Of a DNA stretch of 64,000 nucleotides, positions 1-64,000 are shown in pieces. The DNA is taken from NCBI RefSeq assembly GCF_013407185.1, contig NZ_CP026995.1, positions 1,633,913-1,697,912 on the forward strand, written 5' to 3'. Under the pieces are notes generated by a model that saw nothing but the letters and a program-made list of their open reading frames with translations, ran no database searches and had not been told where the DNA came from. The stretch is from Nitrosopumilus ureiphilus. GTDB lineage: Archaea; Thermoproteota; Nitrososphaeria; Nitrososphaerales; Nitrosopumilaceae. The stretch's first letter is position 1. Every line of letters begins with the position of its first letter. Both the position numbers and the translations under genes were made by a program.

Positions 1-112
1 ATTATTTAAATTAAGTAAAACACACTGACATTCTAATTTTTTTACACTTGGTATTTATGCATATCAAAGTTTGTAAGATCATGTTTTTCAATGATGCAGT
101 GATATAGTTACT

Positions 113-787
113 ATGGAAGTTCATTCTGCAACAAAAGAAGATCTTTTGAATATTATTGAAAATGACGCTAAGATTAAGATAGATAGTTTTGTCGAAGGGG
201 CAATAGAATTAGCAGAGGAAGTTCATTCAGGAGTAAAAAGAGAAGATGGAAAATCATCATTTTTAGAAACACATGTTTGGCCTGTAACTATTGATGTGAT
301 ACAACATTATCAGAAAGTAAACAAATTACTTACAACACTGCAAATTGTTTCAGCTATTTTACATGATGTAATGGAAGACAATGAGAAAATTTTAGATTTG
401 AACGCTTCTAAAGCATATGGATTTGAGGCATATTTTAGACACAGATTTGGAGAGTATGTTTACAACATAGCCATGACTTTGAAAACAAAGCCATTGGAAA
501 ATTATTTTGGTACAAATAATGAACAAAGACAAACTGCAAGATTTTTTGAATATTGTACTAATCTAACAAAATCTGCATATGATGTAAAGATAATCAAGCT
601 TGCTGATAGACTAAACAACATGAAATTTATATCTCAAATTTCAGAACAGGGAAAAATAAAGAGATACCTTAGAGAAGCTGAGGACTTTTACATAGCGTTT
701 TCAATCTTTCCTCCAACTGTAAGTGAGTTTTACAGTAAAATGAGAGAAGCTTATGACGAGTTAAAACGCATTAAAGTTACAGTCTGA
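113..787 (+). CDS. SpoT/MESH1-like HD-domain phosphohydrolase
   Basis: This 224-residue protein carries the metal-binding pattern of the hydrolase half of RelA/SpoT and of MESH1. His54 lies in a THVWPV segment, His84-Asp85 and Glu88-Asp89 form HDVMED, and Asp165 lies in LADRLNNM. Family members remove the 3'-diphosphate of (p)ppGpp or dephosphorylate NADPH. No synthetase, TGS or ACT domain is present. Since archaea generally lack classical ppGpp signalling, the substrate is uncertain. The gene converges on the ETF oxidoreductase gene with only four bases between the stop codons. The fold assignment is strong; the substrate is inference. Confidence 0.8.
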   Translation: MEVHSATKEDLLNIIENDAKIKIDSFVEGAIELAEEVHSGVKREDGKSSFLETHVWPVTIDVIQHYQKVNKLLTTLQIVSAILHDVMEDNEKILDLNASKAYGFEAYFRHRFGEYVYNIAMTLKTKPLENYFGTNNEQRQTARFFEYCTNLTKSAYDVKIIKLADRLNNMKFISQISEQGKIKRYLREAEDFYIAFSIFPPTVSEFYSKMREAYDELKRIKVTV

Positions 788-791
788 GTAG

Positions 792-2666
792 TTATCCGTA
801 TTTGTAATGAATTCCTTTTTCACCACGGGGATGTCTCCACTCTGTTTCTTGCGAACATGTTCCACAATCCACACATCCTTCATGCTGAATTATGACTTTT
901 CCTCCTTCTTCACTGTAACATTTTGCAGGACATAGAATTACCATTTTTTTCATGTATTCACTTGTAGGATTTAGAACCTTAATGTGTGCAAGACCATCAT
1001 CATTGTAATTCAAGTTTGCAATTCTGTCTGCAATAGACGGGGTGCTAGGAGAATAAGAAGATGAAACTGTTTTGCCCAATCTTTCTGCCAACTGAATTGG
1101 TACTTTGACATAGGTATCTTCTGATTCAATCATTGGTAGTAGTTTATCATATCCAAGGATATTTGCAAACTTTACAGCAATACCACGCATCGTTCCACTA
1201 GACATCATTTTTAAAATCGGCCCATAACGAGAACCGATAATGTCTTTTGGCACATCTTTTGCAGCATCAAGGAAGATCTTCAGATAATCCTTGTCAATTT
1301 GTTTCATATCAGTAGTAAATGGACTCTCGTCTCCTGATTTTGAATAATGTTGCCCCATACTGTTCTCAGAAAAGTCATTTTTATCAAGAGCCTGTGCCAC
1401 TGCATTGGCAGCTCTTATACCATCATCAATTCCAACATTAAGACCCTCAATTCTAGGACCAACAAAAACACCTCTTCCTGCTGCATCCCCAATAAATAAG
1501 ATATTCTTAAAGAACGGTTTTTTCACTCTACATCTCTTTCCATCTGGAACTAACTTTGCGCCATATTCATCCTCAAGATAGTCATCTCCAAAAGTAAGAC
1601 CAAATTTCTCAGTCAATTGTTCTTCAATTGCAGATACTCTTTTCTCAATGTCTTCAACTGTTTTGTATTTACCTGAACTAATCAAATTATTTCGTCCATC
1701 AGAAGATAGAGATGCTTCTCTAATCTCATACCAATTTTTAATTAATTTTGCAACTGCGAAACGAATTCTAAGCTGCTCTTCTTGTGGGAGACTTTTATCA
1801 ATCTCCGGTTTAATTGGAACCTTATCCTTGATGAATTCACTAACCATGGGATTTTTCAGCAAAGCATCAATCAAGTCGTATGGTGTTGTTGGGTTTGTTA
1901 GTTGTGAATCAAAATGATAGACAGCCCCTACTGATAGAGTATCATTATTTGTATAAAGAAATCCTCCACCAATATGATTTAGAGTAACATCTCCTGCAAA
2001 AAGATGTGCTGCACCTTCATCTGAAGACACTCCAAATCTTTTGTTGATAATGTCCTCAGGCAATTTTACTATAACTTTGACTCCTTGGTATAGCTGTTCT
2101 GGCGTGAATTTTTTTCTAGCACCAACCATCTCTGCAACTTCAGAGTTTACTCCATCTGCTGCAATTATTGCCTTGACTTCAAACTCATCTAGTTCATCAG
2201 TTTGAATAATTGATGTACCAGTTTGCTCATTCCATGTAATTGATTTTACGTGAACGCCAGGAATAATTCCACCACCAAGTTTTGTAGCAGACTCTTCTGC
2301 TTGTTTTGCAAACCAAGAATTGAGTTTACTCAATAAAACTGAACATCCAAAATTTGCTTGATAGTCATGAGCTGCAGTGAGATCCATGGAGTAGACTTTG
2401 TCTTGAGATGTTGAATGTAGGATGTATTTTGTAATTTTTCTCTCAATGGGTGCATCATCAAGGAAATTTTCGTATAATTGCTCTACATTTGTTATTTGCC
2501 CTTTTTTGGGCTTTTTAGAATAAAGAATACCTCCAGATAGATTCTTTGAGCCTATTTTTGAGCCTGCCTCTAGAAGAATGGCCTGTTTTCCAAGATGCGA
2601 GAGATGTTTTAGAGCAGCAAGACCTGCAGAGCCTCCACCAATTATTGCTACATCATATTTTTCCAA
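792..2666 (-). CDS. fixC: ETF:quinone oxidoreductase (FixC-like, ferredoxin-like C-terminus)
   Basis: A 624-residue flavoprotein. The N-terminus has a Rossmann FAD motif (GGGSAG near residues 10-15). A second FAD segment, FIGDAAGRG, lies about two thirds along. The last 50 residues contain CPAKCY and GCVDCGTC, a ferredoxin-like cluster module. This is the layout of electron-transfer-flavoprotein:ubiquinone oxidoreductase, or FixC fused to FixX. It would pass electrons from reduced ETF to the membrane quinone pool. It is the last gene of an ETF operon, with three bases between it and the ETF alpha gene. Which dehydrogenases feed the ETF is not visible here. Confidence 0.9.
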   Translation of the reverse strand: MEKYDVAIIGGGSAGLAALKHLSHLGKQAILLEAGSKIGSKNLSGGILYSKKPKKGQITNVEQLYENFLDDAPIERKITKYILHSTSQDKVYSMDLTAAHDYQANFGCSVLLSKLNSWFAKQAEESATKLGGGIIPGVHVKSITWNEQTGTSIIQTDELDEFEVKAIIAADGVNSEVAEMVGARKKFTPEQLYQGVKVIVKLPEDIINKRFGVSSDEGAAHLFAGDVTLNHIGGGFLYTNNDTLSVGAVYHFDSQLTNPTTPYDLIDALLKNPMVSEFIKDKVPIKPEIDKSLPQEEQLRIRFAVAKLIKNWYEIREASLSSDGRNNLISSGKYKTVEDIEKRVSAIEEQLTEKFGLTFGDDYLEDEYGAKLVPDGKRCRVKKPFFKNILFIGDAAGRGVFVGPRIEGLNVGIDDGIRAANAVAQALDKNDFSENSMGQHYSKSGDESPFTTDMKQIDKDYLKIFLDAAKDVPKDIIGSRYGPILKMMSSGTMRGIAVKFANILGYDKLLPMIESEDTYVKVPIQLAERLGKTVSSSYSPSTPSIADRIANLNYNDDGLAHIKVLNPTSEYMKKMVILCPAKCYSEEGGKVIIQHEGCVDCGTCSQETEWRHPRGEKGIHYKYG

Positions 2667-2669
2667 AAT

Positions 2670-3854
2670 TTACTGTACCTCAACAATTTGTATCTGTTTT
2701 TTAATTTCTTCAATCAGTAAAGGAATCACATCCTCCATTCGTCCTTTAATGAAAACATCACATTCATTTTTTATTGGTGCATCCTCATCAGGATTAATCC
2801 CTACAACAAATCCTGAATCTTTCATTCCCATAACATGTTGCATCGCACCACTAACTCCTGCAGCAACATACAACATTGCACTAGTTTTGTGTCCACTAGT
2901 TCCTATCACTCTAGCTGGAATCATATATTTAGAATCTAATGCTTGACTGATTTGGTATGGTTTTTTCGACATTGGTAGTGTAACTCCAATCTCTGCATTC
3001 AATTCCTTTGCTAGATTTTCTATTAGTTTGATATTTTGTTCTGGATCATCTTTTATTCCTCGGCCAAAACTAACAATAGTTCTTGGAGTTTCAAAATCAA
3101 CTTCACTTTTTATTATTTCACGACCAAGTACTTTTACTTTGAGATCTTGAGGGTCAATAGTTGGAGTAAACTCTATGATTTTTCCTTCTCGCAAAGAATC
3201 TCGTTTTAATGGCTCAAAGACTCCAGGAATTATACTACAAGACTGCGGATGGTAATCTCTCTTAAAAGCAGGATTTCTATTATCAAGACAAAGAATTGTA
3301 GTCCACAAAAAACCTGAGAAATCAGGTCGATACATTTCTAATGTTTTGGCATATGTCTCTTTTGTCCCACCTGTTTTTTGTTGATGCGACATCTCAATGT
3401 CTTCAATTACAAGTTTGTTGATGTCCGATGCTAATCCTGATTCTAATTCTACTAATGTGGTTGAAGACAGATGTCTTCCTATACTGTCTGCTGCAAAGAA
3501 CATGTATCTGGGTCTTTTTATGTCACTTGCATATTCAGGCTCTATTTCCCCTAGTGATTTTGTATCTTGGACAATTTGGCCAATTACTTTAGTGTAAATT
3601 GTATTTCTTACGTCTTTTAGTTCAGGATTATCAGCGTAGACTACAGCATCTGCCCCATATTCGATTAATTGTTTTGAGAGATCTTGGACATTATGTCCTA
3701 AAATCACTGCAACTACTTTTTCATTTGAAGAATATTTTGTGTTAAAACTATCCATTAATCGTCTTGCCTCCCCAACCATCTCAAGACTTACTGGAAGAAA
3801 TTCTCCATCTTCGTGCTCAATTACAACATACAAGTGTCGATATTTTTCTGCCAT
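2670..3854 (-). CDS. etfA: Electron transfer flavoprotein alpha subunit
   Basis: The C-terminal third carries the ETF-alpha FAD-binding signature: a GTSGHKTS segment, then GINPDEDAPI and a CDVFIKG strand. ETF alpha and beta form a soluble FAD/AMP heterodimer that shuttles electrons from acyl-CoA-type dehydrogenases to the quinone oxidoreductase. At 394 residues it is longer than the usual roughly 320, with the extra length in the N-terminal half. Its start codon abuts the end of the beta subunit gene (shared base 3854), so translational coupling is likely. Confidence 0.92.
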   Translation of the reverse strand: MAEKYRHLYVVIEHEDGEFLPVSLEMVGEARRLMDSFNTKYSSNEKVVAVILGHNVQDLSKQLIEYGADAVVYADNPELKDVRNTIYTKVIGQIVQDTKSLGEIEPEYASDIKRPRYMFFAADSIGRHLSSTTLVELESGLASDINKLVIEDIEMSHQQKTGGTKETYAKTLEMYRPDFSGFLWTTILCLDNRNPAFKRDYHPQSCSIIPGVFEPLKRDSLREGKIIEFTPTIDPQDLKVKVLGREIIKSEVDFETPRTIVSFGRGIKDDPEQNIKLIENLAKELNAEIGVTLPMSKKPYQISQALDSKYMIPARVIGTSGHKTSAMLYVAAGVSGAMQHVMGMKDSGFVVGINPDEDAPIKNECDVFIKGRMEDVIPLLIEEIKKQIQIVEVQ

Positions 3855-4732
3855 TACTTTATCACCATAGCTGCTAATGCTTCTTTCATTTTTGAAACAA
3901 CTTTACGGATTTGTTCAGGATCAGAGCCATCAATTACTTCAGCACTTCTTGTAGCAGTGGATTTGGGAACTCGTTCAACCTTATACACTATGGTTGGAGA
4001 GCCAGGAAGACCAACAAGAGTTTCATCAACACCAAGTTCTTTTGCATTAAATATTTTAAAATAATCTTTGTAATTTTCTGCACGTTGTGTAGCTTCTTTT
4101 TGGTATTTTTGAAATGCTAATCTTTGTGAAACAGTATTGTAATTTGATTTGTATGTAGGATCAATAGAGATGAATACTGGTAATGGTGCTTCAACTTCTT
4201 CAATTACACTAGGAAAACCTTGTAAACTAATCAGACGTTTTGCACGAACCATTCTAGTCTCCAAATCTACACTATAACTAATCACATTGCCAAGAAATGT
4301 AAATCCTAATTTCCATGCAGTTTGAGGTCCTGTCTGTCCAGTTTCACCATCAGATGCTCTGTGTCCTGAAAATACAATATCCATTTTTTCTTGCATCTTT
4401 TCAATTCCAACTCGCAAAACTTCTGCAGTTCCCAAAGTATCAGCTCCTGCAAATAGTCTATCACTATACAGGCAAAGTTCCTCTGCATCAGAAATTTGTT
4501 GAGCTTGTTGAAGTGCAAGATCTGCTATTGGTGGTCCCATTGTTCCAATCGAGATTTCGGCATCATACATTACTCTACCAAAAAATGCAGCATGGGCAGC
4601 TATTGCACTATGTGGACCCAAAGTATTTTTGGTCTCAGCTCGATTTAGAGTGCCATCTGGATTATAGCTAACATTACCCTCTGAAAAATCAGGTTCTAGT
4701 TTTATAATTACAGCAATATTTAGCCCACCCAT
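3854..4732 (-). CDS. etfB: Electron transfer flavoprotein beta subunit
   Basis: A 292-residue FixA/EtfB-family protein and the first gene of the etfB-etfA-ETF:QO operon. It has the N-terminal IAVIIKLEPD strand and an internal GHRASDGETGQTGP loop, matching the beta-subunit AMP-binding loop (D-x-x-T-x-Q/x-P). A TATA-like CTTTAAG on the minus strand lies about 28 bases before the ATG, which suggests a leaderless or short-leader transcript. The three genes make a complete route from acyl-CoA-type dehydrogenases to quinone. Confidence 0.92.
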   Translation of the reverse strand: MGGLNIAVIIKLEPDFSEGNVSYNPDGTLNRAETKNTLGPHSAIAAHAAFFGRVMYDAEISIGTMGPPIADLALQQAQQISDAEELCLYSDRLFAGADTLGTAEVLRVGIEKMQEKMDIVFSGHRASDGETGQTGPQTAWKLGFTFLGNVISYSVDLETRMVRAKRLISLQGFPSVIEEVEAPLPVFISIDPTYKSNYNTVSQRLAFQKYQKEATQRAENYKDYFKIFNAKELGVDETLVGLPGSPTIVYKVERVPKSTATRSAEVIDGSDPEQIRKVVSKMKEALAAMVIK

Positions 4733-4942
4733 AACCGAATCTGAGAGGCGATCCTCACTTAAAGTTAACAGAAATGATGGAAATCGTTAACGGGTGTATT
4801 TCATGCCTATTCTTTAAATCTGTTTAATGATAAAAATAATCATCGATATTTGTTTAAAAAATAATTCAAACCTTAACAAATTTTTAGAAAATTTTTAGTA
4901 TGGTTAAGTTCTACTAGCGCACTAATTATCTGAGGCATTGAA

Positions 4943-5080
4943 TTGAGAGATGATTTTGCAGAATATACTAGATGTTCCGAATGTAAAACGCCACTGTTAA
5001 ATTGTGATTGTAATTGTCCCAGATGCGGCAAAAGAGAAAAATGTAATTGTGAGCTTAGTCCTCTTACAATGAAAAGATAA
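4943..5080 (+). CDS. Tiny cysteine-rich putative zinc protein
   Basis: A 45-codon frame starting at TTG 4943; an in-frame stop (TGA at 4931) excludes a much longer product. Eight cysteines are packed as CSEC, then CDCNCPRC, then CNC, at residues 11, 14, 21, 23, 25, 28, 34 and 36. This density suggests one or two structural zinc sites, as in the short zinc-ribbon proteins common in thaumarchaea. It heads a compact series of small plus-strand genes running to 6159. The function is unknown. Without an ATG the start is uncertain. Confidence 0.5.
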   Translation: MRDDFAEYTRCSECKTPLLNCDCNCPRCGKREKCNCELSPLTMKR

Positions 5081-5115
5081 CATCCAAACTAAATGCAGTT
5101 AACACCAAGGGAAGT

Positions 5116-5277
5116 ATGACCAACAAACTAGATTCTCTTAATTTTTCGTTCATCATGTTAATAGTCAAAAAAATACTTAGCATGATTCCCAAATTGAAAT
5201 TCTTTTGTAAGACACTGCATGACAATGCATTTGGAAAAGATTTGGAAACGAGGTTAAAGGTCATTCTTGTATACTAG
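5116..5277 (+). CDS. Hypothetical small hydrophobic/basic protein
   Basis: A 53-residue frame with ATG at 5116 and stop at 5275-5277. It is rich in Ile, Leu, Phe and Lys in its first half and more polar in the second. I recognise no motif. It sits between two small cysteine-rich genes, and its stop lies just before the ATG of the next zinc ribbon (5282), which fits an operon of small genes. A minus-strand frame overlaps it but has no better support. Confidence 0.3.
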   Translation: MTNKLDSLNFSFIMLIVKKILSMIPKLKFFCKTLHDNAFGKDLETRLKVILVY

Positions 5278-5281
5278 AAAT

Positions 5282-5449
5282 ATGGATTGGGTATTGTTAC
5301 AAAAAGAAGAAAAAGAATTTGATGCAATAAGTTGTGCTATACAGGATATTCAGATTTGTTTGAATTGTGGTTCAGAAAATATCATTATAATTAATAATAA
5401 AATCCAGTGTAAAAACTGCGGTAACATAAAATCGAGATGCGAGGATTAG
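5282..5449 (+). CDS. Small zinc-ribbon protein
   Basis: A 55-residue protein when started at ATG 5282; an upstream in-frame TTG at 5267 is possible. The first half is acidic and helical. The second half has CLNCGS and CKNCGN, a two-knuckle CxxC/CxxC zinc ribbon resembling those of TFIIB-like and RNA-polymerase-associated proteins. The start codon of the next gene (ATG 5437) lies inside its 3' end, a 13-base overlap that argues for co-translation with the frameshifted gene downstream. Confidence 0.6.
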   Translation: MDWVLLQKEEKEFDAISCAIQDIQICLNCGSENIIIINNKIQCKNCGNIKSRCED

Positions 5450-5842
5450 ACATATTGTCTAACATAATCTATAATTATCATAGACTCTGCCAAGATGTAA
5501 AAAATTTAGATAAGAGAATTAAATTTGTAGGGGTAATAAATGAGAGAGGAAGATTAGTAGCATCTAAAATTAAAAAAACACGTACATCTTGTCAACCAAA
5601 AAGATGAAGAAATGTTGTTTATGGAATTGGCTTTACGAGTTAGGATGAGACAAGAGTTTGAAGATCGTTTAGGCAAAGTAAAGTATTCTATGACAGTAAG
5701 AGAAGGCAACATTGGGATGAATTTTCCAATAAAAACAGATTTTCTGTATGTTGCAACAGAGCCTAATGTAAATTTAATAGAACTACCTCTCAAAATCATT
5801 CAAACGATTAACAATCAAAGAAGCTCAAAAGTGATTTTATGA
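5437..5842 (+). pseudogene. Conserved thaumarchaeal protein (DUF6659-like), frameshifted
   Basis: Two frames together spell one protein I recognise as a conserved Nitrosopumilales family (I believe DUF6659). Frame one runs from ATG 5437 through the FVGVINERGRLVASKIKK region and stops at 5605-5607. Frame two contains KDEEMLFMELALRVRMR and ends at 5842. The switch lies in seven As at 5572-5578. Removing one A makes the reading continuous (about 134 residues). Candidate explanations are a real mutation, a homopolymer error in the assembly, or slippage or frameshifting during expression. The ATG of the next gene overlaps the final stop (ATGA), as expected for an intact operon member. Confidence 0.7.
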
Positions 5843-6159
5843 ATGCTCAATTCATTGACAGAACAATTAGAAAATGGAAGACACGATTGTTTATCAAAAA
5901 ACCTGTATTTTGGACTACGGATTTTAAAATATGGAAACAACTAGGGGGAATAAAGATCAGATTTAACTCAAAACAAGTTTGGGGATCAATTCATACTCCT
6001 CAAAACATAGTTTTTATAAATTTAAAGAAGAATGGAACACAAGAAGAACTTGAAGATACCATAATTCATGAATTAATTCATGCAAAATATCCAAAACTTT
6101 CTGAAAAAAAATTAAAAGAGAAAATTGTTCGTATTACAAAAATCAAATATGCAGATTGA
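5839..6159 (+). CDS. SprT-like putative zinc metallopeptidase
   Basis: A 106-residue protein with a central HELIH sequence in TIIHELIHAKYP, the HExxH zinc-protease motif, preceded by a short beta-rich region. Size and layout resemble SprT-like or wss-type minimal metallopeptidase domains. A third zinc ligand is not obvious. It overlaps the preceding stop by four bases (ATGA) and is the last gene of the 4943-6159 cluster. Peptidase activity is inferred from the motif alone. Confidence 0.6.
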   Translation: MNAQFIDRTIRKWKTRLFIKKPVFWTTDFKIWKQLGGIKIRFNSKQVWGSIHTPQNIVFINLKKNGTQEELEDTIIHELIHAKYPKLSEKKLKEKIVRITKIKYAD

Positions 6160-6249
6160 ATCCTTCGAGGCTCGAATCTTTTTGGGTAGATTTATTCATT
6201 CATTAAAAACTAGAACGAAATTTGTAGATTTAGAACAAAATTAAAAAAT

Positions 6250-6996
6250 TTAGTTTCTTTTGACCGTTTCAGAAATCTGAGAATCCGGTCTAAATTTATG
6301 CCAAAATATTCCTAAAATGACAGCTATAGATACCCAAAAAACACTAACTGCAATAACTGACATTGCTCGAAATCCATTTACCAATTCCATCGGAGCAGTT
6401 ATCTCATCAGGGTTTTGAGGCATTAATGCAAATGCGATTCCAATAAAAACGGCATAACCTGCAAAGGCCAAAACTTTGGAATTTGATTTGAGACGTTTGT
6501 ATAGTTGATAAAATCCAACTACTCCAAATCCAGAAATTGCAATAAAGGATAGATACAGTATTGCCCTTAACACTACAGTTTCAGGATCTCCAACAGTTGG
6601 AGGGTTTGCAGGGTATTTCAAAAATGGAATAAAGTAGATAGACAACCACATTATTGCAGCAAGTGTAAAAGTCTTTTTTAGATCATTTCTTCCAGGTAAT
6701 GAATTTCTAGAGAGTGCGTAAACTATTCCAAACAATGCCCCCATCGATGTTCCTAATATTGCACCAGCTAAAACCTGTCCGCCTTTTTGCCAATCACGAT
6801 AACCATCATATTCTACCCAAAATTGTGGAGTGTCTTCTTCTTCACCTGATGCAAATAGATTTTGATTTTCAATTCCAATGGCTTGATCAAGATATGGCTC
6901 CACTATGGCAAGGTTTGCCATTCCATGAATGGTTCCTGCTAAGGCACCAGAAACCAAAACAATTGCTAAAAAGATCAATGTGTTCATATTAATCAC
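6250..6996 (-). CDS. cbtA: CbtA-family membrane protein (putative cobalt transporter)
   Basis: A 248-residue integral membrane protein with about five or six hydrophobic segments. It has the CbtA-like N-terminus ending in AGTIHGMANL and a loop containing WVEYDGYRDWQKGGQ. CbtA is a predicted cobalt-uptake subunit, found with CbtB and in bacteria often under B12 riboswitches. Thaumarchaea make and need cobamides, so cobalt uptake would be useful; B12-dependent methionine synthase is encoded later in this window. It follows cbtB directly on the minus strand. Transport itself is a family-level prediction. Confidence 0.85.
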   Translation of the reverse strand: MINMNTLIFLAIVLVSGALAGTIHGMANLAIVEPYLDQAIGIENQNLFASGEEEDTPQFWVEYDGYRDWQKGGQVLAGAILGTSMGALFGIVYALSRNSLPGRNDLKKTFTLAAIMWLSIYFIPFLKYPANPPTVGDPETVVLRAILYLSFIAISGFGVVGFYQLYKRLKSNSKVLAFAGYAVFIGIAFALMPQNPDEITAPMELVNGFRAMSVIAVSVFWVSIAVILGIFWHKFRPDSQISETVKRN

Positions 6997-7215
6997 TTAA
7001 TGGCAAGGAAATCCTGCTGCATGTCGCATATCATGAGTTAGTTCATGAATGTAAAGATCTTCAAATGCTTGTTCACCTAAAACAATACTGAAGATATGCC
7101 CCTGATCATAACCTACAAAAAATAATCCGAATACAAAAATTGCTGCCAAAAATACTATTGCAAAAATTGGGATTGATGATTTTGAAACTGCAATCTCTTT
7201 TGATTGTGACAACAT
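6997..7215 (-). CDS. cbtB: CbtB-family protein (putative cobalt transporter subunit)
   Basis: A 72-residue protein with one transmembrane helix (about residues 14-34). Its histidine-rich C-terminal tail contains HELTHDMRH and ends GFPCH, the hallmark of CbtB, and the tail is the likely metal-binding site. It is directly followed by cbtA. The ATG is 26 bases downstream of a TATA-like centre, so the message is probably leaderless. That TATA element is flanked by an inverted repeat, described separately. Confidence 0.87.
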   Translation of the reverse strand: MLSQSKEIAVSKSSIPIFAIVFLAAIFVFGLFFVGYDQGHIFSIVLGEQAFEDLYIHELTHDMRHAAGFPCH

Positions 7216-7226
7216 TGATGTAAATT

Positions 7227-7255
7227 AACATCCAATACTTATACTGTTGGATGTT
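7227..7255 (-). promoter_or_regulatory. cbtBA promoter with operator-like inverted repeat
   Basis: AACATCCAA (7227-7235) and TTGGATGTT (7247-7255) form a perfect 9-bp inverted repeat. The 11-base spacer reads CAGTATAAGTA on the minus strand. This TATA-like spacer is centred about 26 bases upstream of the cbtB ATG at 7215. A further half site, ATCCAA at 7258-7263, pairs with the TTGGAT of the right arm. A dimeric regulator bound here would cover the TATA box, so metal- or cobamide-responsive repression is a reasonable guess. The regulator is not identified. Confidence 0.55.
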
Positions 7256-7296
7256 TTATCCAATTAATAAGGTATAGGCATGAAATTTATGAAGAT

Positions 7297-7455
7297 ATGA
7301 AAAAAAAGAAAGTAATTCCACGATTATGTTTTATCAACATAGAAAAAATTTTTGGATTTTGGCATTTTTACAAACTGGTAAAATCAACATCACAACTAAT
7401 TGATGCAAATATCTATTCAAAACATAAAAAACAACAAGTATGTTTTTCAAGTTAA
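7297..7455 (+). CDS. Hypothetical small basic protein (doubtful)
   Basis: A 52-residue frame from ATG 7297, opening with four lysines and containing aromatic residues (FGFWHFYK). No motif is recognised. It lies alone between the divergent cbtB promoter and the convergent end of the pilus-locus operon. A leaderless start is possible, but the evidence is only an open frame in otherwise empty sequence. Apart from this frame I see nothing in 7264-7490. Confidence 0.22.
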   Translation: MKKKKVIPRLCFINIEKIFGFWHFYKLVKSTSQLIDANIYSKHKKQQVCFSS

Positions 7456-7490
7456 TGAGTCCAAAAAAACTGTAAATTGTGCATAGATAG

Positions 7491-8081
7491 TTACAGACAG
7501 TTGTTCTTCAAATCCAATTCATTATCTAAAATTGCCATTTTAGTTTGAACAGATTTTGCTTTACTAATTTGATTTAGAACTTCAGTATTTGTAATATTGA
7601 GGTTTGATATAATTTGCCTTAGATTGTTCCGAAACATATCATTTCTTTCTTTTAGCTGCCAGATTTTATTTTCACCATCTGCTGCATCTATTTCTTGATA
7701 TAATGAATCTACATTTTCTTCAATCTTTTTGATTATTTGTTTTAGTGTATCAATTAATGTAGCACATGAATTTATGCTGTTTTCAAATTCAGGAATTTTA
7801 TATATTGTTTTGAAAACTTGTTTTTCCATTTCTTGTTTAGGATTTTTTTTAGCAATTTTAAATGAATCGACTACTTTTTTTAAATATATTTTCTTCTCAT
7901 TTGTGAGAGGAATGTTTTCTGCTAGATCAATTTTTATGTCTTGTAATTGTTCCTCATTGTCTGGATTGTCTTTTTCAATTCTATCGAGAATTTGAATTAA
8001 AATTTGTGTTTTATCTTGTTTTTTTTCTTTTTTTGAAAAAAACTCCAATCCTTTTGATAATTTTATTCCAAGATTAATCAT
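7491..8081 (-). CDS. Hypothetical coiled-coil protein of the pilus locus
   Basis: A 196-residue, highly charged protein without a signal peptide or membrane segment. Long Lys/Glu/Ile-rich stretches predict helical coiled coil, for example the IIKKIEENVDSLYQEIDAADGE region. It is the last gene of a four-gene minus-strand operon and its start overlaps the end of the 778-residue surface protein gene by four bases. It is probably cytoplasmic and might be a structural or regulatory partner of the pilus machine. I do not recognise the family. Confidence 0.6.
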   Translation of the reverse strand: MINLGIKLSKGLEFFSKKEKKQDKTQILIQILDRIEKDNPDNEEQLQDIKIDLAENIPLTNEKKIYLKKVVDSFKIAKKNPKQEMEKQVFKTIYKIPEFENSINSCATLIDTLKQIIKKIEENVDSLYQEIDAADGENKIWQLKERNDMFRNNLRQIISNLNITNTEVLNQISKAKSVQTKMAILDNELDLKNNCL

Positions 8082-10414
8082 TCTTTAAGTAACTCCAACA
8101 GATTATCTTCATCTGATTTTTCCTCTACTTTGTTTTCAGCCTTTTTTCTTTTTTTAATTGTCATAAAGGCAATTCCACCTACAGATAGTCCACCAATCAG
8201 AAACAACACAGTGTAATCATCTTGATAAATGGGACGAGTCTCTATGTTATCATCCACATTAAAAATGACTTCTGATTCCTTGTAGGGAAGATTTTCCCAC
8301 CCTACCAATTTCTTTTTGAATAAGATATAATCGTCCTTTGTATGCTCTGCACTGATTCGGACTTCCTCTTCTTCCTCATAACTACCAGAACCTTGACCTT
8401 CATGAACTGTAACGGTATATGTGAAAATGACAGGTTTTATCTCTTCTTGCACATTTGCATTTGTTTTGATTGGTGCCCCTTTTACTGTAATTGTGGATTT
8501 TATTGGAACTGAGTTTTTGTCATAAAAGATAATATCATGTGTTCCTGTCTGATTAAAATAAAACAAATCATCAAAAGTCCCCATGTTGGCAATTGATGAA
8601 ACCTTTAGGGTGGATTTTCTCACAGGATTTGAATTCAAATCATCTATATGATTTACAATTGGGAATGTTTCTCCCGGATAGACATTTCTAGGATGGTATG
8701 AAACTAGAATCTTTCTATCTGGATTATAAATTTCCAAAGTGTCTTCTGTTGTAAACGCATTTGATGCAACATGTATTTTGGGTTCATCTTCCAACAGTTC
8801 TGAAATTTTCCCCTTAATAGTAATTACAGATTCACTTTCTCTTATCACTTCAAAATCAAATGACGGACGTGATGTAATACTAATGAGATTCCCTTCTTCT
8901 TCTGCATTAGTAATGATCTTCTCTTGAGAAGAGCTTATCAAAAACAAGTCTTGTTCTGTATCAAATATTACTGGTAGTGTTACAATGTTTAGCTCAGGAT
9001 TTTTTACATATTTACCTGATGTTTCGATGCTAATTTCTTTACTTTCAGCCTCATTTCTTTCAGCAAAAACTACAGCATTTCCAAAATCCATTACTTTTGC
9101 TTTTATAATTTTATAATTTTTGTCAGAATTTATGATTTCTGTACTTTTTTCTAATTGTAGTTTATTGTCTGAAAACAATGTAAACTCCTCACCATCTTTT
9201 TCTATCACTGGACCATCATCAGAGAAACTTGAAACAATTATCTCTACAGTTTTGTATGCAGGATCTGGAAACGCGTATACTTTGGTCTCAGTCGTACGTG
9301 CATTAGTTGATTTTTCAGTACTTGTTGAAAATATATTGGATGCTTTGATAGTCTCTTCTTCTTCATCTGAGGATATGCTTTCTGCCAAACCACTGATTTT
9401 AATTCCTCCCACAGAGTCAAAACTAGAATATGCCGTCAGTCTTCCATAATGATTTCCCTTTTCTAGAGTGAATGTTCTTTGAGAATCTTGTGAGAGTTGA
9501 GATTCAGTCCTGGTGATAATTTCTTTAGCATCAGATGATGATGTACGCCTCTCCCCAGATGTGTTAGGAGTCAAAACAATTGCTCCTTTCATTGCAGAAT
9601 CAAATGAAAGATTTGAGCTTTTGTCAATAGATATTGTAATTTTAACATCGTGTGATGGAATGTATGGTTTACTGTCTCTTTCCAGCCAAAAGTAGATTTC
9701 TCCAGAAGAATCTGTCGGAATTGGATCTGGACCCACAGCAATTTTGAGTTCTATTTCATCAAGGTCTTCCAGGCTTATCTCTTCTTCATCTGGAAGTAGA
9801 TTTTGTGCTGATGCAGAGATAGACCCTTCTCCCTGAGCCTTGAATTGGAATTTTACATAATGTTTTCCAGGTTCTATTGTAACTGATTTTGTCGGGAGTT
9901 CTATTTCGCCATTACTAGTCAACATCACAGGAACACTTTCTTTTGCAGTCACTGGGTTTTCAAAATCATTTAGTAAGAATACGTAACCTGTATGAATATT
10001 ATCATCAGCCAAAACATTGACTAATTCTGATGGCAAAATAAGATCAAGTTCTGTAGGGGTATCAGCAGACTCTACGACATTGACATGTTCTTCTAACAAA
10101 ATGTCTTGAGATATGGCAAAAATCTTTGCATTTCCTGAACCGGTGGTTTCAAACTGGATTAATCCATGATGTTTTCCTTGAGGAATTGTTATTGTTTCTG
10201 TGATAATTTTTAAAACTTCTTCATTGTCAGTTATGATATCAAATGTAGTGTTTTCATTAGTTACAGTATCCAAAATTATTATACCGGGATATTTTTCTTT
10301 AAGTAATATTTCATCAGGTGCCCAAAGTGTTGCTTGAAGTTCACCATTTACAGAATTTGCATATCCTGTAAATACAAATATTACCAATAATAAAATGGTA
10401 ATTACCTTCAACAT
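8078..10414 (-). CDS. Large membrane-anchored surface protein with repeated Ig-like modules
   Basis: A 778-residue secreted protein. Residues 1-24 look like a signal peptide. The long beta-rich exterior has at least three modules sharing a motif like I-x-P-x-G-K-H followed by a strand and a Gly-rich turn (for example TIPQGKHHG, TIEPGKHYV, TLEKGNHYG). A helix near the C-terminus (FLIGGLSVGGIAFM) is followed by a basic stop-transfer and an acidic tail. It overlaps the pilin-like gene upstream by seven bases. It could be a pseudo-periplasmic scaffold or anchor for the pilus. No named family is recognised. Confidence 0.7.
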   Translation of the reverse strand: MLKVITILLLVIFVFTGYANSVNGELQATLWAPDEILLKEKYPGIIILDTVTNENTTFDIITDNEEVLKIITETITIPQGKHHGLIQFETTGSGNAKIFAISQDILLEEHVNVVESADTPTELDLILPSELVNVLADDNIHTGYVFLLNDFENPVTAKESVPVMLTSNGEIELPTKSVTIEPGKHYVKFQFKAQGEGSISASAQNLLPDEEEISLEDLDEIELKIAVGPDPIPTDSSGEIYFWLERDSKPYIPSHDVKITISIDKSSNLSFDSAMKGAIVLTPNTSGERRTSSSDAKEIITRTESQLSQDSQRTFTLEKGNHYGRLTAYSSFDSVGGIKISGLAESISSDEEEETIKASNIFSTSTEKSTNARTTETKVYAFPDPAYKTVEIIVSSFSDDGPVIEKDGEEFTLFSDNKLQLEKSTEIINSDKNYKIIKAKVMDFGNAVVFAERNEAESKEISIETSGKYVKNPELNIVTLPVIFDTEQDLFLISSSQEKIITNAEEEGNLISITSRPSFDFEVIRESESVITIKGKISELLEDEPKIHVASNAFTTEDTLEIYNPDRKILVSYHPRNVYPGETFPIVNHIDDLNSNPVRKSTLKVSSIANMGTFDDLFYFNQTGTHDIIFYDKNSVPIKSTITVKGAPIKTNANVQEEIKPVIFTYTVTVHEGQGSGSYEEEEEVRISAEHTKDDYILFKKKLVGWENLPYKESEVIFNVDDNIETRPIYQDDYTVLFLIGGLSVGGIAFMTIKKRKKAENKVEEKSDEDNLLELLKE

Positions 10415-10866
10415 ATTCTAAAACTCACATCCGCAGGTATAACACATTTTTTTCCAAGATCTGTAACAATTAAAATAATGTCTGAATCTGAATTTGTAAT
10501 GTCAATAGCATCAGTAACAAACGAAATGTTGTTACCTGCGTTAATTGAACTATTTTTTTCTCCTTTTCCAATAATATTATGAGTACTATTGTATACAATG
10601 TAAGACTGTATCGAAATTGTATCGCTTCCAATATTATCTATTGGTAAAACATATTGACCATCAGTCAAAGTTGGTGTAGATGTAAAGTTTAATCGTGCAT
10701 TGTTTTTATCTGAAACTTTTTGATTGGCAACAAGTGATGTGCTAATTAGATTTGTTTGTGCAGAGCTAAGTTCCAGATATGCAACTGACACAATACCAAA
10801 AACAATTATTATTCCAATTAATGAAATCAAGCCTCCCACTGCTCGTCTTTTTTTAAAATTCATCAA
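10408..10866 (-). CDS. Type IV pilin-like minor subunit
   Basis: A 152-residue protein with a class III-type N-terminus: a basic KKRRAVGG segment, then about 20 hydrophobic residues (ISLIGIIIVFGIVSV) and a small beta-rich, Ser/Asn-rich head. A prepilin peptidase would cut just before the hydrophobic helix. Two late cysteines (KKCVIPAD and the C-terminal RIC) may form a disulfide. The start overlaps the end of the TadC/FlaJ-like gene by four bases. This coupling suggests a minor or priming pilin of the same machine. Confidence 0.7.
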   Translation of the reverse strand: MMNFKKRRAVGGLISLIGIIIVFGIVSVAYLELSSAQTNLISTSLVANQKVSDKNNARLNFTSTPTLTDGQYVLPIDNIGSDTISIQSYIVYNSTHNIIGKGEKNSSINAGNNISFVTDAIDITNSDSDIILIVTDLGKKCVIPADVSFRIC

Positions 10867-12602
10867 AAACTAATTCCTCCAAGAATATTATTAAAAATAT
10901 TATCAAGATTCAAATCAATTCCAGAAAAACTATCCATCATGATTACGGAAATAATTGCTATTATTCCAATTACAACTACTCTCCAGGTACTGTAAAATGA
11001 GAAATCGATAGCTTTTGATATGACAAAAGCAGATAACATACTACTTGTTATGATCAAGGTTTTTGTCATTTCTAGGAATTGAGGAGTTATAGTTACAAGT
11101 TCTGCAAAGTTTGTATTTAATCCAGGAGTATCTACAAATTGATTTCCAATCTTGCTTGATGATGCAAATGATGAGGTATCAAATGAATCAACAATTCCTG
11201 AAATCATGGATGCAGTAAATGCCATTATTACAGGAGCTGCAAATATCACTATTGTGAGCATAGAGATTGATGATTTACCCTCCTTGACAACTTGCTTTGC
11301 TGTTGTAATGAATCGAGTTACTGTTTCTAATGTTCTTGGATTTCCACCTCCAAATTCTGCCACATATCCTAACAAGTAAAAGGAAATTTTGGTAAACCAA
11401 GAGCGAAACTGTACTGCTTTTACACTTGCAATAGGTGCAATTCCATTATCTAATAATAGACTGACCTCACCTAATCTCTTGTTGAATGTGGAATTGTATA
11501 GATTTTCTTTTGATAGATGAATAATTGCAAGAATGATGTCATATCCTATTTTCTTGTATTCGGTCATGTCCCTAAGAAATTGTGGCAGTGATTGTTCAGA
11601 ACCGCCAATCTCCTTTGTCTGCCTTCCAACAATTATAGCACTGATGATTGAAGGTATTAACAATCCAAGTGCAATTGCAAGCCATACTTGTTCATAAATA
11701 AGGTATGTAAGAGTGCCTGTTGTAATTCCTATCACTACAAGCAATACGGTTGTTCTCGGATGAAGACCAAGCACATTGAAGCTGGCAGGTTGCATTGATG
11801 AAATTGCAACTCCCATAAGTATTGAAAAAAGAGGAATTCCAACTGTTGCAAGAATAGTAACTTGTTCCATTGAACCACCAGGCAACACGAAAGATGAAAC
11901 CATAATCATGATTGGTAAAATTATCAACAAGGTCACCAAAACTTCTACTATTGTACCAACATTGTTTGTATACGCTTGATATCTATCTTTTAGATTTGTA
12001 AAAAATTCTTCTGCTCTTGATTCCACATACAAGGAAAGATCACCTCCACTTCTCCAGATACTTGTATATCCCAAAAGCAGGTTTTTGAATTGGATACTTT
12101 TATGAGTTCGGCCCATCTCTTCTAACGCTTCCATTTGAGAAACACCGAATTGTTCTACGTTTCTTTTTAGAAGAAATGCCTCTTTTTCTATTGATTTGAA
12201 TAGTCCTGTTTGACCAAATAATTGGAAACTATCATACATGCCAATTCCAACATTTTGCAAAACAGATGCGAATATAACAAATGACGGTAGTTCCTCCTCT
12301 ACTTTTTTCTTTCTTTCTTTACTTAGACTAGATTGTTGAATCTTGGGATATGCAAAAATCAAAATTGAGACTAAATTAAGTGCAAGAAAAATTGGGGAGA
12401 ATATAATGTAAAGAAATATGCTTACTGGGGCCAAAACTATTGCAGAAATAATAATTGATTTTCTTAGTATTTCAAGAAAGAGCAGTGTGTCAAGAGGTTT
12501 TCCTGAAAACAACACATCATTGTTGATATCCTCAAAAACAGAATCCCATGCAGAACTTATACTAATTTTTAATGATGATTTTTTCTGAATTTTTTGACTC
12601 AT
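10863..12602 (-). CDS. Type IV pilus/archaellum platform membrane protein (TadC/FlaJ-like)
   Basis: A 579-residue polytopic protein with two copies of the T2SSF-type unit: cytoplasmic helices (containing FGVSQMEALEEMGR and FITTAKQVVKEG) alternate with hydrophobic blocks such as TLLIILPIMIMVSS. This is the inner-membrane platform on which the pilus ATPase acts. It is the first gene of a four-gene minus-strand operon. It is divergent from the main pilin gene with only 57 bases between the starts. No archaellum-specific genes (FlaF, FlaG, FlaH) are nearby, so a pilus rather than a motility organelle is more likely. Confidence 0.82.
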   Translation of the reverse strand: MSQKIQKKSSLKISISSAWDSVFEDINNDVLFSGKPLDTLLFLEILRKSIIISAIVLAPVSIFLYIIFSPIFLALNLVSILIFAYPKIQQSSLSKERKKKVEEELPSFVIFASVLQNVGIGMYDSFQLFGQTGLFKSIEKEAFLLKRNVEQFGVSQMEALEEMGRTHKSIQFKNLLLGYTSIWRSGGDLSLYVESRAEEFFTNLKDRYQAYTNNVGTIVEVLVTLLIILPIMIMVSSFVLPGGSMEQVTILATVGIPLFSILMGVAISSMQPASFNVLGLHPRTTVLLVVIGITTGTLTYLIYEQVWLAIALGLLIPSIISAIIVGRQTKEIGGSEQSLPQFLRDMTEYKKIGYDIILAIIHLSKENLYNSTFNKRLGEVSLLLDNGIAPIASVKAVQFRSWFTKISFYLLGYVAEFGGGNPRTLETVTRFITTAKQVVKEGKSSISMLTIVIFAAPVIMAFTASMISGIVDSFDTSSFASSSKIGNQFVDTPGLNTNFAELVTITPQFLEMTKTLIITSSMLSAFVISKAIDFSFYSTWRVVVIGIIAIISVIMMDSFSGIDLNLDNIFNNILGGISF

Positions 12603-12626
12603 TCAATACATAGACTCTAAATTTTC

Positions 12627-12634
12627 GTTATAAG
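12627..12634. promoter_or_regulatory. Shared palindromic TATA element of the divergent pilus genes
   Basis: GTTATAAG is nearly self-complementary and lies at the middle of the 57-base gap between two divergent start codons. Its centre is about 28 bases from the minus-strand ATG at 12602 and about 29 bases from the plus-strand ATG at 12660. One TATA element could therefore drive leaderless transcripts both ways, coupling the major pilin-like gene with the platform operon. The reading is positional; no transcription data are available here. Confidence 0.5.
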
Positions 12635-12659
12635 GAAAATTACAGATAATAAACTAATA

Positions 12660-13586
12660 ATGACAAACAACGAACAAAAAAAGTTCGCACTCAAAAGACG
12701 TCGTGCCATTAGTCCAATTTTGGCAGTGATAGTACTACTTGGAATTACTGTAGTAGCAGGAGGACTAGTATTTTCAGTCTTCTCAACTTCTGCAACTACA
12801 GCAAGTTCAGCAGATGTTATTGCTATCCAAAATGTTCAGGCAATAAAAGGTACAGGTCATGCAGACATTACTGCAACTGTCAAAAATGCAGGAGGACAAC
12901 CATGGACCAAAATAGAAATGACTGTTTCAAAATCTGAACTCAGTGAGCCAATTCTTTACGAATCACTGCACGAGGTTTTCCAAGGATGTGATGGAACACC
13001 TGATGCAAGTGGCAATTGTGCAGAGGGAGATGCCAAAGAAAGAGACAATCCTATGAGAGCTCAATGGTTAGGTTCCCTTGATAAAACTGGTGGAACCACT
13101 GGTGAGGCCGATAAAGGTGAAGGTATTGCAGCAGGAAGAAAACTTGTTTTTGAACCAAAAGACAGCTATAGAACCATCAAAATATTGAATGGGACCTCTG
13201 TAGGTGAAGCATTTGGGGTAAAAGCACCATCAGCAACATACACAGGGGATCTTACAGCATGTACATTAACTTCATCATGGAGTAATGGATGTACTGCAAC
13301 TCTCAAGGAATTGGATTCTAGTGTGGGAGGCAATATTGCCTGTAAATTAACCTCAGATTCGGTTGATGGTGAATGTAAAGCATATACTCATCAAGACATC
13401 ACAGGTAGTCCCATAGGTACAGGTCAGTCAGTCTACTTTTATGCAGATGTCTTTACTAATGAAATTACTGGTCTCAATAACCAAGTAGTTAGAGTAGGAG
13501 ATAACTTAGTGGCCAACATCTTTGCGACAAATGCAGATGGAGGAGAAACTAGAGTGCAAACCATAATCAAAGTAACGGGTGTCTAA
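12660..13586 (+). CDS. Major type IV pilin-like protein
   Basis: A 308-residue protein beginning with a basic leader (LKRRRA), then ISPILAVIVLLGITVVAGG, the archaeal class III pilin signal and N-terminal helix. The mature head is Thr/Gly/Ser-rich with several cysteines, including CDGTPDASGNC and CTLTSSWSNGC, likely disulfide-bonded. High Gly/Thr content and the strong, isolated promoter position suggest an abundant structural subunit. It is the largest of the four pilin-like proteins here. The prepilin peptidase itself is not in the window. Confidence 0.75.
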   Translation: MTNNEQKKFALKRRRAISPILAVIVLLGITVVAGGLVFSVFSTSATTASSADVIAIQNVQAIKGTGHADITATVKNAGGQPWTKIEMTVSKSELSEPILYESLHEVFQGCDGTPDASGNCAEGDAKERDNPMRAQWLGSLDKTGGTTGEADKGEGIAAGRKLVFEPKDSYRTIKILNGTSVGEAFGVKAPSATYTGDLTACTLTSSWSNGCTATLKELDSSVGGNIACKLTSDSVDGECKAYTHQDITGSPIGTGQSVYFYADVFTNEITGLNNQVVRVGDNLVANIFATNADGGETRVQTIIKVTGV

Positions 13587-13637
13587 CCCTATTTTTTATT
13601 TTTTAATAATGACTAGTCTGAATAAATTTATAGAATT

Positions 13638-14777
13638 ATGTCCGGATTAAAAATGAACAAAAAAAGAACAGTATTTTTTATATTATCATTTATGATTTCT
13701 ACATATTCATTTCCAACTATTTATGGAGAAATGATAGGAGAGGATTTAGGAAGGATTAATGATCTAATTGTTTCTAATTCTGCTATTTATTTTTTTGAAT
13801 ACCAACCAAATAATGATTCTTCAACATGGAATTATGACACATACATCATGAAGAGTGAAGGAAAAGATATCAACCAAGCATCTAAATCATTATTTATCTA
13901 TCCAACTGAGCTAAACGATTTTGAAAATGATCTTTACTTTGCTACCCTATCAGATCAATGCTTGGGTATAACAATTTGTGATTACCAAGATATAATTAAA
14001 ATGTCAAAGACTGATGGAAGTTTTGAAAAAATCGTGATGGATTTAAAATCAGCCATCCACATTTCATTAAATGATAAAAAATTATTTGTGTCTGAATCAA
14101 ATGGGAAAATTTGGGAAATTTCTCTTGACGGACATGAAAAAAAATTACTTTATAGTGGAAACAACATCATCATGGATATTACTGCTCATGGAAATTCGGC
14201 ATATTGGATTGAAGAAATTGAGGACCAAAACAACAGAATACTGGGAATTACAAATGAAGAGGAGCCCAGAATAATAGATGCCAATCTAAAGATCCCCTAT
14301 GATCTTAGAGTGGAAGATGGTATTTTGCATTGGAATGAGATTTCAATCATGCCCACTAGAGGCACTATTGCGGAATTTACAGAGTTAAAGACTTTTTTCA
14401 ATAATTCTGTGGAAACAAAATCCGAATTTGAGAATACATCCCCTCTTTCTAAAGATAGAGTATCTTATGGGCCATACAGAGTTTATGGGGATTTTCTGTT
14501 CTTGGTAAACAATACACAAAATAATTCAATCATTCATTTGTTAAATTTTAGTAACAATACAAAATATAACATCTCCACAGTAACAGATTATGACATAAAA
14601 TTCCTTAGAAATGACATGTCAAATCTATATGTAGTTGGAGTAAATGATAGTGGGTTCATCATAGAAAAATTTCCATTACTGGTAAATGTACCGGAGTTTC
14701 CAATGGTCATGATATTCTCAGCTATTATTATGGGCCTAAGTTTGACAGTTGTTTCGCGGAAATTTTTTCATTACTGA
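13638..14777 (+). CDS. Secreted beta-propeller-like protein with PEF-type C-terminal signal
   Basis: A 379-residue protein with a signal peptide (MNKKRTVFFILSF; the true start may be ATG 13653). It carries repeated short strands typical of WD/Kelch-like propeller blades (KLFVSESNGKIWEISLDG, NSAYWIEEI). The C-terminus has VPEFP, a hydrophobic helix and basic residues, like the PEF-CTERM sorting tags of thaumarchaeal surface proteins. It lies between the pilin gene and the pilus ATPase gene, overlapping the latter tail-to-tail by 50 bases. A role as a pilus-associated surface or adhesion protein is inferred from position. Confidence 0.6.
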   Translation: MSGLKMNKKRTVFFILSFMISTYSFPTIYGEMIGEDLGRINDLIVSNSAIYFFEYQPNNDSSTWNYDTYIMKSEGKDINQASKSLFIYPTELNDFENDLYFATLSDQCLGITICDYQDIIKMSKTDGSFEKIVMDLKSAIHISLNDKKLFVSESNGKIWEISLDGHEKKLLYSGNNIIMDITAHGNSAYWIEEIEDQNNRILGITNEEEPRIIDANLKIPYDLRVEDGILHWNEISIMPTRGTIAEFTELKTFFNNSVETKSEFENTSPLSKDRVSYGPYRVYGDFLFLVNNTQNNSIIHLLNFSNNTKYNISTVTDYDIKFLRNDMSNLYVVGVNDSGFIIEKFPLLVNVPEFPMVMIFSAIIMGLSLTVVSRKFFHY

Positions 14778-16404
14778 GTTCGCCTAAAGATTTTGTAGCT
14801 AGTACAGATACATATCTCTCTAATGGATCATAATAGAATTTTTCAAGTTCTTCTGAAACCTTACTAAATTCTGTAATATTGTTTTGTACCATTCTCATAA
14901 GAAAACACATTCTGGTGATTAATTGATTGGTAAGATCTTCTTTTGTCCATCCATTTATCATTGAAACCTCGCGAAGTCTCTCTGAGTTTTTCACAAGCTC
15001 TTCTACCCCCTCAGGAAAGAATTGCATCTCTGATGCATCCCAACCCATGACTTTTTTTAGCTCAATTTTGTCATCTCTTGGCACTATTTCTGTAATTTCA
15101 GTAACCCGTCGGACAATCTTTCCATCTGGTGTAACAAGTCTATTTTGTTGCACAATGCTTGAAATCAACATCTGACCACTCAGATGTACATTCATTGGGG
15201 GACTTTTCATCCTAACTAGCGTTGCACTTGCATCTGATGCATGAAAACTAGTCAACCCTCCGTGTCCTGTAGCTACTGCTTGAATGAGTGATGAAATTTC
15301 TTCTCCCCTTACCTCACCTACCACAATATAATCAGGACGTGATCGAAGCGATAGCCTGACAAGTTCATTCATTGCAACTTCATATTTGTCAGAAAGTATG
15401 CTAGAACCCTTTCTTGTGATTAGACGTTGCCAATGAACATGCCCCATTCTAAGTTCTGGAGTGTCTTCAATGGTAGTTATTTTCATTTGTGGGTTAATCA
15501 AAGAAGTGAGTGCGCCTATGGTTGTTGTTTTTCCAGCAGCAGTCGAACCAATAATTAAAACAAAAGCTTTAGAATCTAATAATGTCCAAACATATGCTGC
15601 CATAAGTGGGTTTAATGTTCCCATCTGCAGTAATTTTGTAATTGTTAGTGGTTTTTTACCAAATTTACGTATTGTAAAATTAGGTCCTGGCAAAGATACT
15701 TCTTTTCCAAATGTGGCAGCTATTCTATGTCCTTCTTTTGTCATACTATCAATATAGGGAACTGCTGCAGTCATACTTTTTCCAGTTCTTTGAACAAGTT
15801 TTTGGACAAAAGAGTTTGTAGCCTCTATACTGCCAAAACTAATGTTGGTATCAAGTATACTATATTCACCAAATTTTTTATGAATTATTCCAACTGGACT
15901 GTCAAAATTCTCCTCAAGAATATCTTCTAAATTATCATCTTTCATCAACACATCAATTATACCATAACCAAATGCATCTCTCATTACATAGTACAACAAT
16001 GTATCCAGAATTGGAATGATATGTTTTTCCAATTTCATCTTCTTTGCTATTTCAATTATTTTCTTTTTTAGATATATTCTAGTTGATAGATCATTTCCAA
16101 TTTCAGAAGGCAATGAAATGTAAAGAAATTTCATAATTTTTGTATAAATTGCCTTACCAACATTATCTATTTGTGGTTCATCGATAAGATAATGCATCTT
16201 ACCTTTCTTATCCTTGCCGATGTATACCCTACATAGTCCTACATTATAATTTGCAAAGATTTCATAATCTAGAATATTTTCTATTGAAAGATTTACAAGC
16301 TGAAAAATAAATTTTGATTTTGTTTCGCTGGAAGGAGAAAAGAATGATGAAATCTTTTCAAAAATTGAATCATTTCCTCTGGCATCGATGTTTATTTTGC
16401 CCAT
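14728..16404 (-). CDS. Type IV pilus assembly ATPase (VirB11/PilT/FlaI-like)
   Basis: A 558-residue secretion ATPase. The Walker A motif GSTAAGKTT lies near residues 286-294. A downstream ITTIEDTPELRMGH segment matches the Asp box. The Walker B region is YIVVGEVRGEE, and a His box lies in ATGHGGLTSFHAS. These are the family's catalytic features, so it should power pilus assembly with the platform protein at 10863-12602. An N-terminal region of about 200 residues precedes the core. The gene is divergent from two minor pilin genes with a 44-base gap. Confidence 0.9.
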   Translation of the reverse strand: MGKINIDARGNDSIFEKISSFFSPSSETKSKFIFQLVNLSIENILDYEIFANYNVGLCRVYIGKDKKGKMHYLIDEPQIDNVGKAIYTKIMKFLYISLPSEIGNDLSTRIYLKKKIIEIAKKMKLEKHIIPILDTLLYYVMRDAFGYGIIDVLMKDDNLEDILEENFDSPVGIIHKKFGEYSILDTNISFGSIEATNSFVQKLVQRTGKSMTAAVPYIDSMTKEGHRIAATFGKEVSLPGPNFTIRKFGKKPLTITKLLQMGTLNPLMAAYVWTLLDSKAFVLIIGSTAAGKTTTIGALTSLINPQMKITTIEDTPELRMGHVHWQRLITRKGSSILSDKYEVAMNELVRLSLRSRPDYIVVGEVRGEEISSLIQAVATGHGGLTSFHASDASATLVRMKSPPMNVHLSGQMLISSIVQQNRLVTPDGKIVRRVTEITEIVPRDDKIELKKVMGWDASEMQFFPEGVEELVKNSERLREVSMINGWTKEDLTNQLITRMCFLMRMVQNNITEFSKVSEELEKFYYDPLERYVSVLATKSLGELSNEKISAKQLSNLGP

Positions 16405-16448
16405 CTTTTCTCAATTAGAATTGTTTTCTTTTGCTTATATGCAAAATT

Positions 16449-16925
16449 ATGAGATTTAATAGATTGATGAGGAATAGAAGAGCAATCACCCCTATTCTTT
16501 CTGGAATTATTCTTATGGCAATTACAATAATGGGAGGAAGTATACTATATGGCATACAGAATCAGGTTATGGTGGCAGGGCTTTCATCAATTGAACTTAG
16601 AATTATTGATTTAAAATTAGAAAAAGATGTAAATAATTCATGTTATTTTCAAACTGTTTTTTATAATTCAGGATCAGAATCAATACAAGAAATTTCTCTA
16701 AAAACAACATTGGATAGTGGCGAGGATTTTGTAAGAAAAATTAACAATTTTGGGGGGGAACTAGTTCCTAGAAATTCGACAGAATATTTTGAATTTTTAG
16801 AATCTTCTAATTTGGAATGTGGTAATTTTACTAGGTCTAACACTTATTCGGTATTTGTTAATGCTACGTCGTCTGATTCTAAATTTAGTACAATCAAGGC
16901 TTTGAAAATTGAGGCTGTTTCTTAG
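16449..16925 (+). CDS. Type IV pilin-like minor subunit
   Basis: I prefer ATG 16449 (158 residues) over the upstream TTG 16431, because MRFNRLMRNRRA gives a normal short basic leader before ITPILSGIILMAITIMGG. The hydrophobic helix is followed by a small head with a CYFQ and a LECGN cysteine and many Asn/Ser residues. It forms a pair with the next pilin-like gene (two bases apart) and is divergent from the pilus ATPase gene. Confidence 0.7.
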   Translation: MRFNRLMRNRRAITPILSGIILMAITIMGGSILYGIQNQVMVAGLSSIELRIIDLKLEKDVNNSCYFQTVFYNSGSESIQEISLKTTLDSGEDFVRKINNFGGELVPRNSTEYFEFLESSNLECGNFTRSNTYSVFVNATSSDSKFSTIKALKIEAVS

Positions 16926-16927
16926 AT

Positions 16928-17404
16928 ATGCGTAGACGGGCAGTAAGTGAGATTATTGGCGCAGTTATTGTCATAACGGTAGTCGTGGCAGGACTTGGAA
17001 TTTACACTAGTCTTTCGCAACAACGAATTTTGGGCGATACACTATCAGTGAAAGAAACAATTCAACAACAAGATGACAGAGTCTCAGAAATGTTGGAATA
17101 TGTCGGCATGTTTGTAACTAACACAGATAAGATAAGCGTATTTGTACATAATTTTGGATTGAAAAATGTTACAATGTCAAAATTATTTGTCAATGGCACT
17201 ATGGATATGGGGGAAAGCCCAAGATCTTTTCATGTTCAAAATATCACAGGATCGGTCATATTTCCAAACAACAAAACACTCCAAGTAGGAAAAACAAGTG
17301 AAATTGTTTTGGATTTTGGAATTCCTATCACTGAAGGAATTTCAAATATTGTGATTAAGACAGACTCTGATAAAATTATACAGTTCACAAATAACACAAA
17401 TTGA
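16928..17404 (+). CDS. Type IV pilin-like minor subunit
   Basis: A 158-residue protein starting MRRRAVSEIIGAVIVI, the pattern common in haloarchaeal and other archaeal pilins (basic leader, cleavage before the hydrophobic helix). A short polar helix and a beta-rich head with no cysteine follow. It starts two bases after the stop of the previous pilin-like gene, so the two are probably co-transcribed. It is one of four pilin-like proteins in this locus. Confidence 0.72.
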   Translation: MRRRAVSEIIGAVIVITVVVAGLGIYTSLSQQRILGDTLSVKETIQQQDDRVSEMLEYVGMFVTNTDKISVFVHNFGLKNVTMSKLFVNGTMDMGESPRSFHVQNITGSVIFPNNKTLQVGKTSEIVLDFGIPITEGISNIVIKTDSDKIIQFTNNTN

Positions 17405-17503
17405 AAAATCTTTTTTGATTGATATTTTAATTTAGTTTACTTCCATCAGATATTGTTTGAAGGTTTTTGTTTGCATCAAAACATAACATCATGTTATCAT
17501 GTT

Positions 17504-18106
17504 CTATATCTTTAGATTATATTCTTGAATTTCTTCTTCAGGCTTTCTTAGCAGTGTGTCTATCTGGTCCTTGTTTTCAATTCTATTCTCATTAATTTCT
17601 AGCCATAACTTTCCAATGTCTGTTAGAATGTAGTATTTTGGATGATATTTTCTTCCTGCAGAATTGAATCTTCTTATTCTAGAATTGTAACTTATGACGA
17701 TGTTTTTTTCATCTAATCTCTGCATAATCGCATAGATATTTTTTGTAGGTTTTTGGAAAAAAGTACTCAAAAACTGTAATGAGGACTTTTCTGTTCTTTC
17801 TAAAATGTAAATAATTGATTTCCCCAGTTTTCCAAGCTTTATCTCATCAATATGTTTTAGATCTCGTACCTGTTCTTTATTTATGATAATTTCAGGCAAA
17901 TCAATATTTTTTATGACTTGTTTATTAACAGAGAAATAATCGCTGTCTGTCATGAATCCTTTTATTTTCAATGAATGAGTAATTGTATCTATTCGACCAC
18001 TTTTTTTAGAAACGATTGAAAACAAACCACCAAGTTGTTTTTCATCAATATTTGGATATTTTTTTAAAATGGCAAGTACTATTTTTTCATTATTCCCTAA
18101 TTTCAT
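17504..18106 (-). CDS. Winged-helix DNA-binding protein of the TFB/ParB-like operon
   Basis: A 200-residue basic protein. Residues 85-145 read as a winged helix: helices around LGKSIIYILERTEKSSLQFLSTFF, a recognition-type helix TKNIYAIMQRLDEKNIV, and a wing with RIRRFNSAG. The N-terminal 60 residues may form a second wHTH (LAILKKYPNIDEKQLGGLF). It is the third gene of an operon and overlaps the ParB-like gene by 17 bases. Its target is unknown; autoregulation or partner DNA binding is plausible. Confidence 0.6.
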   Translation of the reverse strand: MKLGNNEKIVLAILKKYPNIDEKQLGGLFSIVSKKSGRIDTITHSLKIKGFMTDSDYFSVNKQVIKNIDLPEIIINKEQVRDLKHIDEIKLGKLGKSIIYILERTEKSSLQFLSTFFQKPTKNIYAIMQRLDEKNIVISYNSRIRRFNSAGRKYHPKYYILTDIGKLWLEINENRIENKDQIDTLLRKPEEEIQEYNLKI

Positions 18107-19052
18107 TAAGAATTCCCTTTGTTAGGACTATGGTAACATCAAATTTTGCATTTTTTATCAAGCTGACAAGTTCTTCTTTTGGATAAAATTTTGAAGAGAA
18201 AACATCAACATCTGTACCTCTTTCAAATTTTTTCTTTATGATTACATTATTTTGTTCAATATGTTCATACACAGTATTGTTTTTTATATTGATGTCAAAT
18301 CTTAAACCACATCTACATGTTAGTGGGAATTCCTTTACTTTATTTTGAAGGGATCTTTTCTTGTATGTTTTTTTTTGTTTGGTTTCTGAAATTTTTTCAA
18401 TCTCTTCTAGAACTTCGTGTACACTTGGAATAGAAACAAGTGTTTCATCTGTAGGTCCATACATAATGTCTCTGAAGATCCAATCTACTACCAGTGTTTG
18501 TTTTTCAGGAGGTAAATCTGCAATACTTGCAAGATGATCAGGTGTGATTTGATTTAAAATAAATTGATATTTCTTTTTCGAATTCTCCAATATTTTATTA
18601 ATTACTGATTTTGTATCATCATGCAGAGATCTAATCTTCAATAAAGTTGAAACATATTTTTTGTTTACATTATATTCTTGGGCAACTTTGTCGGTGTTTG
18701 AGCCTGACTGTATTTCTTCGTAGAACATGTCTGAAAGTAAAAGGGGATTGGAATATCCTTCCTTATTCATTTGAAAAGATGCTATTCTCAAATCATGAAG
18801 GTCTTTGATATTTGTAAATAATTGACAGGTAATCCTTGTTTCCCCAGATTTCAGGGCAGCCTTGATACGCGAATGTCCATCTACGATGTAAAATTTTTTC
18901 TTAATCTGGGCAACTATTGGATATGGTACGGATTCAACCCCAGCATTTTTTATTGATTCTACAATAGAGTCAAAGTCACTTTGGTACATCAATCTAAAAT
19001 GCCATGGATTCTCCTGAATCTTTTTGATTTCTAGTCTCAACATAGATTTCAT
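18090..19052 (-). CDS. ParB-like DNA-binding protein
   Basis: A 320-residue protein with a ParB/sulfiredoxin N-terminal domain: IKKIQENPWHFR, then SDFDSIVESIKNAG, then YIVDGHSRIKAALKSG near residues 55-70, the ParB nucleotide-binding box. A helical HTH region follows (TDKVAQEYNVNKKYVSTLL, about 118-137). The C-terminal 90 residues are basic with a CRCG knuckle and may be a separate domain. ParB proteins are CTP switches that load on DNA for segregation, or transcription co-regulators. No ParA ATPase gene is adjacent. It overlaps the TFB-like gene by four bases. Confidence 0.7.
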   Translation of the reverse strand: MKSMLRLEIKKIQENPWHFRLMYQSDFDSIVESIKNAGVESVPYPIVAQIKKKFYIVDGHSRIKAALKSGETRITCQLFTNIKDLHDLRIASFQMNKEGYSNPLLLSDMFYEEIQSGSNTDKVAQEYNVNKKYVSTLLKIRSLHDDTKSVINKILENSKKKYQFILNQITPDHLASIADLPPEKQTLVVDWIFRDIMYGPTDETLVSIPSVHEVLEEIEKISETKQKKTYKKRSLQNKVKEFPLTCRCGLRFDINIKNNTVYEHIEQNNVIIKKKFERGTDVDVFSSKFYPKEELVSLIKNAKFDVTIVLTKGILNEIRE

Positions 19053-19714
19053 GCCAGAATCTCACGAATTTTTGGTCTCATAATACTTGTAGTGCTGCTA
19101 AGAATTGCTTCCTTTGCAGAAGAACTGGGATCTGTGTCAATACTTTGCAGCATTCTATATGAGCGAGTTCTGATGGTTTCAAAATACTCATTTCCAGCTT
19201 CATTGATTATAATGTGCTGAATTTTTGCCAAATATGCCTGATGGTAATGATATTTTGTAGGAGAAATAATGCGGAATTGTTCCTCATCAATCTTTTTTGA
19301 AATTTTATTTAATGATCGTAGTACTGCTTTTTCTGAGCGTCTTATTTTCTTGCCGGAGCTATTTTCTAATTCTAAAAATATATCTTCTAGAAGCCTGGGT
19401 ATTTCGTGGATTCTACAAGCATAGATTGTTGCAAAAAGTATTGCGTATTTTTTTGAAATGTTTTTTTTGCAAAGTTTAATTGATGTTTGTACTATTGTTT
19501 GGATAGCAAATTGTGGCAAGTTTAAATTTTTTGCCAGTCTTGCTGCAATTGCATAATGTTCTGAAAGTCCAAACATTCCAATACTGTGTGTATTTTTATC
19601 GTTTACACTAGCAACTTCACTATATCCTAAAACTTTTCCACAATCTTTGCAAACAAACTCTCCCTCAATATCGGCAACATGATGTTTACATGTAGTGATT
19701 GTTAGTGACAACAT
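19049..19714 (-). CDS. Divergent TFIIB-like protein
   Basis: A 221-residue protein. The N-terminal zinc ribbon has ligands Cys9, His12, Cys22 and Cys25 (CKHH, then CKDCGKVLGY). Cyclin-like helices follow, containing LSEHYAIAARLAKNLNLP and KKYAILFATIYACRIHEIPR. It is shorter than a normal TFB of about 300 residues, and the second cyclin repeat appears reduced. It might act as an alternative initiation factor or have lost that role. As first gene of the TFB-ParB-wHTH operon, its start codon lies inside a palindrome. Confidence 0.65.
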   Translation of the reverse strand: MLSLTITTCKHHVADIEGEFVCKDCGKVLGYSEVASVNDKNTHSIGMFGLSEHYAIAARLAKNLNLPQFAIQTIVQTSIKLCKKNISKKYAILFATIYACRIHEIPRLLEDIFLELENSSGKKIRRSEKAVLRSLNKISKKIDEEQFRIISPTKYHYHQAYLAKIQHIIINEAGNEYFETIRTRSYRMLQSIDTDPSSSAKEAILSSTTSIMRPKIREILA

Positions 19715-19728
19715 TAGGATAACCTAAT
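19713..19728 (-). promoter_or_regulatory. Palindrome over the start of the TFB/ParB-like operon
   Basis: ATTAGG (19713-19718) and CCTAAT (19723-19728) form an inverted repeat with a four-base centre. It covers the ATG of the TFB-like gene at 19714. An AT-rich TATA-like stretch lies about 25 bases upstream (near 19734-19743). The palindrome would cover the predicted start site of a leaderless message, an ideal place for repression by one of the operon's own DNA-binding proteins. Confidence 0.4.
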
Positions 19729-19988
19729 GAGGATTAATTTAAAACAAGTGTGAATTCTAGAATGTTATTTTCATTTCTTAGCTTATGATTTGATTCTATG
19801 TTTATCAAACATCAAAATGTAATTTTTTTTAATTATTTGTTCTATGACAAAAATTCACTAAAACGTGATTTTTTAATTTAACTAATCATTTATCTGTCTT
19901 GGATATTGTTTTAGAGTTTTAGAATATTCTTTAGTAATGTAAAATTAAAATCACCGACATATATTATAGCAAAAAACTTTGATTTATG

Positions 19989-20116
19989 TTATTGAAAGAA
20001 TATACCAGTCTTCATAAACCGAATCATTTTTCATTGAGAGATTTATTGAAAGCACTTCCCAACCAGTCAGTATTCAATAATTTTTAGTGATGAAAAATGA
20101 TTCGTTCTTTCAATAA
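19989..20116. repeat. Nested inverted repeats in a long intergenic region
   Basis: The outer pair is TTATTGAAAGAA (19989-20000) and TTCTTTCAATAA (20105-20116). The inner pair is CGAATCATTTTTCAT (20020-20034) and its exact complement (20090-20104), 15 bp without mismatch. The right arms are contiguous, while the left arms are 19 bases apart. The loop repeats TTATTGAAAG (from 20044) and ACCAGTC (20004-20010 and 20062-20068). The 557-base gap 19715-20271 is otherwise empty except for a small open frame at 20097. It could be a folded RNA or a remnant of a small element. Confidence 0.6.
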
Positions 20117-20264
20117 AACAATCACCATCATTGCGGATAAACTAACGATTAAAGCAGAAAAAGATCATTATTGGGATAACCATACCCAACAATTTGTCAA
20201 GAATATAGTAATTTCAAATTTTTCACTAAAAATGAAGAATTGTTTTATGGTATTAATAATGTGA
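20097..20264 (+). CDS. Hypothetical 55-residue protein (doubtful)
   Basis: An open frame with ATG at 20097, inside the right arm of the inverted repeat, ending seven bases before the TTG of the winged-helix gene at 20272. The sequence includes KAEKDHYWDNHTQQFVKN and no recognised motif. Its position just before a regulator gene supports a real short leader gene. Its overlap with the inverted repeat argues against. Confidence 0.25.
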   Translation: MIRSFNKTITIIADKLTIKAEKDHYWDNHTQQFVKNIVISNFSLKMKNCFMVLIM

Positions 20265-20271
20265 AAAGAAA

Positions 20272-20601
20272 TTGAAACAACTAACCCCAAGTCAAACAAA
20301 AAAATACGATATAAATCAGAAAATTATTCATGAATTGACTAACTTGGAATCAAGAATAGTGTTGTTTTCGATAATAAAAGAGTCCAAAGATACTGCAGAT
20401 ATATCCATGACAACTAAAATTCCACTAAGCACAGTATACCAAAAATTACAGAATCTTGAAGAATTATCCTTGGTTTATGTTGAAAAAATGAATGAAAATG
20501 TCTCCAGAAACACAAAATATTACAAAAGTAGGATTATGGGAATAGACATATCAATTTCAAAACAAGAGCCCAAATTAATTTTAATCAAAAATAAGAATTA
20601 A
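20272..20601 (+). CDS. Winged-helix transcriptional regulator
   Basis: A 109-residue single-domain wHTH protein with a TTG start. Helix 2-turn-helix 3 reads TADISMTTKIPLSTVYQKLQNL, followed by a wing ending near KYYKSRIMGIDI. It resembles the protein at 56641-56982, which has IPISTVYRRLQTL at the same position, so the two are paralogues in a family expanded in ammonia-oxidising archaea. Its target is unknown. It is isolated, without obvious operon partners. Confidence 0.65.
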   Translation: MKQLTPSQTKKYDINQKIIHELTNLESRIVLFSIIKESKDTADISMTTKIPLSTVYQKLQNLEELSLVYVEKMNENVSRNTKYYKSRIMGIDISISKQEPKLILIKNKN

Positions 20602-20624
20602 TGTTGAATGGTTTATAATTTAGT

Positions 20625-20735
20625 CTAAATATTACAATCATTACACATAGGACATTGTATTTTCTTTTTGAGAATGTTTACTGTAAAAACATGATTACAT
20701 GTACTACAAATGCGAACGGTAGCAATTAACACCAT
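20625..20735 (-). CDS. Very small zinc-ribbon protein
   Basis: A 36-residue frame from ATG at 20735. It has CSTCNH at residues 10-15 and CPMCND at 28-33, two CxxC knuckles spaced as in a minimal zinc ribbon. Basic residues (LKKKIQ) precede the second knuckle. It converges with the winged-helix gene that ends at 20601. A structural zinc and nucleic-acid contact are plausible; nothing more can be said. The rest of 20736-20899 is AT-rich and shows nothing I can name. Confidence 0.5.
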   Translation of the reverse strand: MVLIATVRICSTCNHVFTVNILKKKIQCPMCNDCNI

Positions 20736-20899
20736 ACCGTGATATAAGGAAACATTATTTATTAAACATGTATTTGAAAACAATAATTAAAAACATGATA
20801 TTATTTTCTCAGATTTGCGCTTGTTCTAAGTGCAGTATTGTGACAGGTACACAATAGTTCTTTGATTTCAATCACCCAAAAAATGAAAAAAATATTCAG

Positions 20900-21202
20900 T
20901 TATTTTGACAGAACTGAAAGAAGTGGCATTGCACCCCATTGATACAAGTGACTAGTCAATACTTTTGAACAAGCATCATCGTATTTTTTGAAAAACTCTT
21001 TTGCTTCGGCTTCTGTTGCCTCAAATACTGCCATGGATGATTGCTCATTATCAAATGGTCCTGACCACATTATCTTACCCTGTGATTGCCATTCATCAAT
21101 TAGAGTAGATATTTGTGATGCAACATGTTCTAAATCTTGTGGATTGATTTTTTCTTTAATGTTAGTTACCAATACCCAAGGTTTTGCTTCTTGTTGACTC
21201 AT
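20900..21202 (-). CDS. Small conserved protein, possible alpha/beta-barrel (YCII/DUF3303-like)
   Basis: A 100-residue protein without signal or membrane segment. Its order is strand (KPWVLVTNIK), helix (PQDLEHVASQISTLIDEW), strand (KIMWSGPFD), strand (SSMAVFEAT) and helix (EAKEFFKKYDDACSKV). This resembles dimeric alpha/beta-barrel folds such as YCII-like or DUF3303 proteins. No catalytic residue is evident. It stands alone between two poorly coding regions. The fold is a guess from pattern. Confidence 0.55.
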   Translation of the reverse strand: MSQQEAKPWVLVTNIKEKINPQDLEHVASQISTLIDEWQSQGKIMWSGPFDNEQSSMAVFEATEAEAKEFFKKYDDACSKVLTSHLYQWGAMPLLSVLSK

Positions 21203-22049
21203 AATGTGATTTGTATAATTTTGGTATTAAACATAATGATGAATACATGATTTTATTATAATTATGTAATACAATAAAAAAGAGAAGAATCCCTTAATCA
21301 TGATTTAGCATCTTGAAATAATATCATAAAATCTCAGACATCTATAATAATTTAAAAAAGCCAAATCATAATGGTCTTGCATGCTTGGTCTATCATTTCC
21401 TTTACAAATCATTGCAGACCAAGAGTCATTGGAAAAATTGGAAGACACGATAGTAATTCATCCTAACCGATCATGGGAGTGTTTCTATTGGCATTAAGGT
21501 CAGCAAGCCAGTTTTCCAGTGCTCTTCTTTTTTGTGAATAAAAATCAAAGAAGAACTAGTGTTTAGAACTGTTGGAATTATGCATACCACATATCTCAGT
21601 GCAATATAAATTACAAATTGAACTAGCTCAAAAGTTATAGAGTTTTGTCATTTAGAGAATGAACATGTAAGTGAAAGCATCATTGACCTCAATTGTAACT
21701 ACGCCAATAGAACCTTCCAGACTATGAAAAGCATAATGAGGTCAATGACTTGTTAGCTTAGACTAATTACTTGCATTTAAGCGTAATTGGCATTACATTA
21801 TGTTATTTTAAGAACTTGGAATAATGTTCTTTGGAGGTTCTCCCATACGAAATCGTCTCCAATCCTACTGTGAACCTCTTTGGATAACCATATGTTATTG
21901 GATTTACAGTCAAAAAGACATTTTTTTAATAACTAGTGAAAATTCTATTTTATTCCTCAATAGTTTTCCACATAATCCTGAATCAGTTTCTTGAAACAAT
22001 AACCCATAATCATTGGATTACATAAATAACAATCTTATAAAAAAATAAG
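21203..22049. other. Long intergenic region with inverted repeats, no convincing gene
   Basis: Frames longer than about 40 codons are lacking. Structure is present: TCATTGACCTCA (21680-21691) pairs perfectly with TGAGGTCAATGA (21737-21748); GAGGTTC (21834-21840) pairs with GAACCTC (21872-21878); CTTGGTCT (21384-21391) pairs with AGACCAAG (21416-21423). A 38-codon frame at 21381-21497 is not convincing. The region could hold one or more structured RNAs or the remains of a decayed gene. Confidence 0.4.
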
Positions 22050-22877
22050 TTGTTTGACCTCAGAATTCTATTTATTTTGTTGGTGTTTTTTTTACCGATA
22101 CCATCATCTTTTCCACAATCTGATCTTGATGTCTATGTAGATAATATGGTGCAACTTCTCAATGATGCAAAATATGAATATGCAAATGACAATGTAACTG
22201 AGGCCAAGAGATTAGCCATGGAGGCATATATCGACAATTATGAATACTTAGAAGATCCTATTGACGCTTATGATGAAGAATTAAAAGACGATATTGAAAT
22301 TACTTTACGTGAAGAATTACAACAAATGATGAGAAACAACGAATCCCCAGTAACTGTTAATCAATTAATTGATCAGATTCTAAAGAAACTGAAAACTGCC
22401 ACTAAAATCGTACCTGAATTATCTCCTCTTGAATTGGCAGATGGTGTTTCTATTCAACCTGTTTCTGAAACTCAAGATAATTCTTATAGTAAAGGTGGCG
22501 GTTGCCTGATTGCAACTGCGACATATGGTTCGGAATTAGCTCCACAAGTTCAACAACTCAGAGAAATACGTGATGGTAAATTACTCAATACAAAATCAGG
22601 AACTTTATTCATGAATACATTTAACGAGTTCTATTATTCATTTTCACCAATAATTGCTGATTATGAAAGAGAAAATCCCCTATTCCAAGAAGCAGTTAAG
22701 ACTTTCATTACTCCAATGATTTCAACATTATCAATTATGACATTGGTTGATAATGGTTCAGAAATTGAAGTTTTAGGACTGGGAATTTCTGTAATCACTC
22801 TCAACTTGGGAATGTATATTGCAGCACCCGCATTTGCAGGGTTTAAGATTTCAAAACATTTCAAATCAAGAGGATAA
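22050..22877 (+). CDS. Secreted CFI-box protein with C-terminal membrane segment
   Basis: A 275-residue protein with a TTG start and a hydrophobic signal peptide (residues 5-20). An acidic helical ectodomain follows. A CFI-box-like segment, GGCLIATATYGSELAPQ, comes next, in which the Cys follows a Gly cluster. The last 50 residues contain a hydrophobic segment, a Gly-rich turn and a basic tail (KISKHFKSRG). CFI-box regions are found near the C-termini of many thaumarchaeal surface proteins, and their function is unknown. The start is chosen because it gives a complete signal peptide. Confidence 0.65.
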   Translation: MFDLRILFILLVFFLPIPSSFPQSDLDVYVDNMVQLLNDAKYEYANDNVTEAKRLAMEAYIDNYEYLEDPIDAYDEELKDDIEITLREELQQMMRNNESPVTVNQLIDQILKKLKTATKIVPELSPLELADGVSIQPVSETQDNSYSKGGGCLIATATYGSELAPQVQQLREIRDGKLLNTKSGTLFMNTFNEFYYSFSPIIADYERENPLFQEAVKTFITPMISTLSIMTLVDNGSEIEVLGLGISVITLNLGMYIAAPAFAGFKISKHFKSRG

Positions 22878-23009
22878 GTAAATCAGGTCTTCAAAGGAAC
22901 TTTGTATTTCAGGTGAAGACTACCAATTTTGCTATTAAAAGGTCAAGAAAGCCACTTTCTAACTGTAAATCAAATAATTATTCCAAGCACCGCTAAGCAG
23001 TAAAAATTG

Positions 23010-23040
23010 CTTTGAGTGAACGAATTTCACTCACTCAAAG
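23010..23040. repeat. Perfect hairpin between secreted-protein genes
   Basis: CTTTGAGTGA (23010-23019) and TCACTCAAAG (23031-23040) form a 10-bp stem with an 11-base loop. It lies 133 bases after the stop of the CFI-box gene and about 90 bases before the next start. A short T-containing stretch follows (ATTTTGCTTCC). It could end transcription, mark an operator, or be part of a leader RNA. Confidence 0.5.
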
Positions 23041-23132
23041 ATTTTGCTTCCGCAGAAAACTCGATAATTCAACTAATTCCAAGTTGTTAAAAAGCATTCC
23101 TCAGCATTTATTTGAGATTTTTATTGAACAGT

Positions 23133-23807
23133 ATGAAAAAGCAAGCGATGAAGAGAAAAAGTGCTTTATTCTCAATATTAGTGGCATTGAGCTTTGCGAT
23201 ATTTTTGCCAGATATTCATGCAGAACCTTCAGTTGATATCACAATGGAAAAAACTACATACAGTTATTGTGAAAAATTATTCTACACAATTGAGGTTTCA
23301 GAGATCACAGGAGAGACTGCAATAATTCACATTAGAGATGAAACAGGTAAAGGGAGCAGTGCAATTCCGATTCCAATAACAAGTTTACAAACTCCAGTTC
23401 CATCATTGATTGCGTTTGAAAAAGAAATATTTCCATTAGGAAAATATTTCATAGATGTAGAATATTCCGGAGCACAGGTTACTACAGAATTTAATTTAAT
23501 TGATTCAAATTCAATATGTATTCCAGAGTTAATCAAACCCATAATGGCCAACTGGCTTTCTGGAAATATTTCAGATGGATTTCTCATGGATGCATTTGAA
23601 AAATATGTAGACAAGAAATTAGTAGATATTCCTATTGAGATTAATGAGAATAATGTTTACAATGTGACTATTCCAGAATGGGTAAAAAATGTAGGATACT
23701 GGTGGATTGAAGAAGCAATATCTGATGAAGACTTGGGCAATACTCTAAACTATTTAATTGATAAAAAAATCATCTCCTTTTCATCAGAAATTAGTGACGG
23801 AATATGA
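23133..23807 (+). CDS. Secreted protein with C-terminal 'PEWVKN' domain
   Basis: ATG 23133 is preferred over the upstream TTG 23112 because it places a short basic leader before a clean signal peptide ending near DIHA. The middle is a beta-sandwich-like domain with YSYCEKLFYTIEVSE. The last 55 residues contain IPEWVKNVGYWWIEEAISDED and then LNYLIDKKII, a motif seen in many secreted thaumarchaeal proteins and again in the cupredoxin at 57615-58139. The next gene overlaps the stop by four bases (ATGA). The role is unknown; the terminal motif may bind a surface partner. Confidence 0.6.
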   Translation: MKKQAMKRKSALFSILVALSFAIFLPDIHAEPSVDITMEKTTYSYCEKLFYTIEVSEITGETAIIHIRDETGKGSSAIPIPITSLQTPVPSLIAFEKEIFPLGKYFIDVEYSGAQVTTEFNLIDSNSICIPELIKPIMANWLSGNISDGFLMDAFEKYVDKKLVDIPIEINENNVYNVTIPEWVKNVGYWWIEEAISDEDLGNTLNYLIDKKIISFSSEISDGI

Positions 23808-24319
23808 ACAAACATTCAATCATCACAGGAATTGCAATAATTGTAATTGTGATTCCTTTTGCTGTTTCAGGATTAAACATTATTGGAGCACAGACGTTAG
23901 AATATAGATGGAGTAGTCCTGGAGAATTTAGTTTCTTTACGATGTCCAATCATGGAGAGGTGGAATTTTGCAATACAATACCATTCTGGACTAGTTTTCA
24001 AAAATTTGAGGCGATAACATTCTATGATTCAAAGCACATTGGCTCATTTGCAGTGAATCCATTAACAATCAATCCATTGTCATCGCAAGTACAAGAAGGT
24101 ATTTTTTCATCAGAAGAGATTGCAGCCACTCAGCATATCTTCATGACATTGGATTTTGAGTTTGATGGGGGCGACATTAGACTTGATCCTAATAAGTTCA
24201 CAGTTCTAATACAAACAGATACGCCCATTATAGGAATAATTCCCTATTCAACTACAACTCAAATTTCTGGATTTGATTTTGATAAGATAATGAATGCAGA
24301 AAATTTGTCTTGTGATTAA
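23804..24319 (+). CDS. Hypothetical exported or membrane-anchored protein
   Basis: A 171-residue protein with an N-terminal hydrophobic segment ([18 protein letters not shown]) acting as signal or anchor. A beta-rich, Phe/Thr-rich domain follows with one early Cys (EFCNTIPFW) and a Cys-Asp C-terminus. The four-base overlap with the preceding gene makes co-translation likely, so the pair may act together at the cell surface. It meets the repeat-protein gene tail-to-tail with a four-base overlap. No family is recognised. Confidence 0.55.
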
Positions 24320-25299
24320 TCGTTACTTTTACTTGCTTTAGAGATAAGTGCCAAAATTAATCCGATAGTACCTGCAATAATAAATGCTGCAATTACTGAA
24401 ATCACCATTTGTTTACCTACTCCTTGTGTAGATGTTTCAGATGGTTTTGGAGTTGAATCAAGAACACATGCTCCGTCTTTGAGAATAGTTCCAGGTCCAC
24501 ATCTTTCATCAAGAACACATGCTCCGTCTTTGAGAATAGTTCCAGGTCCACACTGAGTTTTAGGTATGAGGTCTGCTGCTGCTTTGTCTGCTGCTGCTTT
24601 GTCTGCTGCTGCTTTGTCTGCTGCTGCTTTGTCTGCTGCTGCTTTGTCTGCTGCTGCTTTGTCTGCTGCTGCTTTGTCTGCTGCTGCTTTGTCTGCTGCT
24701 GCTTTGTCTGCTGCTGCTTTGTCTGCTGCTGCTTTGTCTGCTGCTGCTTTGTCTGCTGCTGCTTTGTCTGCTGCTGCTTTGTCTGCTGCTGCTTTGTCTG
24801 CTGCTTCGTTTGGATCCGCAGTTGAAATTAATATAGACTCACCAAAAGATGAACCGATGATTTCTATTTCTTCAGTCCCGGTTGGTAAATCAATACTAAG
24901 TGTTCTACTTTGAGTAGTAGTTTCAGTTTCAGTAAAGGTACCCTCATCCTGATCAACTAAAACAAAGAAATCTTCATCTAGTCCATCAAACGTCGAATCA
25001 AAAAATGAGCGCTCAAAAGTAATATCAAGTACACCTGTAGAAGCAGGAACATCAACAGAGATGATTAATGAAGTAAAAGCCACATCAGCCTCAATGCTGT
25101 TTAGAGTCATCCCAGTTGCAGTATAATCAACATCATACGAAGTTCCTTCAACATCAACAGAGATTGTTTCAGCATATACCAATGCAGTAGCAATTATTGT
25201 AAATAGAATTAGTCCAAGTGAGATTTTCAATAAAGAATTAACATTAGGAAAATGCTTTAGTCTGTCAGATTGCAATTTATCCATATTCATACTTTGCAT
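24316..25299 (-). CDS. Membrane protein with DKAAA repeat rod and duplicated Cys motif
   Basis: A 327-residue protein. An N-terminal hydrophobic segment ([16 protein letters not shown]) is a signal or anchor. A beta domain to about residue 165 follows, then a rod of 15 identical AAADK-type units, then two copies of a [15 protein letters not shown] module. It ends with a C-terminal membrane helix ([20 protein letters not shown]) and basic end. The rod should be a charged Ala-rich helix spanning the cell envelope. The gene converges on its neighbour with four bases of overlap. The function is unknown. Confidence 0.65.
24571..24795. repeat. 15 perfect copies of a 15-bp tandem repeat
   Basis: The unit GTCTGCTGCTGCTTT is repeated 15 times in tandem without a single mismatch, followed by a partial copy. 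It encodes the DKAAA rod of the membrane protein on the minus strand. Identity even at silent sites implies recent expansion by slippage or continuing homogenisation. Copy number is likely to vary among strains and may be misassembled from short reads. Confidence 0.95.
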
Positions 25300-25413
25300 T
25301 ACGATATTTTAACCTCTAGATAGACGTTAAAAATGAAGAGCCGACAATAAATCACGTAAAAGTCAACTTTTTTACTTATTTTTAAAGTTCAGGCAGAAAT
25401 TATACGAGAATTT

Positions 25414-26346
25414 CTAGATGACGCCACGAAGAATCTGAATAATTTTTTCAGCAATAACATTTGCAGCCAAAGATTGCGCCTCTTTTGTTTGAGCACCAAT
25501 ATGGGGCGTCAAGATTACATTATCTAATTCTGCCAATTTATTTCCGATTGCAGGCTCTTTTTCAAATACATCTAATGCTGCACCACCTAGCGTTCCATTT
25601 TTGAGAGCATTATACAGTGCATCCTCATCTACAACACCCCCTCTAGAAGTATTGATGATTTTTGCAGTCTTTTTCATTGTTGACATTTTTTGTGCATCTA
25701 AAAGATGATGTGTAGAATCCAACAATGGAACATGAATTGAGATATAATCAGAACTTTGTAAAAGAGTATCCAAGTCAGCTTTCATCAACCCCACTTCTTT
25801 TGAAAACTCTTCATCAATTGGAATTACATCATATCCAATGATATTCATGTTTAGTGCACGTGCAAGTCGTCCCAATCTTTTTCCAATATTTCCTAAACCA
25901 ATTATTCCCAGATATTTACCTCTCAGTTCGGTTCCCTTGAGTTCTTTTTTGAGCCATTGTCCATTTCGAATTGCTCTATCACCTCTTGTTGTTTGTCTTG
26001 CAAGAGAAAGCATCAAACCCAAGACCAATTCAGCTACTGCATTCATTGCTCCTTCTACTGCATTAATTACACGAATGTTTTTTGTTTTGGCAGCTTCTTG
26101 ATCTACATTATCAAGTCCAACTCCAACACGTGCGATAATTTTACAATTATCTGCTTTTTCGATCATCTCTTTTGTGATGGTAGTTCTGCTTCTAACAATT
26201 ACAATATTGAAATTTGAAATTTTTTCTACGATTTGTTCAGGAGTAATCTCTGGTTCATAAGATATTTTGAGTCCATTATCTTGTAAAATTTTATTCAAAA
26301 TAGGATCTACTTCATCACATATCAATACTGAATCGTCAAATCCCAT
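25414..26346 (-). CDS. serA: D-3-phosphoglycerate dehydrogenase-like 2-hydroxyacid dehydrogenase
   Basis: A 310-residue D-2-hydroxyacid dehydrogenase. The NAD-binding loop is GIIGLGNIGKRLG. The catalytic Arg lies in INTSRGGVVDE, the Glu in DVFEKEP and the His in LTPHIGAQT. SerA oxidises 3-phosphoglycerate in the first step of serine synthesis. The C-terminal ACT regulatory domain of longer SerA forms is absent, as is common in archaea. A TATA-like element (near 26372) about 26 bases upstream suggests a leaderless message. Substrate assignment is by closest family; glyoxylate reductase activity is an alternative. Confidence 0.8.
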   Translation of the reverse strand: MGFDDSVLICDEVDPILNKILQDNGLKISYEPEITPEQIVEKISNFNIVIVRSRTTITKEMIEKADNCKIIARVGVGLDNVDQEAAKTKNIRVINAVEGAMNAVAELVLGLMLSLARQTTRGDRAIRNGQWLKKELKGTELRGKYLGIIGLGNIGKRLGRLARALNMNIIGYDVIPIDEEFSKEVGLMKADLDTLLQSSDYISIHVPLLDSTHHLLDAQKMSTMKKTAKIINTSRGGVVDEDALYNALKNGTLGGAALDVFEKEPAIGNKLAELDNVILTPHIGAQTKEAQSLAANVIAEKIIQILRGVI

Positions 26347-26414
26347 GATATCAGAAAATGATCTACGGAATATAATTCATTAAGAAAATAAAAAGAAAAA
26401 AAGATGTTAAAAGA

Positions 26415-27836
26415 TCAAGAAGTTAACATTTCTGCCACTACAGGAATTACTTCCCATAATGCGACATAATCGCCACTTGCTTGCATTTCAGAAGCTACTT
26501 CATCAGTGTACAAACCGTGAATGTTTAGTGCAGGATGAGCAATACTGTTCTTTCCCATTGGTGGGACAGCATCACTTGGATTGCCTAAAGCATATGCATA
26601 AGATGCTACTGGTGCTGGGATAACTCCTTTCTCAACTAGAACTGGGTTCAAGCCGAATGGGTCACCTGCTACAAATACTGTAGCTGCGCCAGTGTAAATT
26701 GCTGCATAATCATGGTTTACTGCTGCGTATGCACCTGGTTCATCAAAGACCAAGTCAACAATCATGTTCTGTGATCCACCGAGTAACCATGTTTCAGTTG
26801 CTCCGGATTGTACTCTGTTACCTTGAGTAACTCTGTCCAAGATTTCTCCAACAATGTGGAAGAATACTGGTTCGTTACCGTGGTTTTCGATAAAGAGTCT
26901 CACGTGTTGATTATTTTCAACAAACAAGAGTTGTGATTGGTATTGCTTGTGTTCAATTCCATTCCATGGTTGTGCAACAAAGATGTTCTTGTTTACATCG
27001 CCATTGACGAGTAAGTTATGAGCCATGTTTGGTACATAACCGAATTGCATTCCGTTAACAACTGTTGCAGTGTTTTGATGCTTGAACATTGCTCCGGCAT
27101 CATAGTTGCCATCTTTTGTTAGGTACAATTGGTTGTATTGGAGTTGGAACTCTAATGCATCTGCATTATAGAACTTTCTATCTAGTGATACTTTGCCAGC
27201 GTTAACTTTTGTCTTCTCTACCATTAATTTCTTGTATCCATCGACAGGATCAACAATTGCGATTCCGTACATGCCGGAAAGGACGTGTTGGTCCATACCA
27301 ATTAGTTTGACACCAGAACAATGGTATTTGAAGACACCAGCAGCTTCTGCAATGTAACAATACTGACTTGTTTCGCCAGGATTGACAGACTCAAAAGCTC
27401 CTGCAGAAATTTGTGAGGCGTGCATGTCGTTACCGTGTCCAGTAACTTCATCTGCTGGAATTGAAAGTGTCATTTTTACAACATCACCTTGTGTAACTCT
27501 TAGTGTTGGTCCTGGGACTTGTCCACTAAAGGTCATGGCGTTGTAAGTTTTTCCTCCCATAATTGGAAGTTCAACACTTTCACCAGTCAAATTAAACTCT
27601 ACGACTTTTCGTCCAGAGTTTGACAAAACACCACAATCAGTTTCTGCGAATGCTTGAGGCATTACAAGCTGTAAACCGCCCATTTGACGGATTTGATCCA
27701 TCACATCGACATCCATTTGAGTCATGTCAAGTGACTGTCCGCTAATTTGGGTTTGTGTGTATGTGCTTCCGAATAAGGTTGCTCCCATTACAGCTACTGC
27801 TGCAATTGTAAAGAGCATACTAACACGCTTATTCAT
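26415..27836 (-). CDS. nirK: Copper nitrite reductase NirK-type multicopper oxidase
   Basis: A 473-residue secreted two-domain cupredoxin protein; residues 1-25 resemble a signal peptide. Copper ligands can be placed: type 1 His134, Cys173, His184 and Met189; type 2 His139 and His172, with His327 in FFHIVGE as the likely third ligand. This is the complete NirK ligand set. NirK reduces nitrite to NO; in ammonia-oxidising archaea it is highly expressed and implicated in ammonia oxidation chemistry. It stands alone, divergent from the fumarase/aspartase gene and followed by serA. Confidence 0.92.
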   Translation of the reverse strand: MNKRVSMLFTIAAVAVMGATLFGSTYTQTQISGQSLDMTQMDVDVMDQIRQMGGLQLVMPQAFAETDCGVLSNSGRKVVEFNLTGESVELPIMGGKTYNAMTFSGQVPGPTLRVTQGDVVKMTLSIPADEVTGHGNDMHASQISAGAFESVNPGETSQYCYIAEAAGVFKYHCSGVKLIGMDQHVLSGMYGIAIVDPVDGYKKLMVEKTKVNAGKVSLDRKFYNADALEFQLQYNQLYLTKDGNYDAGAMFKHQNTATVVNGMQFGYVPNMAHNLLVNGDVNKNIFVAQPWNGIEHKQYQSQLLFVENNQHVRLFIENHGNEPVFFHIVGEILDRVTQGNRVQSGATETWLLGGSQNMIVDLVFDEPGAYAAVNHDYAAIYTGAATVFVAGDPFGLNPVLVEKGVIPAPVASYAYALGNPSDAVPPMGKNSIAHPALNIHGLYTDEVASEMQASGDYVALWEVIPVVAEMLTS

Positions 27837-27859
27837 TAAGCACGATGACTAGCGATTCC

Positions 27860-27870
27860 TATATAATAAT
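27860..27870 (-). promoter_or_regulatory. nirK TATA box (leaderless promoter)
   Basis: TATATAATAAT (ATTATTATATA on the nirK strand) is centred about 28 bases upstream of the nirK ATG at 27836, the spacing expected when transcription begins at the start codon. It is among the best TATA matches in the window, in keeping with the very high expression known for archaeal nirK. The same AT block lies about 50 bases from the divergent start at 27914. Confidence 0.55.
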
Positions 27871-27913
27871 TCCCATTGAAATGTTGTGAAATTATGAAGT
27901 TTTCAGAAAAAGA

Positions 27914-29308
27914 ATGAATAATGGGAGAAAATTGAGTAAAATCAACATGAAATTTAGACTAGATCAAGATTCACTTGGAAAAGTCAAAATCCCATCTGAT
28001 GCATATTATGGAGCATTTACAGGAAGAGCAATCAAGCAATATCATGTTACGGGAAATAAAAGCCACGAGAATTTGATAAAGTCATTTGTAATGATAAAGC
28101 GCTCGGCAGCAGTTGCAAATATGAAGACTAAGGCCATAGATGCAAAGCGAGGAAAGGCCATAGTTTCAGCATGTGACAAAATATTGTCTGGAAAGTATGT
28201 GGATCAATTTGTAGTCGATATGATCAATTCTGGAGCAGGTACTGCATTTAACATGAATTCTAATGAAGTCATTGCAAATATCGCACTCGAAGTATTACAC
28301 AAAAAGAAAGGACAGTACGAGTTCCTACATCCAAATGATCATGTGAACATGTCACAATCAAGTAACGATACTTATCCTACTGCAATGCATGTTGCAATTT
28401 TGATGAACTTAAAAGAAACAATTCGAGCAATTGACATTTTAATTAAATCATTATCAAAAAAGGCAAAACAATTTTCATCATTTAAGAAAATTGGAAGAAC
28501 ACACCTTATGGATGCATTACCAGTTACATTGGGAAGTGAATTTGCAGCTTATGTAACATCAATTACTAAAGCAAGAAATGAAATTATTTCTTCACAAAAA
28601 GAATTACAAAATATTGCATTAGGCGGAACAGCTGTTGGTTCAGGTGCAAATACTCCTAAAGGATATAGAAAGATTGCAATATCAGAACTTTCAAAAATTT
28701 CAAAACTTGCATTAAAACCAGAAAAGGATATGCAGTATGGTTTGCAAAGTAAATTCGCAGTTGCAAATGCATCAAGTGCTTTAAGAAACTTGGCATTGGA
28801 AATTGGAAAACTTGCAAATGACATAAGACTCATGGCATCAGGTCCAATTGCAGGATTGGCAGAACTTGGAATTCCCGCAGTTCATGCAGGTTCGTCAATC
28901 ATGCCTGGAAAAGTGAATCCATCTTTGGCTGAATGCATGAACATGGTTTGTTTTAACATAATTGGAAATGATACAGCAGTATCTTATGCAGCACAAAGTG
29001 GACAGTTTGAACTAAATGTTATGTTACCTGGAATGCTAAAATGCATGTTAGAGTCAACGGACATGCTGAAAAATTTCTTGCCAATATTTTCTGTAAATCT
29101 AATTGATGGACTTAGTGCGAACAAAGAAAAACTACGTGCAGATATTGAGAATAGTCCGGTGATTGTTACATTGCTAACTCCAAAAATTGGATATCTAAAA
29201 TCTGCAGAACTTTTCAAAGAATCACTGAAAACAGGAAAAACTATCAGAGAACTTGTTGTTTCAAAGAAACTAATGAGTAACAAAGAGATTGATTCTCTTT
29301 TCGGATAG
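27914..29308 (+). CDS. Fumarase/aspartase superfamily lyase (class II fumarase or aspartase)
   Basis: A 464-residue protein with the superfamily signature GSSIMPGKVNPS and the conserved blocks SSNDTYPTAMH, GRTHLMDALPVTLG and GGTAVGSGANTP. The family adds water to fumarate (FumC) or ammonia to fumarate (AspA). The N-terminal TGRAIKQYHVTG block looks more aspartase-like. The GGTAVGSG block favours fumarase slightly, so I do not assign a symbol. The ATG at 27947 (MKFRLDQDSLG) is an alternative start closer to usual family N-termini. The tRNA-modification gene follows after three bases. Confidence 0.85.
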   Translation: MNNGRKLSKINMKFRLDQDSLGKVKIPSDAYYGAFTGRAIKQYHVTGNKSHENLIKSFVMIKRSAAVANMKTKAIDAKRGKAIVSACDKILSGKYVDQFVVDMINSGAGTAFNMNSNEVIANIALEVLHKKKGQYEFLHPNDHVNMSQSSNDTYPTAMHVAILMNLKETIRAIDILIKSLSKKAKQFSSFKKIGRTHLMDALPVTLGSEFAAYVTSITKARNEIISSQKELQNIALGGTAVGSGANTPKGYRKIAISELSKISKLALKPEKDMQYGLQSKFAVANASSALRNLALEIGKLANDIRLMASGPIAGLAELGIPAVHAGSSIMPGKVNPSLAECMNMVCFNIIGNDTAVSYAAQSGQFELNVMLPGMLKCMLESTDMLKNFLPIFSVNLIDGLSANKEKLRADIENSPVIVTLLTPKIGYLKSAELFKESLKTGKTIRELVVSKKLMSNKEIDSLFG

Positions 29309-29311
29309 AGC

Positions 29312-30580
29312 ATGGCAAAAATTTTCGTAGAAGCTTACGGATGTTCTGCAAGCTTTGGAGACTCTGAGATGATTTCAGGATTGATACAAAATAGTGGACA
29401 CACGCTAGTAGAGAATTCTGCAGAATCAGATCTCAACATAGTAGTGACATGTTCTGTCAAGGATGCTACTGCAAATAAAATGATTCATAGAATAAAATCA
29501 TTAAAATCAAAACCACTAATTGTTGCAGGATGCCTTCCAAAAGCTGAGCAAACTAATGTTGAAAAATTTGCAGATAAAGCCAGTCTTTTAGGACCTAATT
29601 CACTAGGAAAAACACTTCAGATAATTAATTCAACATTAAATGGAAGAAAGCAAATTGCGTTAGAAGATTCAGATTTATCAAAAATCGGACTTCCCAAAGT
29701 CAGACTAAATCCAGCAGTTGGAATTGTAGAGATTGCAAGTGGATGTATGAGTGAATGTACATTTTGTCAAACCAAATTATCCAAGGGTGATCTTTCAAGT
29801 TATAGACTGGGAGATATTGTAAGACAAGTCCAAACAGAAATCAAAGATGGATGTAAAGAAGTATGGTTAACATCTACAGATAATGGATGTTATGGATTTG
29901 ACATTGGGACAGACTTACCATCATTAATCAATACAGTTGTAGAGATTCCAGATGATTTTATGGTAAGGGTGGGCATGATGAATCCAATGTACATGCCAAG
30001 AATAAAAGACAAATTAATTGAATCTTATGATAATGACAAAGTCTTCAAATTCATTCACATTCCAGTACAAAGTGGAAGTGATAAAGTTCTCCACGATATG
30101 AAACGAGGTCACACAGCAGGAACTTTTAGAGAAATAGTAAAAAAAGCTAGAGAGAGATTTAGTCAATTTACTATTTCAACAGACATCATAGTTGGATTCC
30201 CTTCAGAAACTGAAGAAGATTTTCAGAAAACAGTTTCTTTGCTGGATGAAACAAAGCCAGATGTTGTAAATTTATCCAGATACAGTGCCAGACCAGGTAC
30301 AGATGCAGCCCAGTGGAAACAATTGGATGCAGCGGAAGTTAAACGAAGAAGCAAGCTAGTTTTTGAGCAGATCAGTAAATTATCAATAGAGTCCAACAAA
30401 AAATGGATCGGCTGGAAAGGAATAGTTCTATTTGATGAAATTACAGACGAGGGTGTTAAAGGCAGAAACTTTGCTTACAAGCCTGTATCAGTTGTAGACC
30501 AAGTAAACATTGGTGAATCACATATAGTTGAAATCATAGATGCCTCTGTAAAGAGACTTGTTGGAAAGATCGCAAGCTAA
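29312..30580 (+). CDS. Radical-SAM tRNA methylthiotransferase (CDKAL1/MtaB type)
   Basis: A 422-residue enzyme with the three methylthiotransferase domains. The N-terminal UPF0004 domain has Cys in EAYGCSA, VVTCSVKD and VAGCLPK. The radical SAM core has GCMSECTFCQ, a CxxxCxxC cluster site. A C-terminal TRAM domain follows residue 360. It probably converts t6A37 to ms2t6A37 in ANN-decoding tRNAs. It is three bases downstream of the fumarase/aspartase gene. The MtaB/CDKAL1 branch rather than MiaB is favoured because that is the archaeal branch. Confidence 0.88.
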   Translation: MAKIFVEAYGCSASFGDSEMISGLIQNSGHTLVENSAESDLNIVVTCSVKDATANKMIHRIKSLKSKPLIVAGCLPKAEQTNVEKFADKASLLGPNSLGKTLQIINSTLNGRKQIALEDSDLSKIGLPKVRLNPAVGIVEIASGCMSECTFCQTKLSKGDLSSYRLGDIVRQVQTEIKDGCKEVWLTSTDNGCYGFDIGTDLPSLINTVVEIPDDFMVRVGMMNPMYMPRIKDKLIESYDNDKVFKFIHIPVQSGSDKVLHDMKRGHTAGTFREIVKKARERFSQFTISTDIIVGFPSETEEDFQKTVSLLDETKPDVVNLSRYSARPGTDAAQWKQLDAAEVKRRSKLVFEQISKLSIESNKKWIGWKGIVLFDEITDEGVKGRNFAYKPVSVVDQVNIGESHIVEIIDASVKRLVGKIAS

Positions 30581-30653
30581 ATTTTTTAGATCTAAAATTT
30601 GATTAAAAAAACGTAAGAAGGTTTTTTATGTAAATCAGAAAATAAGATTAGAA

Positions 30654-31598
30654 ATGAGTTTTCAAGTAAAAGAACCAATTTTGGTAATAGGCGTGGGTGG
30701 GGTAGGCTCAAAATTAGCAATTAAAGCAAAAGATTCTCTTAATTCAGATTATTTACTAATCAGTAATGATGAAAAAGATTTCTCTGCAGAAAATCCATCG
30801 ATTCATGTTTCTACAAAGGGAGTAATCAATCCATCTGTTCAATTAATCAGAGGCTCAACTTACAATGTATCAGATGAAATTCAATCAAAGATTGCCAGAT
30901 ATTCCACAGTTATTCTAATGAGTAACTTGGCAGGCAAAGCAGGCTCAGCTATTGCCCCTGTTGTGTCAGAAATGTGTAAAGATAAAGGACTTGTTTCATT
31001 TGCAATTATGCCTTTCAAATATGAAAAAGACAGAATTTTCAATTCAGGCGTATCTCTAAAAAGAATCAGAGAAAACTCAGAATGTACCGTTGTATTAGAT
31101 AATGACTCATTACTTGAAAGTAATCCAGATTTGAGTCCAAAAACATGCTACGATATTGCAAATTCAGCAATTATACATGTAGTAGAATCACTAGGCTCAT
31201 CAGAAATATCTAATGAAACAAACATTCTCACAACAAGTAAAGATGGACAAAATATTGAAGACTCCTTAAGAGATTCACTAAAAATGCTATATGGTAATGC
31301 CCCACCAAATTCAGTTAAACGCTCTATGTTGTATGTAGTTGGAGGTAACAACATCCCGGTAGGAATAATAAATTCAATTACTAACCTTACAAGTGGAATT
31401 CTAAACGATAGTAACTCACAGATAGATATGGGTTCAACTTCGGATGAATCTAAAGTCGTAATGTTGTCATCAATTCAAGGAATGACAAAATTTGATAACT
31501 ATGATCCTCTTGGAATGATTCCACAGGAAGACACACTTGATTGGTCTACCCCAGATTGCAGTATTGATTGCAAACTAGATTTGTACCAATTAGAGTGA
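30654..31598 (+). CDS. Divergent FtsZ/tubulin-like protein
   Basis: A 314-residue protein keeping the FtsZ Rossmann layout. The first nucleotide loop is VIGVGGVGSKLA (residues 11-22). VSFAIMPFKYEKDR and TVVLDNDSLL match FtsZ strands and the ND-x-L segment. The tubulin signature loop GGGTGTG is replaced by SNLAGKAGS (residues 90-98). The T7 catalytic aspartates (NxDxxD) are not visible. It therefore may bind nucleotide weakly and probably does not hydrolyse GTP in the normal way. Thaumarchaea divide with Cdv proteins, so the role of this FtsZ relative is open. Its stop lies one base from a TnpB element. Confidence 0.75.
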   Translation: MSFQVKEPILVIGVGGVGSKLAIKAKDSLNSDYLLISNDEKDFSAENPSIHVSTKGVINPSVQLIRGSTYNVSDEIQSKIARYSTVILMSNLAGKAGSAIAPVVSEMCKDKGLVSFAIMPFKYEKDRIFNSGVSLKRIRENSECTVVLDNDSLLESNPDLSPKTCYDIANSAIIHVVESLGSSEISNETNILTTSKDGQNIEDSLRDSLKMLYGNAPPNSVKRSMLYVVGGNNIPVGIINSITNLTSGILNDSNSQIDMGSTSDESKVVMLSSIQGMTKFDNYDPLGMIPQEDTLDWSTPDCSIDCKLDLYQLE

Positions 31599-31599
31599 A

Positions 31600-32799
31600 C
31601 TACCACCCAACAAGTTGGGTGGCCTCTTCTTGCTTCATTGAATGCATTGCACTCTCCGCAAGCGTTACTTCCCGCAGTTCCTGCGGTAGTTTATAGTCGA
31701 CTCCAGTCGACATGTTCAATCCCCTGTTTAGGATGTTAAGTGATGCGTTGTGATCTCTATCCAGGACCAAATTACAAACATTACATCTATGAGTTCTGAC
31801 TGCCAAACTCTTTGGTACTTTGTTGCCACAACGTGAGCAGTCAATAGTAGTGTTTCTAGGATCAACCTTTACTAGCATCTTGCATTTGTACTCTAATTTT
31901 TGTATGAAAGCTCCCCAGCTTGCATCTGCTATGCTTTGAGCCAGTCTGTGATTCTTTACCATGTTTGTTAGCTGTAGTTTTTCAACAAACACGACATCAT
32001 TGTTCTTGGCATACTGTGTTGATATCTTGTGCTGAAAATCCTTTCTCATGTTTGCTATCTTTTCATGAATCCTTTGCATGTGTAAAACAGCCTTGAGTCT
32101 GTTGTTAGATCCCTTCTTTCTTCTGCTAACCTTTCTCTGGATTCTCTTTAGTGGTTTTAGCATCTTTTGCAGATTTTTAGGGTTTGGAGTCTGGAAACCG
32201 TTTGAATCATGCACAAACGATTTGATTCCGACATCAATTCCAACTGAATTTTTAAACGATATCTTTGGTATTCCAATTAGCGGTTCTGTTATATCCACAG
32301 TAACACATGCAAACCATTTTCCAGACTTTGACTTTGTAACTATTACTTGTTTTATGTTTGCATTGTATGGAATTTCCCTGTGGTGTCTGATTTCCATATC
32401 TCCAATCTTTGAGAGGTACAGCAAATCAGTTGTTCCTTTCCTCTCAAGCTTGAATCCGCTCTGAGAATATGTGAATGTTCTATAGTCGTGATATTTACAA
32501 AATCTCAAAGATCCTGTCTTGTGTCTTTGTTTGGATTTTTCAATCAGTGCCTTTTGGGCTCCATTAATCTGTGCAGATACTGACTGGAGCATTTTAGAAT
32601 GATACTGGTACAGCCAAGACTCTTGTTGTTTGATTTCAGTAAGTATGTAATTGCAGTCATTTCTTGTAATGAATCCGTTTTGTGTCAGATCCACAAAGTG
32701 ATTATAGATCCATCTGCACACTGCAAGGTTGTTTTGTAGTTTTTTCTCTTGGATGACATTTGGGTATAGTCTGAATTTGTAGTTTCTAGTTAATACCAT
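31600..32799 (-). CDS. tnpB: TnpB RNA-guided nuclease (IS605 OrfB family)
   Basis: A 399-residue protein with all parts of an active TnpB. The RuvC residues are Asp189 (GIDVGIK), Glu273 (FVEKL) and Asp349 (DRDHNAS). The zinc finger uses Cys321, Cys324, Cys339 and Cys342. The N-terminal region (NYKFRLYPN) matches the family. TnpB proteins are RNA-guided DNA nucleases, ancestors of Cas12, using a guide RNA from the element's right end. The frame is intact with no premature stop. The last codons overlap the right-end hairpin. Confidence 0.92.
   Translation of the reverse strand: MVLTRNYKFRLYPNVIQEKKLQNNLAVCRWIYNHFVDLTQNGFITRNDCNYILTEIKQQESWLYQYHSKMLQSVSAQINGAQKALIEKSKQRHKTGSLRFCKYHDYRTFTYSQSGFKLERKGTTDLLYLSKIGDMEIRHHREIPYNANIKQVIVTKSKSGKWFACVTVDITEPLIGIPKISFKNSVGIDVGIKSFVHDSNGFQTPNPKNLQKMLKPLKRIQRKVSRRKKGSNNRLKAVLHMQRIHEKIANMRKDFQHKISTQYAKNNDVVFVEKLQLTNMVKNHRLAQSIADASWGAFIQKLEYKCKMLVKVDPRNTTIDCSRCGNKVPKSLAVRTHRCNVCNLVLDRDHNASLNILNRGLNMSTGVDYKLPQELREVTLAESAMHSMKQEEATQLVGW
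31603..31780 (-). ncRNA. Candidate omega/right-end RNA of TnpB
   Basis: Read on the minus strand, the last 180 bases of tnpB contain three clean hairpins in a row: GTCGAC-tgga-GTCGAC (31696-31711), CCGCAG-gaa-CTGCGG (31672-31686) and CCACCCAAC-tt-GTTGGGTGG (31603-31622). This matches the known arrangement in which the guide scaffold is cut from the tnpB 3' end and the guide is the DNA just outside the right end. Here the guide would be antisense to the 3' end of the FtsZ-like gene. The 5' limit is a guess. Confidence 0.55.
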
Positions 32800-32942
32800 T
32801 ACTTGGTTGTAATATACAAATACAAACTTAAATTATTTGTCATGGAAAAAACTGATATCTCAGCTGTATACAATATCAATTATCATTTGGTGTAGTGTTC
32901 CAAGTATCGCAAAAAGATTAGTTGACAATTTAAAAAAAATTC

Positions 32943-33141
32943 TTAGACGCAGAGATTGCAAACAAGGCGTTCAAAATATTTTCAAAATTGAGACAAATGT
33001 GGAGAGGTAAATTATAGAGCCCTTCATATTACATTAGAACTGCCAGACATGTATCTCATAGAGAGATACATTCGTGAGCAAGAAAAGTAGGCGATTCATG
33101 AACAGTACAAGTACGGTGGTCTTCTCGCATGTAGATCATAA
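32943..33141 (+). pseudogene. Possible decayed coding remnant
   Basis: Between the TnpB element and L31e, two frames give protein-like text. One contains LDAEIANKAFKIFSKLRQMW. The other, after a frame change near 33010, contains LELPDMYLIERYIREQE, a stop, and then AIHEQYKYGGLLACRS. Charged helices, a frameshift and an in-frame stop suggest a broken gene. The family is not recognised. The rest of 32800-33177 is AT-rich with no clear signal. Confidence 0.3.
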
Positions 33142-33177
33142 AATGATTTTTTTAAAATTATAATTTTTTGAAAGAGT

Positions 33178-33798
33178 TTATTCTTTTGATTCTTTCTTTA
33201 CTTCTTTAGCTGGTGCTTCTTTTACTTCTTTAGCTGGTGCTTCTTTTACTTCTTTAGCTGGTGCTTCTTTTACTTCTTTAGCTGGTGCTTCTTTTACTTC
33301 TTTAGCTGGTGCTTCTTTTACTTCTTTAGCTGGTGCTTCTTTTACTTCTTTAGCTGGTGCTTCTTTTACTTCTTTAGCTGGTGCTTCTTTTACTTCTTTA
33401 GCTGGTGCTTCTTTTACTTCTTTAGCTGGTGCTTCTTTTACTTCTTTAGCTGGTGCTTCTTTTACTTCTTTAGCTGGTTCTGCTACTTTATCTGGAACTT
33501 TTTTAGTTTCTTTTTCAGGAGTTACTGAAGATTCTACTTCATCGGCATATGGGGAAACAAGAACATATCCTTCATCGGTTTTACTCATTCTAACTCTAAT
33601 TTTTCTTGGAGGACTTCTAACACCTTTTGCCCAAATCTGATGAGCCAGTTCTTCCTCAATTTTGATTTGTTCTACTTTCATATGATGACGAGCAAATTCT
33701 TTGATCATGTTGATTGCTCTAACAGCTCTGTGTTGAGACTGTGAAAGTAAAGCTTTACCTAAATTAATTGTATAAACGCGTTCTAATTCTTGAGACAT
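33178..33798 (-). CDS. rpl31e: Ribosomal protein L31e with repetitive C-terminal tail
   Basis: Residues 1-90 are a complete archaeal L31e (ERVYTINLGKALLSQSQHRA, then HHMKVEQIKIEEELA and RSPPRKIRVRMSK), a large-subunit protein near the peptide exit. The usual L31e ends there. This protein continues for about 115 residues with 11 near-identical KEAPAKEV units, ending KKESKE. The tail should be a charged, possibly helical or disordered extension projecting from the ribosome. The gene abuts the L39e stop codon directly, and the two form a ribosomal operon. Confidence 0.88.
   Translation of the reverse strand: MSQELERVYTINLGKALLSQSQHRAVRAINMIKEFARHHMKVEQIKIEEELAHQIWAKGVRSPPRKIRVRMSKTDEGYVLVSPYADEVESSVTPEKETKKVPDKVAEPAKEVKEAPAKEVKEAPAKEVKEAPAKEVKEAPAKEVKEAPAKEVKEAPAKEVKEAPAKEVKEAPAKEVKEAPAKEVKEAPAKEVKEAPAKEVKKESKE
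33200..33482. repeat. 24-bp tandem repeat (11 copies) in L31e
   Basis: The unit ACTTCTTTAGCTGGTGCTTCTTTT recurs 11 times head to tail with identical sequence, and a 12th diverged unit (GGTTCTGCT) lies at the N-terminal side of the array. It encodes the KEAPAKEV tail. Perfect conservation of silent positions points to recent expansion by slippage or recombination. Boundaries are good to a few bases. Confidence 0.93.
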
Positions 33799-33957
33799 CT
33801 ATCCTACCTCCACATCAGTTGATCTCCAAGCTCTACGTTTTGGATTTGTTCTAACACTTCTCTTTGTTTTGAGAATAATCCAAGCTGGTACAGGTGATGC
33901 TTGTTTTGTCTTTTTTAGAAGACGGATTTTTCTTGGAGATGACTTACGTGCAGCCAT
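33799..33957 (-). CDS. rpl39e: Ribosomal protein L39e
   Basis: A 52-residue basic protein, with MAARKSSPRKIRLLKKTK at the start, then PAWIILKT and NPKRRAWRSTDV, the L39e signature. L39e lines the lower part of the peptide exit tunnel. The stop codon is immediately followed by the L31e start at 33798. A TATA-like CATTTAAAAA (33981-33990, minus strand) lies about 26-30 bases upstream, consistent with a leaderless operon promoter. Confidence 0.95.
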   Translation of the reverse strand: MAARKSSPRKIRLLKKTKQASPVPAWIILKTKRSVRTNPKRRAWRSTDVEVG

Positions 33958-33994
33958 AGTTTTTCAGGCACGAAGAGCTCTTTTTAAATGAATC

Positions 33995-34543
33995 TCAAAA
34001 TTTGAGGAGATTTCGAATCTGCTTGAGAATTCTTGCAGATGCTCCCCAGACTATTTGATTTTGATACTCAAACGTATACATTTCTTGTATGATATTATGT
34101 GAAGGATCTGGATCTTTAGCCATAGTATGCAAAAATGGTTCAAATGGAATATGAAAAATTTTTTCAACTTCATGATTAGGCAATAGAGGTGGAATCTGGT
34201 CAATGATTGAAATAAACGGTAAAATTAAAAATCCAGAATTCAAAGTCACAACAGGTTCAAGTTGACCAATTACCTGCTCTCGTGAAATTTCCAGTCCAAT
34301 CTCCTCACTAGTTTCACGCAATGCAGTATGAAGAAGATCGGAATCATCATCTTCTGATTTACCTCCAGGGAATGAGATTTCACATGCATGAAATTTCATA
34401 TGTTTAGGCTTTTCAGTCATTACAATTATTGGTTCTTTTCCATAAATTACAACAAGTACTGATGCCAATCGATAATTTTCATCATAATCAATTTTTGGAT
34501 TTACAGGTTTGGAGAGTACAGATTTTAGTTCATCTAAATTCAT
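33995..34543 (-). CDS. Nudix hydrolase, CoA pyrophosphatase-like
   Basis: I start it at the internal Met (34543, MNLDELKSVL), giving 182 residues. An upstream in-frame ATG at 34681 would overlap the divergent gene and add a nonconserved hydrophobic stretch. The Nudix box is PGGKSEDDDSDLLHTALRETSEEIGLE. It is preceded by TEKPKHMKFHACEISF, like the extra motif of NudL/NUDT7 CoA diphosphatases. The likely reaction is cleavage of CoA derivatives to 3',5'-ADP and phosphopantetheine. Spacing inside the Nudix box is one residue longer than the consensus, as far as I can align it. Confidence 0.75.
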   Translation of the reverse strand: MNLDELKSVLSKPVNPKIDYDENYRLASVLVVIYGKEPIIVMTEKPKHMKFHACEISFPGGKSEDDDSDLLHTALRETSEEIGLEISREQVIGQLEPVVTLNSGFLILPFISIIDQIPPLLPNHEVEKIFHIPFEPFLHTMAKDPDPSHNIIQEMYTFEYQNQIVWGASARILKQIRNLLKF

Positions 34544-34616
34544 TTCAATCTTTCCTATAATTCCATATGGGTTTTGGTATTCAAAGGTTTTAACCAAGGT
34601 TGAAAGAAATGAGAAT

Positions 34617-35354
34617 ATGACAATCAGATACGAAGCAAATCCGCCAAAAATTTTACCTGATGTAGATACAAATGAATCCATTCTAAAATTTATAGAAAAA
34701 ATAAAAATTATTTCAAAAAAATGTGATGCAATTCATCTTACTGAGAATGTATTAGGATTTCAACGAGTATCACCAATAGAGGTTGGGAAAATTATTAGGA
34801 AAGAAATTCCAGATTTACCAATTACAGTCAGTCTTAGAGTTAGAGACAAAAATGAAAATGAAATCTCAGAGTTTGTAGAAAATTGCATTGCAATTGGTTT
34901 TTCAGGAATTCTCGTTCTAATGGGAGATCCATCACAGTCAGGAAAGAAGGATTCAGGTCAAATTCCAAGTGATATTGTCAAGAAGTTAAGAGAACAAGGA
35001 CTAGATTCAAAAATTGATTTGTATCTTTCTATTTCAAACAAACCAAATTTTTCCAAAATTGGAAAAAAATTAGAATCAAAACCCAAAGGATTCATGACTC
35101 AGGTAGTTCAAAACATAGAGCAGGTTCAAAATTTATCAGACCGCCTTAAGGGATTTTTAGTGATTCCAATCATATTGTTTCCTTCTGAAAAAAATGAAAA
35201 ATCTGCAAAATTTTTGAATTTAGATTTAGCGTCATATGGCCAAGGATTTGAGGAATTTGTAAAAAAAATTCACGATGTTACAGGAGACGTATTGATTACA
35301 TCTCCCAGTGATTTTAATGGCTTGAATGAGTTTTTAGAAAGATTTTCTAATTAA
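34617..35354 (+). CDS. Methylenetetrahydrofolate reductase-like protein
   Basis: ATG 34617 (MTIRYEANPPKILPD) gives 245 residues and fits family N-termini better than the longer frame from 34509. The protein has MetF TIM-barrel features: YEANPPK (catalytic Glu in the E-x-x-P-P context), VSLRVRD, and GILVLMGDPSQSG like the MTHFR GDPP loop. It would supply the methyl group to the methionine synthase whose genes lie beside it on the other strand (four-base tail overlap). It is shorter than bacterial MetF (about 290), so activity is likely but not certain. Confidence 0.7.
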   Translation: MTIRYEANPPKILPDVDTNESILKFIEKIKIISKKCDAIHLTENVLGFQRVSPIEVGKIIRKEIPDLPITVSLRVRDKNENEISEFVENCIAIGFSGILVLMGDPSQSGKKDSGQIPSDIVKKLREQGLDSKIDLYLSISNKPNFSKIGKKLESKPKGFMTQVVQNIEQVQNLSDRLKGFLVIPIILFPSEKNEKSAKFLNLDLASYGQGFEEFVKKIHDVTGDVLITSPSDFNGLNEFLERFSN

Positions 35355-37849
35355 AGCACAAAATATTGTGCGTTGGGATGATGAACTACAATTGCCGCTG
35401 TGGATTGTTCAGGAATAATTTGGCCAGATTCAGTCAATGTCATTCCAGATTTTTCAGGTTCTAAAAGTTTCCATACTAGATGATGTTGTGAGACATCAGG
35501 ACAGCTAGGAAAACCCCAACTATATCGCAATCCTCCCTTTTCTAAATTTAATTCAGATTTTATTTTTTGATTTACCCATTCAGCTAAAGCTTCGGCTACT
35601 TCAACTGCTAATCCATGGAGATAGTAGGCATCAGTATACTTGTCTTCATTGTTCCATTGTTCGATAATTTCTGCCACTTTATTTCCTACAGTTACAGACT
35701 GAAATGCTGCGATATCATCCTCACCAAAATAATCAGTCAAACATAGATGCTCAGGTTTTGTAGAGCGAGGAAAATCAAATTCAACATTTTCACCAGAAGG
35801 ATTCTCAACTAATAATTTTCCGTCTTTGTTACGGCATCTAAAATAACCGTAAACAATCTCCGGTTCAAAGAGTTTTTCTCGAATTATTCTAATTTTCCAT
35901 TCTGTAAGTAATTGTTCATGATCTGCCTCGGATTCAGAACCAGCTTTTCCCCTTAGTCCCCAAGATAATTTGAAGAGAGATCTTTTGTCAATCATTGACC
36001 AAACCTCATCCATTTTGATTTGGTCTAATTTTAGGCGAATAGGCTCTCCAATAATTTGGGGCGTTGGAGGAACAACAGGCTTAATCGCACTTTTAGGAAG
36101 AGTTGTAGGATCTATGGGTGCAGTGGATTTGTCTTTCCAATTTTCTAAATTTTGCTTCCATTCAGACAATAGTTTTGGTTTTTGATCAGAAATTAGAATA
36201 TCCATTGTCTTGAGACCTTCAAACATAGTATTGCAATAAAATACACCAGGTTCATAAATTCCATCTTCTTTTGCAATTCTGTTTATGTAGTTGCTGTTAA
36301 TTGCAGCTCCGCCACAAAGTATTGGCACATTCATTTTATTTTTTCTTGCATGCTCTACAAAAAACTTCATTTGTTTTGATGTGGAAACTAATAGCGCAGA
36401 CAGACCTATTGCATCAGGATTTACTTCATCGATTTTTTCTAGAAACTTTTGTAATGGCACTTGTTTTCCCAAATCATATACTGAATAACCATTATTTTGA
36501 AAGATTGTCTTTACAAGGTTCTTTCCAATATCATGCACATCACCATAAACAGTTCCCAAAACAAGTTTACCTTTACTTGATCCCTCTTTCTTTACCAAAT
36601 ATTTTTCAAGTTCTCCAACAGCTGCCTTCATACATTCTGCAGATTTGAGAACAAAGGGTAAGATTAGTTCGCCTGCACCAAATTTGTCACCAACTTCTTT
36701 CATTGCAGGAAGAAGATCTTCATTTAGAGTTCTAATTGCACCATCATGAGTAATTTCTTGTGCAACATCTAATGATAAAACACCATCATTATTCTTGATG
36801 ATTTCATTCTTTCCAAGTTTTTCGGCAATTGCAGAAACAACATCATTTTGAATTCCATCTTTGAGTCTGTTTACAATCCTAAAGTTTGCTCGTTTTCCAG
36901 GAGGCCAAGAAGGATCAACATCAACTTTTTTTGAAGCAGTAATTCCTTGTTTTCCTGTTTTTTCAAAATAAGTTATCAAATCAGATAGAGCATTGGGATA
37001 AGTGTTAAAGATTAGATCCTCTGCTAATTTTTTTTCTTTCTCATCAATTTCACCATAAGGAATAATCTCTTTTGCGTTAACAATTGCAGTATCTAGTCCA
37101 GTTTTAACTGCATGATATAAAAATACAGAATTTAGTATTTTTCTAGCATAAGGAGTTAGTCCAAAGCTAATGTTACTAAGACCCAATGTAGTAAAGGAAT
37201 TTGGGAATTTTTCTTTAACTAGACGGATTCCCTCCAGAGTATTTTTTCCAGCATCCAGAAATTCATCTTCACCTGTTGCCAAAGTAAATGTTAGAACATC
37301 AAAAATAAACTGCTCAATTTTTAATCCATATTTTTTTCCAGTTTCATAGAGAAGTTCAGCAGTTTCTAGTTTTTCTTGAGGGGTTTTTGCCATTCCTTTA
37401 GGACCAATACACAATGCAATTGCAGGTAAACCGTATTTTGCCATCAGTGGCGCTAATTTTACGAATCTACTACCATCACCTTCAAGATTAATCGAATTAA
37501 TTATTGGCCTACCAGGAATTTGAGTAACTGCAGCTTCAATTACTTCAGGATCTGTAGAATCAATTACAAGCGGTGCATCAATTTCTAAGCTTAATCTTTT
37601 TACAAGATTTAGCATAAAGTTACGTTCATCAGAGCGTTCTGTAGTTGCAACACAGACATCAAGGCAATGAGCACCATCTTCAACTTGCATTCTTGCCAAA
37701 TCCACCAATCCGTCAAAATCATCTGCTAGAACAAGTTGTTTTGCTTTTCGAGAACCCTGAGTGTTAATTCTTTCACCAATTATTAGTGGTGCTGGGAGTT
37801 GTTTTAGTTCTACTGCCTTTAATGCAGAACTTACTCTAGGAATTGTCAA
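35351..37849 (-). CDS. metH: Cobalamin-dependent methionine synthase, folate/B12/activation part
   Basis: 832 residues containing the MetH domains after the homocysteine domain: a pterin-binding barrel (LIIGERINTQGS, then DVCVATTERSDE), a B12 cap, the B12-binding motif GDVHDIGKN near residue 435, and a C-terminal activation domain (RYSWGFPSCPDVSQHHL). It transfers methyl from methyl-folate or methyl-pterin through cobalamin to homocysteine. The homocysteine-binding domain is encoded separately, 32 bases upstream on the same strand, so MetH is split in two polypeptides here. Confidence 0.9.
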   Translation of the reverse strand: MTIPRVSSALKAVELKQLPAPLIIGERINTQGSRKAKQLVLADDFDGLVDLARMQVEDGAHCLDVCVATTERSDERNFMLNLVKRLSLEIDAPLVIDSTDPEVIEAAVTQIPGRPIINSINLEGDGSRFVKLAPLMAKYGLPAIALCIGPKGMAKTPQEKLETAELLYETGKKYGLKIEQFIFDVLTFTLATGEDEFLDAGKNTLEGIRLVKEKFPNSFTTLGLSNISFGLTPYARKILNSVFLYHAVKTGLDTAIVNAKEIIPYGEIDEKEKKLAEDLIFNTYPNALSDLITYFEKTGKQGITASKKVDVDPSWPPGKRANFRIVNRLKDGIQNDVVSAIAEKLGKNEIIKNNDGVLSLDVAQEITHDGAIRTLNEDLLPAMKEVGDKFGAGELILPFVLKSAECMKAAVGELEKYLVKKEGSSKGKLVLGTVYGDVHDIGKNLVKTIFQNNGYSVYDLGKQVPLQKFLEKIDEVNPDAIGLSALLVSTSKQMKFFVEHARKNKMNVPILCGGAAINSNYINRIAKEDGIYEPGVFYCNTMFEGLKTMDILISDQKPKLLSEWKQNLENWKDKSTAPIDPTTLPKSAIKPVVPPTPQIIGEPIRLKLDQIKMDEVWSMIDKRSLFKLSWGLRGKAGSESEADHEQLLTEWKIRIIREKLFEPEIVYGYFRCRNKDGKLLVENPSGENVEFDFPRSTKPEHLCLTDYFGEDDIAAFQSVTVGNKVAEIIEQWNNEDKYTDAYYLHGLAVEVAEALAEWVNQKIKSELNLEKGGLRYSWGFPSCPDVSQHHLVWKLLEPEKSGMTLTESGQIIPEQSTAAIVVHHPNAQYFVL

Positions 37850-37881
37850 CGTTGGAAAATCACCATTGTTTTTGTAAATAC

Positions 37882-38862
37882 TTAACCCTCGACAGAGTTG
37901 GCTTTTTCGTCAATTACTTTTCTTAGTGCTCGAATATGTTCAGGATTTGTACCGCAACAACCTCCAATAATTCGTACTTTGCTGTATTGATTAAGAAAAT
38001 CGCCTAGTGCTTTGCCCATTTTATCAGGAGTCATTTTGTAAACTGCTTGTCCACCTTCATTTTCAGGCATTCCGGCATTTGGAACTACCAGTATGTTGTG
38101 TTCATTTTGCTCATCAAGCCACTGCACACTGGGATTCATCTCAATTGGGCCAGTTGAGCAATTCAATCCAAATACATCAATGCCCATATCAGAAACTGTG
38201 GTATATGCAGATTGGATGTTTGTACCAAGCAGCATTTTTCCATATTGATCTAAAGTCGTGTTAGCTATTATTGGAACTTTTTTGCCAGTCTTTTTTATTG
38301 CATTGTGACATGCTTCAATTACTAATTTTACTTCAAGAATATCTTGACTTGTTTCAATGAGTAATGCATCAACACCGCCAAGAATCAATCCTTCAGCTTG
38401 TAACTCAAATGCTTCTCTTATTTCATCAAGAGGTTTTTGACCTAAATCAGGGTCATTTGAACTTGGAAGATAACCTGTTGGCCCCATAGAACCAATCACA
38501 TAACGTGGTTTGTCAGAATATTCTTCACATACTTCACATGCGAGTTTTGCAATTTTTTTGTTAAATTCAATTGTCTGATCACCAAAACCATATTCATCTA
38601 GTTTTATTTTATTTGAACCAAAAGAGTTTGTTTCAATACAATCAGAACCTGCAGCCAAATAATTTCTATGAATCTGTTTAATCCATTCGGGATGTGTAAT
38701 AACTAAACCGTCATTGAATCCATCTTGATTATTTGGAAAGTCTTCAGGTTTTGGATCATATTTTTGAATCTCAGTTCCCATTGCACCATCAAAAAGCAAT
38801 ATTTTTTTTTGCAGTGCATTCAGAAATGGTTCTTTTTCAGACAATTCAATTTCAAAATACAA
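37882..38862 (-). CDS. metH: Methionine synthase homocysteine-binding subunit
   Basis: A 326-residue homocysteine S-methyltransferase domain. It begins LLFDGAMGTEIQ. The zinc-binding cysteines lie in GLNCSTGP and in GGCCGTNPEHIRAL. It activates homocysteine as a zinc thiolate for attack on methylcobalamin. It lies upstream of, and in line with, the larger part of MetH, matching the domain order of single-chain MetH. A stand-alone methyltransferase role (as in MmuM) is an alternative but the context disfavours it. Confidence 0.88.
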   Translation of the reverse strand: MYFEIELSEKEPFLNALQKKILLFDGAMGTEIQKYDPKPEDFPNNQDGFNDGLVITHPEWIKQIHRNYLAAGSDCIETNSFGSNKIKLDEYGFGDQTIEFNKKIAKLACEVCEEYSDKPRYVIGSMGPTGYLPSSNDPDLGQKPLDEIREAFELQAEGLILGGVDALLIETSQDILEVKLVIEACHNAIKKTGKKVPIIANTTLDQYGKMLLGTNIQSAYTTVSDMGIDVFGLNCSTGPIEMNPSVQWLDEQNEHNILVVPNAGMPENEGGQAVYKMTPDKMGKALGDFLNQYSKVRIIGGCCGTNPEHIRALRKVIDEKANSVEG

Positions 38863-38956
38863 TTAGATAGTTTAACTCTTTTCAGAAAATTCCCCAAGCA
38901 TTGGTGGGAATGATACGTATGTTGAAATTAGGTGAAACATATTTTTCTATAGATTT

Positions 38957-40057
38957 ATGCTAAAACTTCAAGTAAACAACCTAGTCCGAAGTGCAACCTT
39001 TTTTCAGCATGCTGGAATATCCATTATCTTTGTCTTCATGCCCATTATTGCAAAGGGTGTTACAGAATCGGTTTTTGAGATTGGACTACTAGTAGCCTCA
39101 TTTAGTTTTGCCCAGATTTTATCTGAGATTTATTTTGGAAGATACTCAGACAAGAAAGGAACTAGGCTCAAATTCATCAGAATTGGCTTCATTGGGTGTG
39201 CAATAGCCTTTGGATTGCATTATTTTGCAGATGATCTAACCATGTTTTTCCTAGTAAGAATTGCTGCAGGAGTAGCAAGTGGAATTATGATTCCTGCAAT
39301 GATCGCATATACCTACGAGTCAAATGTTGACAAAAAGAGAGCAGCAACAGTAATCTCTTTTCATGCATTAGGATGGCTTGCAGGAATTGCAGCTGCCGGA
39401 TTTGCAAATGATCTTAGATTAATTTTCCTGATCAGTTCAGCTTCATTTGTTATTGGTTTGCTCTTTACAATAAAACTACCAAATCCAGAACAAGTAAAGG
39501 AACTAACACCTGGAACTATGAGAAAAGTTATTTTAAAAAATAAATTTCTATTTCTATCATTATTACTAAGACATATTGGTGCAGCTGCAGTATGGACCAT
39601 CCTTCCAATATTGTTAATGGAGAAATGGGGTGCTGAACTTTATCAAATTTCAATAGTGTATGTTGCAAATACACTCACGGCATTTATCTTGATGAATGTG
39701 ATGGCAAGTAAAATCAATCTCTCAAATGTAACTAAATTCAAAATAGGAATAGGATGCACCACATTTGTGTTTGTAGGATTGTCATTTGTAACAGAATGGT
39801 GGATGACAATGCCATTTATGGCACTTGTTGGCGGCACTTGGGCATTTTTATTTATTGGTGGAAATTTCCATTTAATGGAGAACAATCCACGTTCTACATC
39901 AACTGGAATCTTTAGCTCTACAGTATCAATTGCAACAGTAGCAGGCCCCGTCATTGCAGGAAGTCTTGCATTTCTATTTGACTATATTGCAGTAATGTAT
40001 TTTGCAATCGGAGTAATCATTTGTGCATTTGCAGTATCACTAAAAATTAAAAAATAG
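38957..40057 (+). CDS. Major facilitator superfamily transporter
   Basis: 366 residues with about 11-12 hydrophobic segments. The MFS loop between helices 2 and 3 reads GRYSDKKGTR (motif A-like G-x-x-x-D-x-x-G-R). A second, weaker basic loop follows helix 6 (LPNPEQVKELTPGTMRKVILKNK). The family moves small solutes or drugs using ion gradients. There is no substrate clue. The gene is alone, divergent from metH and convergent with the ABC permease gene. Confidence 0.8.
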   Translation: MLKLQVNNLVRSATFFQHAGISIIFVFMPIIAKGVTESVFEIGLLVASFSFAQILSEIYFGRYSDKKGTRLKFIRIGFIGCAIAFGLHYFADDLTMFFLVRIAAGVASGIMIPAMIAYTYESNVDKKRAATVISFHALGWLAGIAAAGFANDLRLIFLISSASFVIGLLFTIKLPNPEQVKELTPGTMRKVILKNKFLFLSLLLRHIGAAAVWTILPILLMEKWGAELYQISIVYVANTLTAFILMNVMASKINLSNVTKFKIGIGCTTFVFVGLSFVTEWWMTMPFMALVGGTWAFLFIGGNFHLMENNPRSTSTGIFSSTVSIATVAGPVIAGSLAFLFDYIAVMYFAIGVIICAFAVSLKIKK

Positions 40058-40068
40058 AAAAGTAAAAT

Positions 40069-40836
40069 CTACCTTAATCCCCAACGAGACATTACTTTAT
40101 TTTCTAGTCTTTTGAAAATAACACCATCAACTGCAAGACCGATTACCATGATCACAAGCATTATCCCAATGACTTGCGATACGTCAGTAAGGGAACGTCC
40201 AGCATTAAGCAAGAAACCCAATCCTAGATATGAGAATAGTATCTCAGCACCAATTACACCTCTCCATGCAAATGCCCAGCCTTGCTTGAATCCCGAAATC
40301 ATGTATGGGAATGCTGCAGGAATCAATACTGCAGTAATTAGCTGGCTGCCCTTTGCACCCATATTTCGTGCGGCCTCAATAAAGTGAGGATCTATATTTT
40401 TGACTCCAGTGTAAGTGTTTATTGTAACTGCAAAAATAGCTCCTATTGCTGTGACAAAAATTATCCCACCATCTGTCAAGCCAAACCAGAGTATTGCCAA
40501 AGGAACCCAAGCAATTGATGGAATTGATTGTAATCCTAAAACTAGAGAGCCAACTGTTTGATTTATAATTTCCATCCTGGCCATAAAAATTCCCAATACA
40601 ATACCACCAACAATTGCAATTGCTAAACCAACAGATAATCTCCACAGGCTAGATGCAATTCCATAAAACAGACTACCATCTGATGCGCCATATGCCAAGT
40701 CTTCAGCCACTTCATATGGAGATGGAAAAATATTATCAGGCCAGATTCCAACCATTGCAATTATTTGCCAAACAACAACTATACCAATGTAAAATGCAAT
40801 TCTGTGAGGTGTAAAATTTTTGGCCATGATAATCAT
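40069..40836 (-). CDS. ABC transporter permease, taurine/nitrate/sulfonate type
   Basis: 255 residues with six hydrophobic segments. The ABC-permease EAA loop reads IDPHFIEAARNMGAKGSQLI, which contacts the ATPase. Closest families are SsuC/TauC/NrtB. Its start overlaps the ATPase gene by four bases, and the three genes 42622-40069 form one operon. The transported compound cannot be read from the sequence; organic sulfur or nitrogen compounds or a vitamin precursor are options. Confidence 0.85.
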   Translation of the reverse strand: MIIMAKNFTPHRIAFYIGIVVVWQIIAMVGIWPDNIFPSPYEVAEDLAYGASDGSLFYGIASSLWRLSVGLAIAIVGGIVLGIFMARMEIINQTVGSLVLGLQSIPSIAWVPLAILWFGLTDGGIIFVTAIGAIFAVTINTYTGVKNIDPHFIEAARNMGAKGSQLITAVLIPAAFPYMISGFKQGWAFAWRGVIGAEILFSYLGLGFLLNAGRSLTDVSQVIGIMLVIMVIGLAVDGVIFKRLENKVMSRWGLR

Positions 40837-41597
40837 CCTTTACTTTTCTTTACCTCAGGTCTTAATTCTGTCAAAATATCTCGTTGAAATTTTAGTAATG
40901 ATTCATCTTCAGTAACTCGGGGTCGTGGAAAATTATTATCAACTTCTTTTTTAATAATTGATGGACGATTACTAAAGATTGCAACTTTTGTTCCAAGAAC
41001 TGCAGCTTCTGCAACATTGTGAGTTACAAATAAAATTGTCTTCTTTGTCTTTTCCCAAATTAGCTGCATCTCAACTAACAACAAGTCACGAGTCTGTGCA
41101 TCAAGTGCTGCAAATGGTTCATCCATTAGCAACACATCAGGATCCATAACTAGTGCTCTTGCAATAGCTACACGCTGTTTCATTCCAGTTGAAAGTTGAA
41201 AAGTATAGGAATCTGCAAATTTAGTAAGCTGCATCATGTCAAGATATCTATGAGATATCTTTGATCTCTCCTCTTTTGGAATACCTGCCATCTTTAATCC
41301 AAATTCCACATTATCTTGAACCTTAAGCCATGGAAATAGAGCACCTTCTTGAAAGACCATTATTCTCTCAGGTCCGGTTTCGGCAACAGGATGACCATCA
41401 AACAGTATTTGTCCCTCATCAGGGGATTCCAAGCCTGCAACTATGCGTAAAAATGTCGATTTTCCACATCCCGAAGGACCCACCAGACATACAAAGTCAC
41501 CAGCCTCAACTTTGAGGTTAACCCCACCTAGTGCCTTTAGTTTATGAGAATCATGACTAAAATATTTTACAATATTTTTTGCCTCAAGTTTAGTCAT
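40833..41597 (-). CDS. ABC transporter ATPase, taurine/nitrate/sulfonate type
   Basis: 254 residues with Walker A GPSGCGKST, signature LSTGMKQR, Walker B LLMDEPFAALD and switch His in VTHNVAEA. It belongs to the SsuB/TauB/NrtC subfamily. Its start shares a base with the end of the binding-protein gene (41597), and its end overlaps the permease start. It powers uptake through the adjacent permease. Confidence 0.92.
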   Translation of the reverse strand: MTKLEAKNIVKYFSHDSHKLKALGGVNLKVEAGDFVCLVGPSGCGKSTFLRIVAGLESPDEGQILFDGHPVAETGPERIMVFQEGALFPWLKVQDNVEFGLKMAGIPKEERSKISHRYLDMMQLTKFADSYTFQLSTGMKQRVAIARALVMDPDVLLMDEPFAALDAQTRDLLLVEMQLIWEKTKKTILFVTHNVAEAAVLGTKVAIFSNRPSIIKKEVDNNFPRPRVTEDESLLKFQRDILTELRPEVKKSKG

Positions 41598-42622
41598 TAC
41601 GTACTTTCCTCCAGAATAGAATTTGAATCAAAGTGGTAAAAAATTCCAGATAAATCGTATCCATTTCTTCCCAAATATCCTAACGTATCAGCTTTCTCAG
41701 CAAAAGAATAAACGGAATCAAGAAGTGGATCTGCAGTGATTACAAGATTAGATAATGCAATGTCTACAACCTCATTAGACAATGATTGCCCCAAATGATC
41801 TTTTAGGAAATTATTAAAAATAATTCTTGTTTCAATAGGATTTTCATTAATCCAATCTGCAGTTTCATAATGAGAAACTAACAGTTCAGAAACTAGTTTA
41901 CGGTTTTTTTTAACATAATCTACATTCCCAATTAAAAGAACAGATGCAAATTCATTATTTGGCCATAATTCTTCCTCATGGAATAATCTTTTTCCATCAA
42001 GTTCAGTTTCTAAAATTGTGGCCCAAGGCTCTGCAACCCATGCACCATCAATATCCCCTTTTACAAATAATGTGTAGATATCAGGATTTGAAATATTATA
42101 AACAATTACTGAACCACCTTTTTCTGCAGTCTTCAAACCATTTTCAGACAGATAGTTTCGTAGTGAAACATCTTGAGTATTTCCAATTTGAGGTGCAGCA
42201 ATCTTTTTGCCTGCAAAGTCAGATGCAGATTTAATTTCAGATAATGGATGAACAATAAAGCTTGCACCACCGCTTGCAGCACCTGCAAGAATCTTTACAT
42301 TGTGATTCTCTGAATTTAAAAATCCGTTAATTGCAGGGCCCGGTCCAACATATGCAAGATCAATAGAATTTGCAAATAGAGACTCTATTGCTTGTGGACC
42401 ACTATCAAAAATGCGTGTTTCAATTTTTATTTCATCACCTATGCTTTTTTTAAAAAAGCCTTTTTCCATCCCAACTATCGGGATAGCATGACCAATGTTT
42501 GGAAAATATGCTATACGAAGTTTATTTTCAGGTGTGACATCGCTAGAACTAGCAGCAATTCCTACTGCTACTATCAAAATTATTCCTGCAATTCCTGCTG
42601 AAACAATCGATCGCGTTTTCAT
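41597..42622 (-). CDS. ABC transporter substrate-binding protein (SsuA/NMT1-like)
   Basis: 341 residues with an N-terminal hydrophobic segment (IVSAGIAGIILIVAVGIAASS) acting as signal or membrane anchor. The periplasmic-binding fold begins LRIAYFPNIGHAIPIVGMEKGFF. Key family blocks include DLAYVGPGPAING and GAWVAEPWATILE. SsuA/TauA/NMT1-like proteins bind alkanesulfonates, taurine, nitrate, bicarbonate or thiamine precursors. It is the first gene of the operon, so it sets the specificity. The ligand is not decidable from sequence. Confidence 0.85.
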   Translation of the reverse strand: MKTRSIVSAGIAGIILIVAVGIAASSSDVTPENKLRIAYFPNIGHAIPIVGMEKGFFKKSIGDEIKIETRIFDSGPQAIESLFANSIDLAYVGPGPAINGFLNSENHNVKILAGAASGGASFIVHPLSEIKSASDFAGKKIAAPQIGNTQDVSLRNYLSENGLKTAEKGGSVIVYNISNPDIYTLFVKGDIDGAWVAEPWATILETELDGKRLFHEEELWPNNEFASVLLIGNVDYVKKNRKLVSELLVSHYETADWINENPIETRIIFNNFLKDHLGQSLSNEVVDIALSNLVITADPLLDSVYSFAEKADTLGYLGRNGYDLSGIFYHFDSNSILEEST

Positions 42623-42754
42623 AAAACAGCGTTATATTTGGCGGTTAAATAATCATCGAATTTTAGCTCAAGCTAGTCAGAAATTTTTCAAAAATATTTG
42701 GATTCCAGGCTATCACAAAAGATAAATTCCAAAATATGACGGAAAAGTTGTTTT

Positions 42755-43954
42755 ATGACTCAAAAAGGAATTCTTGCATTTTCTGGAGGACTTGATACTT
42801 CAGTAGTTGTAAAATATTTGCAAGAAGAACATGACATGGATGTCATTACAGTAACAGTGGATGTAGGACAATGTGATGACAGTAAAAAAATTGCAGCCAA
42901 AGCAAAAAAGCTTGGCGTAAAAAAACACTACAACATTGATGCTAGAAAAGAATTTGTAAGAGATTACATTTTTCCATCAATTAAAGCAAACGCTCTTTAT
43001 CAGAAAAAATATTGTCTTGCAACAGCTCTTGCGCGACCATTAATTGCAGAAAAAGTGTTAGAGATTGCAAAAAAAGAAAAAGTAACTTCACTTGCACATG
43101 GATGTTCAGGAAAAGGAAATGATCAAGTTCGTTTTGACATCACATTACGTTCTGGTTCAGATCTTCCAATCATAGCTCCTATACGAGACAAAAATTTGGA
43201 TAGAGAAACTGAACTAAAGTTTGCAAAAAAACATGGGATAGAAATTGATGCTGTTGCAAAAAGATTCAGCATTGATCAAAATTTATGGGGACGTGCAATA
43301 GAAGGAGGAGTACTTGAAGATCCATACAATGAACCACCTGATGATGCATTCATTTGGGTTAAAACAAAAAATTTGCCTGATAAACCATCATACTTGGAAA
43401 TTAAATTTGAACAAGGAATTCCAATTGAAGTTGATGGAAAAAAATTAGAATCTCAAAAACTCATCGAATACATTAACAAAAAAGCAGGTGATGCAGGAGT
43501 TGGAATAATTGATCATATTGAAGATAGAGTTGTTGGAATCAAATCCAGAGAAGTGTATGAGACTCCAGCTGCTGTCTGTCTAATTGAAGCTCACTCAGAT
43601 TTAGAAAAAATGGTCCACACAAAACATGAAAACAAGTTCAAATCATTAATCGATGATGAATGGGCATATTTGGTATATTCCGGACTTTGGCAAGATCCAC
43701 TAAGAGCAGATCTAGATGGATTTATTGAGGAATCACAAAAACCAGTTTCTGGAACAGTGAAACTCAAGATGTTCAAAGGAAGTCTCAGAGTTGTTGGAAG
43801 AAAATCAAATAATTCATTGTACAGTCATAAAATTGCCACATATGGTACAGAATCGACATTTGATCAAAGATTGGCCAAAGGATTTGTAGAATTATGGGGA
43901 ATGCAGTCAACAGAAGCTAATAAATTACAAAAGAAAAGGTCAACAAAAACATGA
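42755..43954 (+). CDS. argG: Argininosuccinate synthase
   Basis: 399 residues with the N-type ATP pyrophosphatase loop AFSGGLDTSVV at the start, plus AHGCSGKGNDQVRFD and TPAAVCLIEAH. It joins citrulline and aspartate at the cost of ATP to AMP, the penultimate step to arginine. It is first in a plus-strand cluster with LysW and the carrier-bound acetyl/aminoadipyl pathway enzymes. The lysW1 start overlaps its stop (ATGA at 43951), which ties the upstream LysW pair to arginine. Confidence 0.95.
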   Translation: MTQKGILAFSGGLDTSVVVKYLQEEHDMDVITVTVDVGQCDDSKKIAAKAKKLGVKKHYNIDARKEFVRDYIFPSIKANALYQKKYCLATALARPLIAEKVLEIAKKEKVTSLAHGCSGKGNDQVRFDITLRSGSDLPIIAPIRDKNLDRETELKFAKKHGIEIDAVAKRFSIDQNLWGRAIEGGVLEDPYNEPPDDAFIWVKTKNLPDKPSYLEIKFEQGIPIEVDGKKLESQKLIEYINKKAGDAGVGIIDHIEDRVVGIKSREVYETPAAVCLIEAHSDLEKMVHTKHENKFKSLIDDEWAYLVYSGLWQDPLRADLDGFIEESQKPVSGTVKLKMFKGSLRVVGRKSNNSLYSHKIATYGTESTFDQRLAKGFVELWGMQSTEANKLQKKRSTKT

Positions 43955-44118
43955 ACTGCCCAGAATGTGATGCAACACTAAACATCCCAGACGATGCCTC
44001 AGTTGGAGAAATTGTCTCCTGTCCTGATTGTGGCGCTGACTTTGAAATCTCAAAAAAAGACGGATCAAATGTTGAGCTTAAACAAGCAGAAAGTGTAGGC
44101 GAAGACTGGGGAGAGTAA
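43951..44118 (+). CDS. lysW: LysW amino-group carrier protein, copy 1
   Basis: A 55-residue acidic protein with a zinc ribbon (CPEC at 3-6, CPDC about residue 25) and the C-terminal tail EDWGE. The terminal Glu is the residue whose gamma-carboxyl is joined to the amino group of the substrate in LysW systems. It carries glutamate (arginine route) or aminoadipate (lysine route) during chain modification. It overlaps argG and the ligase gene at both ends, so these are co-translated. By context this copy probably serves arginine synthesis. Confidence 0.92.
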   Translation: MNCPECDATLNIPDDASVGEIVSCPDCGADFEISKKDGSNVELKQAESVGEDWGE

Positions 44119-44975
44119 TGTCAAAAGTCTGTATCGTATTTGATCGCCTAAGAGCGGAAGAGAAGATGCTCCAAAAAGAAGCATCAGATCTTGGACATGA
44201 TACAGTAATGCTTGATGCAAAAATTACTCAAATAAACACAGATAGTAAAAAAGAAGACTATGACTTGGGCGATGTTGTTCTAGAAAGATGTGTCAGTTAT
44301 TTCAGAGGGCTTCACTTTACTGCAAGTTTAGAATTTTTAGATGTTCCGGTATTAAATAAATTTCAAGTTGCAAACATTTGTGGAAACAAAATGTTTATGA
44401 CTCTACTTTTAAAAAAAAATAACATTCCAACACCAAAAACATATTTTTCATTTTCAAGTGAGAGTGCAGCTGAGAATTTAGAAAAAGTAGGATTCCCTCT
44501 AGTCATCAAACCGGTAATAGGAAGTTGGGGAAGAGGAGTAATGCCATTAAAAGACAAAGATACCATGGAGGCAGTTTTTGAAATTAGAGACATTACTGAT
44601 AGCCCACATGACAGAATTTACTATTTGCAAGAATTAATCAAAAGACCACCAAGAGACATCAGGATAATTACAGTAGGAGATGAGCCTATTGCTGCAATGT
44701 ATAGAAAATCTTCAGGCGGTTTTAAAACAAATATTGCACTTGGTGCAGATCCTGAACTCTGTGAGATCACAAAAGAGATGGAGGATATGGCAGTTAAAGC
44801 ATCAAAAGCAATGGGCGGAGGAATATTGGGCATTGACATGATGGAAGACGATCAAAAAGGACTAGTGGTGCACGAAGTGAACAATACAGTTGAATTCAAG
44901 GGATTGGCAAGAGTCTCACAAAGAAACATACCAAAAGAAATGGTAGAATTTGCTCTAAACTACGTTAGGAAATAA
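44118..44975 (+). CDS. LysW ligase, probably glutamate-specific (ArgX-like)
   Basis: 285-residue ATP-grasp ligase of the LysX/RimK family. The ATP-binding core includes PLVIKPVIGSWGRGV. The metal and substrate region is LVVHEVNNTVEFKGLARVSQ. It attaches an amino acid to the terminal Glu of LysW. The stretch after NNT (VEFKGLARVSQRNI) differs from the second ligase (TEYKNTVRVCQVDI), which looks more like characterised lysine-type LysX. Location between argG and argC also favours glutamate. Specificity is inference. Confidence 0.8.
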   Translation: MSKVCIVFDRLRAEEKMLQKEASDLGHDTVMLDAKITQINTDSKKEDYDLGDVVLERCVSYFRGLHFTASLEFLDVPVLNKFQVANICGNKMFMTLLLKKNNIPTPKTYFSFSSESAAENLEKVGFPLVIKPVIGSWGRGVMPLKDKDTMEAVFEIRDITDSPHDRIYYLQELIKRPPRDIRIITVGDEPIAAMYRKSSGGFKTNIALGADPELCEITKEMEDMAVKASKAMGGGILGIDMMEDDQKGLVVHEVNNTVEFKGLARVSQRNIPKEMVEFALNYVRK

Positions 44976-45003
44976 ATTATACTCCTTTACGAGGAGACTT
45001 ATC

Positions 45004-46050
45004 ATGAAGGTAGGTGTTGTTGGAGCATCAGGTTATGTAGGTGGGGAGACACTTCGTCTGCTTGTTAATCATCCAGATGTTGAGATCGCCATGGTTACAT
45101 CAAGACAACATGTTGGAGAATATCTCCATAGAGTCCAACCAAGTTTGAAAGGATTTACCGATCTGATGTTTTCTGAATTAGATTATGATAAACTAACTGA
45201 TCAGTGTGATTTAGTTTTCACTGCTGTTCCTCATGGAACTGCAACTGAAATTGTAAAGGCCCTCTATGACAGAGGAATCAAAGTTATTGATTTGAGCGCA
45301 GATTATAGATTACACAATCAGGATGCATATGACAAATGGTATGGCTGGGAACACCCACATCCAGATTATTTAGCAAAATCAGTTTTTGGAGTACCTGAAT
45401 TACATCGAGAAGCAATTAAAAAAGCACAGCTTGTTTCTTGCCCAGGATGCATGGCAGTAACATCGATGTTAGCACTTGCTCCATTAATTCGAAATGACAT
45501 TATTGATACTGAACACATTATAGTTGATTCCAAGATTGGTTCTTCTGGTGCAGGCTCTGGTTCTGGAACTGCACATGCAATGAGAGCAGGAGTAATTAGA
45601 CCATACAAACCCGCAAAACACAGACATACTGGTGAAATTGAACAGGAACTAAGCGAAATTGCGGGACATAAAATTCGTGTTTCAATGAGCCCACATGCAG
45701 TAGATGTAGTTCGTGGAATTTTATGTACAAATCACACATTCTTGAAAAAAGATATTGATGAAAAAGAATTGTGGAAATTATATAGACAAACTTATGGTGA
45801 AGAAAGATTCATCAGATTAATTCGAGATAAAAAAGGACTATACAAATTCCCAGATCCAAAATTCTTAGTTGGTTCAAACTTTTGTGATATAGGATTTGAT
45901 TTGGATGAAGACAATAATAGATTAATTGCATTATCTGCATCAGATAACTTGATGAAAGGTGCAGCAGGTTCAGCCATTCAAAACATGAATGTAATGTGCG
46001 GTTTTGATGAAATGGATGGACTCAGAAACACACCACTAACTCCTGTTTAG
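45004..46050 (+). CDS. argC: LysW-linked gamma-glutamyl/aminoadipyl phosphate reductase
   Basis: 348-residue semialdehyde dehydrogenase. The NADP loop is VGVVGASGYVGGETLRLL, the catalytic Cys lies in VSCPGCMAV and the His in RHTGEIEQELS. It reduces the LysW-bound acyl phosphate to the semialdehyde. A single copy probably serves both arginine and lysine synthesis (ArgC/LysY), as known for Sulfolobus. It is followed by the kinase after two bases. Confidence 0.92.
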   Translation: MKVGVVGASGYVGGETLRLLVNHPDVEIAMVTSRQHVGEYLHRVQPSLKGFTDLMFSELDYDKLTDQCDLVFTAVPHGTATEIVKALYDRGIKVIDLSADYRLHNQDAYDKWYGWEHPHPDYLAKSVFGVPELHREAIKKAQLVSCPGCMAVTSMLALAPLIRNDIIDTEHIIVDSKIGSSGAGSGSGTAHAMRAGVIRPYKPAKHRHTGEIEQELSEIAGHKIRVSMSPHAVDVVRGILCTNHTFLKKDIDEKELWKLYRQTYGEERFIRLIRDKKGLYKFPDPKFLVGSNFCDIGFDLDEDNNRLIALSASDNLMKGAAGSAIQNMNVMCGFDEMDGLRNTPLTPV

Positions 46051-46052
46051 AA

Positions 46053-46856
46053 ATGATCACAATCAAAATTGGCGGAAGTGTAGTAGATAATTTACACCCA
46101 TCTACAATTGCAGATATTAAAAAAGTTGCAGAGTCAGAAGGAGTCATTTTAGTTCATGGTGGAGGAAAAGAAGTTACAAAAGTTTGTAAACAACTTGGAA
46201 AGGAACCAAAATTTGTTACATCCCCAAGTGGAATCAAAAGCAGGTATACAGATAAAGAAACTGCAGAGATTTTTACGATGGTAATGTCTGGAAGAATAAA
46301 CAAGACCATTGTACAAATGCTTCAAAAAAATGGAATTAATGCAATTGGCCTTTCAGGAGTTGATGCAAAAATCATTCAAGCAGACAGAAAAAAGAAGCTT
46401 CTCATAGTTAACGAAAAAGGCAGAAAACAAGCAATTGACGGCGGATATACAGGCAAAATTACCGATATCAACTCAAAATTCATCAAATTACTATTAGAGC
46501 AGGGATTAACACCCGTTATTTCACCCATTGCAATAAGCGAGGAATCAGAATTTCTCAATGTTGATGGAGACAGAGCTGCAGCATACGTGGCAGGCAAAGT
46601 TGGCAGTGACAAAGTATTATTCATTACAAATGTAGATGGATTACTAATGGAGGACAAACTTGTTACAAAGTTAACATTAGCAGAAGCAAAAGAGATCAGA
46701 CCAAAAATAGGACCTGGAATGGAAAAAAAGATTTTAGCATCTACAGAAGCATTAGATATGGGTGTAAAAGAAGCATTGATTGCAAATGGTCAAAAAGAAA
46801 ATCCAATCTCTGCGGCAATTGCACATGATAATTGTACGGTGATTGAACATGAGTGA
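46053..46856 (+). CDS. argB: LysW-linked glutamate/aminoadipate kinase
   Basis: 267-residue amino acid kinase with IKIGGSVVDN at the start, VHGGGKEVT, and FLNVDGDRAAAYVA for ATP/Mg binding. It phosphorylates the side-chain carboxyl of the LysW-bound substrate (ArgB/LysZ). It starts two bases after argC/lysY, and the aminotransferase start codon overlaps its end by eight bases. One kinase is likely shared by both pathways. Confidence 0.92.
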   Translation: MITIKIGGSVVDNLHPSTIADIKKVAESEGVILVHGGGKEVTKVCKQLGKEPKFVTSPSGIKSRYTDKETAEIFTMVMSGRINKTIVQMLQKNGINAIGLSGVDAKIIQADRKKKLLIVNEKGRKQAIDGGYTGKITDINSKFIKLLLEQGLTPVISPIAISEESEFLNVDGDRAAAYVAGKVGSDKVLFITNVDGLLMEDKLVTKLTLAEAKEIRPKIGPGMEKKILASTEALDMGVKEALIANGQKENPISAAIAHDNCTVIEHE

Positions 46857-48030
46857 AGATCAATTTATGGGAAATCTCTATCAGAGATTTCCAGTTACAG
46901 TTGAGAAGGGAAAAGGATCACATGTATGGGATGTAGACGGAAAAGAATACATTGATTGTATGGGAGGATATGGAGTCGCATTAGTAGGCCATCAAAATCA
47001 AAGAATCAACAATGCAATCAAAGAACAGATTGATAAAATTATTACAGTTCACAGTTCTTTATACAATAAGACAAGAGAAGAATTTTTGAAAATATTAATC
47101 GGATTAGCTCCTAAAGGACTTACACAAGTTCACCTAAACAACAGTGGTGCAGAAGCAATAGAAGCTGCAATAAAGTTTGCAAGAAAATTTACTGGTAAAA
47201 AAGGAATGGTTGCAATGAAGGGATCCTATCACGGTAAATCATTTGGTGCGTTATCATTAACATTTAATCCAAAATACAAAAAAGCTTTTGAACCACTAGT
47301 TGAGAAAGTTTCTTTTGCGTCTTTTGGAGACATTGAATCACTTCGTTCAGCAATTGATGATGACACAGCATTTGTAATTTTAGAACCAATACAAGGTGAA
47401 AGCGGAATTATTGTTGCACCAGAGGGATTTTTGCAAGATGTACGAAAACTTTGTGATGAAAAAGGAATTCTGTTAATTTTTGACGAAATACAAGCTGGTT
47501 TAGGAAGAACCGGACGATTATGGGCATGTGAACATTGGAATACTGCACCAGATATTTTGTGTCTTGCAAAAGGAATTGCAGGCGGCGTTCCAATGGGCGC
47601 AACGCTTGTAAGACCAGACATACTTGCTTCAATGAGCAAGGGAGAACACTCTTCAACATTTGGTGGAAACCCATTATCATGTGCAGCAGGAATTGCAGCA
47701 CTCAAAGCATTGACAGAAGATGGTTTAGTTGAGAATTCAGAAAAGATGGGTAAAATATTCAGAGAAGGCTTAGAGAAACTAAAAGAGAATCACCACATGA
47801 TTAGGGAAATTCGCGGTAAAGGATTAATGATAGGAATAGAGATGAAATTTGAAGTTAAAGACATACTTATGGGGTTGATGAAAAAAGGCGTTCTGATGTT
47901 ATATTCTGGAAGGAACATTCTACGAATTCTTCCACCGCTAGTGATTTCTGAAGAAGACATAACAAAAGTTTTACATGCTCTAGATTCTGTACTTAGTGAA
48001 GAGGAGCAAAAAAAAGATGTACAAGGATAA
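46849..48030 (+). CDS. argD: LysW-linked ornithine/lysine aminotransferase
   Basis: PLP class III aminotransferase. I start it at ATG 46849 (MSEDQFMGN, 393 residues) rather than the TTG at 46843. The PLP lysine lies in CLAKGIAGGVPMGA, the cofactor Asp in LIFDEIQAGLGRTG. It transaminates the LysW-bound semialdehyde (ArgD/LysJ). It overlaps the kinase gene by eight bases and the regulator by 14 bases, so the operon is tightly coupled. Confidence 0.92.
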   Translation: MSEDQFMGNLYQRFPVTVEKGKGSHVWDVDGKEYIDCMGGYGVALVGHQNQRINNAIKEQIDKIITVHSSLYNKTREEFLKILIGLAPKGLTQVHLNNSGAEAIEAAIKFARKFTGKKGMVAMKGSYHGKSFGALSLTFNPKYKKAFEPLVEKVSFASFGDIESLRSAIDDDTAFVILEPIQGESGIIVAPEGFLQDVRKLCDEKGILLIFDEIQAGLGRTGRLWACEHWNTAPDILCLAKGIAGGVPMGATLVRPDILASMSKGEHSSTFGGNPLSCAAGIAALKALTEDGLVENSEKMGKIFREGLEKLKENHHMIREIRGKGLMIGIEMKFEVKDILMGLMKKGVLMLYSGRNILRILPPLVISEEDITKVLHALDSVLSEEEQKKDVQG

Positions 48031-48436
48031 AGTAGACGAGAAGATAATCGGATATCTAAAAGAAGATGCTAGAGAATCGTTTGTAGATATTGGTAAAAAA
48101 TTAAAGCTTTCTGAATCAGCAGTTAGAAGACGAGTAAAAAATCTGGTAGATAGCGGAACAATCAAAAAATTTACTTTGGAGCTTGGCGAGGAGAATGCAA
48201 CAAGCGCAATTGTTTTGGTATCAGTTGATTCTGCTACAGACACGTCAAAAGTTTCTCTAAAACTTGCAAAACTAGAAGGAGTGAAAACAGTTTATGAGAT
48301 AACTGGTCAATACGACATTACAACAATTATGAGCGCATCAAGTATTGCTGAAATCAACAACACCATTGACGCATTAAGGAAGATTCCAGGCGTCGTTGAT
48401 ACAAATACTGTGATAATTTTGAGAAAAATAGTCTAA
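48017..48436 (+). CDS. Lrp/AsnC-family regulator
   Basis: I prefer ATG 48017 (MYKDKVDEKI, 139 residues) to the GTG at 47996. The N-terminal HTH is KIIGYLKEDARESFVDIGKKLKLSESAVRRRVKNL. The C-terminal RAM domain begins about residue 62 and contains VKTVYEITGQYDIT. Lrp-type proteins next to LysW clusters (LysM in Sulfolobus) respond to lysine or arginine and adjust the operon. Its position directly after the aminotransferase supports that role here. Confidence 0.85.
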   Translation: MYKDKVDEKIIGYLKEDARESFVDIGKKLKLSESAVRRRVKNLVDSGTIKKFTLELGEENATSAIVLVSVDSATDTSKVSLKLAKLEGVKTVYEITGQYDITTIMSASSIAEINNTIDALRKIPGVVDTNTVIILRKIV

Positions 48437-48535
48437 AGACGACTTTCGTAAAAAAAAATTATTTCATAACTAATTTAGGATCATTAATAGTTTTTTTCAA
48501 CGAAGATAGTACGAATATGTTTATATCATCAATTT

Positions 48536-49720
48536 ATGTCAACGATTTCAGTAATGAAAGATCCGAATCACTATGCAAACATCTACAATGCATATGACAA
48601 AAATCCAAAGAAGATCAGAGTATTAGATAGTACTCTAAGAGAAGGAGAACAACATCCAGGGGTATCGTTTACAAACAAACAAAGAATTCAGATTGCGTGG
48701 ATGTTAGATTATTTTGGAGTAGATCAAATTGAAATATCACCAGTTGTTTCAAAGGATCACAAAGAAGCGACTAAGACAATCATCAAACAGGGATTAAAGG
48801 CAGATATTGTTTCTCATGGACGTGCACTAAAAGAAGACATTGACATTTCATTAGATTGTGATGCTAAATGGTGTGCAGCTTATTTAGGAATTTCAGATAT
48901 TCATCTAAAAGACAAATTACGTATTTCACGAGAAGAAGCACTAAGAAGATCAGTTGAAACAGTAGAGTATGCAAAATCTCATGGTCTAAAAATTAGATTT
49001 ACAGTTGAAGATGGTAGTAGAGCAGAACCGGAATTTTTAATCAAAGTTTGTAAAGCAATTGAAGAAGCAGGTGTTGACAGAATTAGTCTTCCAGATACAG
49101 TTGGAATATTGCGTCCAATTGGAATGTACAATTTTGTTAAGAAAGTAAGAGATGTAATAGACGTCCCATTAGATGCACATGTTCATAACGATATTGGATT
49201 TGCAGTAGCAAATGCATTTTCAGCATGTGATGCAGGAGTGGATCAGATTCACACTACTATTGATGGAATTGGGGAAAGAACAGGAATTCCACCCCTTGCA
49301 GAAGTAGCAGTTGCATTGACATATCTATACAAATCGCCAAATGATTTCAGATTGGATATGTTACTAGATCTTTCAAGATTGATTGAAGAATATACAACAA
49401 TCAAACCATATGACTCAAAACCAATTGTTGGTTCATCAGCATACAAACATAAGGCAGGAACACATCTTGCAGCCATTCTCAGAAACCCAGCAGCATATGA
49501 GCCTATTCCACCCAGGGCAGTTGGAAATCGAAGAAGAATTGTCTTTGGAGAACTTGCAGGAAAGACAGGTGCTGCCTATTTGATGTCATTATTAGGACTT
49601 GAGAAAGACGATGATAGTGCAAAAGCAGTAGCAGCTGGATTAAAGGGTCTCAGAATGGGAGATCTTATAGAAATACCACTCGAAGATAGACTTGAAAAAA
49701 AGATAATTAATGATAAATAA
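48536..49720 (+). CDS. lysS: Homocitrate synthase (LeuA-like)
   Basis: 394-residue HMGL-like barrel. The active-site block is RVLDSTLREGEQHPGVSF, with DAHVHNDIGFAVANA for metal His residues and HKAGTHLAAILRNP. It condenses acetyl-CoA and 2-oxoglutarate, the first step of the aminoadipate route to lysine. A TATA-like TTTATATC at 48519-48526 is 31 bases before an internal ATG (48554, MKDPNHYANIYN), so that later start may be the true one. The second LysW follows at once, tying this half of the cluster to lysine. Confidence 0.85.
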   Translation: MSTISVMKDPNHYANIYNAYDKNPKKIRVLDSTLREGEQHPGVSFTNKQRIQIAWMLDYFGVDQIEISPVVSKDHKEATKTIIKQGLKADIVSHGRALKEDIDISLDCDAKWCAAYLGISDIHLKDKLRISREEALRRSVETVEYAKSHGLKIRFTVEDGSRAEPEFLIKVCKAIEEAGVDRISLPDTVGILRPIGMYNFVKKVRDVIDVPLDAHVHNDIGFAVANAFSACDAGVDQIHTTIDGIGERTGIPPLAEVAVALTYLYKSPNDFRLDMLLDLSRLIEEYTTIKPYDSKPIVGSSAYKHKAGTHLAAILRNPAAYEPIPPRAVGNRRRIVFGELAGKTGAAYLMSLLGLEKDDDSAKAVAAGLKGLRMGDLIEIPLEDRLEKKIINDK

Positions 49721-49742
49721 AGAGGATTGTAGAAGAGAAGAT

Positions 49743-49910
49743 ATGTCAAAATGTGAAGAATGTGATGCAGAAATTTCCATCCCTAGTGATGCACTTGAGG
49801 GAGAAATTGTAACATGTCCGGAATGTGGCGCAAGTTTTGAATTAGAAAAAAGTTCAGACGGTTTCCAACTAAAGCCTGCCCAAACGGTTGGCGAGGATTG
49901 GGGACAGTGA
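49743..49910 (+). CDS. lysW: LysW carrier protein, copy 2, ending in Gln
   Basis: A 55-residue protein from ATG 49743 (MSKCEECDAE); the earlier in-frame ATG at 49710 adds a nonconserved tail. The zinc ribbon CEEC/CPEC and the acidic body match LysW copy 1. Its C-terminus is EDWGQ, not EDWGE: the last codon is CAG (49905-49907) before TGA. The terminal Glu is the attachment site in known LysW proteins, so a terminal Gln needs either deamidation or different chemistry, unless the base is an error. The next gene starts within its stop (GTGA). Confidence 0.88.
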   Translation: MSKCEECDAEISIPSDALEGEIVTCPECGASFELEKSSDGFQLKPAQTVGEDWGQ

Positions 49911-50749
49911 GTCCTGACGTTACTATTCTTTACGATACCATCCGTTGGGAAGAAAAGGCCCTACTAGAAGCAGGTAAAAAAAATAACATCAACATCCAGA
50001 TGGTTGATTGTAAGAAGCTAGCATTAGATTTAGAAAAAAAACCTGAAGATTACGGAGTAGTTATTCAGAGATGTGTAAGCTATTACAGGAATTTACATTC
50101 AACTGCAGCTCTTGAAGGATTAGGAGTCAAAGTTATCAATTGTCTCAACACAGGGGTTTTTGCAGGAAATAAATTATTTACACATATGTTACTAAAGAAA
50201 TTTGGAGTTCCAACACCAGATGCGACAGTAGCTTTTTCAAAAGAGGCAGCCTTGGAAGCATTAGAAACACAAGGATTTCCCAAAGTTATCAAACCCACTG
50301 TAGGAAGTTGGGGAAGGTTAATTTCAAAACTTAACGACAGAGATTCAGCCGAAGGCATTATTGAAAGTAGAGAAAACATGTATCCAATATACCAAATACA
50401 TTATCTAGAAGAATTTGTAAAAAGACCACCAAGAGACATCAGAGCCATAATGGTAGGAGATAAAATAGTTGCAGCAATATACAGAAATTCAAAACATTGG
50501 AAGACAAATATGGCACTTGGCGGAGAAGCAGAGTCATGCAAGGTCACATCAGAAATGGAAGAGATGTGCATAAAGGCAAAAAATGCAGTTCAAGGAGATA
50601 TTGTAGGTGTGGATTTGATGGAAAGTGATGAAAAAGGATTGGTTGTACACGAAGTAAATAACACTACAGAATACAAAAACACAGTCAGAGTTTGTCAAGT
50701 AGACATTCCATCATTAATGCTAAATTATGCTCTAAATATTGAAAAATAA
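49907..50749 (+). CDS. lysX: LysW-aminoadipate ligase (LysX)
   Basis: ATP-grasp ligase of 280 residues when started at GTG 49907, which overlaps the LysW2 stop (GTGA); a TTG at 49898 is an alternative. It contains PKVIKPTVGSWGRLI and VVHEVNNTTEYKNTVRVCQ, the latter resembling the substrate motif of lysine-type LysX. It should attach 2-aminoadipate to LysW. Position after homocitrate synthase and before LysK supports lysine synthesis. It is about as long as, but clearly diverged from, the ligase at 44118. Confidence 0.85.
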   Translation: MSPDVTILYDTIRWEEKALLEAGKKNNINIQMVDCKKLALDLEKKPEDYGVVIQRCVSYYRNLHSTAALEGLGVKVINCLNTGVFAGNKLFTHMLLKKFGVPTPDATVAFSKEAALEALETQGFPKVIKPTVGSWGRLISKLNDRDSAEGIIESRENMYPIYQIHYLEEFVKRPPRDIRAIMVGDKIVAAIYRNSKHWKTNMALGGEAESCKVTSEMEEMCIKAKNAVQGDIVGVDLMESDEKGLVVHEVNNTTEYKNTVRVCQVDIPSLMLNYALNIEK

Positions 50750-50752
50750 GAA

Positions 50753-51877
50753 TTGACCAATCACCTATCAGAATCAAGATTTGCAGTAAAGATGCTAGAG
50801 AAAGCACTCAGACTCTACACACCATCACTTAGCGAAAAACCATTAGCAGAATTTTTAGCTGACAAGTGTGATGACTTGGGATTTGAAGACATAGAAATTG
50901 ATGAAGTTGGGAACGTTATTGCAAAGAAAGGCACAGGATCTCCAAAAATAATGTTATGTGGTCACATGGATGTGGTACCAGGAAAAGTCAAAGTTCGAAA
51001 AGAAGGAGATTCACTTTATGGAAGAGGAGCATCAGATGCAAAAGCACCATTGATGGCAATGTTGTTTGCAGCAGCATCAATTCAAAATAACAATGGAACT
51101 ATAATTTTTGTCGGAGCTGTTGATGAAGAAGGAAATGCAACAGGAATTAAAAATCTCGTTAAAAAAGAAATGGGAATTGATTATGCAATTTTTGGAGAGC
51201 CTAGTGGAATCAACCAAGTAACAATTGCATACAAAGGGAGATTAGCCATTAATCTCAAAATTAGCGTAGATGATAGTTCACATGCAAGTGCACCATGGCT
51301 TTCAAAAAATGCCATTCATGAATCAATGATTTTTGCAAGAGAACTCAAAGAAAGATTAGAAGAAAATCAAGAAGATAGATCCAAAGGAATGCAGTTAACT
51401 TCATCAATGACTGAAATTAGAGGAGGTACTAGTCATAACATTACACCAAAAGAATGTGAAACAACTTTCGATATTAGAATTCCAGTAGACATGAACTGTA
51501 AAACAATTGAACAAAAGATTGCAACGTTAGTTAAAGAAATTTCTCAAAAAAGAGAGGTGGAGGCATTTTATTCAATTCTTGATGAGACAGAACCATTTGA
51601 GGCACCTCATAATTCACCACTAGTTAGAGCATTGACATTAGGCATTCTAGAAGAAACACAATCAAGAGCAACACTAATCAGAAAAACAGGCACTGGAGAC
51701 ATGAATGTTTTAGGAAATCAATGGGAGATTCCTGTGGTCACATATGGTCCAGGAGATCCTCATGAAGCGCATACAATTGATGAAAAAGTATCAATTGAAG
51801 AATACCTAAAGGGAATAGAAATCTTAAAGAAAACTCTACAGCATTTAAAAAGACTTCATGATAGAAAGATGCAGTAA
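50753..51877 (+). CDS. lysK: LysW-lysine/ornithine carboxypeptidase (LysK)
   Basis: 374-residue M20-family metallopeptidase, TTG start four bases after LysX. Metal and catalytic residues are visible in LCGHMDVVPG, GRGASDAKAP and VDEEGN, then FGEPSG. It releases lysine or ornithine from LysW at the end of the carrier pathway. A single copy is present, so it probably serves both routes. Its stop overlaps the next start by one base, but that next gene (diphthine synthase) is functionally unrelated. Confidence 0.88.
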   Translation: MTNHLSESRFAVKMLEKALRLYTPSLSEKPLAEFLADKCDDLGFEDIEIDEVGNVIAKKGTGSPKIMLCGHMDVVPGKVKVRKEGDSLYGRGASDAKAPLMAMLFAAASIQNNNGTIIFVGAVDEEGNATGIKNLVKKEMGIDYAIFGEPSGINQVTIAYKGRLAINLKISVDDSSHASAPWLSKNAIHESMIFARELKERLEENQEDRSKGMQLTSSMTEIRGGTSHNITPKECETTFDIRIPVDMNCKTIEQKIATLVKEISQKREVEAFYSILDETEPFEAPHNSPLVRALTLGILEETQSRATLIRKTGTGDMNVLGNQWEIPVVTYGPGDPHEAHTIDEKVSIEEYLKGIEILKKTLQHLKRLHDRKMQ

Positions 51878-52914
51878 TGCTTTGGTTTGTAGGTTTAGGA
51901 ATTTCGGGATTCAAATCAATTCCCATTGAAACATTAGATGTTTTATCAAAGGCAGACATCGTATACTTGGAACAATTTACCAGTCCAATTGGAAAATCAG
52001 ATTTAATTAAAATCAAAAATGCAACAAAAGGAGAATTCAAACCAGCAAAAAGATGGCTGGTAGAAGATGGAAATGAGATTCTAAAAAATGCAAAGAAAAA
52101 AAAAGTTGTTTTACTCTCATATGGAGATCCATACATTGCAACAACACACATCGAATTAAGAACAAGAGCAATTGAAGAAAAAATTAAAACATATTCTATT
52201 CATGCTTCATCATCTCTTACTTCAATGATTGGAGAGTGCGGTTTACATTTTTACAAAGTTGGAAGAATTGCGACAATAATGAGTGAAATGAAATCACTTA
52301 CAACCCCTTATTATGTAAGTTACAAAAACATTATTGAAGGTAATCACACAGTTCTTCTTTTAGAGTATAATCAAGATAAGGATTTTTTCTTAGATCCGAA
52401 AGATGCACTAAATGGATTGTTAGAAACAGAGAAAGGACAAAAAAGGAATGTCATTAGTTTAGATACATATGCAATAATTGCATCAAGAATAGGATTCAAA
52501 GATCAATTAATTATTTCAGGAAAAATTTCTAGTTTAAAGAAAAAAGATTTTGGAAAGCCACCACATACTATAATAATTCCAGGTAGATTACATTTTACAG
52601 AATCAGATGCATTGAAGATATTAGGTCAATGTATTGATGAGCCATTTGACAATTCTGAAAAGACAAAGAAAATTTCAATTCAAATGATGGAAAAATACGT
52701 TCCAATGGTCAGAGAAGCATTAGAAGAAATTGAGCCTCATTATAAAGATCAAAAAGAATTTCAAGGGATTTTAGAAAATGCAGAGTTATACATTAAAGAT
52801 GCAGAGAAATTTCTAGAAGACGGTCAAGACGAGGTAGCGATTTTAAGTATTGGGTACGCAGATGGCCTAGTTGATGCATTAAGATTGGCTAAAGGTCTTG
52901 ATCCAAAGATGTAA
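51877..52914 (+). CDS. dphB: Diphthine synthase fused to a DUF357-like helical domain
   Basis: Residues 1-255 are a DphB/Dph5 methyltransferase: MLWFVGLGISGFKSIPIE, LSYGDPYIATTH, and the late GKPPHTIIIPGRLHF. It trimethylates the modified histidine of aEF2 on the way to diphthamide. Residues 265-345 add a helical domain with LENAELYIKDAEKFLEDG and SIGYADGLVDALRLAKG, the DUF357 pattern. DUF357 often sits next to RibL in archaea, and here the fused gene directly precedes ribL. The fusion may be common in this lineage. Confidence 0.87.
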   Translation: MLWFVGLGISGFKSIPIETLDVLSKADIVYLEQFTSPIGKSDLIKIKNATKGEFKPAKRWLVEDGNEILKNAKKKKVVLLSYGDPYIATTHIELRTRAIEEKIKTYSIHASSSLTSMIGECGLHFYKVGRIATIMSEMKSLTTPYYVSYKNIIEGNHTVLLLEYNQDKDFFLDPKDALNGLLETEKGQKRNVISLDTYAIIASRIGFKDQLIISGKISSLKKKDFGKPPHTIIIPGRLHFTESDALKILGQCIDEPFDNSEKTKKISIQMMEKYVPMVREALEEIEPHYKDQKEFQGILENAELYIKDAEKFLEDGQDEVAILSIGYADGLVDALRLAKGLDPKM

Positions 52915-52958
52915 CTTTTAGCGATGAATTAAAGAGAGGGTCAAAAATAGAAAAAATA

Positions 52959-53576
52959 TTGAAACAAAGTGAAAAACTAATTCTTGCAGTCATGTATGTA
53001 TCTCAAATTGACGGGAGACCATTAACGCAGACAATTATGAAAAAAAGCATGTTATCAGAAGACATGATAAATTCAAAGATTGATGAATTGATAAAAAACC
53101 AATTTGTAAATGAAGATAGGAGCACGCTTACAGAAATGGGTCGAAGTTCATTACGAGTGGTATTAGCAGGCGGAGTTTTTGACATTATTCATCCAGGTCA
53201 CATCTACACCCTAAATGCAGCAAAGGCATTAGGGGATGTACTAGTAGTAGTTGTGGCAACAGACAACACAGCAGTAAAGATGAAAAAAAGAAATCCAATT
53301 CACAGTCAAAAACAGAGACAGGAATTAGTAAATTCACTATCAATGGTGGATCTCTGTCTAATTGGACAAGAAGATGATATTTTCAAGACAGTCAATCTTG
53401 TAAGACCAGAAATTATTGCGTTGGGTTATGATCAGGTTCATCAAGAAAAATTCATCACGGAAGGATGTAAAAAAATTAAGCTTGATGCAAAAGTTGCAAG
53501 ATTGCAATCCCCCATTCCAGATATATCTAGCTCTAAAATTGAAAAAGAGTATGGCAAATCTATTCACGGGATCTAG
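52959..53576 (+). CDS. ribL: FAD synthase RibL with N-terminal helical/wHTH extension
   Basis: Residues 66-205 are the archaeal FAD synthase nucleotidyltransferase: VVLAGGVFDIIHPGH (the HIGH-like motif), then MKKRNPIHSQKQRQELV and the ISSSKI-type SSSK box. It adenylylates FMN to FAD. Residues 1-65 form a small winged-helix-like region (SEKLILAVMYVSQIDG, then MINSKIDELIKNQFV). The start is a TTG. It meets ribK tail-to-tail with a four-base overlap, and the two steps are consecutive. Confidence 0.88.
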   Translation: MKQSEKLILAVMYVSQIDGRPLTQTIMKKSMLSEDMINSKIDELIKNQFVNEDRSTLTEMGRSSLRVVLAGGVFDIIHPGHIYTLNAAKALGDVLVVVVATDNTAVKMKKRNPIHSQKQRQELVNSLSMVDLCLIGQEDDIFKTVNLVRPEIIALGYDQVHQEKFITEGCKKIKLDAKVARLQSPIPDISSSKIEKEYGKSIHGI

Positions 53577-54256
53577 GAATTAATTTGAATTTTAATTGAA
53601 ATTTTTGAACCGTCTTTAAGTTTTGCAGTTTTTCTCAAACAGGATTTAGAGATTAATTCAATAATTGAATCATCATGATGTGTTCGCTCAAGCATAATTA
53701 ATTCACAATTTGCTGAATTGTTTAATTTGGCTGGAAAACATTTTACCCATCCATAGGTTCTCTTCCCATCCGAGAAGCCCTTAATTTTTACACCATTCAA
53801 AGTTTCAAATTGTTTAATTGCTTCTTGATGGATTTTTTGATCTAATCTCACATTAAGAGTTCCAGGGAATGGAACATATCCAATTTTAGATTGGAATTGT
53901 TTTGTGTATCCTTTTAATCCCATATAGTATGCACCTTCACCCATTCCAGAAACCAAAGTTCCTTTGAGTTCAACGTGAGATGTTGAAGAATCCAAACTTT
54001 TTCGCAGTATTGCAGAGAGTTTTACCATTTCACTGAAACCTTTAGGAGTAATTTTTACAGAAATGTTGCGACCACTAATTATTCTCTCTATGAATTGATT
54101 TTGTTCTAATTCTAAGAGGTGTTTTGATGCAGATTGTTGAGATTTTTTAATATTTTTTCCAAGAGAGGAAGTTGTTATAGTGACATAGTTGTGTCTTGCA
54201 CCTTTGGATAATAGATATGAGAGTGTTAAGATGTGCTGAATTTTTAGTTCAGTCAT
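53573..54256 (-). CDS. ribK: CTP-dependent riboflavin kinase with N-terminal wHTH
   Basis: 227 residues. The first 85 are a winged-helix (LSYLLSKGARHNYVTITTSSLGKNIKKSQQSASKHLLEL). The rest is the archaeal riboflavin kinase barrel: LVSGMGEGAYYM, then YVPFPGTLNVRLD and GWVKCFPAKLN. It makes FMN using CTP. The fusion to a DNA-binding domain is well known in archaea and suggests self-regulation by flavin state. It lies eight bases downstream of dnaG on the same strand. Confidence 0.9.
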   Translation of the reverse strand: MTELKIQHILTLSYLLSKGARHNYVTITTSSLGKNIKKSQQSASKHLLELEQNQFIERIISGRNISVKITPKGFSEMVKLSAILRKSLDSSTSHVELKGTLVSGMGEGAYYMGLKGYTKQFQSKIGYVPFPGTLNVRLDQKIHQEAIKQFETLNGVKIKGFSDGKRTYGWVKCFPAKLNNSANCELIMLERTHHDDSIIELISKSCLRKTAKLKDGSKISIKIQINS

Positions 54257-54264
54257 CTAGTTCC

Positions 54265-55407
54265 CTAAGATACGCCTAAATCACTGAATGTTTTTAGTGT
54301 CATTCCATCAGAGGTGGAAAGTTTAGCAACTCTGTGACCAACAACACATTCAACACCTGCATTTTTGGCACCTTCCAAAAGCCTCTGAGTAATTATTCCA
54401 TCTAGTAGAAGATATTTGATTCCAGATTGTGATGATAGTTTGTTTACTACTTCACTGATTGGAACTTTGAAAACTTCATTTTGATCACCGTCTAACGCAA
54501 CTGCTTCAAGAGTTTCATTCAGATTTGGAAAAACCTTTGATGCGACATCTGCAAGAGGTTTATCGTCTTCACTTTTGAGAGCAGGGGTTGGTTTTCCAGA
54601 TTTAATTTCATCGGCAATTGGTCTTAGAATTTCATCAATTCTTTGTGGAGTTAGTTCTTCAACTTCAACACCAGTATCTGCTTGTAATTCATAATCTAAA
54701 GTAACAACAGATTTGAGTTCTTTGAGAATAAATCCGCCTGATCTATCTCCATCAAGGAATGCAACTACCGTGTCTTTATTATTACATAGCTCTTTTATGG
54801 ACTCATCAATTTTTGCACCTTCAATTGCCAAAACATTATCATATCCTGCTCTTAGAAGATTGATTACATCTGCCCTCCCTTCTACTAGAATTACCCAATT
54901 AGAATCAAAGACGCCAGAACTACATGTTAATTTTGATGGTCCATAAGTTGCTAGTTTTCCAGCATCGCCCTGATGAACATCATTTAGCATTGTTTCTCCT
55001 TCGCTAACAGTTTTAGTAGCCCATTTTTGCTTGATTTCTTTTGCACGTCTTACAATATCATCTTTCTTTGCAGCTCGTACATCATCAATGGCTTCTAATC
55101 TAAATTTACAATCAAACGGTCCTACTTTGTCAATGCTTTCTATTCCTGCAGCAATTAATGCACATGTATCAATATCAGTGCTCATTGGGATCAAGGCATC
55201 ACCTGCAGTAGTGTTTGCAGTAGATTTTGTATTAACTTCAATACGTCCTACTTTAGAAACTCGTTGCAGTTCATTCAGATTCATCTCTGGGCCTAACAGT
55301 CCTTCTGTTTGGCCAAAGATGGCTCCGATTATATCTGCTCTTTCAACGAGCCCATCAACTTCATAGGAAAGTTTAACATGATATTTGACAATTCCTGATT
55401 GAGGCAT
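54265..55407 (-). CDS. dnaG: DnaG-type primase / exosome-associated protein
   Basis: 380 residues with the archaeal DnaG layout: an N-terminal domain (VKYHVKLSYEVDGLVERADIIGAIFGQTEGLLG), a Toprim core with VEGRADVINLLRAGYDN and FLDGDRSGG (acidic residues of the catalytic site), and a regulatory C-terminal domain. Archaeal DnaG acts as a primase in vitro and as an RNA-exosome subunit in cells. The length matches the family. It heads a short dnaG-ribK minus-strand pair. Confidence 0.93.
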   Translation of the reverse strand: MPQSGIVKYHVKLSYEVDGLVERADIIGAIFGQTEGLLGPEMNLNELQRVSKVGRIEVNTKSTANTTAGDALIPMSTDIDTCALIAAGIESIDKVGPFDCKFRLEAIDDVRAAKKDDIVRRAKEIKQKWATKTVSEGETMLNDVHQGDAGKLATYGPSKLTCSSGVFDSNWVILVEGRADVINLLRAGYDNVLAIEGAKIDESIKELCNNKDTVVAFLDGDRSGGFILKELKSVVTLDYELQADTGVEVEELTPQRIDEILRPIADEIKSGKPTPALKSEDDKPLADVASKVFPNLNETLEAVALDGDQNEVFKVPISEVVNKLSSQSGIKYLLLDGIITQRLLEGAKNAGVECVVGHRVAKLSTSDGMTLKTFSDLGVS

Positions 55408-55564
55408 AAATTATTCATCTCCTTTATTATCATAATTTTGGTTTCTACCTTCGATATATGAGGGTATCGCAAAAAAATTGTAGCAAGATATGAAATTTTT
55501 CAAGAAATAGATTGGCATAGTAAACCGCTAAGAAAATCTAAAAATGAAAAATAATGATAGTTGT

Positions 55565-55915
55565 TTATTCAGTACTAAATGAGTGACCACATGAACAGGA
55601 TTTTGTAACGTTTGGATTATTGATTTTAAATCCAGAACCCATTAGACTTTCAATATAGTCTACGTTTGCACCTTGTAGATGGTCAACACTGTAACTGTCA
55701 ACTAGGAGTTTTACTCCATTTTCTTCCATGATGATGTCATCTTCTTCTGGTGTCTTTTCAAAGCCCATTCCATAAGATAGACCAGAACAGCCGCCACCTT
55801 GAACATATACTCGAAGATATTCAGGTGATTCTGCTTCTTCTTTCATGAATTCTTTGATCTTTTCAGCTGCTTTTGCACTAACTGTGATCATCTTTTGTGT
55901 TTGCTCAGTTGCCAT
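55565..55915 (-). CDS. erpA: A-type Fe-S cluster carrier (IscA/ErpA-like)
   Basis: 116 residues with YVQGGGCSGLSYGMGF and the late SCSCGHSF: three conserved cysteines (one early, two in the CxC-like end), the HesB/IscA pattern. It hands iron-sulfur clusters to apoproteins. A TATA-like GCTTATTATAAT on the minus strand (55939-55950) is 24-33 bases upstream of the ATG, fitting a leaderless message. The gene is alone. Confidence 0.93.
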   Translation of the reverse strand: MATEQTQKMITVSAKAAEKIKEFMKEEAESPEYLRVYVQGGGCSGLSYGMGFEKTPEEDDIIMEENGVKLLVDSYSVDHLQGANVDYIESLMGSGFKINNPNVTKSCSCGHSFSTE

Positions 55916-56007
55916 TATAAATAAAAAAGCCGCCTCAAATTATAATAAGCTTTTCCCACCCAACACACTAGTAATTCAGGAATTAATCAGGTTTTTTCCA
56001 TATTTCT

Positions 56008-56610
56008 CTAAGGATCTGTATGATAATCATGTTCATCAAAATCAGAACCTAAAGAGACAGACAAAATTACCGTTGTCTCAGTTGTTTGAAATCGCAATTC
56101 TTTCTCAGGCAAGAAATTTCTAAAAACATGAGTTAGTAGTTGTTCTGTAAATACGGACCATTTTATTCCCAACTCATGTTGAATTAAAAATATGTGCATG
56201 TCACCCTCAACTCTATGATCAGAATTCATTCCAGATGCTCGCATGTAATCTTCAAGTGTTTCGATACATCTTTTCAAATCATATCCTCCTTTGATAAATA
56301 GGACAGTATCTTTAATCACAGGAAACATCAAAGTAATTATTTCATCAATATCTTTTTCATCTAACTCTGTTCCTAAAGATTCCAAGATACCTTTTGGAAC
56401 TGGAATCATTCCAATTTTACTGGAAAATCTATCCCATTGAATATACTTTTCAAGAATTTGTCTGACCAATACATTTTGAGATATTCCTTTCTGGGTTGAC
56501 TCGGTTTCTAATTCAGTTACAAGTTTTTCTGGAAGTCTATATGTAATACTTCTTGTAGATTCCTTTTTTGCTGTGTGAATTTGTCGTTTTGATGTTAAGT
56601 TTTTTTCCAA
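56008..56610 (-). CDS. Ribbon-helix-helix-like DNA-binding protein
   Basis: 200 residues. Residues 16-55 fit a ribbon-helix-helix: RSITYRLPEKLVTELETESTQKGISQNVLVRQILEKYI. The remaining 145 residues form an alpha/beta domain of unknown type with GILESLGTELDEKDIDEI. The protein may be a regulator with a C-terminal sensing or dimer domain. It lies downstream of a winged-helix gene on the same strand with about 30 bases between. It is a family I have seen only in thaumarchaea. Confidence 0.55.
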   Translation of the reverse strand: MEKNLTSKRQIHTAKKESTRSITYRLPEKLVTELETESTQKGISQNVLVRQILEKYIQWDRFSSKIGMIPVPKGILESLGTELDEKDIDEIITLMFPVIKDTVLFIKGGYDLKRCIETLEDYMRASGMNSDHRVEGDMHIFLIQHELGIKWSVFTEQLLTHVFRNFLPEKELRFQTTETTVILSVSLGSDFDEHDYHTDP

Positions 56611-56640
56611 AATTTTTGCCTCAACAAAAATTCTAGAAAA

Positions 56641-56982
56641 TTAATCCGCACGGGATGTGTTTGGAATTAGTTCAACTACTGTAATTTCCAAATCACACTT
56701 TAGAGAAATGGATTTTACCTTACTTTTGTATAGAAAATACTTTTTCCCATCCTGATTTATTGAACCTGAAATTGCTAGTAATTTTGCATCATATAGAGTT
56801 TGTAACCTTCTATACACAGTACTGATTGGAATCTGTTTTTCATTAGAAATTTCCATGGCAGATTTTGGTTTTTCTAAAGTATTATGTAGAATTTGTTTAC
56901 AATATTTATCAGCAAGTATTTCTAAAATGACCTGCTTTCTTTCATCATCTACTATTTTTTGAGATTGAATTAATTCTTGCAT
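56641..56982 (-). CDS. Winged-helix transcriptional regulator
   Basis: 113 residues, one wHTH domain. The helices are KQVILEILADKYCKQILHNT, then SAMEISNEKQIPISTVYRRLQTL (recognition helix) and a wing near NQDGKKYFLYKSK. It is a paralogue of the regulator at 20272-20601 (shared I-P-x-STVY-x-x-L-Q motif). It precedes the ribbon-helix-helix gene on the same strand. Ligand and target are unknown. Confidence 0.7.
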   Translation of the reverse strand: MQELIQSQKIVDDERKQVILEILADKYCKQILHNTLEKPKSAMEISNEKQIPISTVYRRLQTLYDAKLLAISGSINQDGKKYFLYKSKVKSISLKCDLEITVVELIPNTSRAD

Positions 56983-57202
56983 ACATTAAAAAAATAGAAA
57001 TTGAATATAACAAATTTGATTGCACTGCAAGACAGTGTATTATACCAACAAAACGATAAAAAATTACAATGTAATCAGAAATTACCAAAATGGAAAATTT
57101 TACTTACTAAGATTATAGTTCTAGTGAACATAATCATTCTTCAAAATCCTAATCAGAGAAATACTTGTTTTAGTTTAATGGGATGTGATTTTGGTTTGAT
57201 TT

Positions 57203-57500
57203 ATGAGTAAAAATTTGGTCTGGTCGGAATTCTGATTCTACTTGCATTATTAATTAGAGTATCAGGCAGTATTCAGATTTTTCCAGATCTAAGTATTCAA
57301 AAAGAAACAAACTCTGATAAGTAACCACAAATTGTTCAAGCAGAGGAACAAACATTCAGGGCACTACAATACCATTAGTACAGGGCGCACTTGAAACATT
57401 TGTTGTAACTCCGGACAAGCCAGCAATGTGGTTGTATCACAGTCATGTCGTAAGTCATGCAGATGCAGAGATGATAGGACTATTCACAATAGAAGAATAA
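57203..57500 (+). pseudogene. Broken multicopper oxidase gene (ends only)
   Basis: The start and end of a membrane-anchored multicopper oxidase-like protein can be read, with the middle missing. The first part has MSKNLVW, a frame change, then GILILLALLIRVSGSIQIFPDLSIQ and a stop at 57301-57324. The last part (57369-57500) reads ALETFVVTPDKPAMWLYHSHVVSHADAEMIGLFTIEE, containing H-S-H and HADAEM typical of a cupredoxin copper site. The two parts are in different frames. A deletion of the central domains plus small lesions would explain this. Without it 57001-57614 would be an empty gap. Confidence 0.6.
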
Positions 57501-57614
57501 CTCGATATTTTTTCATATTAAACTATAAAAATTATGGTGTTTTAATGTCAAAAAGTAAAAATCACACCTGAAAATTTACACAGTTACTTAAAATATATTA
57601 AAACAATTTTAGAT

Positions 57615-58139
57615 ATGGAATATCTTCCAAAAAAAACAATTATTCCAATTATGGTGTTTTCAATTTTACTGGTTTCATCATCAGTAAATATTGCAAATGC
57701 CGAATCAGTTCCAGAATGGGTAAAAAATACAGCTTTGTGGTATGGTGAAGGAATTATCTCAGAACAAGAATTTCTAAACATGGTTAAATTTTTGATTGAA
57801 AATGAGGTCATTACTATTGAAAGTGTAAATTCAGAATCATCCAAAATTCTACAAGCATCAGTAACAATTCCTAACGGAAACTCAGACATAGCAAGTATTG
57901 GATTTTACTTGCCACTAAATCTAGAAATTTCTAAAGGCACATCAGTTACATGGGTTAATGACGACTCGGTTCTACATAACATTCAAAGTCTAGATGCATC
58001 TGGAAATGTAATTGACTGGTTTAACAGTTCTCCATTGAATACGGGAGATAAATTTGAATTTACTTTTGAGGAGTCTGGAGTATACAAATATTATTGTTCA
58101 TTCCATCCATGGAGAATTGGCTTAGTTACCGTAAAGTAG
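57615..58139 (+). CDS. Secreted plastocyanin-like cupredoxin with N-terminal PEWVKN domain
   Basis: 174 residues with a signal peptide (to about residue 30, ending NANAE). The next segment is VPEWVKNTALWYGEGIISEQEF, the same surface motif as in the protein at 23133. Residues 75-174 are a cupredoxin: VTWVNDDSVLHNIQS gives the first copper His, and VYKYYCSFHPWRIGLVTV gives Cys and the second His. The residue expected to be the axial Met (CxxHPWM) is Arg. It is likely an electron carrier on the outer face, with altered potential. It lies next to a broken multicopper oxidase. Confidence 0.85.
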   Translation: MEYLPKKTIIPIMVFSILLVSSSVNIANAESVPEWVKNTALWYGEGIISEQEFLNMVKFLIENEVITIESVNSESSKILQASVTIPNGNSDIASIGFYLPLNLEISKGTSVTWVNDDSVLHNIQSLDASGNVIDWFNSSPLNTGDKFEFTFEESGVYKYYCSFHPWRIGLVTVK

Positions 58140-58201
58140 AGTAGAAAAAACTCTAACTCTATTTTTTAAATTAAATAAAATAAGAAGGAAATTGGAAATA
58201 A

Positions 58202-58987
<786 letters not shown>

Positions 58988-58998
58988 TTAAATGTTAT

Positions 58999-61116
58999 CT
59001 ATTTTTTTAGTTGTTTTCCCCATTGGGCCAATGCAGCTGCAGCTGCAACCCAAGTTCGAAGATCTTGGTAAACTGGAACATTATGTTTCTCAATCAGTTT
59101 TATCATTTTTTCAGTATATGGACCACCATTACCTCCAGCGAGAATTGGTTTCTTCTTTTTCTTTGAGAGTTCATCTAGATAACCAACAATTGTTTCTTCA
59201 AGTGGATCATCTTGGAAGACAAACCATGGCATTGCAATGTCAATATTCTTTTCATCAAGGAATTGCTGAATGACAAATCTATAGTCATCTGCAGTTGCAC
59301 CACCACCAACATCTGCAGGATTACCATTATGAATAGGAACAGTTGGTGGAAAACGGGCCTTTATTTTTTTGAGAATAGGTGGAGATAACTTACCTATTGT
59401 GAGACCTAATCTTTCTAATTGATCAATTCCACCAATCATCGGACCAGCCCCATTACTAGTCATGGCAACACGATTACCCTTTGCAGTAGGTTGCCATGCA
59501 AGTGCCTTTAAGACTCCAACTAGTTCTTGATAACTATCAACTGAAATAATTCCTGCTTGTTTGAAGGCACCCATAATCATTGCATTTGAGCCTCCAAGTG
59601 AACCCGTATGGGATGCAGCTTGTTTTGCACCTGCAGCAGTTCTCCCACTCTTCCAAATGACGATTGGTTTTTTCTTCTCTTTCATTACACGTTTGGCAGT
59701 ATTGATGAATTTTCTGCCATCACCAAATCCTTCAACATATAATCCAATTACTTTTGTTTGAGGATCATTTGCAGCATACCATATCATGTCTGCCTCATCA
59801 ACATCAGAACGATTACCAAAACTAATCATCTTAGATAAACCAAACACATCAGCACTTTCCAACATACTGATTCCCATGGTTCCGCTTTGTGAGAAAAATG
59901 CAACATTTCCTAATTTTGAACGTACCATTCTTGCTTGTCCTTGGAATGCGCAATCAAGACGATTTGCAGCATTGAACATTCCAATACAATTAGGACCAAC
60001 TACACGGATTTTGTGTTTTAGAGACAATTCTTTTACTTCAGCTTCCATTGCAGCTCTGTCACCACCAAGCTCTTTACCGCCACCTGAAACGATTACAACA
60101 TTATGAATTCCTTTCTTTGCACATGTTTTCATAATTGGACCACATGCTGAAAGATCAATACAGACAACAACCAGATCAACTTTTGCAGGTATTTCTTCTA
60201 ATGATGGATAGCATTTGATTCCAAGAATTGATTTTTGTTTAGGATTAATTGGATATACTTTACCTTTGTAATCTTGTTTTCCAAGTGCATCTAATACAGA
60301 ATTACCGATCTTGCCAGGTGTTGCAGATGCACCAACAAGTGCAACTGACTTTGGAGTAAAGAATGACTCCATTGAGGCAATGTTTGGTTTTGCTTTTGAG
60401 ATTGAATTCTTTTTTAATTTATCATTAAGAATAATTTTTGCATCAACTACAAAGTGTGATTTTGGATAAACGACTACTGGATTAAAGTCAATACTGTTAA
60501 TGTAATCGGCATTTTCTACACCTAATTTTCCAATATCTACTAACATTTTTGCTACCATGTTAAGATCAATTGGTTCACTTCCTCTGAAACCTTTGAGAAG
60601 TTTGGAACCTTTGAGTTCGTTTAACATTGATTTTGCATCAAAAGTAGAAATTGGTAACATTCTAAATGCAACATCTTTGAAGACCTCAGTCATCACTCCA
60701 CCTAATCCAGCCATAATCATTGGGCCAAATTGTGGATCATTTTGAATACCTACAATTAGTTCAACACCTTTTGGAACCATTTTTTCCAAAAGAATTCCTT
60801 TAACATCGACACCTTTCTTTTTAGAAAGACGGCCATACATGTCATTGAATGTCTTTTTGACATCATTGACATTATCAATTCCAACTTTAACTCCACCAAC
60901 ATCAGTCTTGTGTAAAATTTGTGGAGATACAACTTTCATTACCAGAGGAAAACCAATTTTTTTTGCTTGCTTTACTGCATCGTCTGCAGAAGTGGCAAGT
61001 GCATAAGGTGGAACTTTTACACCATAACTTTTGAGAATATTTTTTGATAATTCTTCTGTGATGACTTTGTGATCGGTTTTGATTGTATCTTCAAAAATTT
61101 TCTTCACGGCAGTCAT
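58999..61116 (-). CDS. ADP-forming acyl-CoA synthetase, probably 3-hydroxypropionyl-CoA synthetase
   Basis: 705 residues. An ATP-grasp domain comes first (residues 1-240; [18 protein letters not shown]). CoA-binding and ligase domains follow ([21 protein letters not shown] at about 250, [11 protein letters not shown], and [12 protein letters not shown] with the phosphorylated-His region). NDP-forming synthetases store less energy cost (ATP to ADP) and are the thaumarchaeal choice for 3-hydroxypropionate and 4-hydroxybutyrate activation. Adjacency to the crotonase favours the 3-hydroxypropionyl enzyme. A TATA-like element lies about 29 bases upstream. Confidence 0.82.
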
Positions 61117-61158
61117 CGTTCGATCGATGGAATCAAATCTAAGTATATTAAACTTTGG

Positions 61159-61842
61159 TCAAAGGTTGAATGACGTTTTGAAATTGCTGTAAAAATCTCT
61201 CATATTTGATTTTACAGTTGAAATATTTTTAGCAATATCTAAGCGAATTTTTTTTGGATCGACATATGAGATTTTTTGTAATTTTTTCTCCGTATTGTCG
61301 AGCCACAAGTTAACCATCTCCTCATTTACCTCCAAATGAAATTGTAACCCGATTGCACTTTTGTACTGAAATGCCTGATTAAGATAATGCTCAGATGAGG
61401 CTAATCTAATAGCATCTTTAGGTAAATCAAAGGTATCACCATGCCAATGAAATACAGTGAATGGATTTTTGAAACCAGAAAAAAATGAAGAGTCATCTGA
61501 GATTTTCAAGTCATTGTAAAATCCAATTTCTTTTTTAGGTCCCGTATACACTTTAGCACCAAAAGTTTTTGCAATTAGTTGAGAACCCAAGCATATTCCT
61601 AAAACAGGAATGTTTTCTTCCACGTAATTTTTGATAAGTTTCTGCTCTGCCTTAAGATATGGTAAATCATCATTTGCGCTTTCAGGAGCACCTAAAATTA
61701 TAGCTAGGGAAAATTTTTTCTCAGGAAGTTCTTCATGTTTTGCATTAACTGAGGCAATATCAAACCCATCTTTTTTGAGGAGTTCGCCTAGGTATCCCGA
61801 ACCTTCAATTCTAGTATTTTGTATTAGTAAAACATCAGACAT
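61159..61842 (-). CDS. Class I glutamine amidotransferase-like protein
   Basis: 227 residues with the triad of class I amidotransferases: Cys in LGICLGSQL, His and Glu in GLQFHLEVNEEM. The layout resembles GMP synthase-type stand-alone GATase domains. The partner that would use the ammonia is not adjacent. The flanks are the CO2-fixation synthetase and a Toprim protein on the other strand. The catalytic residues are intact, but the substrate is unknown. Confidence 0.8.
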   Translation of the reverse strand: MSDVLLIQNTRIEGSGYLGELLKKDGFDIASVNAKHEELPEKKFSLAIILGAPESANDDLPYLKAEQKLIKNYVEENIPVLGICLGSQLIAKTFGAKVYTGPKKEIGFYNDLKISDDSSFFSGFKNPFTVFHWHGDTFDLPKDAIRLASSEHYLNQAFQYKSAIGLQFHLEVNEEMVNLWLDNTEKKLQKISYVDPKKIRLDIAKNISTVKSNMRDFYSNFKTSFNL

Positions 61843-61892
61843 TATTTTCTATTTGCCAAAAGCGCTTAATATGTTAAAACAACTTACATAGT

Positions 61893-62270
61893 ATGCTAGT
61901 TTCCGAACAAGAAATTACAGAGTTGAAGAATTTTGTTTTTCAATTAAACTCAAAGAAAGATAGCATAGTTGTTGTTGAAGGAAAAAGAGATTGCAATGCA
62001 TTAAGAAAACTAGGTTATTCTGGAAAAGTTTTAGAATTTCACAAATTTAAAGGAATGATAGACTTTACAGATTATGCTGCAAAGTTTGAAAACATCATAA
62101 TACTCTTTGACAGAGACAAAAAAGGAAGGCATCTCACTGGGAAAACAATTCAATTATTACAAAGAAGAACAAATGTCGATCTTTCTTATAAAAGAAAACT
62201 CAGATTGATTACAAAAGGTAAGATCATGTTTATTGAACAACTAGTTTGTTACGAATCTTTTCTGGTTTAA
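61893..62270 (+). CDS. Small Toprim-domain protein (UPF0292-like)
   Basis: 125 residues with VVVEGKRDCNALRKLG (Toprim acidic residue) and IILFDRDKKGRHL (second acidic pair), the arrangement seen in RNase M5 and small archaeal Toprim proteins. It may act on RNA or DNA. It is the only gene on its strand between the amidotransferase and glutamate dehydrogenase and has no operon partner. Its C-terminus has a single Cys and no further domain. Confidence 0.78.
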   Translation: MLVSEQEITELKNFVFQLNSKKDSIVVVEGKRDCNALRKLGYSGKVLEFHKFKGMIDFTDYAAKFENIIILFDRDKKGRHLTGKTIQLLQRRTNVDLSYKRKLRLITKGKIMFIEQLVCYESFLV

Positions 62271-62272
62271 GA

Positions 62273-63547
62273 TTAAGGCCAAATACCTTTTTGGTTAAAT
62301 GCCTCTACAACTCTTTCAACTGCCAAAGCCATAGTAGCCTTTCTCATGTCAACTTTATGTTTCTTTGACATTTCATAAGCATCTTTGAATCCTTTAGTGA
62401 TATTTTGTTCCATCTTATTTGCAACCTCATCAAATGTCCAATAGTAGCCCATGTTATTTTGAACCCATTCAAGGTATGAAATACACACACCACCAGAGTT
62501 TGCCAAAATATCGGGAATAACTAAAATTTTCTTTTGATAGATAATTGGATCTGCTTCAGGCAATGTTGGACCATTTGCAGCTTCTGCAACAATTTTACAT
62601 TTGAGATTCTTTGCAATCTTTGCATTGATTTGATTTTCAAGTGCACCTGGAACTAGAATATCACATTTTGTAGTAAGTAATTCTTCAGTTGTGATTTTTT
62701 TGCTTCCAGGAAACCCAACAACAGAACCATGTTTTTGTTTATACTCTATGATTTTACTAACCTTGGCACTTCCTGGAATGGATATAGAACCTTTAGAGTC
62801 ACTAACACCAATTATTTTTGCACCCATTTTTTCAAGATATTCACCTGCAAATGTTGATGCATTTCCAAATCCTTGTAAAACAACTTTAGCACCTTTTAGA
62901 TTTAGTTTAATTGCTTTTGCAGCTTCCCTTACACAATATGCTGCACCTAAACCAGTGGCAACATTCCTTGCAAGAGAACCCCCCATAGAGAGAGGTTTTC
63001 CAGTAATGACTCCTGGAGAAGATATGTTACCAGTTAGTTTACTATAAGTGTCCATGATTTGTGTCATTTCTTTTCCAGTTGTGTAAACATCAGGAGCTGG
63101 AATATCTTTTCCAGGTCCAATTACTTCAAATATTTTGAATGCAAATCCTCTTGTTAGTCGTTCTAGTTCGCCTTCACTAATTTTTTCAGTTTTAGGATTA
63201 ACATAGATACCGCCTTTTCCTCCACCTAATGGAATATCAACAATGGCACATTTCCAAGTCATCCAAGATGAAAGTGCCATAACTTCACGTTCCATGTATT
63301 CAACTCCACCTTCTGGGTTAAAGTAACGGATACCTCCTTTGTATGGACCTCTGTCATTATTGTGCTGACTTCTAAAACCTGTGAAAATTCTAATTTTTCC
63401 ATTATCCATCTTTACTGGAATTTTTACTCTCAAAACTCTGTTTGGCATTGCAAGATATTCACGCAATCCTTGATCTTTAATTCCAAGAAGATCACACGCA
63501 TCATTGACTTGCTTGGTTGCATTTACAAAAGGATCATTTTTGACCAA
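62273..63547 (-). CDS. gdhA: Glutamate dehydrogenase
   Basis: 424 residues. The catalytic block is GPYKGGIRYFNPEGG, with a second Lys in CAIVDIPLGGGKGGI. The NAD(P) loop is VVLQGFGNASTFAGEYL. It links ammonium and 2-oxoglutarate with glutamate, the entry of nitrogen into metabolism. The start codon is TTG, with no ATG until residue 34. A TATA-like AATATAATAT sits about 27 bases before it, which supports leaderless translation from TTG. Confidence 0.93.
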   Translation of the reverse strand: MVKNDPFVNATKQVNDACDLLGIKDQGLREYLAMPNRVLRVKIPVKMDNGKIRIFTGFRSQHNNDRGPYKGGIRYFNPEGGVEYMEREVMALSSWMTWKCAIVDIPLGGGKGGIYVNPKTEKISEGELERLTRGFAFKIFEVIGPGKDIPAPDVYTTGKEMTQIMDTYSKLTGNISSPGVITGKPLSMGGSLARNVATGLGAAYCVREAAKAIKLNLKGAKVVLQGFGNASTFAGEYLEKMGAKIIGVSDSKGSISIPGSAKVSKIIEYKQKHGSVVGFPGSKKITTEELLTTKCDILVPGALENQINAKIAKNLKCKIVAEAANGPTLPEADPIIYQKKILVIPDILANSGGVCISYLEWVQNNMGYYWTFDEVANKMEQNITKGFKDAYEMSKKHKVDMRKATMALAVERVVEAFNQKGIWP

Positions 63548-63568
63548 GATGATTTTTACAATTTAATC

Positions 63569-63582
63569 ATATTATATTAAGT
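63569..63582 (-). promoter_or_regulatory. gdhA TATA box deciding a TTG start
   Basis: On the minus strand the sequence reads CTTAATATAATATG, centred about 27 bases before TTG 63547. In archaeal leaderless genes transcription begins near the start codon at this spacing. Hence the TTG, rather than a distant ATG, is the likely start of gdhA. The reading is positional only. Confidence 0.45.
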
Positions 63583-63616
63583 TTCATTCGAAATTTCAGA
63601 TCGCTAAATGATAAAA

Positions 63617-64000
63617 TTACATGTATACTTTTTTCTGATTCATTTTTCTATCTAGCTTGTCTATTGCTTCCTCTAAAGTATGAATATTTAGTTCAAGGAA
63701 GTTTGAGAGATGAAAAATTGCACCATATTTTTCACCAATTTTTGAAACCAAATTATTGTTCTCAAGTACTTTCATATGATGTTGAACTGCCTTGTAATCA
63801 AGATCAAGTGTTTGTGCTAATTGATGTGTATTGTATGGCTTATCAAGCAGATGTATGATTATTCGTAATCGAGTGAATCCCCCCCTGGTGCTTGTAAATA
63901 AGTAAAGCAGTAATTTTCGGGTCTGCTTATCAGGTTTTCTTTGTTGAGAAACTTGTCTTGATCTAATAATTTCTTTGAATTCTAGGAGTTGATTTGTCAT
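63617..64000 (-). CDS. ArsR-like winged-helix regulator (may run past the window edge)
   Basis: 127 residues. The HTH lies around TRLRIIIHLLDKPYNTHQLAQTLDLDYKAVQHHMKVLENNNLV, the ArsR/MarR-like pattern with a His pair in the recognition helix. The N-terminal 25 residues are basic. An ATG sits exactly at 64000, so the gene may be complete or may start further right. It is upstream of gdhA on the same strand with about 70 bases between. Its ligand is unknown. Confidence 0.7.
   Translation of the reverse strand: MTNQLLEFKEIIRSRQVSQQRKPDKQTRKLLLYLFTSTRGGFTRLRIIIHLLDKPYNTHQLAQTLDLDYKAVQHHMKVLENNNLVSKIGEKYGAIFHLSNFLELNIHTLEEAIDKLDRKMNQKKVYM

Follow-up and report, generated by a model that had tools for sequence, protein, structure and literature searches.

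Carrier proteins of the LysW/ArgW type are described from Thermus, Sulfolobus, Thermococcus, and haloarchaea. They possess zinc-ribbon Cys pairs and an EDWG motif, are served by a LysX ligase with a GSWGR motif and by LysZ, LysY, LysJ, and LysK, and end in a gene-encoded Glu that receives the substrate. The GSWGR motif of LysX recognises the LysW tail, and LysK cleaves LysW-gamma-CO-NH-lysine, freeing lysine. In the haloarchaeon Natrinema gari, the argW(E54A) mutation abolished arginine synthesis and produced an auxotroph (PMC10433800), so the terminal carrier residue is chemically needed. Pup of actinobacteria is, like LysW, a small protein that forms its bond via the gamma-carboxyl of a C-terminal Glu. 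It is encoded with Gln or Glu depending on the species, the Gln form needs deamidation, and a single enzyme, Dop, carries out both isopeptide cleavage and the deamidation of Gln-form Pup (PMC8599861). The proteins and enzymes of Pup/Dop/PafA are unrelated to those of the LysW system, and Pup tags for degradation whereas LysW carries amino-acid intermediates.

The window, the whole 64,000-nucleotide stretch analysed here, encodes two such carriers, and all features named below lie on the + strand. LysW1 (43951..44118; NF041070, 92.7 bits) ends in EDWGE. LysW2 (49743..49910; NF041070, 90.2 bits, cut-off 75) has two Cys-X2-Cys pairs and an encoded C-terminus of EDWGQ; its translation, MSKCEECDAEISIPSDALEGEIVTCPECGASFELEKSSDGFQLKPAQTVGEDWGQ, begins MSKCEECDAE and finishes PAQTVGEDWGQ. 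The terminal Gln codon is CAG (49905..49907) and the stop codon is TGA (49908-49910). Translation confirmed both tails as given in the preliminary description. The NF041070 match, the EDWG motif, and an adjoining LysX/ArgX with GSWGR make LysW2 a member of the LysW/ArgW carriers, yet in place of their gene-encoded C-terminal Glu it has CAG (Gln). The cysteines of the zinc-ribbon pairs (C4, C7, C25, and C28) are invariant in an alignment of 17 LysW proteins. Only two EDWG[EQ]* sites occur in the genome to which the window belongs (one contig, 2,171,418 bases), those of LysW1 and LysW2, and an HMM search of the same genome likewise returned two LysW genes only.

LysW1 adjoins LysX1, an ArgX-type ligase (44118..44975; TIGR02144, 294.8 bits) for which we infer a role in arginine synthesis from the neighbouring arg genes. 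Downstream are a LysY/ArgC reductase (45004..46050; TIGR01850, 413.5 bits), assumed to serve both carriers, a LysZ/ArgB kinase (46053..46856), the sole member of its family over the cut-off in the genome, and a LysJ/ArgD aminotransferase (46849..48030; TIGR00707, 442.2 bits). A protein of the homocitrate/isopropylmalate synthase family (48536..49720) precedes lysW2 and is a LysS candidate by its context; it reaches 377 bits with TIGR02146, below the cut-off of 413.55. Models of 2-isopropylmalate synthase outscore those of homocitrate synthase for this protein, which stays under the cut-off of both. The partner of LysW2 is LysX2, an ATP-grasp ligase with a GSWGR motif (49907..50749; TIGR02144, 327 bits, cut-off 275.6) with the relatives 3vpd, 1uc8, 5k2m, and 3vpb. 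Its GTG start codon, at 49907, takes the last G of the lysW2 CAG codon as its first base. This overlap was considered as a reason for the Gln and rejected, because it constrains the third base (G) only and not the choice of C or G at the first base; Gln is also retained where the genes do not overlap (CAA-TAA and CAG-TAA endings).

LysW proteins that end in Gln are found in nearly all ammonia-oxidising archaea and in a few other archaea. Of 400 genomes searched within the class, 263 have EDWGQ*, and a reversed control pattern had no match among the genomes listed in the same search. This frequency greatly exceeds chance, and the Gln is no peculiarity of a single genome. The genomes with EDWGQ* fall virtually all in families f1, f2, and f3, which we take to be the three families of ammonia oxidisers, Nitrosopumilaceae, Nitrosocaldaceae, and Nitrososphaeraceae; none belongs to f4-f24, and every LysW site listed for f4-f17 has Glu. 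When loci of named ammonia oxidisers were fetched via LysX alone, and thus blind to the last LysW residue, 68 of the 69 tails were EDWGQ, one was EDWGE, and none was anything else. The prospect, raised in the preliminary description, that close relatives all end in Glu did not materialise. Among the 25 f1 genomes without EDWGQ*, LysW2 is readable to its end in five (G078, G220, G260, G293, and G307), where it is always EDWGE; the others are incomplete or without the gene. Nitrososphaeraceae usually have Gln at the end of both LysW copies, as do three single-contig genomes with two LysW each (G109, G131, and G135), and beyond the ammonia oxidisers Gln-ended LysW occurs in f32, f37, f55 (G517), and f58 (G493). 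The Gln had been described as a peculiarity of copy 2, a view that does not hold where both copies (Nitrososphaeraceae) or the sole copy (other lineages) end in Gln.

Several further observations concern LysW sequences at large. In the family of the window, a Cenarchaeum genome (G037; loci L087 and L086, with L278, Cenarchaeum sp. SB0662, on the same contig) also has a Gln-ended LysW1, and hence two Gln-ended carriers. LysW proteins of family f32 (L079-L084) have a second metal site in which His replaces one Cys (FEHEECG or FEHDECG), resembling the LysW of Sulfolobus tokodaii in 3vpb. Two pattern matches were dismissed as chance, one in a 16-codon frame (G427, C35:44093) and one with TGG in place of the stop codon (G070, position 1952672). 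Searches of viral contigs for LysW gave no confirmed relative, and the five bacterial plasmid LysW that were translated all end in Glu, adding no Gln cases. On the Staphylococcus epidermidis plasmid NZ_CP043848.1 (L280), genes for a LysW (EDWGE), a RimK-family ligase, a hypothetical protein, and a DegT aminotransferase are consecutive, a row that looks like a LysW-borne biosynthetic cluster.

Some genomes have no other LysW than a Gln-ended one. By HMM search, five single-contig genomes possess exactly one LysW each, always ending in Gln: G070, G093, G100, G414 (presumably Caldiarchaeum subterraneum), and G517 (presumably Ignicoccus hospitalis). A search of eight one-carrier genomes for a second LysW at E<=10 yielded next-best matches that were partial and many orders of magnitude weaker, and the stretch upstream of the second ligase in one-carrier genomes contains no hidden LysW. 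Every one-carrier genome tested nonetheless has two LysX-family ligases over the cut-off. G070 is the complete genome of Nitrosocosmicus franklandus C13 (2,836,447 bases), in which argX directly follows argG and lysW1, present there in relatives, is missing. In Nitrosocosmicus (loci L284, L285, and L286), where lysW1 is gone from between argG and argX but the ArgX ligase is kept, both ligases must depend on the one Gln-ended LysW that is left. N. franklandus C13 was isolated in inorganic medium and is autotrophic, with bicarbonate as its sole carbon source (PMC6776761), and Ignicoccus is predicted to make lysine via the aminoadipate pathway (PMC2614490). Since the sole LysW of these complete genomes is Gln-ended, Gln-ended carriers must work, and in one-LysW genomes a single such carrier is probably used to make lysine as well as arginine.

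Glu and Gln interchange often at the last residue. In a quick tree built from 112 LysX proteins, where some long branches meet, the label of the partner LysW changes between E and Q 12 times, and at least eight of these changes are forced by well-supported branches. Switches are found within single genera, namely f55 g133 (G482 Glu, G517 Gln), f32 g117 (G455, G489, and G534 Glu; G509 and G529 Gln), and f1 g1, the genus of the window. Some Nitrososphaeraceae have a Glu-ended LysW2 beside a Gln-ended LysW1, and some the reverse. The last residue is E or Q in all 128 complete LysW tails; this set was partly picked by the E/Q pattern, but the tails found by HMM and via LysX were not, and they agree. 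A single base change in CAG or GAG can give a stop codon or a codon for K, A, G, V, P, R, L, D, or H, yet none of these is used. What is conserved at the end of LysW, judging from these tails, is the gamma-carbonyl common to Glu and Gln.

The enzymes that act on the carriers do not follow the switch. Across eight contrasts between Gln- and Glu-ended partners, no LysX column separates the two; the maximum is a difference in six of the eight contrasts, and the columns that differ this often show no consistent residue change. The GSWGR motif is near-invariant across the same contrasts, and within f32 g117 the LysX proteins of the Gln and Glu groups consistently differ at seven columns only. Each of 12 genomes has a single LysZ/ArgB over the cut-off. 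With one LysZ/ArgB in the genome of the window, the same kinase must act on the adducts of the Glu- and the Gln-ended carrier. The restriction to E and Q, their interchange, and the unchanged LysX together favour deamidation before gamma-linkage over attachment to the alpha-carboxyl.

We therefore favour, as the probable explanation, that LysW2 is a working carrier made as a Gln-ended pro-form, which is deamidated to Glu and then charged at the gamma-position in the ordinary way. The side-chain amide of the pro-form would be hydrolysed to Glu, LysX2 would couple alpha-aminoadipate to the gamma-carboxyl of the new Glu as in other LysW systems, and the shared LysZ, LysY, LysJ, and LysK would complete lysine. 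The mature LysW2 would thus carry Glu, and after the first turn it would remain in this form. A Pup-like deamidation had been suggested in the preliminary description. Deamidation is the reading best supported by comparison. Pup's own enzymes are missing, with no member of the Pup ligase/deamidase family PF03136 in any of 20 genomes with Gln-ended LysW; a control search detects this family in Corynebacterium. The alternation of Gln and Glu at the attachment residue, common to Pup and LysW, is a likeness of logic and not of descent.

By analogy with Dop, we tentatively propose LysK as the maturing enzyme: the hydrolase that releases lysine or ornithine may also strip the Gln amide. The LysK of the window (50753..51877; TIGR01902, 275.9 bits, cut-off 163.1), an M20 [LysW]-lysine hydrolase and putative LysW-Gln deamidase, matches the structure of Thermus LysK (5xoy) over nearly its full length (E 4.9e-52) and keeps the M20 catalytic motifs. 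The Gln side chain has the same gamma-carbonyl as LysW-lysine, with ammonia as the leaving amine, and could be a LysK substrate. LysK exceeds the cut-off in all 25 genomes searched, and the sequences read have the M20 catalytic motifs. Counting against LysK, we know of no M20 peptidase that is a primary-amide deamidase, and the enzyme recognises the amino acid being released, of which Gln has none. We likewise know of no report that LysK deamidates LysW-Gln. If it does, an activity already present would let distant LysW lineages drift between Glu and Gln.

The amide could instead be removed before charging by a dedicated amidase that is neither LysK nor Dop. Such an enzyme would fit the same comparative evidence as deamidation generally, but it seems rather unlikely: reading the ORFs of ten loci revealed no amidase beside lysW, the Pup ligase/Dop family is missing from 20 of 20 genomes, and at least eight independent E/Q changes would require the enzyme to have been present beforehand in distant lineages. 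A direct displacement, in which LysX or another enzyme turns the Gln gamma-CONH2 and aminoadipate into the gamma-adduct and ammonia without a free Glu, also demands E or Q and would dispense with a separate deamidase. Although we know of no ATP-grasp ligase that displaces an amide directly, and LysX has no adaptation in the Gln lineages, which makes this route improbable in our view, Dop has been suggested to use ATP to activate the amide of PupQ (PMC8599861).

Attachment through an alpha-linkage to the terminal Gln, whose side chain would then never react, was among the options of the preliminary description and seems no less improbable. LysX does belong to the RimK family (TIGR00768, 282 bits), and RimK makes alpha-linked Glu extensions at C-termini. 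With such a linkage, further residues should turn up at the end of LysW and the ligases should be altered; E and Q are the sole residues seen, they interchange freely, and LysX is unchanged. One LysZ/ArgB for both carriers, moreover, points to a single adduct geometry, and the known LysW geometry is gamma. That LysW2 is never charged (as a decoy, regulator, or relic) and that the Glu-ended LysW1 serves both ligases, a use of copy 1 that had also been considered earlier, would suit the genome of the window, which does keep a Glu-ended LysW1. It cannot be general, given several complete genomes without any Glu-ended LysW, one of them from an autotrophic isolate, and LysW2, conserved from end to end, keeps its place beside LysX and LysK, so we regard it as very improbable. 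The simplest of the earlier suggestions, a sequencing or assembly error that turned GAG into CAG, is refuted and has virtually no probability left, as the same residue is conserved across hundreds of genomes in independent assemblies and is encoded by CAA besides CAG. That LysW2 has kept its Gln for so long points to some advantage, which lies outside the account of maturation by deamidation given above.

LysW, LysX, and LysK are known families. In the open literature (that is, outside subscription papers), we found no Gln-ended LysW, nor its wide conservation or use as the sole carrier. Lysine and arginine synthesis in globally abundant nitrifiers should then depend on a carrier whose gene omits the reactive residue, which implies either an unrecognised maturation step in archaea or a LysW chemistry that is broader than thought. 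If LysK is the deamidase, the logic of Pup and Dop would have been invented a second time, independently, with one enzyme for both release and activation. The metabolic model of N. maritimus gap-fills the LysW steps (PMC6038301); annotations and metabolic models that assume Glu, this one among them, would need a maturation step.
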